From NCBI GenBank assembly GCA_012798315.1, contig JAAZNL010000032.1:1-36326 (forward strand): a stretch of 36,326 nucleotides of DNA. Reading direction: 5' to 3'. Positions 1-36,326 of this stretch are shown here, one piece after another (the first letter of the stretch is position 1; each line of letters opens with the position of its first letter). The translations under genes and the position numbers were made by a program. Source of the DNA: a candidate division WWE3 bacterium. GTDB taxonomy: Bacteria > Patescibacteriota > WWE3 > UBA101185 > UBA10185. The notes below the pieces were generated by a model. That model saw only the letters and a list, made by a program, of their open reading frames with translations. It did no database searches and was not told the origin of the DNA.

Positions 1-1
1 A

Positions 2-31
2 GATTTACTAGACGAAGAAAACCTTGAATAA
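2..31 (+). CDS. C-terminal end of an upstream gene (partial)
   Basis: Reading from base 2 gives an acidic tail (DLLDEENLE) closed by TAA at 29-31, which looks like the charged C-terminus of a protein that begins before the window. It is too short to assign a product. The call rests only on frame and composition. Confidence 0.35.
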   Translation, partial: DLLDEENLE

Positions 32-65
32 TCCTTAGAAGCATTGTATTTTGATCTAGTTCTAC

Positions 66-141
66 GGGCGATTAGCTCAATTGGCAGAGCAAGCGTCTTA
101 TACACGCTAGGTTCCTGGTTCGATCCCAGGATCGCCCACCA
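66..141 (+). tRNA. tRNA-Ile (anticodon UAU), CCA encoded
   Basis: A complete cloverleaf can be drawn. The acceptor GGGCGAT pairs with ATCGCCC, the D stem is GCTC/GAGC, the anticodon stem AGCGT/ACGCT closes the loop CTTATAC, and the T stem CCTGG/CCAGG closes the loop TTCGATC. Discriminator A and a genomic CCA follow. Loop positions 34-36 read TAT, so the tRNA should read AUA (and perhaps other AUN) codons. Most bacteria instead read AUA with a CAU tRNA carrying lysidine. The integrase gene ends 14 bp downstream on the other strand. Confidence 0.93.
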
Positions 142-154
142 GAACACTACTGTT

Positions 155-1030
155 TTACAAAACACCCAATTCTGTCTTTTCTTCGGTTGTAACCTTTTCG
201 ATATATTCCAAATATCTTTCGGTTGTGGATATTCTTTTATGTCCGGCAATTTTAGAAATGTGAATAATACTTACGCCCGCGGCTAAGTGATGCGCGACAA
301 ATGTGTGTCTTAGGTCATTTACTTTGGCGTTTTCTACACCCGCAAGTTTGAAATATCTATTCACGGTAGATCTGATATTTCTAACTAATAAAGGTTTTCC
401 GGTTTTAGTAATAAACAAATGTTTAGCATTGTCCAATTTTGGTCTGTCTGTTTCCATATACTTGTTAACAGCTTCAACAACAGCCTTATTTAGAGGAATA
501 TTTCTGGAATCCCTGTTGTTTTTCTTAGGAATAAACAAATTTCCTGTTTCGCCCTCAATTTTAAGATCTTCTGTCTTCAAATCGGCTAATTCCGAAATGG
601 TAATTCCGGTTTGGAGCAACACTTCTACCATGGCATAGCTTCTTGCGTCGTCGCGTGTAGCATCTCTTAAGGCTCGGTATTCTAATCTGGATAGAATTCT
701 GGGAGCTTTTAGATCTACTTTCGGGTGTTTTAAGTAATCAGCAATGTTTTCTTTAATATGTCCAAGACTGTGTAAATACTTAAAAAACGTTTTTGTAGCG
801 TTAGTTTTTCTTGATACGGATTTGGGGGTATAGTTTTCTTTGGTTAGCTTTTGCATAAATTCTTCTAAATGATGCAATTCGACCTGTGAAACCAAATCTA
901 TACCTTCCTTTGCCAGGTGGTCCATTAACTGCTCAATATCCTTGCTGTAGGCAATAAGCGTTGCGCTTGATTTACCCTGACTTCCAAGGTGCTCTATAAA
1001 GTCTTCATGTGCCTGTTGTATTTTTATCAT
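155..1030 (-). CDS. XerC/D-like tyrosine recombinase with altered active site
   Basis: This 291-residue protein has the usual layout: an N-terminal SAM-like core-binding domain (about residues 1-95) and a C-terminal catalytic domain. Family motifs are visible as LRHTF, then IAGHKRISTTERY with the nucleophilic Tyr. Two catalytic positions differ. The first catalytic Arg (normally TGxRxSE) is Thr in TGITISE, and the His of HxLR is Asn in NDLR. The reading frame is intact and the Tyr is kept. It may be a divergent Xer, a regulatory DNA-binding protein or a decaying integrase. It converges on tRNA-Ile, a classic integrase neighbour, but I see no attachment repeat or mobile-element cargo. Confidence 0.85.
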   Translation of the reverse strand: MIKIQQAHEDFIEHLGSQGKSSATLIAYSKDIEQLMDHLAKEGIDLVSQVELHHLEEFMQKLTKENYTPKSVSRKTNATKTFFKYLHSLGHIKENIADYLKHPKVDLKAPRILSRLEYRALRDATRDDARSYAMVEVLLQTGITISELADLKTEDLKIEGETGNLFIPKKNNRDSRNIPLNKAVVEAVNKYMETDRPKLDNAKHLFITKTGKPLLVRNIRSTVNRYFKLAGVENAKVNDLRHTFVAHHLAAGVSIIHISKIAGHKRISTTERYLEYIEKVTTEEKTELGVL

Positions 1031-1104
1031 ATTTAGTTGATTTGACGCGAAAATACTGTAAAAAGATGCCGCGCTAATTTCTATAGGCTAGTTTACCACT
1101 CGGG

Positions 1105-1133
1105 TTGAAAGGTGTCAATAATTCAAATACAAT
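1105..1133 (+). promoter_or_regulatory. Sigma-70-type promoter for the ftsB-like gene
   Basis: TTGAAA at 1105-1110 is followed by exactly 17 nt and TACAAT at 1128-1133. Transcription would begin at about the ATG at 1142, giving a leaderless mRNA. The GTG at 1112 used by the ORF track lies between the two boxes, so it would not be transcribed from this promoter. Confidence 0.7.
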
Positions 1134-1141
1134 CAATACAA

Positions 1142-1543
1142 ATGGCATTCTCTGTCCGTGGAAAATACATACTACTGTCAATTTTACTAATTCTAGCCTC
1201 AATAAACTTTACAAGGACTGCGTACGATATCCTGAAAAGCAGTAAAAGGCTTGATGACCTTGAGGAAGAGGTGTCCGGTTTGGATTCCAGAAAACAGCGT
1301 TTACAACAGGAAATTGAACGGAAGAAAACTCCGGAATATGTTGAAGAAAAGGCTAGAAACGAGCTAAATATGATAAAACCGGGTGAAAAAATAGTCGTTT
1401 TCGTAAATGATGCTTTGGGAAAAACCAGCAGTGCCCCTTCGTATGAAACCGCTAGTAGTAACGTTCTTTCGGCAACGGATACCGTAGCGACAAAGAAATC
1501 CCCGAATTTGCTGCAGTGGTATAGACTGTTTTTTGACAAATGA
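1142..1543 (+). CDS. FtsB/DivIC-like septum formation initiator protein
   Basis: The protein (133 residues from this start) has a short N-terminus, one membrane segment (about residues 8-26, YILLSILLILASINF) and then a coiled coil rich in Leu, Glu and Lys. The family ending TPEYVEEKARNELNMIKPGE follows. The layout is that of DivIC/FtsB, bitopic proteins that bridge the division complex (FtsL/FtsQ partners) outside the membrane. A Ser/Thr-rich tail of about 45 residues follows. The ATG at 1142 is preferred over the GTG at 1112 because a TTGAAA-N17-TACAAT promoter places the transcript start there. Whether it is FtsB or DivIC cannot be told by eye. Confidence 0.82.
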   Translation: MAFSVRGKYILLSILLILASINFTRTAYDILKSSKRLDDLEEEVSGLDSRKQRLQQEIERKKTPEYVEEKARNELNMIKPGEKIVVFVNDALGKTSSAPSYETASSNVLSATDTVATKKSPNLLQWYRLFFDK

Positions 1544-1587
1544 TAACCACTCTGTTAGATTTTGTTAGCTAGAAACCGCGCAATTGA

Positions 1588-1661
1588 CGCGGGGTGGAGG
1601 AATGGCACCTCGTCAGGCTCATAATCTGAAGGTCCCGGTTCGAATCCGGGCCCCGCAACCA
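1588..1661 (+). tRNA. Initiator tRNA-fMet (CAU), CCA encoded
   Basis: The acceptor CGCGGGG faces CCCCGCA, so the first pair is the C1xA72 mismatch that marks bacterial initiator tRNA. The anticodon loop is CTCATAA (CAU). The T arm CCCGG-TTCGAAT-CCGGG is canonical, with a genomic ACCA end. Only two G pairs remain at the bottom of the anticodon stem, one of them G-U, instead of the usual three G-C pairs. The D loop is short (AATGGCA). Confidence 0.92.
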
Positions 1662-1696
1662 AAAAGCAGTATCTAGTTCTTGATAAATCTTGCTTT

Positions 1697-1705
1697 TGTT
1701 ATAAT
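1697..1705 (+). promoter_or_regulatory. Extended -10 promoter upstream of the hairpin array and tRNA-Met
   Basis: TGTTATAAT is an extended -10 element (TGn plus a consensus TATAAT). No good -35 lies at 17 nt; TTGATA at 1680-1685 is only 14 nt away. A transcript starting near 1712 would include all three mini-hairpins and the tRNA. Confidence 0.5.
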
Positions 1706-1732
1706 ATTTTCCAGTCAGTAAACGATATAGAA

Positions 1733-1847
1733 GCCAATGAGGCGTTACACGCCCATTGTCACTCACTTCGTTCGTGCCAATGTGTTGCTTTTGCAACCAT
1801 TGGCCTTCGTAGCACTCAGGCCAATGTACCGCTTCGCGGTCATAGGC
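1733..1847 (+). repeat. Three tandem mini-hairpins carrying the acceptor stem of the next tRNA
   Basis: Units begin with GCCAATG at 1733, 1776 and 1820, and the tRNA begins with the same heptamer at 1854 (spacing 43, 44 and 34 nt). Each unit has the outer 7-mer, one unpaired base, a 5-bp stem and a 3-4 nt loop. The inner stems are GGCGT/ACGCC, GTTGC/GCAAC and ACCGC/GCGGT. Unit 2 (1776-1804) closes perfectly with CATTGGC, unit 3 with CATAGGC (one mismatch) and unit 1 less well (CATTG, then TC). The inner stems differ in sequence yet stay complementary, which argues for selection on RNA structure. None carries CCA. Partial repeats (CACTCA, CTTCGT) lie between units 1 and 2 and between 2 and 3. 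Confidence 0.75.
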
Positions 1848-1853
1848 TAGTAA

Positions 1854-1928
1854 GCCAATGTAGCTCAATGGTAGAGCGGGCGTTTCATAAGCGCTAGGTC
1901 GGTGGTCCGATTCCACCCATTGGCACCA
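1854..1928 (+). tRNA. tRNA-Met (CAU), probably elongator; CCA encoded
   Basis: The acceptor GCCAATG/CATTGGC, D stem GCTC/GAGC, anticodon loop TTCATAA and T stem GGTGG/CCACC can all be drawn, with discriminator A and a genomic CCA. The C-A-U anticodon could mean elongator Met or Ile2. Met is favoured because a UAU tRNA-Ile is already present. Odd points: the T loop is TCCGATT, with C at position 55 where U is almost universal, and the anticodon stem has G-U pairs at both ends. Three hairpins with the same acceptor stem precede it. Confidence 0.82.
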
Positions 1929-1972
1929 GAAACTACCTTATTTTCCCTTTTCTAGTACAATTAACTTGATTT

Positions 1973-2998
1973 ATGAATACACATACAGGTAACAAAAAAA
2001 GAATACTAACCGGCGATAACGCCACAGGACGCCTTCATATAGGTCATTATGTCGGTTCCTTAGAAAACAGAGTGAAACTTCAGGAGGAATACGACACATT
2101 TATAATAATTGCTGATATGCACGCTTTTGCCTATCCCAAATACGTAGGTAATCCGGAAGCAATTGCGGATGCAGTATTACAGGTGGCTATAGACAATTTA
2201 GCCGTAGGACTAGATCCCAATAAATCAGTCATTTTTGCGGAATCAGCTGTGCCGGAAATATACGAGCTATCGACAATATTTAGTATGCTTGTCTCTCATA
2301 ACAGAGCTTTAAGAAACCCAACTTTAAAAGAAGAAATAAAAGTTAAAGAAATGGGAGATAATTATTCTCTTGGTTTTATAAACTTTCCGATTTTACAAGT
2401 GGCTGACATTTTAAGCGTTCGTGCCGACTTAGTACCAGTTGGTGAGGACCAGTTGCCTCATGTAGAGCTTACTGCAGAGATAGCAAAACGTTTTAACAGT
2501 ATTTATGGTGAATTTTTTACGGAACCCAAACCTTTAGTCGGTAGAGTTAAAAGGTTAGTTGGTTTAGATGGTGCGGCAAAAATGACCAAGACATTAGGCA
2601 ATACTATTTATTTGGGAGAAGATGAAAAATCGTTGAAACAAAAAATTATGAGTATGTATACAGATCCAACGCGTATTCATCCTACTGATCCGGGTAATGT
2701 TGAAGGAAATCCTGTGTTTATTTACCACGACGCGTTTAACCCGGATAAAGAAGAAGTTGCCGAGTTAAAAGACAGGTATAAAAAGGGCGCTGTGGGTGAC
2801 GTAGAAGTTAAAGAAAAACTGTTTATTGTATTAAAAGATATTCTAATGCCTATTAGGGAGAAACGCGCGTATTATGAAACTCATATTGACGAAGTGAAAG
2901 ATATTTTAAATAGAGGAGTAATTACTACACGGGACGAGGCTTCTGAAACCCTCGACAAAGTTAAGTCGTTAATGAAGCTAGATAAGTTTAGGATATAA
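1973..2998 (+). CDS. trpS: Tryptophanyl-tRNA synthetase
   Basis: This class I synthetase charges tRNA-Trp from Trp and ATP in the cytoplasm. At 341 residues it has the usual bacterial length. The HIGH motif is visible at about residues 20-27 (GRLHIGHY). The KMSKS loop is KMTKT at about 203-207, with the usual LVGLDG lead-in. The phrases LQVADIL and VPVGEDQLPHVE are also typical. A TACAAT box 11 nt before the ATG suggests a very short leader. ftsH follows after 16 bp on the same strand, so the two are probably co-transcribed. Confidence 0.96.
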   Translation: MNTHTGNKKRILTGDNATGRLHIGHYVGSLENRVKLQEEYDTFIIIADMHAFAYPKYVGNPEAIADAVLQVAIDNLAVGLDPNKSVIFAESAVPEIYELSTIFSMLVSHNRALRNPTLKEEIKVKEMGDNYSLGFINFPILQVADILSVRADLVPVGEDQLPHVELTAEIAKRFNSIYGEFFTEPKPLVGRVKRLVGLDGAAKMTKTLGNTIYLGEDEKSLKQKIMSMYTDPTRIHPTDPGNVEGNPVFIYHDAFNPDKEEVAELKDRYKKGAVGDVEVKEKLFIVLKDILMPIREKRAYYETHIDEVKDILNRGVITTRDEASETLDKVKSLMKLDKFRI

Positions 2999-3014
2999 TT
3001 GTTGAACAAAAAAT

Positions 3015-4859
3015 ATGACACCAACTACTAATAATAAAGATAAAAAAAGAAAAATGATTCCTATAGCTACCAAGCCAAAAAACGTATTTAGCAATATCTT
3101 CTTTTATATTTTTCTGCTTTTTGGTTTGATGATGATTGTTAATTTCTTCAGTTCCGGTGTTGACGGAGAAGAAGTTCCGATTAACAAGGTCTTAAGTTAT
3201 ATTAATGATGAAAAAGTTCAAAACATTGTTGTTGCCGGAGATACAATAGAGGTTTTATTAAAAGATGGTACAAAACTAGTTTCCCAAAAAGAATCAGGTG
3301 TTTCTTTTGACGAAATGTTGTCCAACGGCAATGTTGATATATCCAAAGTTGCAGGTGAAGTTAAAGTTGAACATCGTATTACGGTCGATCAAATATTAAC
3401 TCCAATCCTAATGTTCGGTTTTCCCCTTTTTATTTTGTTTATGATTTTTAGACAAATGAAGGGCGCAAACGGAGATATTCTTTCGTTTGGAAGATCCCGA
3501 GCTAAGGTTTTTGATAAAGGAAAAGCTAAAGTGACGTTTAATGATGTAGCCGGCAATGATGAAGCCAAAAGAGAAATGATGGAGATCGTAGATTTTCTTA
3601 AGAATCCTCAGAAATATAGAAAATTAGGCGCGCGAATTCCGAAGGGTGTTTTATTAGTCGGCCCTTCAGGTGTCGGCAAAACCTTATTGGCCAGAGCAAT
3701 TGCGGGTGAGGCAAACGTTCCGTTTTATAGCGCAGCAGGAAGTGAGTTTATGGAAATGCTCGTTGGTGTAGGCTCCTCAAGAGTTCGCGATTTATTTAGG
3801 ATGGCACGAGAGAGTCAGCCCAGTTTAATTTTTGTTGATGAAATAGATGCCATCGGAAGACAAAGAGGTATGGGTATTGGCGGAGGGCATGACGAACGGG
3901 AACAGACGTTAAATCAAATATTAATTGAAATGGACGGATTCGATACCAGAACGGATGTTATTGTTTTGGCCGCAACTAATAGGCCTGACATGCTGGATCC
4001 TGCTTTAATTCGTCCGGGCAGGTTTGATAGAAGAATTTCTATCCCATTGCCCGATTTAAGAGACCGCGCGGAAATCATTAAAATACATATGCGCGGCAAG
4101 CCAATAGCAGAAGATGTCGTGGTTGAGAAAATAGCTAAAAAAACCGTAGGGTTTAGCGGAGCTGATATTGAAAACATGCTCAACGAGGCCGCAATTTTAG
4201 CAGCAAGGTCCAACAAAGATAAAATATCCTCAACAGATATTGATGAAGCTGCGCTAAAAGTTACTCTTGGGTCGGAAAGAAAAACCTTACAAACAGATGA
4301 GGAAAAGAAGCTGGTAGCTTATCACGAAGGCGGTCACGCTTTAGTTTCCGCGTTCGTTCCTGATATGGACCCTGTGTCTCGCGTATCTATAACATCAAGA
4401 GGGGGTTCTTTAGGGCATACAAGTTTTCCGCCCGAAAGGGATAGATATAACGAAACCAAGACCAGACTTCTGTCGTTAATTTCAACTATGTTGGGCGGGC
4501 GCGCCGCAGAGGAAGTTGTTTTTAACGAACTTACTATCGGTGCGTCTGACGATATTGATAAGGCATCTAAAGTTGCAAGAAGGATGGTTATGGAGTTTGG
4601 TATGAGCAGCCTTGGACCGATAGCTTACGAAGGTAAAGAAAACGCGATGTGGCTCGCCAGGGAAATGGGAGAAGGCGCCGGTTACAGTCAGGAAGTTGCG
4701 GCAAAGATAGACACCGAGGTAAAGAAAATTATTGACGAATGTTACGCAAAATCCAAAGAAATTTTGGCAGAACATAGAAGCAAACTTGATACACTCGCCC
4801 AACTCTTATTAGAAAAAGAAACTATCTACGAGGATGAGTTCAAAAAAATATTGGGATAG
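3015..4859 (+). CDS. ftsH: ATP-dependent zinc metalloprotease FtsH
   Basis: FtsH is a membrane-bound AAA+ protease that degrades membrane and short-lived proteins. The 614-residue protein has a membrane segment near residues 25-46, an extracytoplasmic domain, and a second membrane segment near 128-147. The AAA module has Walker A GPSGVGKT (about 216-223), Walker [12 protein letters not shown] and the GRFDR second region of homology. The M41 peptidase has zinc motif HEGGH near 436-440 and a downstream Glu/Asp-rich ligand region. Walker A carries Ser and Val where GPPGTGKT is usual. The gene ends with tandem stops TAG-TAA. Confidence 0.97.
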
Positions 4860-4878
4860 TAATATTTAGGAAAAACCT

Positions 4879-5676
4879 GTGGTTCAAAGTTTACTTCAAA
4901 ATAACCCTAAGTCGAAGGTTTTAAAACCGGGATATATTAATACCTACTCCGAGCTTAACACAAAGGAGCAACGTCAATTAGAATATAAAATCCGTTACAA
5001 AAGTGAAGTACCCTCCTGGGATGAAACCATGGTTTATTTATCTAACTATTTTAGAGAATATGCTGTAGACAATTGTGTAGTTTTAGATGCTGGCTGCGGA
5101 AACGGAAATTACGTTATTGATGAAAACAGAAAAAAAATTTCGTGGGCCGTAGGAATAGATGCCGCTGAAGAACATATTTCTAAGAATATTTGTTTGGACG
5201 AAAAACATATAGGTGATTTGACCTCCTTGCCTTTTGAAAATGAAAGTTTTGATGTAGTGATTAGTCTTTGGGTGTTGGAGCATCTTGCGTTTCCTTCCAA
5301 GGTTTTTGGTGAAATTCACAGGGTATTAAAACACGGCGGTTTGTTTATGTTTGCTACGCCGAATAAAAACTATTTGCCTTTAGTTATTACAAAAATGCTT
5401 GGAAATTCGGGATTAAATAATTTTGTAAACCAAAGACTTTACGGGAGAAAAGAAGAAGACATTTTTAAAACACTTTATTTGGCTAATACTAAAAAATCGA
5501 TTTGGGCGTTAAGCGACTCCTTTTATATAAAAGAGTTGCGTTACAATTTCGACCCTTCATATACTTCATTTAATAATATAACATATGCCACAACAAAAAT
5601 ATTGGCGGATGTTACCCATTCTCTAGGTTTAACTTTTTGGGATGCGCATATAGTTGGAGTTTTAGAAAAAAGATAA
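4879..5676 (+). CDS. Class I SAM-dependent methyltransferase, substrate unknown
   Basis: A Methyltransf_11-type Rossmann fold is indicated by motif I VLDAGCGNGNY (about residues 68-78), the acidic strand-2 end GIDAAEEH, DVVISLWVLEHL, and the post-motif GGLFMFATPN. The start is GTG; no Met lies close inside the frame before conserved sequence begins, so GTG is retained. The substrate cannot be read. The N-terminal 45 residues are charged and outside the core fold. The next gene starts 5 bp after the stop, so the two are probably co-transcribed. Confidence 0.82.
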   Translation: MVQSLLQNNPKSKVLKPGYINTYSELNTKEQRQLEYKIRYKSEVPSWDETMVYLSNYFREYAVDNCVVLDAGCGNGNYVIDENRKKISWAVGIDAAEEHISKNICLDEKHIGDLTSLPFENESFDVVISLWVLEHLAFPSKVFGEIHRVLKHGGLFMFATPNKNYLPLVITKMLGNSGLNNFVNQRLYGRKEEDIFKTLYLANTKKSIWALSDSFYIKELRYNFDPSYTSFNNITYATTKILADVTHSLGLTFWDAHIVGVLEKR

Positions 5677-5681
5677 AAAAT

Positions 5682-6608
5682 ATGGAAAAAATAATTTTAA
5701 TTGACACGTTTAACTTTTTACATAGAGCCTACCACGCCCTTCCGAATACTTTTAGGAGCCCTGATGGGGAACCTACAAACGCTGTGTATGGCGTCACATC
5801 TATGCTGATTAATCTTTTTTCTGAGGTAAAACCAAATTATGTAGTTGCAGCATTAGACATGCAGGAAGCCACTTTTAGAATTGAAGATTTCACGGGGTAT
5901 AAGGCACAAAGAAAACCCATGGAAGAAGACTTATCTTCGCAAATACCAAAGGTTATAGAGATAATGGAAGCTTTCGGTATTAAAATTGTGGGGGTTAACG
6001 GCTACGAAGCCGACGATGTAATTGCAACCGTAGCAAAAACTTATGAACACAATTACGAGATTGTTATTGTGTCCAATGACCGTGATCTGTGGCAATTGGC
6101 ATCGGATACGGTAAGTATTATGCTCCCAAATACAAAAGGTGCTGTTGAATGGCTTGGGCCCAAAGAAGTATTGGCCCGTTTCGGGTTTCCCCCAAGTAAA
6201 ATTGCTGACTATAAAGGTCTTCGCGGTGACCCCAGCGACAATATTCCCGGCGTGTATGGCATTGGTGAAAAAACAGCCACTGATTTAATAAAAAAATACG
6301 GTAGTTTAGAAGAAATATACAAAAATGTAGAAAAAATTGAACAACATTCTCTTAAAGAGAAATTAATTAATAGTTACGAACAGGCAGTAATGAGCAAAAA
6401 GCTCGCATGTTTAATAATGGATGTACCTTTTCAGCTGGATATTAAGGACGCCAGATATAAAACCCTTAATAAATTACAAGTTAAAGAAGTTTTAGAAAAA
6501 TACAATTTTAAATCATTAATCCGAAGGTTAGGCTTTGATGATGATTCTTCTTTGAAGAGAAACGCAAAAACAAATGAAGTAAATAAGGACCAACTGGCTC
6601 TTTTTTAA
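5682..6608 (+). CDS. Stand-alone 5'-3' exonuclease (PolA 5'-nuclease family)
   Basis: This 308-residue protein matches the flap-endonuclease domain at the N-terminus of DNA polymerase I, but no polymerase part follows. Metal-binding motifs are LIDTFNFLHRAYHAL at the N-terminus, YEADDVIA (about 108-115) and SNDRDLWQL (about 131-139). The helix-hairpin-helix region is GDPSDNIPGVYGIGEKTA (about 182-199). The expected role is removal of RNA primers and 5' flaps. The ATG at 5682 is chosen over the longer ORF at 5637, which overlaps the methyltransferase and adds residues unlike the family. Confidence 0.92.
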   Translation: MEKIILIDTFNFLHRAYHALPNTFRSPDGEPTNAVYGVTSMLINLFSEVKPNYVVAALDMQEATFRIEDFTGYKAQRKPMEEDLSSQIPKVIEIMEAFGIKIVGVNGYEADDVIATVAKTYEHNYEIVIVSNDRDLWQLASDTVSIMLPNTKGAVEWLGPKEVLARFGFPPSKIADYKGLRGDPSDNIPGVYGIGEKTATDLIKKYGSLEEIYKNVEKIEQHSLKEKLINSYEQAVMSKKLACLIMDVPFQLDIKDARYKTLNKLQVKEVLEKYNFKSLIRRLGFDDDSSLKRNAKTNEVNKDQLALF

Positions 6609-6614
6609 ATCAAG

Positions 6615-6620
6615 TATAAT
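6615..6620 (+). promoter_or_regulatory. -10 box for nth, leaderless start
   Basis: A consensus TATAAT sits exactly 6 nt before the nth ATG at 6627, so the transcript should begin at or within a base of the start codon. No clear -35 box was found in the preceding gene. Confidence 0.55.
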
Positions 6621-6626
6621 AACGTT

Positions 6627-7262
6627 ATGGTCGATTCAAGGATTTTACAAATAGCCGAGTTACTAAAGAAGGAATATCCAAATCCAAAAACAGAATTAAT
6701 TCACAAGAACGAATACCAGCTTGCTGTTGCCGTAATGCTGTCCGCTCAAACTACTGACAAAAAAGTCAACCAGATTACTCCGGCGTTTTTTTCAAAATAC
6801 CCAAATTGGGAGTCGTTGGCTAATGCAAATCTTACAGAAGTTCAAAATGCGATCCACGGCGTAAATTTTCACCTTGGCAAAGCCGATAGATTAATTAAAG
6901 CCGGGAAAGTTGTAGAAGCTCTGTATGGTGGCGAGCTGCCAAAACACTTTGAAGATTTAATAAAAATACCCGGAATTGCCCGCAAAAGCTGTAACGTAAT
7001 TATGCAGGAACTTTGGGGCATTGCCGAAGGTATTGTAGTTGATACACATGTTACGCGTGTTTCTCAAAGATTAGGCTTAACTACAAATACCGATCCAGTA
7101 AAGATCGAGAGGGATCTAATGTCATTGTTGCCAAAAGAATACTGGCGTAATTTTTCGGGAGCTGTGGTTCTTCACGGCCGCTATATTTGTACCGCACGCA
7201 AGCCCAAATGCGAAAAATGTGTACTAAATAAAATATGCCCCTCTGCTTTTAAGTGTGACTAG
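6627..7262 (+). CDS. nth: Endonuclease III (DNA glycosylase/AP lyase)
   Basis: Nth removes oxidised pyrimidines and nicks abasic sites. At 211 residues it has the family length. The helix-hairpin-helix is IPGIARKSCNVI, with the catalytic Lys near residue 117, and the catalytic Asp is in VDTHVTR near 139. The 4Fe-4S cluster cysteines follow the C-x6-C-x2-C-x5-C pattern at the C-terminus. ARKSC replaces the common GRKTA. The stop TAG overlaps the stop of the convergent downstream gene in one CTAG palindrome. Confidence 0.96.
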   Translation: MVDSRILQIAELLKKEYPNPKTELIHKNEYQLAVAVMLSAQTTDKKVNQITPAFFSKYPNWESLANANLTEVQNAIHGVNFHLGKADRLIKAGKVVEALYGGELPKHFEDLIKIPGIARKSCNVIMQELWGIAEGIVVDTHVTRVSQRLGLTTNTDPVKIERDLMSLLPKEYWRNFSGAVVLHGRYICTARKPKCEKCVLNKICPSAFKCD

Positions 7263-8269
7263 TTTTCTTTGGATACAAAAATACTTCCGTAGTGGCGTAC
7301 ACTTGCCTCTTTAAACGTCCATAAATCCGGTTCAGTCAGAGTAAATTCAAATTCTTCTTTACTGCCTAGTACTTTTGGCGAATAAAAGAAATCGTACTTT
7401 TTAATTAATTGCTGAATACTTATTTCTTTGTCGGTATTATTTATGAACTTCACGCGCTGACCCAAAGTCAACTTCAGATTGTTCGGAACGAACCCATCTT
7501 TTGTGTATTCTATGGTAACAACATCCGCGGAAGGAACTATACCTTTAACGTCCTGCTTAAACGAGGAAGTTGTTTGTTTCTCGCTGTCCGTAGTTTCGTT
7601 GCCGGAATCCTGGTTAATATTTCCGCCGGCGTTTTTAATTGCCTCAATTACTTGTGTTTCAAACTCGTCAACGTTCCCAAATTCCATTACAATGTTGTTT
7701 AAAATTAGCGTAGGAGTCGAATTTACGCCTATTTGGTTTCCCAGACGCATGTCATCTTCCACCTGGGCCGCGAAAGTGTTGTCTTCTATATCTTTTTTGA
7801 ACTGTTCCACATTCATCCCGGCAGTTTCCGCGTATTTAATCAAGTCATCTTTTTTAAGGCTGTCTTGATTGTTATATAAAAGGTCGGCATATTCCCAAAA
7901 CTTACCCTGACTGCCTGCGGCTTGCGCGGCAATGGCAGCCAGCTTGGCATTTTCGTGTTGTGGCAATGGAAAATTCCTATATGCCAACTGTAAATCCTTT
8001 TTATATTTATCCGAGATCTGCACTAAAACCGGATGAAACGATCTGCACGCAGGACACTGAAAATCCGAAAATTCCACTAAAGTTACCTTTGGATTAATAG
8101 GGCCTTTTTTATAAGTATGTGAAGAAATCAAGTCCACGTTTTCTATTTTCCTCAGATTGGGCTTAATAGTGGTTGTATTTTGTGCCAGTATTATTATGGA
8201 TACAAATATAACTATAGTTATTACAGCAATAACAAATACAGGTTTATTTCTGATAATAAATTCTTTCAT
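7259..8269 (-). CDS. Membrane-anchored DsbA-like thiol oxidoreductase with C-terminal cupredoxin-like domain
   Basis: An N-terminal membrane segment (about residues 10-30) anchors an extracytoplasmic DsbA/thioredoxin_4 domain. It has a CPAC active site at residues 72-75 and a cis-Pro loop STPTLIL. The expected role is making or shuffling disulfides in exported proteins. After a Ser/Thr/Asp linker (about 215-240), a beta-rich region (IEYTKDGFVPNNLKLTLGQ) resembles cupredoxin-like domains. It lacks an evident Cys/His/Met copper site, so copper binding is doubtful. A TACAAT box lies 8 nt before the ATG. No DsbB/VKOR partner is in this window. Confidence 0.85.
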   Translation of the reverse strand: MKEFIIRNKPVFVIAVITIVIFVSIIILAQNTTTIKPNLRKIENVDLISSHTYKKGPINPKVTLVEFSDFQCPACRSFHPVLVQISDKYKKDLQLAYRNFPLPQHENAKLAAIAAQAAGSQGKFWEYADLLYNNQDSLKKDDLIKYAETAGMNVEQFKKDIEDNTFAAQVEDDMRLGNQIGVNSTPTLILNNIVMEFGNVDEFETQVIEAIKNAGGNINQDSGNETTDSEKQTTSSFKQDVKGIVPSADVVTIEYTKDGFVPNNLKLTLGQRVKFINNTDKEISIQQLIKKYDFFYSPKVLGSKEEFEFTLTEPDLWTFKEASVRHYGSIFVSKEN

Positions 8270-8388
8270 AACTTTGAATTGTACCTTAAGACAGCTAAGA
8301 TATCGAATTTTCTGCTAGTTCCTCTGTGTATTTTAGTCTATATAAGCCGTTTTTCCAATGAATTTAAACATTATGCTAAACTATCCTT

Positions 8389-9252
8389 GTGAAATCCTCT
8401 TTACTTCATTTGCCTGCTAAAAAAATAAAAGAAATAGAGAAAGTTGTGGAGATTATTACCGATTTGGCGGCCGTGGAGAAGGTAATACTCTTTGGCAGTC
8501 ACGCGCGTGGAGACTGGGTTTCCGACAAATATAAAGACGGGTATGTAACATACGAGTATCAAAGCGATTTTGACATTTTGGTCATTGTAAACAGCGAGAA
8601 GAATAAAAACGATATTTTTCTTTGGGACAAAATAAAACAACAAATCCTAAACGATCCGGAGATATTAACGACCGTAAATTTAATTGTTGATACGGCTCAT
8701 TTTGTAAATGAAAAGATTGCAGAGGGGAATTATTTTTATTCAGATATTAAGTCCGAAGGTATTAGCTTATATGACAGCGGGAGTTTTCAGTTGGCTGAGT
8801 CGGTCATGCTTTCTGTGAATGAGAGAAAAGAACTTGTGAAAAGTGAGTACGAATTTTGGTTAGGAAAAGCAAAATCATTTATTAAAGACTTCAAACATAA
8901 TATTGCAGATGAAGAGCTGAATAACGCGGCATTTCACTTAAGTCAGGCGGTGGAATCATTGTATTTTGCTGTTTTGCTTGTGTTTTCAGGTTATAAACCC
9001 AAATCGCACAATCTGGAGAAAATTGAAAGTCTGGTGTTCGGATTGGTGCCGGAAGTAAAAAATATCTTCCCTAAAATAACAGAAGAACAGCGTGCCCTTT
9101 ATTCGGTATTAGTGCGTTCCTACATAGATGCCCGATACAACAAAGAATTTGTTGTCAGTAAAGAAGAACTGGAGAAATTGTTTGAAGAAACAGAGAAACT
9201 AATGAGATTGGTTATCCGGTCTTGCGAAACAAAAATAGAGAATTTGAAGTAA
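8389..9252 (+). CDS. Nucleotidyltransferase (MNT)-HEPN fusion protein
   Basis: The N-terminal domain has the nucleotidyltransferase motif LFGSHARGDW (about residues 35-43), with the metal-binding pair SDFD near 59-62 and a candidate third Asp in LIVDTAHF. The C-terminal half (about 155-280) is an all-helical HEPN-type domain: NAAFHLSQAVESLYFAVL, then a basic RSYIDARYN segment. Separate MNT and HEPN proteins often form toxin-antitoxin pairs, while the kanamycin nucleotidyltransferase type joins both. Function here is not certain. The start is GTG, with a TAAACT box 6 nt upstream, so the mRNA is probably leaderless. It converges with the aldolase gene, with a 6-bp gap. Confidence 0.82.
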   Translation: MKSSLLHLPAKKIKEIEKVVEIITDLAAVEKVILFGSHARGDWVSDKYKDGYVTYEYQSDFDILVIVNSEKNKNDIFLWDKIKQQILNDPEILTTVNLIVDTAHFVNEKIAEGNYFYSDIKSEGISLYDSGSFQLAESVMLSVNERKELVKSEYEFWLGKAKSFIKDFKHNIADEELNNAAFHLSQAVESLYFAVLLVFSGYKPKSHNLEKIESLVFGLVPEVKNIFPKITEEQRALYSVLVRSYIDARYNKEFVVSKEELEKLFEETEKLMRLVIRSCETKIENLK

Positions 9253-9258
9253 AAAACG

Positions 9259-10125
9259 CTATGCGGCTTTTCCGGCCGTTCCAAAAAGTTTAATTTTTCC
9301 TTCCACAACACGCTGTACTTCTTTAATAGGTTTATCCATTATTTTGTATACGGCTATTTCATCGGAAGCATTGAGTACTTCCTGCAGCGTCATTTTAAAT
9401 GCAATTCTTAACTCGGAATTAACATTCACTTTAACAATTCCCAGTTTAATCGCGTTTACCACATCGTTACTGTCTGTGCCCGAACCGCCGTGCAAAGAAA
9501 GCCATGTGTTAGGAAGTTTTTCCTTAATCTTGGTTAAAAGATCCATTTTTAGGTGTTTCTGGTCGGCGTATAACCCGTGTAGATTCCCGATAAAACTAGC
9601 GAATACATCTATACCGGTGCGTCTTACAAATTCTTCAGCGCGATCAGGATCTGTAAACAGTTTTTCATTTTGAAGGTTTTTGGGATCTTCGGTTGTATGA
9701 TCTGCGGAACTTCCTTCAATATGATCCATTTCTCCTTCCACAGGTATCCCGTGTTCGTGAGCCAATTTAACAACTTCTGTTGCCATAGCTACATTGTCTT
9801 CAAATTCCATTTTTCCTCCGTCGAGGTGAACATAATCGAATCCGGCCTCAATCGCGCGTTTGCAGGAATCAAAATCTTTTCCGTGATCGAGGTTTAAAAT
9901 TATTGGTATTCCAACTTGTTTCTCATAAATTCTCTTAAGAGAAACCATTTGTTCATACCCCATATAATTTATTTCTCCGTCCGATGCTTCCAGTATTACC
10001 GGGGCTTTTAAGTTTGCTGCCGCTTGGGTTATGGCTTTTAAAGTCTCGATGTTGGCGCAGTTGAATGCACCCAAGGCGAAATGTTCATCGTTAGCCTGTT
10101 TTAAAATTTCGAAAGCTGTTTTCAT
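9259..10125 (-). CDS. Class II fructose-bisphosphate (ketose-bisphosphate) aldolase
   Basis: This zinc-dependent aldolase cleaves or joins FBP with DHAP and GAP, or a related substrate such as tagatose bisphosphate. The 288 residues have family motifs: NLDHG with a zinc His near 81, AGFDYVHLDGGKM, VEGEMDHIEG, GNLHGLY with a second zinc His, LHGGSGT with a third, and VKVNVNSELR in place of the usual NIDTD-like loop. It is the last gene of the sugar operon; its start overlaps the kinase stop by 4 nt (ATGA), so translation is coupled. Exact substrate (Fba versus GatY/KbaY) is open. Confidence 0.92.
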   Translation of the reverse strand: MKTAFEILKQANDEHFALGAFNCANIETLKAITQAAANLKAPVILEASDGEINYMGYEQMVSLKRIYEKQVGIPIILNLDHGKDFDSCKRAIEAGFDYVHLDGGKMEFEDNVAMATEVVKLAHEHGIPVEGEMDHIEGSSADHTTEDPKNLQNEKLFTDPDRAEEFVRRTGIDVFASFIGNLHGLYADQKHLKMDLLTKIKEKLPNTWLSLHGGSGTDSNDVVNAIKLGIVKVNVNSELRIAFKMTLQEVLNASDEIAVYKIMDKPIKEVQRVVEGKIKLFGTAGKAA

Positions 10126-11090
10126 ATTTTTTCCGCAATTTGTTCGATAGACTTTTTATCCAGCAAACCTTTAATTGCTCCTATTTCCTTAATTTGATTG
10201 TTTGCGTTAATTACACCCCATTTAAGGGCAGTTTCAATAGTTTTTCCGTATAAAATAGCGGCTACAAAAGAAGCGGCAAACGCATCTCCAGCACCGGTCA
10301 TATCTAAAACAGGTCGGGGATCCGTGTATGCCGGTTGGTCGTAGGTTTTGGTTCCGTCGCTTGCCGAGGCGCCGTTTTCGGCATCGGTAATTACGGTTAG
10401 TTTTGGTCCCAGTTTTTGGAGCTCTTTATGGTATTCCTCTAAATCATTTGTTTTTATTCCCAAAAGACTTTCAACTTCTTCTTTATTTAGAATCAAAACA
10501 TGGGTGACTTTTAGAAACGGCTTCAAATCAATTAAGCCCGCCTTCATTTGAAAAGTACCGGGATTAAAGGCTACAAGTATATCCTGGTTATTATTTAGAT
10601 ATTCAATCAATTGTTCCTGAAATTTTTCGAATCCTTTTCCTATAGATGTGTAATAAACGCATTTAGGTTTTTCCCAATTTTGCATTTTATACGCGCGTTT
10701 CCCGTGATAGGAAAATATTGTTCTTTCCGCGTTAAATACAATAATTGTGTGCACGTCGGTAGGTGTGTTTTCATTCTGGATGACATGTTCAGTATTAATT
10801 TTTAGGTCTTTCAGTTCCCTTATTAATCTAACGGTGTTTTCATCTCTGCCCGTTTCCGTGTAAATAGCCGTTTTTAAACCCAATATTGTTGCCGCTACCG
10901 CCACGTTTAGCGAGTTTCCAGCTATTGAAGTTTCAAAATCTTCAACCGGAATTTTACTCCCATGGTAAAAGAATACTTTTGTCTGTCCGTCTGCTTCCCT
11001 TTCTTCCTGCATAGATCCATCTGCTATCCGCATAAACAGATCAATAGAACAGTCTCCGATTGTTAAAATATCCGCTTGTTCCGGTTTCAT
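10122..11090 (-). CDS. PfkB-family carbohydrate kinase
   Basis: A ribokinase/PfkB fold of 322 residues phosphorylates a sugar or nucleoside with ATP. The N-terminal PfkB signature is AGNSLNVAVAATILGLKTA, and the C-terminal signature DMTGAGDAFAASFVAA (near residue 262) carries the catalytic Asp. The substrate cannot be read from sequence. The operon (transketolase and aldolase) suggests a sugar phosphate or pentose. Start and stop overlap both neighbours by 4 nt, implying translational coupling. Confidence 0.9.
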   Translation of the reverse strand: MKPEQADILTIGDCSIDLFMRIADGSMQEEREADGQTKVFFYHGSKIPVEDFETSIAGNSLNVAVAATILGLKTAIYTETGRDENTVRLIRELKDLKINTEHVIQNENTPTDVHTIIVFNAERTIFSYHGKRAYKMQNWEKPKCVYYTSIGKGFEKFQEQLIEYLNNNQDILVAFNPGTFQMKAGLIDLKPFLKVTHVLILNKEEVESLLGIKTNDLEEYHKELQKLGPKLTVITDAENGASASDGTKTYDQPAYTDPRPVLDMTGAGDAFAASFVAAILYGKTIETALKWGVINANNQIKEIGAIKGLLDKKSIEQIAEKI

Positions 11091-12067
11091 TTTATTATTT
11101 TAATGACCTTATCAACTATATGATGCGCGCTAAGTCCGTATTTATCTTTTAGTTCAGCATACTTTCCTGATTCGCCAAACTTATCCTGAACACCTATCAT
11201 TATAATTTTGGTCGGCAGTTTGTCAGACAGTAATTCGCATACAGCACTACCCAAACCGCCGGCAACCTGATGATCCTCAATAGTGATAATTTTTTTTGTT
11301 TTTTTAGCAGATTCAATAATAGTTTTACTGTCTAAGGGTTTTATTGTGTGCACATTAATGACCTCAGCGGAAATTTTATGCTTTGATTTTAGTTCTTTTG
11401 CCGCGACTAATGCTTCGAATACTAATGCCCCTGTTGCAACTAGTGTTACGTCTGTACCCTCAATCAGTTTTTGGGCTGACTCAAAATCGAAAGGAGTATC
11501 TTCGGTGGTAATTTTCGGAATATCTTCCCGAGCAAGTCTGATGTACACTGGTCCTTTATGTTTTGCAGCCCATTCCACAGCCTTTCGTGCTTGCCAGTAA
11601 TCGCACGGACTAATTACCACCATTCGTGGTAATACTCTGGTTAATGCAATATCTTCAAGACATTGTGCAGCTCCTCCGTCCGAACTATGCTACAAACCGG
11701 CGTGAGAACCTATTATTTTTACGTTTGCATTAGATGCGCATATTGCCAGGCGTATTTGTTCCCAGTTTCTGCCCGGGTTAAATATTGCGTACGATGTGAT
11801 AAACGGGATTTTGCCTGACAGAGCCATTCCCGCTGCTACCCCCGCCATATTCTGCTCCGCAACACCCATCTGAATAAATTTTTCCGGAAACTTTTCCATT
11901 AATGGTGATAACTTTACTGAACTGGCTAGATCCGCCGACAGCACATATACGTTTTTAGAATTTTTTACTACGTCTAAAATTTCGTCGCCGAAACCCTGCC
12001 TCATAGATTTAACATTAGGAGAGGAGATAAACACTTCTTTATTTAGATGCAGTTTTGTATTCAACAT
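11087..12067 (-). pseudogene. Transketolase C-terminal subunit interrupted by an in-frame TAG
   Basis: Two ORFs are one gene. The first (125 residues) holds the start of the pyrimidine-binding domain (VAEQNMAGVAAGMALSGKIPF) and stops after GSHAGL at TAG (11690-11692). The same frame then continues HSSDGGAAQCLEDIALTRVLP and on into the transketolase C domain (LVATGALVFEALVAAKEL). No frameshift exists; the only defect is one amber codon at a position that usually holds Ser/Thr in GxSxGxDG. The downstream ATG at 11623 lies inside the domain, so restart would not give a normal subunit. Possible causes are a real mutation, a metagenome base error (TCG to TAG is one change) or readthrough. TAG ends other genes here, so it is not generally recoded. 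Confidence 0.85.
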
Positions 12068-12085
12068 GGGCAGATATAGATTTAT

Positions 12086-12619
12086 TTACCTTTTGCATGG
12101 AATCGTATCGGTCACTTTTTCGAAATCAAACTGGTAATCTAGTTTATTAACTGCAACCAAATCCACCGAAATATGAGGATCGGAAATTACCTGGCATTCT
12201 TCGGCCGGAAAAATCTCATGGACCGAAACAATTAGTTTTTTATCGTTTGCATCTTCGTAAAGTTTTTTAATTCTTATACTGTGATTTTCTATATTTCTAT
12301 TTGGAGATGTAACCGCGACCAAATATTCCTTCTCATAATTAATTTTTTCTTTTAGCGTAAGGAGACCCGTGCTATCAATTTGGTTGAGAAAATTGTTCAG
12401 CTCCTCGTCGTTTTTAATTACTATTCGCATTTTCTCAAGTTGTTTGTCGGTGTACACGTTCTGCGGGAATCCTTCTAGCCTGCGTATCTTTGGTTTGTTG
12501 TCAAAAATCGGAAATTTCAAATCATCTGCCAACAAAAGATACCCTGTTACTAATATGATCACGACGATCAGTGCTACCGGTATAAAGCTTAAAAATAGAA
12601 AACCTTTCTTTTTAGTCAT
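12086..12619 (-). CDS. Membrane-anchored protein with PrcB-like domain
   Basis: The protein (177 residues from the ATG at 12619) has a basic N-terminus and one membrane segment (about residues 8-30), then an outside domain. The pattern INYEKEYLVAVTSPNRNIENHSIRIKKL... and VDLVAVNK near the end resembles the PrcB C-terminal fold, found in exported proteins of unclear role. No lipobox Cys is seen. The ATG at 12619 is preferred to the GTG at 12625; either overlaps the transketolase N stop. It sits between the two transketolase halves, which is odd for a protein of unrelated type. Confidence 0.65.
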   Translation of the reverse strand: MTKKKGFLFLSFIPVALIVVIILVTGYLLLADDLKFPIFDNKPKIRRLEGFPQNVYTDKQLEKMRIVIKNDEELNNFLNQIDSTGLLTLKEKINYEKEYLVAVTSPNRNIENHSIRIKKLYEDANDKKLIVSVHEIFPAEECQVISDPHISVDLVAVNKLDYQFDFEKVTDTIPCKR

Positions 12620-13484
12620 ACTCACATTTTAACTTACCCTCGAGAGACCGCAAGTCTCTTAGAGCTTTAGTTGCTTCCTTTCGATTCGGCGGCTTGCCGT
12701 GCCATTCAAATTTATACTCCATAAAATCAACGCCCTTGCCGGGAATTGTATGGGCAATTATTACAGTTGGTCGTTGAGATACCGATTTCGCGGTGTTACA
12801 CGCGTTAATAAACTCTTCAATATTATGTCCGTCTATTTCTATTACATACCAATTGAAAGCTTCCAGTTTTGCGCGAAGATTCTCCAGAGGCAATATATCT
12901 TCTGTGTACCCGTCTATTTGAATGTTGTTTCTGTCTATAATCCAGGTAAGGTTATTTAAATTCATACTTGGTGCAAACATAGCGGCTTCCCAAATTTGTC
13001 CTTCCTGAAGTTCTCCATCTCCGGTCATGCAATAAATTCTGTTTTTCATTTCATCTACTTTTGAAGAAATCGCCATTCCCACAGCTTGGGATAAACCTTG
13101 TCCTAATGATCCACCTGAATTTTCTATTCCCGGTAGAGTACCGTATATTGGGTGTCCCTGAACCCGCGAACCTGTTTTAATAAAAGTCCACAATTCTTTT
13201 TCTTCGAAAAAGCCTCTGGCCGCCAGTGTCGCGTACCATATAGGGCATATGTGTGCATTTGATAATACAAACCGATCTCTATCTTCCATATGAGGATTTT
13301 TTGGGTCTATATTTAAAACGTGGAAGTAAAGTGCTGCGAACATATCGGCGGTACCCAATGATCCCGCAGTGTGCCCTGATTGTGCCTCTAACAACATAGT
13401 GATTACGTTCTTTCGCAGATCGTTTGCAATAGCCTCTATTTTAGAAATAGTCTCATTTTGACAATGTATATAAGAGTCGGGCAT
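12612..13484 (-). CDS. Transketolase, N-terminal (thiamine diphosphate-binding) subunit
   Basis: Transketolase moves two-carbon units between sugar phosphates. This 290-residue protein is the split N-terminal half. Visible motifs are HTAGSLGTADMFAALYFHVL, GSLGQGLSQAVGMA, and the ThDP/metal motif MTGDGELQEGQIWEA running to the Asn in DRNNIQIDG. It needs the C-terminal subunit encoded further down the operon, which carries an amber codon here. A TATACT box 7 nt before the ATG makes this the first gene of the operon, probably leaderless. Confidence 0.95.
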   Translation of the reverse strand: MPDSYIHCQNETISKIEAIANDLRKNVITMLLEAQSGHTAGSLGTADMFAALYFHVLNIDPKNPHMEDRDRFVLSNAHICPIWYATLAARGFFEEKELWTFIKTGSRVQGHPIYGTLPGIENSGGSLGQGLSQAVGMAISSKVDEMKNRIYCMTGDGELQEGQIWEAAMFAPSMNLNNLTWIIDRNNIQIDGYTEDILPLENLRAKLEAFNWYVIEIDGHNIEEFINACNTAKSVSQRPTVIIAHTIPGKGVDFMEYKFEWHGKPPNRKEATKALRDLRSLEGKLKCEYD

Positions 13485-13528
13485 TAAGCTTAGTATATTT
13501 GTTTTACGTTGTTATATCAAGCAACGAT

Positions 13529-13556
13529 TTGACACAAAAGCAACTTTTAGTATAAT
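13529..13556 (+). promoter_or_regulatory. Strong promoter of the orphan structured RNA
   Basis: TTGACA (13529-13534), a 16-nt spacer and TATAAT (13551-13556) match the sigma-70 consensus in both boxes. It is the best promoter seen in the window. It points right, away from the transketolase operon, with a start near 13563, and no convincing ORF follows. Confidence 0.82.
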
Positions 13557-13562
13557 TCCAAT

Positions 13563-13945
13563 TACGTTTGACAGTGGGTCGTTTATAAAAGAGAGAACAA
13601 TATTTTAGTGCGAAACCCCCGTTGTCAGAATGTCAAATGAGGGATGGTTTAGAGTGGCCGAACACGTTGTGATCGTACCCCCGCCACCCCGCACCCGAAA
13701 GAGGATTGCTAGAACCTCCGTTAGGAATTGCCTCCCCACCGCCCACACGCAGTTCCCCACAACATCGGGAACCTCGGAAATCAGGCGCTTTCTAGCAGCT
13801 AGGGAAAAACTTTAACCCAGCCTGAATTCCGTTTTTCTGAGCGCCACCAACACTAGCGAACATACTCGCAACGTGCGCCGCTCAGTATTAGGGTCTGTAG
13901 AAACGTCAACACTTGTTGAATCGAACTACAGACCCATTTCTTTTT
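13563..13945 (+). ncRNA. Unassigned structured RNA of about 380 nt
   Basis: The stretch between a consensus promoter and an intrinsic terminator is GC-rich and C-rich compared with the surrounding genes. It is full of complementary stems: TTTGACA/TGTCAAA (13567-13573/13631-13637), GTGGC/GCCAC (13655/13683), GTTCCC/GGGAAC (13752/13767), TCAGGC/GCCTGA (13781/13820) and CTGAGCG/CGCTCAG (13837/13879). TGGGTC near 13575 can also pair with GACCCA near 13931, closing 5' to 3' end. I could not find the signatures of RNase P RNA, tmRNA, SRP RNA or 6S RNA. The small ORF in the track here (13630-13815) has no protein-like character. The size would suit RNase P RNA or tmRNA in a very divergent form. Confidence 0.7.
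13891..13945 (+). terminator. Intrinsic terminator of the orphan RNA
   Basis: A perfect 10-bp stem GGGTCTGTAG/CTACAGACCC (13891-13900/13926-13935) encloses a second hairpin TCAACA/TGTTGA and is followed by ATTTCTTTTT. The T tract lies only on the plus strand side, which fixes the RNA's orientation. Confidence 0.82.
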
Positions 13946-13958
13946 ATAAAGGGATTTT

Positions 13959-15179
13959 CTAATCTAAACTTTTTAGGTAATCAATAACTTCCTGAGGGGT
14001 AGTACAGATTTTCATCATTTTTTCTTCACCTTTTACAATGAACATGTGTTTTTCTATCAGTGAAATAAATTCTTTCCAAAAATCTCCGAACAAAATAATA
14101 GGTTTATTGTGAGGTTCGTGAATCCAGGAACTGATCCATGTCATACCAAATTCGCTAAGTGTACCGATACTTCCTTTAAATACTATGTGAGCCTGTGTGG
14201 TCTGAAGCATTACTTTAGTGCGGTCAAAGTAGTCCAGTGTTTTAACTTCGGTATCAAAGTTATTTTCCAATGCGCGTCCTTCGTAGTGTCGTTTTGGTTT
14301 ATTTGGATAATATGTTATTGCCAACACGTCCCCGCCGCCCGCGTGTGCGCCTTTTGTCGACGCTTCCATTACACCGGGACCTCCACCGTTTACAACCTCG
14401 TAACCATTTAGTGCCAAAAGTCTTGCTGTTTCAAAAGCTTGTTGGTATGGCTCGTCGTCTTCTTTCCACGCGGCACCGCCAAGAATAGCAACCTGTTTGA
14501 TCATTTCTTTTCCCGGAAAATCCAGTATAGAGTTAATTTTAGTTGAATCCGGGTTGCTTACCATATCCGATAATTTTATATACATCTGCTTCGGATTAGA
14601 AGAGTTAAATATCGCTGAACCTACAACAAAATCTTCTACTCCGGCATTTTTGAGATCCAAAATAGTGTTTTCACCTACGCCCCCATCTACCTGAATTTTT
14701 ATCTGAGAATATTTTTGCTTAAAATCTTTTATTTTATGAATTACACTTCTTTCAAATGGCTGTTCTTTTTTGCCGGGAATAACGGTGTAAAACTGTACAT
14801 AATCTACTAGATCCATGTTGGCATAAATGTTGGCCATATTGGTTTCAGGACCGATTCCAAGTCCTGCTAAGTACCCAAGCTTTTTAGCCTTAGTTAAAAA
14901 TTCCCGGGTAAAACTGCCCTGTTTTACATAATGCGAACATTTTTGGATTGTAGAATATTTTTTTTTGAGGAAACTCATCGGATTTTCAACCATCAAATCC
15001 AAATCTATTTTATGAGGGCGGGTTAATTTTATAATTGTGTCCAAATCGCTAATCGTGGAGGACTGAACATATTTGTCTTCCGTTATATCGATCTGTATCA
15101 GATCGGCAAAATTTTTGCATATGTTGGATCGTCTTTTAATTTCTTCTTCAGAGTTTTCTATTATGACAGGAATTATCAT
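13959..15179 (-). CDS. Fusion of ribulose-phosphate 3-epimerase-like and LOG-family domains
   Basis: Residues 1 to about 215 form an Rpe-like TIM barrel (IDITED, DLMVENP, FYTVIPGKKEQPF, IQVDGGVGENT, VGSAIF). Residues 225-406 are a LOG/lysine decarboxylase-like domain (VNGGGPGVMEA, KGSIGTLSEFGM), the family of nucleoside monophosphate phosphoribohydrolases. In the Rpe part both zinc histidines are changed: HxD becomes QID and DVHLM becomes DLDLM, while the two catalytic Asp remain. In the LOG part PGGxGT is KGSIGT. Epimerase activity is therefore uncertain; the LOG part could release ribose 5-phosphate from nucleotides. The start overlaps the rpiB stop by 4 nt. Confidence 0.85.
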   Translation of the reverse strand: MIIPVIIENSEEEIKRRSNICKNFADLIQIDITEDKYVQSSTISDLDTIIKLTRPHKIDLDLMVENPMSFLKKKYSTIQKCSHYVKQGSFTREFLTKAKKLGYLAGLGIGPETNMANIYANMDLVDYVQFYTVIPGKKEQPFERSVIHKIKDFKQKYSQIKIQVDGGVGENTILDLKNAGVEDFVVGSAIFNSSNPKQMYIKLSDMVSNPDSTKINSILDFPGKEMIKQVAILGGAAWKEDDEPYQQAFETARLLALNGYEVVNGGGPGVMEASTKGAHAGGGDVLAITYYPNKPKRHYEGRALENNFDTEVKTLDYFDRTKVMLQTTQAHIVFKGSIGTLSEFGMTWISSWIHEPHNKPIILFGDFWKEFISLIEKHMFIVKGEEKMMKICTTPQEVIDYLKSLD

Positions 15180-15625
15180 ATTTGCTTTTCGAAATGGTCA
15201 ATTTTTTCTAGACGTCTTTTATATCTTATTTCATTACTAAATGGCGTTGAAATCCATGCATCCACAATTTTTTTCGCAGTTTCCACGTTTATGTAATCAG
15301 CAGGAAGAGCCAATATATTGGAATTATCATCGTTTCTGGACGAAGCAGCATGTTCCGGTTGCCAGCTAAGAGCAGCGCGTATTCCTTTTACTTTATTTGC
15401 GAACATGGAAACACCTACACCGTTGCGGCAAATTAAAATACCTTTATTATCAATAGGCGACACTGCTACCTTGTGGGCTAACGGGTACACATAATCAGTG
15501 TAATCATCGTCCTGTTTATATTCCGAAGGTCCCATATCGGTTACATCTACCTGTTTCGATTGAAGATGTTTAATAATCTCGCTCTTTAATTTAAATCCGC
15601 CGTGGTCTGAAGCAATAAATATCAT
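15176..15625 (-). CDS. rpiB: Ribose 5-phosphate isomerase B
   Basis: This enzyme interconverts ribose 5-phosphate and ribulose 5-phosphate. The 149 residues show the RpiB family N-terminus IASDHGGFKLK, the catalytic Cys in GILICRNGVGVSMFANK and GIRAALSW. The usual CGTG loop is CRNG here, a change next to the catalytic Cys that still keeps the following Gly. It lies between lgt and the Rpe-LOG gene with 4-nt overlaps on both sides, so the three are translated as a coupled set. Confidence 0.93.
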   Translation of the reverse strand: MIFIASDHGGFKLKSEIIKHLQSKQVDVTDMGPSEYKQDDDYTDYVYPLAHKVAVSPIDNKGILICRNGVGVSMFANKVKGIRAALSWQPEHAASSRNDDNSNILALPADYINVETAKKIVDAWISTPFSNEIRYKRRLEKIDHFEKQI

Positions 15626-16356
15626 ATTTTAATTTTACTCCTTAATTTTAAAAGTCCGCTAGTTGCTGTAATAAAAACGAATAACGACAGTGTTTGCGCC
15701 ATATTTATTCCTAATACATGCCAGCTTTCTATTCTTAAAAATTCCAGACCAAAGCGAATTAAAGAATACCCCGCCAGATAAATCAGAATAAAATATCCTG
15801 TGCCGACTAATTTGCTCTGTTTTCTATACATAAGACTCAGTGAAATAAAAAGAAATAGATTCAAAACAATTTCGTATGCAAATAAAGGATGAAAATATCC
15901 TACCGACTCGTATCCTGACAAACGATTTTCTTGTGCGATGTATATTTTCCATGGTAATTGTGTTGGCAAACCGTACAATTCCTGGTTAGTGTAATTTCCT
16001 AAACGTCCTAGGGCCTGAGCCAATGGAAGACTCAGGGCGATGATATCTAAATAAGGCAGTATTGTAATATTTTTTTGTTTCGCGTAAAGGTATATAGAAA
16101 CAAAACCACCTGCCAATGCACCGTACAAGGCGAGTCCTCCGTTCCAAATTTTTATTATTTCAGAAGGGTTTGTAATGTAATAAGACCAATCACTGGCCAC
16201 ATGATATGCGCGCGCCCCAAATATTCCGCCCAGTACGCCTACAATCAAAAAGTCCCAAGTCACGTCGGATTTTAACCCAAGTTTTTTGGCATGGCGTTCC
16301 GACAGTACACCTGAAAGATAAATTGATAAAGAAATAATAATTCCGTAAGCAGACAT
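15622..16356 (-). CDS. lgt: Prolipoprotein diacylglyceryl transferase
   Basis: Lgt adds diacylglycerol to the lipobox Cys of prelipoproteins in the membrane. The 244 residues are mostly hydrophobic, with about seven membrane segments. The signature is ALGRLGNYTNQELYG with the essential Arg. The motif GGLALYGALAGG has Tyr where the E. coli enzyme has His, a change I believe also occurs in some Gram-positive Lgt proteins. It is slightly shorter than the usual 260-290 residues. It overlaps rpiB by 4 nt. Confidence 0.93.
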   Translation of the reverse strand: MSAYGIIISLSIYLSGVLSERHAKKLGLKSDVTWDFLIVGVLGGIFGARAYHVASDWSYYITNPSEIIKIWNGGLALYGALAGGFVSIYLYAKQKNITILPYLDIIALSLPLAQALGRLGNYTNQELYGLPTQLPWKIYIAQENRLSGYESVGYFHPLFAYEIVLNLFLFISLSLMYRKQSKLVGTGYFILIYLAGYSLIRFGLEFLRIESWHVLGINMAQTLSLFVFITATSGLLKLRSKIKI

Positions 16357-16359
16357 TAG

Positions 16360-16905
16360 CTAGGCTAAATAAATGCAAAGGACCAGAATGACGGTTATTC
16401 CGCCAAAGAAAATTTTTGTGCCGGATTTCGATGGTTTGGTTTTAAATGCCCAGAACCATTCGTTGGTTTTGTCCTCAAAATATATTTCGCTTAATTTGTA
16501 CAATGAACTGGCAAGAATGGAGAGTACAAAAGCTTTGGCAAACAAACTTTTGGTTGCGGTTACAACAAAAATGCTTAATACAGCGAACACTACCTGGAAC
16601 AAAGCGCTATTTAACGATTTATCTTCAACATCGTCCTTGTGGTATTTTATGTGGTTAACAATGTTGGCAAAATCTCTGTGTTTTAAAAACCCGATCAAAG
16701 TTTTAGAAAATTCTTTTTCCGGTTCTAAGGCGTATGCGTATAGGAAATATTCCATATCTAAAATAAAAGTTCCGAGAAATGCGCCCAAAATGATCTGTGT
16801 GGCTTGAATAGGCAGTCGTATCGATGTAACGGCAATAAGCACAACAGTTAACACTGCTGAGATTAGGATCGGCAACTTAAAGTAGGAAACAACAGTTTTG
16901 TTCAT
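16360..16905 (-). CDS. Multi-pass membrane protein of unknown function
   Basis: The 181 residues show about four hydrophobic segments (near 10-30, 33-55, 105-135 and 162-180) around a polar middle with HRDFANIVNHIKYHKDD. I do not recognise a family. The TATGAT box 7 nt before the ATG suggests a leaderless start and makes this the possible first gene of the lgt-rpiB-rpe operon, since lgt starts 3 bp after its stop. Confidence 0.65.
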   Translation of the reverse strand: MNKTVVSYFKLPILISAVLTVVLIAVTSIRLPIQATQIILGAFLGTFILDMEYFLYAYALEPEKEFSKTLIGFLKHRDFANIVNHIKYHKDDVEDKSLNSALFQVVFAVLSIFVVTATKSLFAKAFVLSILASSLYKLSEIYFEDKTNEWFWAFKTKPSKSGTKIFFGGITVILVLCIYLA

Positions 16906-16920
16906 TGTTTAAATCATATT

Positions 16921-17193
16921 TCATCTGAGCTCTTTTTTCAATTGTGTTAATTTCCACATAAAAAGCCTGCCTTTTGTAAGAGCTTTCTCGGATTTTTTTA
17001 CATGTTCGCGGGCTTTTTCCAAAAGCGATCGGTCTTCGTTTTTTGCCAGTTTAATATATAAAGCTCTGTGTTTATCGTCTCCGAGCTCTTCGGCCAGCAT
17101 GTTGCCGTAAGCCTGATACTCTTTGGTGTTGCGTTTATCGGGCGCAAGTGATTTTTGCATGAGCAGTTCTTTCATGCTTTTCATTGTAGTCAT
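16921..17193 (-). CDS. Small basic helical protein of unknown function
   Basis: The 90-residue protein is charged and predicted helical, with no membrane segment or cysteine pair. Its middle (YQAYGNMLAEELGDDKHRALYIKLAKNEDR) reads like a conserved domain, but I cannot name it. The first ATG has a TTATCT box 7 nt upstream. Met at residues 4 and 7 are alternative starts. Confidence 0.6.
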   Translation of the reverse strand: MTTMKSMKELLMQKSLAPDKRNTKEYQAYGNMLAEELGDDKHRALYIKLAKNEDRSLLEKAREHVKKSEKALTKGRLFMWKLTQLKKELR

Positions 17194-17217
17194 ATTAGTC
17201 AGATAAACAGGCAGTGC

Positions 17218-17586
17218 TTATTCTTTGTTGGCTTGCTCTTTAGCAATCTTACCTATGTAAGGTAACTCGTATTCTACGTTTTGATAGGCTTTCCACATCA
17301 AAAACAGCCATATAAGAATACCGGCTACGCGCACCAATGGTTCTAGGACGTGTCCGATGAATATTATTATCAACGATTGTGCAAGAGACCATGCGATCAT
17401 AAACGCAAGCCAAAATAATATAGCCTGAAACGCATGGAACCTAATAAACTTATTTTTCTTTTCCAAGACAAAAAAAACTATACCTGTAATGAAAGGAAAT
17501 AAATAAGCGAAAGCAGCCACAACATTAGGGTCAAAATTTGCTAGGAGATTATCTGTATTAGTTTTATTTTTTATTTCTTCATCCAT
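17218..17586 (-). CDS. Small membrane protein, DUF4870/Tic20-like
   Basis: The 122 residues begin with a polar stretch, then VVAAFAYLFPFITGIVFFVLEKKNKFIRFHAFQAILFWLAF. This is the typical pattern of DUF4870/Tic20-like membrane proteins, in which a basic-aromatic turn (NKFIRFHA) separates the first two membrane segments. A third segment follows. The role is unknown. It lies between the small basic gene and the DNA ligase on the same strand. Confidence 0.72.
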   Translation of the reverse strand: MDEEIKNKTNTDNLLANFDPNVVAAFAYLFPFITGIVFFVLEKKNKFIRFHAFQAILFWLAFMIAWSLAQSLIIIFIGHVLEPLVRVAGILIWLFLMWKAYQNVEYELPYIGKIAKEQANKE

Positions 17587-17598
17587 ATTAAAATTCTG

Positions 17599-19401
17599 TC
17601 ATAACAAATTACTATTATCAACCTTTTGGGCTTTATACATACGCCTTATCTCGTCTACGGTCGTTGCTTCACTGGGATTTTTATCTTTTCGAAATTTTAA
17701 CAATCTAGGGAACCTAAGAGCATATCCGGCTGTGTGTGTTTGGGAGATGGATATTTCGTCGGCGCCGATTTCTACAACGATTTTCGGCATTACGATAACG
17801 TCAGGCATAAACATTTTGTCCATTAGTACGTTCTGAGGAACTTTATCGGTACGGTATTTGTCGCATAGTTTTTTAAGAAACACCCAATCTTCCTCTGTTA
17901 AACCAGTTCCGATTTTGGTGACGGTTCTAAACACATCTTTCTCCGGGTCGATAACACCAACTAAAAAGCCCCCGATTCCAAATTTAGAACGTACCCCCCG
18001 TCCAGCATAATAACCCAGAACCACGCAATCAACAGAATCATCCAAAAGCTTCTGATCGGCTTTTTTCAGTTTTACCCATGAAAAAGATCTGGCGCCCGCC
18101 TGATACGGATCGTCGGGTTTTTTAACAACAAGACCCTCAAGACCTTTTTGTTTTGCTACATCGTAATATTCTTGCAGTTCGTCCGGATCCCCAGTTTCTA
18201 TGTGCTCATCCACCAAAATTACGTCGCCCGGCTTAATAATTTTGGCTAACAATTCCCGGCGCTCTTTTAGCGGTTTGTTTACTGTGGGTTTGCCGTTGTA
18301 ATACAGAATGTCAAAAACAAAATACTTAAGCGGGATATTTTGAGCCGTGTCTTTAACCCCATGTTTACGTTTTCGTTGAATTGTTTCCTGGAAAGGCAAA
18401 AATGCCCCGGTTTTCCTGTCGTAGCCAATTGCTTCCCCGTCTAAAATAACAGACTCAGCGTTAATTTGCTGTTGTGCCGCCTCCACTAAATCAGGGAACT
18501 GATGGGTGGTTTCTTCCAAATTTCTGGTATACGTGTTTATCAGGTAGTTGTTGACAGCGGAATCCAAGGAAAAAAGGCCTTCTTGAATAACAGTATTACT
18601 CTTTTTGAGCTTTGTCTTATCAAAATGAAGCTGAACGCGTGTTCCGTCGAATTTGTACTCCGCCCACACGGACGTCATTTTTTCTATAGCTTCTTCAGGG
18701 CCGCTTAATCTCTGTGCTTTTTGCGAAAGAATCGGTACTCCTGTTTCTAAACTTATTGAATTTAATGATTTTATCCCATGGCTTTTTAAAGCTTTAGCAA
18801 TCAGGCCTATATCGGGATGCGTGTTATAAACCGATTCTATGCCATCGGCCATTGATTTATCCCCCAACACCACTGCCAAGGCCGCCACAAGAGTCAGTTC
18901 GGTAAAACCGAGTCGTGTTATTCCTAATATGATTCTGACCACATATTTAGCCGAGAGAGGATCCAGCTCATTTAAAAGCGCGGCCGCTTTTTTAACTTTT
19001 AATTCCTGTGATCCAGTACCTTCAATTTCGGCAAGCTCGACCAATCGCGCATGCAAATTTGTGATGGGCATGCTTTTGGTTTTATTTTCCTGTGCCAATT
19101 CAAAAGCTACATTTCCCAAGTCACCTGCTTTGTTGTATAAATCGTTAATTTTCTTCTGATCTACGAGGTGTCCCTGTACTGAATACGCCTGTTCCAAAAT
19201 CCGAATCATCATTTTTTCGGCGATATTGAATTTCGGGTTATCGTATGGGGCTTTTAGTATCCCTAATGCCAAATAAACCCCCTTGTCGATCTCTTCGTTA
19301 TCAAGTTTATTTAGTAGTTCCGCAAGAATTGCCGTAATCTCCAATCTTTTTGAGGTTTCTTCCAATTGCTTTAAATATTGGCTAAATTCAGAGGTTTTCA
19401 T
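17599..19401 (-). CDS. ATP-dependent DNA ligase, archaeal/eukaryotic LigI type
   Basis: The 600-residue protein has an N-terminal helical DNA-binding domain (about 1-215). The adenylation domain carries active-site Lys motif I EYKFDGTRVQ (KxDG, near 250), motif III LDGEAIGY, motif IV EGLVVKKP and motif V SWVKLKK. An OB-fold with VVEIGADEI and a C-terminal FPRLLKFRKDK follow, as in archaeal ligases of about 560-600 residues. Bacteria normally seal nicks with NAD-dependent LigA, so this gene suggests transfer from an archaeal lineage or an added repair role. The ATG at 19401 is chosen over the TTG at 19416. Confidence 0.93.
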   Translation of the reverse strand: MKTSEFSQYLKQLEETSKRLEITAILAELLNKLDNEEIDKGVYLALGILKAPYDNPKFNIAEKMMIRILEQAYSVQGHLVDQKKINDLYNKAGDLGNVAFELAQENKTKSMPITNLHARLVELAEIEGTGSQELKVKKAAALLNELDPLSAKYVVRIILGITRLGFTELTLVAALAVVLGDKSMADGIESVYNTHPDIGLIAKALKSHGIKSLNSISLETGVPILSQKAQRLSGPEEAIEKMTSVWAEYKFDGTRVQLHFDKTKLKKSNTVIQEGLFSLDSAVNNYLINTYTRNLEETTHQFPDLVEAAQQQINAESVILDGEAIGYDRKTGAFLPFQETIQRKRKHGVKDTAQNIPLKYFVFDILYYNGKPTVNKPLKERRELLAKIIKPGDVILVDEHIETGDPDELQEYYDVAKQKGLEGLVVKKPDDPYQAGARSFSWVKLKKADQKLLDDSVDCVVLGYYAGRGVRSKFGIGGFLVGVIDPEKDVFRTVTKIGTGLTEEDWVFLKKLCDKYRTDKVPQNVLMDKMFMPDVIVMPKIVVEIGADEISISQTHTAGYALRFPRLLKFRKDKNPSEATTVDEIRRMYKAQKVDNSNLL

Positions 19402-19422
19402 AGTGGTAGTATACAATATAGT

Positions 19423-20415
19423 TTACTTTAGTTCGTACCGTGATGACTTTGTGCTTCCGGATTTAACAATCAGGCCCGCATCGATAAGTGTCTTTAAATC
19501 CCTAAGAACAGAGTCTTCAGAAATCTTTGGGAAAAGAGCCGGAAAGTCCTTATTTTGGAGTATTCCGTAGTCCTGTAGGTATGCAAGTATGTTCTGCTGT
19601 CTTTCGGTCAATTTTGTTCTACCCGAAACCTTGGCTACTTTTGTATCTTTTGCCAATAATTTAACCTGCTCACCTAAATTAAGGGCACGGTCAGCTAATT
19701 GTTCACTAAAATATTCCAAAACCTGCGTATAGTCGCTGTTAACGCCAATTTCATTTGTTAATAAGTCTATTTCATCCCGGTCTTTATAAAAACTGTCCTC
19801 TAAACTTAACCAGTTTTTAAAAGAGTAATTCCTGGTATTAAGGACCAATTTACAAAGTAATGAAGATATCCAGTTATTAAACTGATCGATAGGTGAAATG
19901 TTTAATATTGTGAATTTTGTGATGGCTGAAACTATAATAGGATGTTCTTCTCTGGCTTCTCTGGTATTTAGCCAATCTACAAATTCCGTAATTTCAGCTA
20001 AAACTTCTTCAGGCCTGATGCGGTTTTGCAATTCTATGCTTCGGTACGAGTTTTGCCTGGTTCTGGGGAGCACGTCTGTCAAAATTATTCGCGCCAAATA
20101 TTTTATGTCCTGTTCCTGAAGGTCATTATTTACTGCTAATTCAGAAGCGGCTTTATAGGCATTAACAAAACTTGCCAGTTCGGGAATAGGGCTTTGATTA
20201 CTTAGCTCGTACACGTATTTTTTTACGGTTTCGTAGCCAAGATTTATTCCTTCCGTTTGTAAACCCGCAAATATTGTATCCGTTTTAGCATCTTTAGTGA
20301 GCTGGTTTTGCCAAGTCTGCAATATTGCTGTGTTTTCTATTATCGATCTGGCATATTCAGCTTTTGCAATACTGTTGAGAACTTTTGTTGTAATAGTAAA
20401 TTCCGGCAAGAACAT
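19423..20415 (-). CDS. Fic-like protein with degenerate active site and C-terminal winged helix
   Basis: The order resembles Fic-domain proteins: an N-terminal segment GLQTEGINLGYETV similar to the family's IEGN...E motif, a helical Fic core, and a C-terminal winged-helix region (LTERQQNILAYLQDYGILQNKD, VLRDLKTLIDAGLIVKSG). The catalytic HPFxxGNGR motif is replaced by ISPIDQFNNW: His, both Gly and the Arg are gone, so AMP transfer is unlikely. It may act as a DNA-binding regulator. It lies between recF and the ligase gene on the same strand. Confidence 0.68.
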   Translation of the reverse strand: MFLPEFTITTKVLNSIAKAEYARSIIENTAILQTWQNQLTKDAKTDTIFAGLQTEGINLGYETVKKYVYELSNQSPIPELASFVNAYKAASELAVNNDLQEQDIKYLARIILTDVLPRTRQNSYRSIELQNRIRPEEVLAEITEFVDWLNTREAREEHPIIVSAITKFTILNISPIDQFNNWISSLLCKLVLNTRNYSFKNWLSLEDSFYKDRDEIDLLTNEIGVNSDYTQVLEYFSEQLADRALNLGEQVKLLAKDTKVAKVSGRTKLTERQQNILAYLQDYGILQNKDFPALFPKISEDSVLRDLKTLIDAGLIVKSGSTKSSRYELK

Positions 20416-20458
20416 CTAAATAATTCTCGCATATTTACCGCAAATTGTAGAGTCTAAT

Positions 20459-21520
20459 TTATCCTAGCTGGATGTAACTACAAGTTGTTAAATCAATAAA
20501 ATCAGGGTTTTCCGCAAATGTGACTATTGTTTGTTGTTTATTTATCATTTGAGTAACCATTGTTTTGTGTTGCTCGTCGAGTTCACTGAAAATGTCGTCC
20601 AAAAGTAAAACAGGGCGTTCTCCCGTTTCTTTTTCAAAAAAATCAACTTCAGCCAATTTAATAGTTAAAATAACAGTTCTCTGCTGTCCTCTCGAACCAA
20701 AATGTGCCAGATTATGCCCGTTATAGATCATTTCGAAGTCATCTTTATGTGGGCCAACTAAAGTTGTTTTGGAAGCTATATCGTGTTGTAAGTGTTTATC
20801 CAAGCGTTCTTCGCTCATTTCGTTTTTTTTGTAAATTATCTGAAGGTCAGTTACATCAGTATCCAGAATTTTTATATAGTCCTTGGTTTTTCCATTTATG
20901 TAGTATAAAAACTCCGATCGGGTTTTCTGTATGGCTTTTCCCAGATGCAATATTTTGTTGTTCCAAAAATCCAATTGGTCTTTGCCTTGCCCGAATTCAT
21001 TAATCATTTCCAATAATCTGTTACGTTGCTTTAATGCCTTGTTGTACTCGGATAATTGCTTTCTATATTCCTTGCTGGTCTGAACTAGCACGTTATCAAC
21101 AAACTTCCGTCTGTCACCGGGGGATCCCGCTACCAAATCAATATCCTGAGGGGAAAACAAAACAGCATTAAACAAGCCAATGAGATGCTGCATTGTTTTG
21201 TTTACCTTATTTACCTTGGCACGTTTTGACGATAGATTTGTTGTGTTGTCAGTAGCAAGAATTTGAACTTCGAGAAGGTATTCATACTCTGTTGACAACG
21301 TATTGGCCGATATTGAACAAAATGTAGTATCGTAGTTTATCATTTCTTTGTCATATCGAGCTCTTTGGGATCTGCCGGTAGCAATGACGTATAACGATTC
21401 TAAAATATTAGTTTTTCCAATTCCGTTTGGGCCGTTAATTACTGTTAAACCGTTTGAGAACTCAAAAGTCTTATTTATGTGGTTTCTGAAATTTTTTAAA
21501 GTAAGATTATTTACTCGCAT
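20459..21520 (-). CDS. recF: DNA replication and repair protein RecF
   Basis: RecF is an SMC-like ATPase that loads RecA at gaps with RecO and RecR. The 353 residues have an N-terminal LTLKNFRNH, Walker A NGPNGIGKTNILE, LFSPQDIDLVAGSPGDRRKFVD, and the C-terminal signature and Walker B LAHFGSRGQQRTV and PVLLLDDIFSELDEQ. The ATG lies one base after the mutM stop. It is a normal-length, complete copy away from the usual dnaA-dnaN setting. Confidence 0.96.
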   Translation of the reverse strand: MRVNNLTLKNFRNHINKTFEFSNGLTVINGPNGIGKTNILESLYVIATGRSQRARYDKEMINYDTTFCSISANTLSTEYEYLLEVQILATDNTTNLSSKRAKVNKVNKTMQHLIGLFNAVLFSPQDIDLVAGSPGDRRKFVDNVLVQTSKEYRKQLSEYNKALKQRNRLLEMINEFGQGKDQLDFWNNKILHLGKAIQKTRSEFLYYINGKTKDYIKILDTDVTDLQIIYKKNEMSEERLDKHLQHDIASKTTLVGPHKDDFEMIYNGHNLAHFGSRGQQRTVILTIKLAEVDFFEKETGERPVLLLDDIFSELDEQHKTMVTQMINKQQTIVTFAENPDFIDLTTCSYIQLG

Positions 21521-21521
21521 T

Positions 21522-22343
21522 TTATTTTTGACAGCTTGGGCAGTGATAAGTACTTCGTCCGTTTATCTTTGTATTTAAAACTCCTGAACCGCACCTGGGA
21601 CATTTGTCCTTTAAATAAATCTTAAAATGTTCCTGATAACTTCCGGGATTACCAAAAATATCCACGTACATCTTATCAGGAAGCGTAGATCCGCGGTGGG
21701 CGATACCTTCGTTTAAAACAGTTATGGCCGCCGTTAAAAGCTTTTGTAATTCGTCCTTCGATAACGTATTAGAAAGGCGGGATGGATCAATTCCGGCTAA
21801 AAACAATGCTTCAGTAGCGTAAATATTGCCTAAACCGGCAACTACTGATTGATCTAATAGAACATTTTTAATACTCGACTTCTTATTTTTTATTGCTTTG
21901 GAGAACGAATCTAGGTCCGGAGTAGCGAAAATAAGATCCGGGCCGTATTTTTTAAGTAGATTAGAGCCTGCTAAATCAGCATAAAACCCAACTTTACCGA
22001 ACATTCTCATATCACTGAATTTTAAAATTCTTGAATAATTGTCAGCTTTTAGCAAAAAAACAACCCGTGTCCAATTATCCGGCGTTTTCTTGTCCCTAAG
22101 CAAAATTCTACCTGTCATAGCCAAGTGAAAGTGTAATATCCCGGTATTTTCAAGTTCTATCAAAATGTTTTTTGCAATTCGCGAGACACCTGTTATTTTT
22201 TTACCTTTAACTAATTTAACAAAAGAATTATTATCAGGTATTACTTTATATTGAGGATCAATTTTTACATCGAGTATCTGGGCGCCAATAATGCTTTTTT
22301 TTAGATCATTTGTGATTGTATGTACTTCAGGGAGTTCAGGCAC
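21522..22343 (-). CDS. mutM: Formamidopyrimidine-DNA glycosylase
   Basis: MutM/Fpg removes 8-oxoguanine and formamidopyrimidines and cuts the abasic site. The 273 residues start with the catalytic MPELPEV (Pro after Met removal). They carry SRIAKNIL with the conserved Lys, QSVVAGLGNIYATEALF of the helix-two-turn-helix, and a C-terminal zinc finger CPRCGS...CPSCQK with the Arg in GRSTYHC. All key residues are present. It is the upstream partner of recF in a repair operon, and the glycosyltransferase stop lies 6 bp before its start. Confidence 0.96.
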   Translation of the reverse strand: MPELPEVHTITNDLKKSIIGAQILDVKIDPQYKVIPDNNSFVKLVKGKKITGVSRIAKNILIELENTGILHFHLAMTGRILLRDKKTPDNWTRVVFLLKADNYSRILKFSDMRMFGKVGFYADLAGSNLLKKYGPDLIFATPDLDSFSKAIKNKKSSIKNVLLDQSVVAGLGNIYATEALFLAGIDPSRLSNTLSKDELQKLLTAAITVLNEGIAHRGSTLPDKMYVDIFGNPGSYQEHFKIYLKDKCPRCGSGVLNTKINGRSTYHCPSCQK

Positions 22344-22349
22344 GGCTTT

Positions 22350-23474
22350 TTACTTTGAATAAATTTGCCACTTTTCCATTACAAACTTCAGAAATTCTTC
22401 TTGAAAGCGTTTTTTAGAGAATTTTTGTACCGATTCCCGAATTGTGTTTTTGTCGTACAAATTTTCCCTAACCGTTTTATCAAAACTTTTTATTGTGTTT
22501 ACAAGCTTGTCTAATTGCAAATCCTCGACAAACATTCCGTTGACATTTTCCTGTATGGTTTCCATGTGGCCACCTGATTTATGCGCCAGAACGGGTAATC
22601 CGTGTGACATTGCTTCTATAGGGACTATCCCAAAATCTTCGTCCTCGACTAGATTAATTAGCCCCAATGCATTGTTTAAGACAATATGCTTTTCACGATC
22701 ATTCAAGCGGCCTTTAAAAATTATGTTGCTTTTTGCCAATTTTCTAAGGTGTTTCTCGTAATTTCCTGTGCCAATTACTACTAACGGAATATCAAGCAAA
22801 TTAAAAGCTTCAATAAGCGGTTCAAAGTTTTTATAGCGTACAAGACGACCCAGTGCCACGTAGTAAGGTTTTTCCAGGTTATTAGTATCTTTAGACTCTA
22901 CCGGAGTATCTATATCTACAGGGGGATAAATGACCGTGGCTTCTCTTCGATAAAATTTAAAGATTCTTTTTTTAGTTTCGTTCGAATTTGTAACAATATA
23001 ATCGGGCCTTTGTGCTGCTGTAAAATCCCATAGTCTTAAGATGTTATCCAGATAACTAAAAAAAAGTTTTAAATACCATCGATTCCGCTTAGTACTTTCA
23101 GTGGAATATTTGTATAAAAACCTTGGCGGGGTATGTATGTATGTGACATGCATTTGTTCAGGTTTGGTAATTATTCCTTTGTTCCATGTAGTACCGTCTG
23201 AAATGATTATGTCGTAATCGCTAAAATCTAAATTTTCAAAGACAGGAGCCATCATAAACGTAAACAAATATTTGGAGGTTTTATTAATGAAGCTTGTTTT
23301 TGGGCATATTATCTGACGGTCTTTAAACGTTGCTGAAAGGATCTTTCTGTTTAGTTTCGCAGTGTATATTGGGGCATTGGGAAATATCTCAATTATAGCC
23401 TCAAGAGTTTTTTCAGCCCCGCCGAATTGAGTAAGAAATTCATGTGCAATTGCAATTTTAGGTGTGTTTTCCAT
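22350..23474 (-). CDS. GT4-family glycosyltransferase
   Basis: A GT-B fold is indicated by IAHEFLTQFGGAEKTLEAI at the N-terminus. The C-terminal nucleotide-sugar site has VALGRLVRYKNFEPLIEAF, IFKGRLNDREK and EDFGIVPIEAMSHGLPVLAHKSGG with the Glu pair of GT4 enzymes. The 374-residue length is normal. It probably builds a surface polysaccharide or glycolipid. The acceptor is unknown. It is transcribed divergently from the secreted protein gene at 23529, and two overlapping TATAAT-like boxes lie 11-17 nt upstream of its ATG. Confidence 0.88.
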   Translation of the reverse strand: MENTPKIAIAHEFLTQFGGAEKTLEAIIEIFPNAPIYTAKLNRKILSATFKDRQIICPKTSFINKTSKYLFTFMMAPVFENLDFSDYDIIISDGTTWNKGIITKPEQMHVTYIHTPPRFLYKYSTESTKRNRWYLKLFFSYLDNILRLWDFTAAQRPDYIVTNSNETKKRIFKFYRREATVIYPPVDIDTPVESKDTNNLEKPYYVALGRLVRYKNFEPLIEAFNLLDIPLVVIGTGNYEKHLRKLAKSNIIFKGRLNDREKHIVLNNALGLINLVEDEDFGIVPIEAMSHGLPVLAHKSGGHMETIQENVNGMFVEDLQLDKLVNTIKSFDKTVRENLYDKNTIRESVQKFSKKRFQEEFLKFVMEKWQIYSK

Positions 23475-23528
23475 AGATTCGGTCTATTATATTATACATT
23501 CGCTATTAAAAACTGTTATCATGTTTTT

Positions 23529-24059
23529 ATGAATAGAAACCGAGGGTTTGCTGTCCCTATTGTTTTAGTATTTACATTAGTTTTTTTAATTCTGCCATTA
23601 ATTTTTTGGTATTCTTTTAACGTTAATTCCGCGGAAACCGTTAAGGGTACATCAGTTAAAAGTGAAGAAAATTCTGTTTTGGTAAAAATAGTTTCACCCT
23701 CAGGACCCTGGGATTTACAGCAATATTTATGCAAAGATAAAAACGAATGTACGGCATCTGTTTTTTCGGGGAAAAGATATGCGACAATAAGTGGTGGAAA
23801 AACCCAGGGCCATTATTTACCTCTTACTAGTCCCAAAAGTTCCGGTGATTATAAGTTTTTGAAAGTCTTTGTAACTGCGGGTTCGGGGTTAACCACGGCT
23901 GATTTCAAAGTGTTAGATTCTCAAGTGCTGCTAGGACATTCCATAGAAAAAATGACGCTCGCAGAAGAATCGCTTTCTCTTGAAGCAGTTTTAATACCCC
24001 TGGAATCATTTGTAAACACAACAGGTGCAACTGAGTCAATTGATTTCATTGCAAAATAA
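23529..24059 (+). CDS. Membrane-anchored exported protein of unknown function
   Basis: From the ATG at 23529 the protein (176 residues) starts MNRNRGFAVPIVLVF, a basic N-terminus followed by one long hydrophobic segment (about 7-30) that resembles a signal anchor or pilin-like leader. A beta-rich outside domain with two Cys (LCKDKNEC) follows. The upstream part of the listed ORF is rejected because a TATCAT box lies 6 nt before this ATG. No family is recognised. It ends 3 bp before the P-type ATPase and is probably in the same transcript. Confidence 0.7.
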   Translation: MNRNRGFAVPIVLVFTLVFLILPLIFWYSFNVNSAETVKGTSVKSEENSVLVKIVSPSGPWDLQQYLCKDKNECTASVFSGKRYATISGGKTQGHYLPLTSPKSSGDYKFLKVFVTAGSGLTTADFKVLDSQVLLGHSIEKMTLAEESLSLEAVLIPLESFVNTTGATESIDFIAK

Positions 24060-24062
24060 ATA

Positions 24063-26555
24063 ATGGAAATAATAAATGGACTGTCCTTAGCCAGTTTGCC
24101 AAAAGGAATACCTTCAGCTCAGGTGGCCGGGTTACTTAAAGAACACGGCGAAAACAAACTTCCTGAAGCAAAACCACCTTCCGATATAGAACTTTTTGCT
24201 AATCAAATTAAAAGTCCCTTGGTGTATGTTTTATTGGGTGCCGGGATGGTTACTGCTATTTTGGCTGAGTTTGCGGACACTGCCATTATAGCGTTGGCTG
24301 TTTTTATAAATACTTTTTTGGGTTTTATCCAGGAAAGAAAAGCAAATAACGCGTTAGCAGCTTTAAAAAAAATGCTAGTGCCTTATGCATCGGTGTTGCG
24401 CGACGGAAATGTGGAAAATGTTCAAACAGTTCGTATAGTTCCTGGCGATGTGGTTTTGCTGGACCAAGGAGATAAAATCCCGGCTGACGGAACGTTGGTA
24501 TACAGCAATAGATTTTATGCTTCTGAGGCCATTTTGACCGGGGAGTCGCTACCTGTCGAAAAAAAGGTCGGGGATAAAGTATATATGGGGACGATAGCTA
24601 CCGGAGGTAAGGGGGTATTTCAAGTGTCGGGTACCGGAAGCAGAACTGAAATGGGAAAAATAGCTCAAAGCGTAACTACTATAAAAACCGACACTCCGTT
24701 GGAAAAACAACTTAACGCATTCAGCACTCAACTATCAAAGATAGTTCTGTTTTTGTTGGTTCTGGTTTTTATATTAGGCATCACTCTTGGAAAAGACCCG
24801 ATTGAGGTTTTTAAAACTTCGGTTGCTATGGCCGTTTCGGCTATTCCGGAAGGTTTAATTGTTGCTCTGACCGTTGTTTTGGCTATAGGTATGCAAAGAA
24901 TTCTTCGACGTAAAGGTCTGGTACGAAATTTAAAATCTGCAGAGACTCTTGGAGGCGTAACCACTATTTGCATGGACAAAACAGGCACACTTACCGAAGG
25001 TCAACTTAAAGTTACTGAGGTTGACGGTGATTTAAACAGACTTGCGGAACAGGTAATCGTTGCAAACGATTTGGATGAGCCGATTGTTCTTGCAGCCTAT
25101 GAATGGGGCAAATCTCAAGGATCTGAGTACGAGAAACTGCTCGAAAAGTACATAAGAATCGACAGCATTCCCTTTGATTCCAACTCACGTTTATTTGTGA
25201 GCTTAAATAAGCACGATGACACCACAAACACATTATATATAGATGGTGCCCCCGAAGAAGTGCTAGCCCGATGTGATATTTCCGAAGATTTAAAATCCGC
25301 TCAGCTAAATAAAATTGAGGAAATGTCCTCCAAGGGAGCCCGTTTATTGGGATATGCTCGCAAACTTGTATCCGGCGATAAAACGTACTTAACTATGGAA
25401 GATACTTATAGCGGATTTGAATGGATAGGACTCTTAGGGTTTTTTGATCCAGTCAGAACCGATGTTAAAGAATCCTTGTTTCTTGCCCGTGAGGCCGGGA
25501 TTCGTTTAATAGTAATAACCGGGGACTACGCGAATACTGCTATCTACATAATGAATCAGTTAGGTATAAATGTTAAACCGGATGACGTAATTCTTGGCGA
25601 CAGGATCGGTTCTATGAGTGATGAAGATATACGCAAAAGGCTACTAATTAATAATGACGTTAAAATTTTCGCCAGAACACGGCCGGATCAAAAACTTAGG
25701 ATAGTCCAGGTACTCAAAGAGGCAAATCAGGTTGTTGCAATGATGGGTGATGGTGTTAACGATGCCCCGGCACTCTCTCAGGCAGACATAGGTATAGTTG
25801 TAGGAGATGCCTCCGATGTTGCTAAAGAATCATCTGACTTAATTTTGTTAGATTCCAGATTTTCAACCATAGTTGCCGCAATTGAAGAAGGAAGAGGCAT
25901 ATTCGACAACATTAGAAAAGTAATACTTTATTTAATGTGCGATGCCTATGTTGAGATTTTATTAGTTCTTATGACGCTGGCGTTAGGGTTGCCTTTGCCA
26001 ATTACTGCCGCGCAAATATTGTGGGTCAATATAGTGTCCGATGGTTTTCCCCACCTGGCTTTAACAGTGGACCCCAAAGTTTCCGGACTGATGAAACGTG
26101 GTCCCCGTCTGACTAACGAACCCTTGGTATCACCTTGGATGATGAAACTTATTGGATTAGTGTCCATTACAGGTGCTTTGTATGCCCTTGGTGTGTATTT
26201 AATAGTTTTTAAAACCACAAATGATCCTGTGCTAGCAAGATCCGCAACGTTCGCTTCAGTAGGTTTAAAATCCTTAATCTACGTTTTTTCGGTTAGAACT
26301 CTTCAAAATTCATTTTGGGAACAAAACCCTTTGGCCAATAAATGGCTTATTTTAGCGGTCTCTGTAGGTTTAGTGTTCGCCACAGCCCCGTTTTACGTTC
26401 CGCCGTTAATGTCCTTTTTAAGTGTGGTACCGCTAGGTAAGTTTTGGGTCTATCCTATTGCTTCGGCATCGCTCACATTTTTAACAATCGAGGTAGGTAA
26501 GGAAATTTTTGGAAAGCACTTTGCAGATTTAAAATTTGTAAAGAAAATTAAATAA
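24063..26555 (+). CDS. P-type cation-transporting ATPase, P2 (Ca2+-like) type
   Basis: The 830-residue ion pump is complete. It has an N-terminal cation ATPase domain, actuator loop LTGESLPVEKK, membrane motif AIPEGLIVALTV, the phosphorylated Asp in DKTGTLTEG (near 302), the hinge GDGVNDAPALSQADIGIVVG and six C-terminal membrane segments. This resembles P2A calcium pumps or PMA1-like bacterial forms. The ion cannot be fixed. Two changes stand out: the nucleotide-site KGAPE is DGAPE, losing the conserved Lys, and PEGLP is PEGLI. It lies 3 bp after the exported protein gene. Confidence 0.93.
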   Translation: MEIINGLSLASLPKGIPSAQVAGLLKEHGENKLPEAKPPSDIELFANQIKSPLVYVLLGAGMVTAILAEFADTAIIALAVFINTFLGFIQERKANNALAALKKMLVPYASVLRDGNVENVQTVRIVPGDVVLLDQGDKIPADGTLVYSNRFYASEAILTGESLPVEKKVGDKVYMGTIATGGKGVFQVSGTGSRTEMGKIAQSVTTIKTDTPLEKQLNAFSTQLSKIVLFLLVLVFILGITLGKDPIEVFKTSVAMAVSAIPEGLIVALTVVLAIGMQRILRRKGLVRNLKSAETLGGVTTICMDKTGTLTEGQLKVTEVDGDLNRLAEQVIVANDLDEPIVLAAYEWGKSQGSEYEKLLEKYIRIDSIPFDSNSRLFVSLNKHDDTTNTLYIDGAPEEVLARCDISEDLKSAQLNKIEEMSSKGARLLGYARKLVSGDKTYLTMEDTYSGFEWIGLLGFFDPVRTDVKESLFLAREAGIRLIVITGDYANTAIYIMNQLGINVKPDDVILGDRIGSMSDEDIRKRLLINNDVKIFARTRPDQKLRIVQVLKEANQVVAMMGDGVNDAPALSQADIGIVVGDASDVAKESSDLILLDSRFSTIVAAIEEGRGIFDNIRKVILYLMCDAYVEILLVLMTLALGLPLPITAAQILWVNIVSDGFPHLALTVDPKVSGLMKRGPRLTNEPLVSPWMMKLIGLVSITGALYALGVYLIVFKTTNDPVLARSATFASVGLKSLIYVFSVRTLQNSFWEQNPLANKWLILAVSVGLVFATAPFYVPPLMSFLSVVPLGKFWVYPIASASLTFLTIEVGKEIFGKHFADLKFVKKIK

Positions 26556-26577
26556 TTGTTTTGTTATTATTAAGAAT

Positions 26578-27135
26578 ATGATGGTACTTATAGAACGAAA
26601 TACAGGTCTGTGGCAATATTTACCAGACGAGATACAAGGTTTAATCGCTGATGGTGAAACTTTGGTGAACTTTGTTTTATCTAATAATAAGAGTGATGAA
26701 ATATCGGATTTTTCTTTTATGGTTTTTCCTTTTGCAAAAGCTTATGAAGGATTTTTAAAGAAATTATTTTTGGATATCGGAATGATTAAACCTGATGAAT
26801 ATTATGGTGATGATATTAGAATCGGTAGAATTTTAAATCCCAGCTATTTAGCAGAAAAAGGAAATGTGTTTGCCAAGTTCTGTGAAGGGACTCCCGATAA
26901 AAAGGAATTGTCTCAAAAATTATGGGGAGCGTGGAAACAGGGGCGTAACTCTGTTTTTCACTACTTTCCTCACAACTTTAAAAAACTCGATTTTGAAGAA
27001 GCTATGGATCTGATTAGAGGGTTTGTAACCGCAATGGAAGAAGCCGTGGTTAATTGCAATATACCTAAGGAAAAACTTAATCCTATAAAAAGCGCATATC
27101 TGGATAATATAAAGATAGATACATTAATGGACTAA
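26578..27135 (+). CDS. RnlA-like HEPN-domain protein, candidate RNase toxin
   Basis: The 185-residue protein contains FPFAKAYEGFLKKLFLDIG, RIGRILNP and a GRNSVFHYFP segment. The last gives the R-x4-H motif of HEPN ribonucleases and resembles the C-terminal domain of the RnlA (RNase LS) toxin family. No RnlB-like antitoxin or DNA-binding partner is next to it. A TATTAT box 7 nt before ATGATG suggests a leaderless start; either ATG may be used. Function as a toxin is an inference from the motif. Confidence 0.65.
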   Translation: MMVLIERNTGLWQYLPDEIQGLIADGETLVNFVLSNNKSDEISDFSFMVFPFAKAYEGFLKKLFLDIGMIKPDEYYGDDIRIGRILNPSYLAEKGNVFAKFCEGTPDKKELSQKLWGAWKQGRNSVFHYFPHNFKKLDFEEAMDLIRGFVTAMEEAVVNCNIPKEKLNPIKSAYLDNIKIDTLMD

Positions 27136-27173
27136 AAAAAGGGACTCAGCCTATATTTACTAGGTAAAGTCCC
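27133..27173 (-). terminator. Intrinsic terminator for the small membrane protein gene
   Basis: Read on the minus strand, GGGACT...AGTCCC (27168-27173/27141-27146) with an inner CCTA/TAGG stem is followed by seven T. It ends the gene at 27187-27447, and its T tract overlaps the stop of the HEPN gene on the other strand. Confidence 0.8.
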
Positions 27174-27186
27174 CGGAGAAAAAAAA

Positions 27187-27447
27187 TCAAAGCCAGAATT
27201 GAACGCCAATGGTTTTCTTGAGAAGCAACACCAAAGTCGCAATTACGACCAACGTACCCCAGAAATAAGCGCCGATTCGTCTGTGTTTTAAACCGTAGTA
27301 CCAATGCGCGGCCTCAACGAGAGATATTCCAATTGCGACCTGTTCCAACTCGGGGGTGGGGGTAGTTGCGAAAAAAGCTGTTCCCAATGTAGCCAAATAC
27401 AGCGCCACTGCAACCAAGAAATACACTATCTTCTCGAGCGGTGACAT
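27187..27447 (-). CDS. Small membrane protein of unknown function
   Basis: The 86 residues hold three hydrophobic segments (about 5-27, 35-48 and 60-80). I do not recognise a family. Unlike most genes here it has a clear Shine-Dalgarno sequence (GGAAGG, 5 nt before ATG), and it has its own terminator, so it is a real, separately expressed gene. It is divergent from mnmA. Confidence 0.68.
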   Translation of the reverse strand: MSPLEKIVYFLVAVALYLATLGTAFFATTPTPELEQVAIGISLVEAAHWYYGLKHRRIGAYFWGTLVVIATLVLLLKKTIGVQFWL

Positions 27448-27479
27448 TTAAGCCTTCCTTTCCTTTTGCCTTTTTGAGT

Positions 27480-27485
27480 TATAAT
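27480..27485 (+). promoter_or_regulatory. -10 box for mnmA, leaderless GTG start
   Basis: A consensus TATAAT lies exactly 6 nt before the GTG at 27492, where the MnmA family N-terminus begins. It argues against the longer ORF from 27441. Confidence 0.6.
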
Positions 27486-27491
27486 GACCTA

Positions 27492-28589
27492 GTGGAGACG
27501 ATTATACCAGAAAAAAAGAAAATTGCTCTAGGTCTAAGCGGCGGTGTGGATTCCTCTGTTGCTGCATATTTATTGAGAGAACAGGGATACGATGTTACCG
27601 GAGTTTATATTCAGTGTTGGGAAAAGGAATCGGACGGGTGCGCATCTGATGAAGACAAAGCCTACGCGTTACAGTCCGCAGCTAAATTGGGCATTAAATT
27701 TACGCATTTGAACTTTATTGATCGTTATAAGAGTAAAGTAATAGAGTATTTTTATAGCGAATATGCTGCCGGTCGAACACCAAACCCCGATGTTATGTGT
27801 AATAAGGAAATTAAGTTTGGAATATTTTACGATTGGGCAATGGAACAAGGCTTTGACTATGTGGCCACAGGCCATTATGCAAGAATATCTAAAGACGTCG
27901 AAGACCCTAGTACTACAAAGTATCTGTTAAAAAAAGGATTGGATCAATCTAAGGACCAGTCTTACTTTTTGTACTTACTAGACCAAGAACATTTGGCAAA
28001 GACGTTACTGCCCATAGGGGATTTGCAAAAAACTGAAGTCAGACAAATTGCCGCAAGAATTAAACTACCAACAGCCCAACGCCCTGACAGTATGGGAGTA
28101 TGCTTTATAGGTGAAGTAGACATTAAAGATTTTCTTAAACAACGTTTGCCGGAAAAGACCGGAAATATCGTAAATAAATCCGGAGAAGTGATAGGAACAC
28201 ACGAAGGTTCGTGGTTTTATACTATCGGCCAGCGACACGGTTTTAAAGTGACTAAATATTCAGGAAAACCAATGTATATTATCGGCAAAAATAGCGAAAC
28301 TAATGAGCTGTTAGTAGGATTTGAAGAGGATGTCTACTCTGATTCTTTTACTGTTATAAATCCTCATTGGATTTCCCAAAGTCCGTTTAAACCAAATATT
28401 AGGCAGTTACATTGCACTGTTCGGATAAGGCATTTGGGACAGATCTATGATTGCGTTGTTGGTTCCGGAGAAAATCTGACTATAAAGACAGAAAAACCCG
28501 TATTTGCGATTGCCCCCGGACAAAGCGCTGTGTTCTATGATGGAGATACCGTGTTGGGTGGGGCTATTATTGATAAGGTTGCGTATTAA
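27492..28589 (+). CDS. mnmA: tRNA-specific 2-thiouridylase MnmA
   Basis: MnmA makes 2-thiouridine at position 34 of tRNA for Lys, Glu and Gln using ATP and relayed sulfur. The PP-loop is LGLSGGVDSSVAAYLL. The two catalytic Cys are in NPDVMCNKEIKF and GVCFIGE, and ATGHYARI and RPDSMG are also family motifs. The GTG at 27492 gives 365 residues, the normal length. The 17 extra residues of the listed ORF lie upstream of the promoter's transcript start. It converges on and overlaps the M23 gene by 23 bp. Confidence 0.95.
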   Translation: METIIPEKKKIALGLSGGVDSSVAAYLLREQGYDVTGVYIQCWEKESDGCASDEDKAYALQSAAKLGIKFTHLNFIDRYKSKVIEYFYSEYAAGRTPNPDVMCNKEIKFGIFYDWAMEQGFDYVATGHYARISKDVEDPSTTKYLLKKGLDQSKDQSYFLYLLDQEHLAKTLLPIGDLQKTEVRQIAARIKLPTAQRPDSMGVCFIGEVDIKDFLKQRLPEKTGNIVNKSGEVIGTHEGSWFYTIGQRHGFKVTKYSGKPMYIIGKNSETNELLVGFEEDVYSDSFTVINPHWISQSPFKPNIRQLHCTVRIRHLGQIYDCVVGSGENLTIKTEKPVFAIAPGQSAVFYDGDTVLGGAIIDKVAY

Positions 28590-30888
28590 AAAGAGAATTT
28601 TGTAGCAGTAGCTTACTGCGCCACTTACCTGACGTATCAAGTCTAATTTGAATCTCTTGTATAGGTTCTTCGACTCCCAACGATGAAATTGACTTAAATA
28701 GTAAGTTGTTTATTCCTTCATTAATGAACTCGATCGGTTCTGTGTAAAGTTTCCATTGCTGCGTGTCATTTATAGAATAGAGTATTTTGGCATTAGAACT
28801 GTTTGTTTCCAGGTATATTATCGGTGGGGATCTAAACCATCCGTTTTCACTTTCACCTTGGATAGTATTAGTTGTGTGTGGTTTTTGCTCCTCAAATATT
28901 TCTCCAAAGACTGCGAAATGACTTAAATGGTCGGTTTCAAAGGTAACGGAAAAATTGGTTACATCAAATGTCGATTCCAGAGGGTCCCATGCATTCGAAA
29001 TTTCGTTCCAAAAATAAGCAGACAAAGTATTTAGATCGATAAAATCAGGGATTAAATCTGTCAAACTATAAGTAAAAACTAATGGGGCGTTGAAATTGGT
29101 AACCCGCTGGCCGAAAATGTCTTCCGTTTCAATCAAAAATGAAGTTGAGGGTATATAAAAAAGCAATGGGTTTTTAGGTCGTACATAGTTTTGCACGGTT
29201 ACAGTAACAGGTTGATTAACATTATCCGGTGGTAATCGTATGTGCAAATTATTAAGGTTTACCTCAGCCGGGTACTTCCAAGAAATTCTGGATGAAATAG
29301 TGTTTTGATCTTCGTTCCACAGATAGGTGCTTTCTATACCTTTATACTGTCCCAAAGCATACAGCGGCCATGGATCCGAATTTTTGTCACTTTGCCAACC
29401 GAATGGGTCCGTCAGTCCCCAGGGGAATTCGTCGGAAAATGACGCATTGTCGTTTTTATCCCTGGCTGATACAAAGTGCAAATGCGGTCCGGTCGTTCTT
29501 CCCGTCATCCCCACCTTGCCTATTACCTGACCACTTGTTACAAAAACGCCATCTGTTGTTGTAATAAGGTCTTCGTCTTGCAGGTGCATATACTGTGTTT
29601 GATAACCGTTCTGGTGATTTATTACTACTGTATTTCCGCAGTCTACGCAGTATTTATAGCTGGCCATGCCGTCTGCAACTGCCAGTATAGGAGTCCCATA
29701 CGGAAGTTTAAAATCAGTACCATTGTGAGACGAGTAGTATAGTGTGGGTTCTTTTTCTCTTTGTCCTAAAAAATTATAAGTTGTGTTACCGGCTTCTAAC
29801 GGTTCGGCAATACCCGATGCCATTAACGGGTACTCATGATCAAAGTAAGACGTAATATAGTCAATTAGGGGCAAAGTTGTATTGGACCAAGGTCGGGTAA
29901 ATATCGGATTCTTTTTGAAGGTTCTGTCCATATTTGCAGTTTTTAAACCTTCTCCGTTTACGCTTATTATTGCTAAGTCTGGTGAAGAATAAACCAGCTC
30001 TAAATCATTTACTCTTGTGCTAGTGTCTAAAGTTACTATTCCAAAAGATTCCCATGTTTGACCCAAGTTGCAGCTTTTGTACAAATTATAGCTCGTGCTG
30101 TCCGCTTTACCGGCGAACAAACAACCTTTAAAAAACTTCAATCCCCCTACAGATTCTTGACCAAAGTTATAGCTTTTTTCCCACGATGTACCTTTGTCTT
30201 TTGATATATATATTCCGTCGGAGGTGAACGTTCCGACAGCAATAGTGTCTTTATCATTAGCCATGTGTTTAATGTTTTTTCCGTTTAACGGTGTAACCGT
30301 TTCCCAATTTATTCCGTTATCCACGCTTTTATATGTTTGATTTGAGGTACTCGCTATTATTACATCTGAGGTTGCTAAAATGGCTTGTATATGTGGACCG
30401 TAGACGCCCGATCCTATTTTTTGTAGCCACGATTGTCCCTGATCTTGCGTTATCCATAGGCCATGGTTTGTAGTGCCTACATATATAGTGTCGTTTAGAA
30501 TAGCCACAGCTGAAACGTTATACGTAAATCCCATGCTTTCCCAGACCGACAACTCTTCTCTCAGTATAAATAAATTTCCCTGGTTATTTTCCGTGTAGTA
30601 TGTACCCGCGACTACTAAATTTCCGTTAGTATCTAAACACGATATTCCCCGTCCTTCCAGGCCAAATTTAGCCCATGTTTGCCCATAATCTTTGGTTATG
30701 TAAATGCCGTTGTATGTTTCCGGTCTGTTTCTGGTGTCCAATTCACCCGCCATAATGCCGTAAGAGGTTTTTTCAATAGATGAAAAGTAAATACCCTCCA
30801 AAGATGCAGGTTCCCATGTTTGCGCATACGAAAATATTGGAAATACAATAAAAAAGAAAGTAGAAACAACAGAAAATGTCCGTTTCAT
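28567..30888 (-). CDS. Secreted Asp-box propeller, M23 peptidase and chitobiase-like protein
   Basis: The 773 residues begin with a signal peptide (MKRTFSVVSTFFFIVFPIFSYAQ). The first 330 residues carry at least five Asp-box repeats of the DxGxxW type (DYGQTWAKFG, DQGQSWLQK, DKGTSWEKS), a sialidase/BNR-like propeller. An M23 LytM domain (about 380-490) keeps the zinc motifs HNGTD and PHLHF. A beta-rich linker ends in HLSHFAVFG, then a chitobiase-like C-terminal domain (PPIIYLETNSSNAKILYSI) follows. It probably binds and cuts peptidoglycan or a host or neighbour wall. A GATAAT box lies 6 nt before the ATG. Confidence 0.88.
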   Translation of the reverse strand: MKRTFSVVSTFFFIVFPIFSYAQTWEPASLEGIYFSSIEKTSYGIMAGELDTRNRPETYNGIYITKDYGQTWAKFGLEGRGISCLDTNGNLVVAGTYYTENNQGNLFILREELSVWESMGFTYNVSAVAILNDTIYVGTTNHGLWITQDQGQSWLQKIGSGVYGPHIQAILATSDVIIASTSNQTYKSVDNGINWETVTPLNGKNIKHMANDKDTIAVGTFTSDGIYISKDKGTSWEKSYNFGQESVGGLKFFKGCLFAGKADSTSYNLYKSCNLGQTWESFGIVTLDTSTRVNDLELVYSSPDLAIISVNGEGLKTANMDRTFKKNPIFTRPWSNTTLPLIDYITSYFDHEYPLMASGIAEPLEAGNTTYNFLGQREKEPTLYYSSHNGTDFKLPYGTPILAVADGMASYKYCVDCGNTVVINHQNGYQTQYMHLQDEDLITTTDGVFVTSGQVIGKVGMTGRTTGPHLHFVSARDKNDNASFSDEFPWGLTDPFGWQSDKNSDPWPLYALGQYKGIESTYLWNEDQNTISSRISWKYPAEVNLNNLHIRLPPDNVNQPVTVTVQNYVRPKNPLLFYIPSTSFLIETEDIFGQRVTNFNAPLVFTYSLTDLIPDFIDLNTLSAYFWNEISNAWDPLESTFDVTNFSVTFETDHLSHFAVFGEIFEEQKPHTTNTIQGESENGWFRSPPIIYLETNSSNAKILYSINDTQQWKLYTEPIEFINEGINNLLFKSISSLGVEEPIQEIQIRLDTSGKWRSKLLLQNSLFNTQPYQ

Positions 30889-30965
30889 AGCACGATTATC
30901 TTTGGACTTTTACTTACCATCAAGGTATCATCTTCTCATCGTAGTAGAGATTATCTGTTTTTTCT

Positions 30966-32276
30966 ATGAATATACGAACTGTAATTTCAGAATTAACTAA
31001 TAAAAATAAAGGTTTAAAGAAGGCCGAGATAGAAGGGTTGCTGGCAATTCTCTCTAAAAATTCCGAAGGATTATCGCTTGCTGATTTAACAGGTCTAACT
31101 GGAATACCAAAGGAAACGCTAATAACCTTTAAGGAGTCTGTATCGGCTTATCTGGACAAAAGCTATGACGGTTTTCTTTTGGATTCCGAATACAGAGGAC
31201 CTATTAAAGAGTTTTCTTTAAAAGAATATCCCTGGTCGCTAGTTACAATAGAAGATTCAGAGATAGAGGAGATTATTTCAAAATTACGAAGTGATTCCGG
31301 TTTTAAGCCAAAACGCGAACTGGATCAGTTTATTGCTACCGCCAAAACGAGCGCTGCCAAAGCTTCACTAGCTAAAATCAAAGGGCTCGCCGACGACAAA
31401 AACATCGCATTCGTAGGAGACGATGATTTTGTTTCTTTGGCGATGGAGCGTTTGGAATTAGGCAATTCTTCATTTACCGTATTCGATATAGACCCCGAAC
31501 TGTTAGAAGAAATACGAGCTAGGAGTACAAAAAGTATCCAGACAATACAGCATGATTGTAGAGTTACGCTGCCAAGTCTTTACAAAGGTAATTTCGATTT
31601 GGTGATCACGGACCCTCCTTACACTTCAAATGGTGTGAAAATATTTTTGAATCGGGCAGTAGAATTGTTGGGAAAAGTCGACGTAAATGCGAATAAATAC
31701 ATAATTCTTTATTATGTCAACAGCTTTAAAACTCCGGAAAAGACATTAAAGATTCAAGAAATCATCAGCGACATGAAGCTCTTAATCGAAGATAAAATAG
31801 ATAAATTCGCCAGATATACGGGAGCGGATTCTATGGGAAATGCCAGCTCAGCTTATATCCTGCGGGTTACACCTTTTTCGCATACCCTCGATGTGGCAGA
31901 CGACTCGGGAGTATACACATACGAAAATCAAAAAACAGAAAAGTTTCCTTACGTAGACCATTACACATTTAAGTTATTCGATGTGGACGAAAAAATGGTG
32001 CGTTCGCGCGCAAATCTGCTCAAATCTTTAAGCAGGTTCTGTGATATGCACAAACTTCACGTGGTAGACAGGGTAATGACCGAGTTTAAAGGCGGCGGAA
32101 TTACCTTAACATTTGTTTTGAGCGCCTCAAATCTCACAGTCCACACCTGGCCAGAATTTAAGGCCATTCATATGGATTTAATAACTTGCACACCGATATA
32201 CAATAAGGATAATTTTAGAATGTCATTAACCAAAATATTTAACGCGAGAGAAACCGAAATTAGAAAGATAGAATAA
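30966..32276 (+). CDS. BpsA-like aminopropyltransferase fused to S-adenosylmethionine decarboxylase
   Basis: Residues 1 to about 310 match BpsA (DUF43), the branched-chain polyamine synthase of archaea and thermophiles. They include an N-terminal winged-helix-like part, the AdoMet-like site FVGDDDFVSLAME (near 147), FDIDPELLEEI and the active-site ITDPPYTSNG (near 215). Residues 330-436 match prokaryotic AdoMet decarboxylase: LSASNLTVHTWPE with the Ser that becomes pyruvoyl, the catalytic His of HTWPE and the Cys of LITCTPI. The residue before that Ser is Ala instead of Glu. One chain could thus make decarboxylated AdoMet and transfer its aminopropyl group. The gene stands alone between the M23 gene and the rRNA promoter. 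Confidence 0.87.
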   Translation: MNIRTVISELTNKNKGLKKAEIEGLLAILSKNSEGLSLADLTGLTGIPKETLITFKESVSAYLDKSYDGFLLDSEYRGPIKEFSLKEYPWSLVTIEDSEIEEIISKLRSDSGFKPKRELDQFIATAKTSAAKASLAKIKGLADDKNIAFVGDDDFVSLAMERLELGNSSFTVFDIDPELLEEIRARSTKSIQTIQHDCRVTLPSLYKGNFDLVITDPPYTSNGVKIFLNRAVELLGKVDVNANKYIILYYVNSFKTPEKTLKIQEIISDMKLLIEDKIDKFARYTGADSMGNASSAYILRVTPFSHTLDVADDSGVYTYENQKTEKFPYVDHYTFKLFDVDEKMVRSRANLLKSLSRFCDMHKLHVVDRVMTEFKGGGITLTFVLSASNLTVHTWPEFKAIHMDLITCTPIYNKDNFRMSLTKIFNARETEIRKIE

Positions 32277-32289
32277 GCTTTTTAAAGCA

Positions 32290-32318
32290 TTGACTTAGCT
32301 CTGAAATATTGGTATCTT
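32290..32318 (+). promoter_or_regulatory. rRNA promoter
   Basis: TTGACT, a 17-nt spacer and TATCTT point toward the 16S gene, with transcription expected to start near 32325 and a leader of about 175 nt. The promoter begins 14 bp after the polyamine gene stop. Confidence 0.65.
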
Positions 32319-32424
32319 GCATCTTGCCGAGGTTTGCGATAGTTGTTTTCCAATCCAAAATTCGGTATATTTTTTTCTCGAACATTGATAACTGAATAGG
32401 TCACAATGAGCCATAAATTAGTTA

Positions 32425-32446
32425 CCTTTACTTTTATAAGTAAAGG
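32425..32446 (+). other. Hairpin in the 16S leader
   Basis: CCTTTACTT pairs perfectly with AAGTAAAGG around a TTAT loop (9 bp), about 55 nt before the mature 16S 5' end. A T-rich stretch with TTTTTTTT comes 20 nt later. It may be a processing site or a pause/antitermination site; I see no further evidence. The rest of 32319-32499 shows nothing else. Confidence 0.6.
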
Positions 32447-32499
32447 AATAGACTCGCAATCTTTGATTTTTTTTGAGATTCGTAAGACATGAAGAATAT

Positions 32500-33938
32500 T
32501 TTTCTGAGAATGTGATCCTGGTTCAGGGTGAACGCTAGCGGCGTGCTTAAGGTATGCAAGTCGAGCGGTGTTTGTAGCAATACAGGCACAGCGGCGAACG
32601 GCTGAGTAACGCGTTGGAATCTACACCTTACTTGAGGATAGCCCCGGGAAACTGGGAGTAATACTCAATGTGGTCGCAAGACCAAAGACGCAAGTCGGTA
32701 AGGGATGAGCCTGCGTCCTATCAGGTAGTTGGCGGGGTAAATGCCCACCAAGCCTATGACGGGTAGCTGGTCTGAGAGGATGACCAGCCAGAGGGGCACT
32801 GAGACACGGGCCTCACTCCTACGGGAGGCAGCAATCGGGAATCTTGCACAATGGGCGAAAGCCTGATGCAGCGACGCCGCGTGAAGGATGAAGGCCTTCG
32901 GGTTGTAAACTTACATTAAGAAGCACCGGCTAACTACGTGCCAGCAGCAGCGGTCATACGTAGGGTGCAAGCGTTACCCGGATTTATTGGGCGTAAAGAG
33001 TTCTGTAGGCGGTCGTGTAAGTCAGAGGTTAAATATCCCGGCTTAACTGGGAAGCAGCTTTTGATACTGCGCGACTAGAGATGGTTAGGGGGCAGCGGAA
33101 CGTACGGTGGAGCGGTGAAATGCGTTGATATCGTACGGAACACCGAGGGGGAAGCCAGCTGCCTGGGACTTATCTGACGCTGAGAGACGAAAGCGTGGGG
33201 AGCGAAACGGATTAGATACCCGTGTAGTCCACGCCGTAAACTATGTCTGCTAGATGCCTGCGCAAGTGGGTGTCGAAGCCAACGCGTTAAGCAGACCGCC
33301 TGGGGAGTACGGTCGCAAGATTAAAACTCAAAGGAATTGGCGGGGACCCGCACAAGCGGTGGAGCATGCTCTTTAATTGGCTGATAACCCAAGAACCTTA
33401 CCAGGGCTTGAAATGTATGTGGTAGGAACGCGAAAGCGCGACGACCGGCTTAAACTCCGGAGCATACACAGGTGTTGCATGGCTGTCGTCAGCTCGTACC
33501 GTGAGGCGTACCCTTAAGTGGGTTAACGAGCGCAACCCTTATTGTTAGTTGTATCACTCTAACAAAACTGCCATCGTAAGATGGAGGAAGGTGGGGACGA
33601 CGTCAAGTCGGTATTGCCCTTACGTCCTGGGCTAGAAGCATGCTACAATGGCCGGTACAGCGAGTTGCAACACAGCGATGTGAAGCTAATCTCTAAAAGC
33701 CGGTCCCAGTTCGGATTGAAGTCTGCAATTCGACTTCATGAAGTTGGAATCGCTAGTAATCGTGGGTCAGACACACCACGGTGAATACGTTCTCGGGTCT
33801 TGCACACACTGCCCGTCACGCCAGCAAAGCTGGGGCCACCTGAAGTCTCATGTAAATGGGCCCAAGGTGGAATCAGTGATGAGGGTGAAGTCGTAACAAG
33901 GTAGCCGTAGGGGAATCTGCGGCTGGATCACCTCCTTT
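32500..33938 (+). rRNA. 16S ribosomal RNA
   Basis: Universal blocks are present in order: GGGAGGCAGCA, GTGCCAGCAGCAGCGGTCA, GGATTAGATACCC, AAACTCAAAGGAATTGG, AACGAGCGCAACCC, AAGTCGTAACAAGGTAGCC and the 3' end GGATCACCTCCTTT with the anti-Shine-Dalgarno sequence. Ends are set by alignment by eye with E. coli and may be off by a few bases. The gene is about 100 nt shorter than E. coli's, mainly because h17 in V3 is missing (TTGTAAAC directly to GAAGCACCGG). Primer 515F is mismatched, and the decoding-site C1400 is U. These traits support a Candidate Phyla Radiation origin. No intron-like insertion is seen. Confidence 0.98.
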
Positions 33939-34229
33939 CTAGGGAGAAACTTATGTTTCCAATGTAACTCACAAGGTATCTATACGATGCCTAAAGTTAC
34001 ACTTAGTTTGGAGCACGCGGTTTTGATTGAAGATGTCTTGTGCTTACTTAACGTAAGCAAAGCTCTTTAAAAGATAAATCGCATTTTCAAATCAAATAGC
34101 TCTACGATTTGAATCTTATTAAAGTTGTCTAACGCCTAGGCAACTGAGTGGGTTCGGGAATGAGCCTTAATTCCCACATGAGTATTCTTCGTGTCTTTTG
34201 GACTTCAAAAATACTTAAAGATTGATACG
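33939..34229 (+). other. 16S trailer with hairpins; no 23S follows
   Basis: The 290 bp hold a strong hairpin at 33964-34000 (GTAACT/AGTTAC plus AGGTATC/GATGCCT), a TGCTTAC/GTAAGCA hairpin at 34041-34059, a boxA, an AAATCG/CGATTT stem around 34075-34115, and hairpins near 34122-34142 and 34149-34177. There are no tRNA genes and no 23S 5' end. The next gene is a Nudix hydrolase, followed by genes on the other strand. The layout of a 16S-23S spacer is kept without the 23S. Confidence 0.7.
34062..34072 (+). promoter_or_regulatory. boxA-like antitermination signal
   Basis: GCTCTTTAAAA closely matches the rRNA boxA core (TGCTCTTTAACAA) and lies directly after a 7-bp hairpin, the boxB-boxA type arrangement. 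In ordinary rRNA operons it precedes 23S; here no 23S follows. Confidence 0.6.
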
Positions 34230-34649
34230 ATGTCTATAACTAATGGCAAAGATAAAGGAATAGCCGTAGGGGTAATCAAAAATCCCGGTGGCAAAGTTCT
34301 AATTATAGAACGAGTGCGAAAAGAAATCGGCTCTGACGGAAGTAAACTGACCTGGGTATTCCCCGGCGGCAAACTTGATGGAGACGAAAACTTTGAACAG
34401 GCAGTTGTCCGCGAAGTTATGATGGAAACCGGTTACAAAGTAAAAGTAATCGAATTAATTTCCGAAAGAACTCACCCACAATTCGAGATACCTATAAAGT
34501 ATTATGCCTGCGAATTGGTGGATTTCCGCACCAGACCTATTCAGGAAGTTCATGAAGTAGCCACCTTAAAATGGGTAGCTCCTGAAGAACTTAAAGATTA
34601 TTTCACTACCGATATTGAGCCAAAAGTAGCTAAGTATTTAGGTTTATAA
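34230..34649 (+). CDS. Nudix hydrolase
   Basis: The protein (140 residues from the ATG at 34230) hydrolyses a nucleoside diphosphate linked to another group. The Nudix box runs FPGGKLDGDENFEQAVVRE then VMMETGY, matching Gx5Ex7REUxEExGU except that the first Glu of the EE pair is Met; the metal-binding last Glu is kept. The substrate is unknown. The longer ORF from the GTG at 34191 is not preferred because its added residues are not family-like. It may be reached by read-through of the 16S transcript, as no clear terminator lies between. Confidence 0.88.
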   Translation: MSITNGKDKGIAVGVIKNPGGKVLIIERVRKEIGSDGSKLTWVFPGGKLDGDENFEQAVVREVMMETGYKVKVIELISERTHPQFEIPIKYYACELVDFRTRPIQEVHEVATLKWVAPEELKDYFTTDIEPKVAKYLGL

Positions 34650-34689
34650 TTTTTTCAAAAAATTCCAATTTATAATTTTCATCTTCCTA

Positions 34690-35745
34690 CTACAGTTTTT
34701 TATCGTTGGGTAAATAATCCACCACAGAGTACATCATAAAGGCAGCCACCCAGGTAAAATATTGATCCAATACTACTGGATTAAATGTTGCGAAGAACAG
34801 AAAACACCCAAACACAAAGAAGCTGGTTTTAAGCTTTTTGGTCATGAACAAATAAAAAAATAGCGAGGCAAACAAGATTAAAGGCAACCGCGGTAACATA
34901 TAAAAGAAAGGTGTGAGGAAACCAATACCTGTGGGATTAAATTTAACTAAAATCTGATCATATCCAAAAGGTACAGAACTGTTGGTGGATGAAGGCGCTC
35001 GTGTGACACTAAACATAACCGATAAAATAAAAGACTTGGCATCTTGTACCAAAAAAACAAGTGATGGTAATAAAGTCGGGATCAATGCGTAACTAAAATA
35101 CTCAGCAAACTTCTTAAACTTAATTTCCCTTATTATCAACGGCATTAGGTAAATGGGAAACACAAAAATACCCACGTGTTTAATCCCAAGCGATAGTCCG
35201 TATAGTAAATAAGCGAGTTTTGGTTTTTTGGATAAAAAATACAAAGAAGCAATTAAAAAGGCGATGGCAATCATATCCGATTTGACGTCTCTTAAATTTA
35301 ACAACGTCCATCTGTTAAATAGTAAAAAAGCTGCCGCTCCGATTCCAAGCAAAATATGGTTTTGCCTTTTAAACGTTAAATAAGTAAAAAATGAGGCCAA
35401 AAAAGCCGCAATATAAGTAACCCATCTAAATATATTTATATAAGTATCAAAGTCGTAATTGGCTGTTGCAGCTATTCCTAACAGGAAAAAATAGTAAGTG
35501 GGAAGTTTTTCATTATACTTTCGGTTTCTTAACAAATCGTATCCAAATTCCTTTACTTTTGCATAAGGGTTTACCCCGTTTTTAAGCTCAATTCCCGTAG
35601 CAAACTCTACGGCAATATCACGTCTTGGTCCTATTTCTTTTTTGTTAATATCATAAACTCTAAAAGCCAAAAAAAATAAAAGAGCAAAAATCACAATTTC
35701 CGCCATGGGGTTGAACAAATATTTTTGAACGCTTTGTAGCTTCAT
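34690..35745 (-). CDS. GT87/DUF2029-like polytopic membrane glycosyltransferase
   Basis: About ten hydrophobic segments are present, with the first loop holding VEFATGIELKNGVNPYA. The pattern of an acidic residue after TM1 and NPYA is typical of GT-C/GT87 polyprenyl-phosphate-sugar mannosyltransferases. KSDMIAIAFLIASLYFL and GLSLGIKHVGIFVFP also fit. Donor and acceptor are unknown. The start at 35745 (351 residues) is chosen over the ATG at 35769 because a TACAAT box lies 6 nt before it and the upstream ATG lies beyond that promoter. Confidence 0.82.
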   Translation of the reverse strand: MKLQSVQKYLFNPMAEIVIFALLFFLAFRVYDINKKEIGPRRDIAVEFATGIELKNGVNPYAKVKEFGYDLLRNRKYNEKLPTYYFFLLGIAATANYDFDTYINIFRWVTYIAAFLASFFTYLTFKRQNHILLGIGAAAFLLFNRWTLLNLRDVKSDMIAIAFLIASLYFLSKKPKLAYLLYGLSLGIKHVGIFVFPIYLMPLIIREIKFKKFAEYFSYALIPTLLPSLVFLVQDAKSFILSVMFSVTRAPSSTNSSVPFGYDQILVKFNPTGIGFLTPFFYMLPRLPLILFASLFFYLFMTKKLKTSFFVFGCFLFFATFNPVVLDQYFTWVAAFMMYSVVDYLPNDKKL

Positions 35746-35751
35746 ATAAAT

Positions 35752-35757
35752 ATTGTA
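35752..35757 (-). promoter_or_regulatory. -10 box for the GT87-like gene (minus strand)
   Basis: TACAAT on the minus strand is exactly 6 nt before the ATG at 35745. It overlaps the plus-strand -10 box by two base pairs. Confidence 0.6.
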
Positions 35758-35761
35758 TATT
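35756..35761 (+). promoter_or_regulatory. -10 box for the gene at 35768 (plus strand)
   Basis: TATATT is exactly 6 nt before the ATG at 35768, back to back with the minus-strand box. Each promoter's -35 region would lie within the other gene's coding sequence. Confidence 0.58.
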
Positions 35762-35767
35762 TTATCC

Positions 35768-36292
35768 ATGATATCGGCAAAAAAGTTTGCTAGTTACTTT
35801 ACTCCGGTCGCTTTGATAACTATATTTCTTTTAATTCCGGGATATGTTCATTTGTCCAGGAGCACTAATGCTCCCGAAGCAGCGGAATATTCTTACAAAT
35901 TCAACGAAATAACTGCAGAGGGATATCCGGCCGTAGTAGATTTTATTAAAAAGGAGGCCGGTTACGAAGACACGGGTACAACTGAACTAAGTACAGAACG
36001 TAATTTTATTTCGGATTCGCACGCATGGTCTTTTAAACTTGATGAACAATTTATTACAGTATTTTTATTTGATAACTCCAAAGCCGCGCAATCTTCTTTA
36101 GACGGATTTTCGCTAAAAGGATACAAATACCTTGATCCGGTATCTAAACAATCTGCCCGTCTTTTATGGGAACATACCCCGGACTTTTATATAAAAGAAA
36201 ATGTTCTGGTAATTTACTCGGGACAATCAAAGGAAATTGGCAGAATTATTGAGAAACAGGTTGGGAATATGGTTACAGTTTCCACGCAATAG
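35768..36292 (+). CDS. Membrane-anchored exported protein of unknown function
   Basis: The protein (174 residues from the ATG at 35768) has one membrane segment (about 10-27, FTPVALITIFLLIPGYV) and an outside alpha/beta domain without cysteines. I recognise no family. It is read divergently from the GT87-like gene and may serve the same surface pathway. The listed ORF start at 35753 lies upstream of the promoter and is rejected. The last 34 bp of the window hold no gene start. Confidence 0.68.
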   Translation: MISAKKFASYFTPVALITIFLLIPGYVHLSRSTNAPEAAEYSYKFNEITAEGYPAVVDFIKKEAGYEDTGTTELSTERNFISDSHAWSFKLDEQFITVFLFDNSKAAQSSLDGFSLKGYKYLDPVSKQSARLLWEHTPDFYIKENVLVIYSGQSKEIGRIIEKQVGNMVTVSTQ

Positions 36293-36326
36293 TTTACCAT
36301 TGCCGTTTATATCAATTGCTTGGTGG

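Follow-up and report, generated by a model that had tools for sequence, protein, structure and literature searches.

Upstream of an elongator tRNA-Met gene in a WWE3 (Katanobacteria) genome stand three hairpin units, all headed by the first 7–9 nt of that very tRNA. The array lies in a stretch of 36,326 nt (the window, meaning the whole stretch of DNA analysed), in which tRNA calling placed a tRNA-Ile gene at 66–141 and two tRNA-Met genes, the second of which follows the array (Table 1). As an earlier note on this sequence had reported, GCCAATG recurs at 1733, 1776, 1820 and 1854, with spacings of 43, 44 and 34 nt, and its last occurrence is the start of tRNA-Met(CAT) itself. The fold proposed there (the 7-mer, a single unpaired base, a 5-bp stem and a 3–4 nt loop) was recovered, except that the outer stem is perfect only in unit 2, units 1 and 3 carrying one mismatch apiece (in CATTGTC and CATAGGC). 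Unit 1 has an A as its bulged base; in units 2 and 3 it is a T. The two spacers are 15-nt hairpins as well, of the form NN-TC-NN-loop-NN-TC-NN. Folding-energy z-scores were −4.35 to −5.22 for the single units and −5.35 for the leader (1725–1853).

Table 1 Features of the array region, with positions in the window. The leave-out model is a covariance model built from the units of other tRNAs only; E-values of such home-made models are rough.
Feature	Position	Strand	Parts or sequence	Basis or remark
Upstream tRNA-Met(CAT)	1588–1661	+		tRNA call
Extended −10 element	1697–1705	+	TGTTATAAT	window sequence
Unit 1	1733–1760	+	tRNA-start copy 1733–1739; A bulge 1740; stem 1741–1745/1749–1753; loop TAC	sequence; folding; leave-out model match 1733–1775, E 2e-6
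Foldback strand of unit 1	1754–1760	+	CATTGTC	
Spacer hairpin 1	1761–1775	+	ACTCACTTCGTTCGT	TC/TC internal mismatch (minus strand: GA/GA); covariation
Unit 2	1776–1804	+	tRNA-start copy 1776–1783; stem 1784–1788/1793–1797; loop TTTT	folding; leave-out model match 1776–1819, E 5.3e-6
Foldback strand of unit 2	1798–1804	+	CATTGGC	
Spacer hairpin 2	1805–1819	+	CTTCGTAGCACTCAG	TC/TC mismatch; outer 9-bp stem with flanking strands
Unit 3	1820–1847	+	tRNA-start copy 1820–1828; stem 1828–1832/1836–1840; loop TTC	sequence; folding
Foldback strand of unit 3	1841–1847	+	CATAGGC	then TAGTAA, no spacer hairpin
Elongator tRNA-Met(CAT)	1854–1928	+	encoded CCA	tRNA call; source of the copied sequence

The upstream tRNA-Met gene, probably the initiator to judge from its CGCGGGGTGGAG start, is not preceded by copies of its own 5′ end. 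A consensus promoter scan found TTGATA-16-TAATAT at 1680–1707, and the extended −10 element is a possible promoter for the array and tRNA-Met. An Rfam search of the window gave only tRNA and rRNA matches above the gathering score, and no family covering the array units when E was relaxed to 5. The window also contains a tyrosine recombinase gene with a Phage_integrase domain (155–1030, minus strand), whose end and the tRNA-Ile(TAT) 3′ end lie 14 nt apart; it is probably either Xer-like or the remnant of an integrated element.

Copies of tRNA starts in WWE3 leaders

Units of the same plan recur before other tRNA genes: a copy of the tRNA end (W), a hairpin core, a roughly complementary strand (W′), often a spacer hairpin, and then the intact tRNA. 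Upstream copies were sought as starting at tRNA position 1. Four of the 43 tRNAs in the window's genome (Met, Gly-GCC, Pro-GGG and Ser-GGA) are preceded by a copy of their own first seven nt, where 0.5 would be expected with acceptors swapped between tRNAs. In nine WWE3 genomes the count was 41 of 292 against 3.5 expected, a fraction that is not a phylum-wide rate, the nine having been picked since they already showed units; among the 41, two tRNA-Phe matches at about −190 to −197 are chance-like and one tRNA-Gly match (30 nt) is a second complete tRNA gene. The copies follow the acceptor of whichever tRNA comes after them, and the earlier note was right to list an unknown repeat family among its options. 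Copy length varies in the nine genomes (7–9, 12–13, 15–21 and once 35 nt), and some 5′ copies carry 18–85 nt of leader together with the tRNA start. At L203 and L274 (genomes G020 and G006), tRNA-Ile(TAT) is preceded by a copy of its first 35 nt that stops within the anticodon loop and is accompanied by a GA/GA hairpin. The leaders at L223, L225, L231 and L233 of G024 consist of tandem repeats of about 115–140 nt containing a truncated tRNA start together with its complement.

A covariance model of eight aligned units showed base-pair covariation in both helices, and 88.5% of inner-stem cells were paired in register versus 32–45% when slid, which upholds the covariation first remarked in the window's three stems. 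Within the window, the leave-out model matched units 1 and 2 and nothing else, missing unit 3; the units of this model include the spacer hairpin. Units of the GCCAANG form were sought in 84,980 genomes and matched twice, both times in WWE3. The fixed TC-spacer pattern was discarded as a search probe, its matches being mostly chance ones that lie outside tRNA leaders. No title or abstract describing such elements was found in the literature searched, with WWE3/Katanobacteria and tRNA included in the search.

Stable folds and covariation favor a selected RNA leader, whose units would act in the pre-tRNA as RNase P-like decoys or through a switch of W′ between W and the tRNA start, an explanation that we consider improbable. 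The step from covariation to selection on RNA is unsafe because template switching can create and maintain hairpins and compensatory changes, and can thereby also produce covariation (PMC8794818). The outer 7 and inner 5 bp form a 12-bp stack as in RNase P minihelix substrates, but the array units have no CCA, mismatches recur and copy length varies. Copies of 7 to 35 nt across the family, often longer than the 7-nt acceptor strand, do not suit an acceptor-only mimic. Since the copies are often over-long and mirror elements copy the 3′ end (see below), the minihelix mimicry suggested earlier is unsupported. Nor is control of tRNA maturation through pairing with an upstream CATTGGC generally supported: in the 292 tRNAs, reverse complements of nt 1–7 were not enriched upstream, whether exact (4 against 2.7 expected) or with one mismatch (34 against 35.6), and a general W′:W2 switch was rejected, the complementary strands not being in excess. 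Units are absent from the majority of tRNA-Met leaders in the family. The RNase P and switch ideas fit this one locus, not the family.

In orthologous tRNA-Pro(CGG) units of three sister species, W–W′ pairing is kept despite changes on both sides. These compensatory changes are a point for the RNA leader and leave room for selection on the hairpin; something besides insertion may be preserving the hairpins. Over 38 leaders with copies, 6–7 of 7 pairs between nt 1–7 and the region after W were possible in 31, by a permissive test (G–T allowed) that does not separate them from shuffled sequence (68%) and likewise tells against a general W′:W2 switch. W–W′ pairing is clear only for the aligned set of short units of the window's kind (type A); for the type B elements described below it was judged by inspection.

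Sister species also differ in the presence of units: one before tRNA-Val(TAC) is found in one species and missing in two, and the tRNA-Thr(TGT) arrays differ between three. The main rival to a mobile origin is mutational. Tandem duplication of leader and tRNA start, with template switching at hairpin-prone tRNA DNA, would produce direct and inverted copies together, and arrays would be by-products of replication. The variable tRNA-Thr(TGT) arrays agree with such an origin, as do the units that repeat leader along with the tRNA start, the plain tandem repeats of several G024 leaders and the capacity of template switching to yield hairpins with compensatory changes (PMC8794818); the minus strand, which shows GA mismatches and GNA loops, further hints at folded single-stranded DNA. 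We nevertheless regard it as rather unlikely. It leaves unexplained the cores conserved across different tRNAs and genera in two further kinds of element, type B and E3, and the cargo and recombinase genes of these elements.

Elements with conserved cores at both tRNA ends

The conserved core of type B consists of GAGCTTGCTC, a variable hairpin and TGCGCTTCCTC. Its exact pattern matched 14 times in 8 of 380 genomes of the phylum, and the reversed pattern did not match. Most type B elements lie 5′ of tRNA genes and begin with the 5′ end of the tRNA concerned; two are antisense and adjoin the tRNA-Ala 3′ end, and one lies inside an rRNA operon next to 23S. In one case type B also bounds a 1-kb element, located at tRNA-Phe, that contains a 243-aa gene and has a long direct repeat. 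Two matches on viral contigs were set aside as chance-like, the hairpin being missing on inspection. Outside WWE3, at L284 of G268 (about 3.55 kb, minus strand), a type B element lies 5′ of a gene that we take to be YebC-like, on recognition of its protein sequence rather than a database search, and copies about the first 20 nt of that gene, start codon included.

At tRNA 3′ ends, the plan appears in mirror image, with nt 56–76 as the copied part. Own copies of the 3′ end accompany 27 of 229 tRNAs, against about 1.1% expected. The core pattern of these E3 elements matched 35 times in 11 of 45 WWE3 genomes, with no match for the reversed control, and 18 of the 23 inspected elements with a tRNA at most 300 nt upstream end in an exact 20–21-nt copy of its nt C56–A76. 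In G024, the E3 elements beside tRNA-Asp and tRNA-Ile have 71 identical nt in common, and the flanks of each match its own tRNA. A match on a viral contig was dismissed as chance-like, its surroundings being dense in open frames and free of tRNA. At L288, L306, L287, L294 and other E3 loci, a conserved stretch of 82–144 nt (GAGAAT..GGGGTCG..GTGACCGA) adjoins many different tRNAs and is followed by the copy of tRNA nt 56–76; Rfam has no match for this stretch.

The full-length 3′ copies start at C56 without exception. This regularity argues against decayed tandem tRNA duplicates whose interior was swapped for short hairpins, a very improbable origin given also that most copies end at 7–21 nt and that unrelated tRNAs have cores in common. 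Traces that would suit such decay are seen at tRNA-Thr(TGT) in G019, where the upstream copy still reads as a damaged tRNA, and at tRNA-Val(TAC) in G020, where D-stem sequence resumes past the insert.

Some E3 copies are kilobases away from their tRNA. The E3-bounded elements at tRNA-Pro (4.3 kb), tRNA-Lys (5.0 kb) and tRNA-His (7.4 kb) all span a large serine recombinase gene, which in the first encodes a 557-aa protein with Resolvase, Recombinase and zinc-ribbon domains and in the second a 602-aa recombinase; a 1.8-kb E3 element at tRNA-Pro(GGG) has a single cargo gene. The Recombinase domain is present in 29 of 45 WWE3 genomes. Among 30 recombinase genes inspected, 18 lie within the cut-off of −120 to 400 nt from a tRNA and 21 if overlaps of up to about 160 nt count, and all 21 face the tRNA 3′ end. 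The window's genome (G000) has a single such recombinase gene, which adjoins tRNA-Ala(CGC). tRNA genes appear to be the usual target of WWE3 large serine recombinases. For most of the other recombinase elements, no right end was located within the sequence examined around them. At L316, L317, L365 and the loci L322–L351, large serine recombinase genes are convergent with tRNA 3′ ends, and their stop codon often lies within the tRNA.

Type B and E3 cores bound cargo, and type A has in common with them only the plan and the spacer hairpin. The window's units contain no recombinase gene, and no type A 5′ unit was found bounding cargo or a recombinase. Because no type A unit was seen with cargo, the support for mobility of the window's units is indirect.

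Orientation and comparison with known systems

The strand of the spacer motif depends on the side of the tRNA. Strong TC/TC hairpins number 6 upstream of tRNAs (two of them one hairpin common to neighboring tRNAs) versus 1 downstream, which is the window array seen from the preceding tRNA; GA/GA hairpins number 11 downstream versus 2 upstream. None of the strong tRNA-flanking hairpins has the symmetric mismatches CT, AG, CC or GG. Type B is likewise sense at tRNA 5′ ends and antisense at 3′ ends. Since the strand switches with the side, what stays constant is orientation to the gene end and not to the transcript. The rule that the signature motif obeys is thus one of DNA and not of the transcript, and both flips tell against a selected pre-tRNA leader.

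Like genomic islands, prophages and other integrative elements of tRNA genes, the WWE3 elements have their insert flanked by a direct repeat of the tRNA end (the first 7–9 nt for the window's units, 20–21 nt for E3), keep the tRNA intact and, in their large forms, carry an integrase gene adjoining the tRNA. Unlike these, they include gene-less forms, from tens of nt to about 190 nt in size and frequently stacked, and they occur at 5′ as well as 3′ ends. The usual enzyme at tRNA genes is a tyrosine integrase, whereas the large WWE3 forms have a large serine recombinase. REP/RAYT palindromes are also short DNA palindromes with imperfect stems; REPs are not known to adapt to a neighboring tRNA. 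A REP/RAYT origin was rejected, the Y1 transposase being absent from several of the unit-richest genomes (none in G000, G003, G008, G006, G020 and G026). The hairpin and double-hairpin elements of mitochondria are similarly tiny, mobile-looking palindromes of patchy distribution (PMC2800124). They lack flanking duplications (PMC2800124), whereas the WWE3 units repeat the tRNA end and have a stem that matches the target.

Origin and significance of the array

We tentatively regard the array as three gene-less mini-elements of a mobile family that targets tRNA ends, stacked by repeated insertion. The support is direct for the plan of copy, hairpin, foldback and spacer hairpin, and the units are most likely very short members of this set of tRNA-end elements. 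Miniature mobile DNA is a likelier identity for them than a device for processing tRNA. Site-specific insertion beside a tRNA end would duplicate that end; the tRNA would stay intact, so that the insert would be tolerated by selection. The element-side strand, newly matched to the target at insertion, would form the hairpin, and repeated insertion would stack the units. By analogy with the larger elements, the window's shortest units may themselves have moved, through a recombinase acting in trans. In the transcript, they would probably remain passive hairpins, cut away together with the rest of the pre-tRNA leader. Further points count against a mobile origin: an insert of 34–44 nt per unit is very small, a site-specific recombinase alone does not explain the complementarity of W′ to W, and tens of nt of leader accompany some copies, as tandem duplication would give.

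It is possible, though we hold this with less confidence, that the units represent a new class of miniature elements whose insertion, at either tRNA end, duplicates that end and builds a stem matched to each new target; large serine recombinases would move them within WWE3, and they would stack into arrays in pre-tRNA leaders. A stem that adapts to its target has no ready explanation. The conserved E3 and type B cores beside many tRNAs are natural candidate sites for tRNA-directed serine recombinases. If this reading is true, gene-less elements of tens of bases parasitize the ends of tRNA genes without breaking them, in very small genomes.
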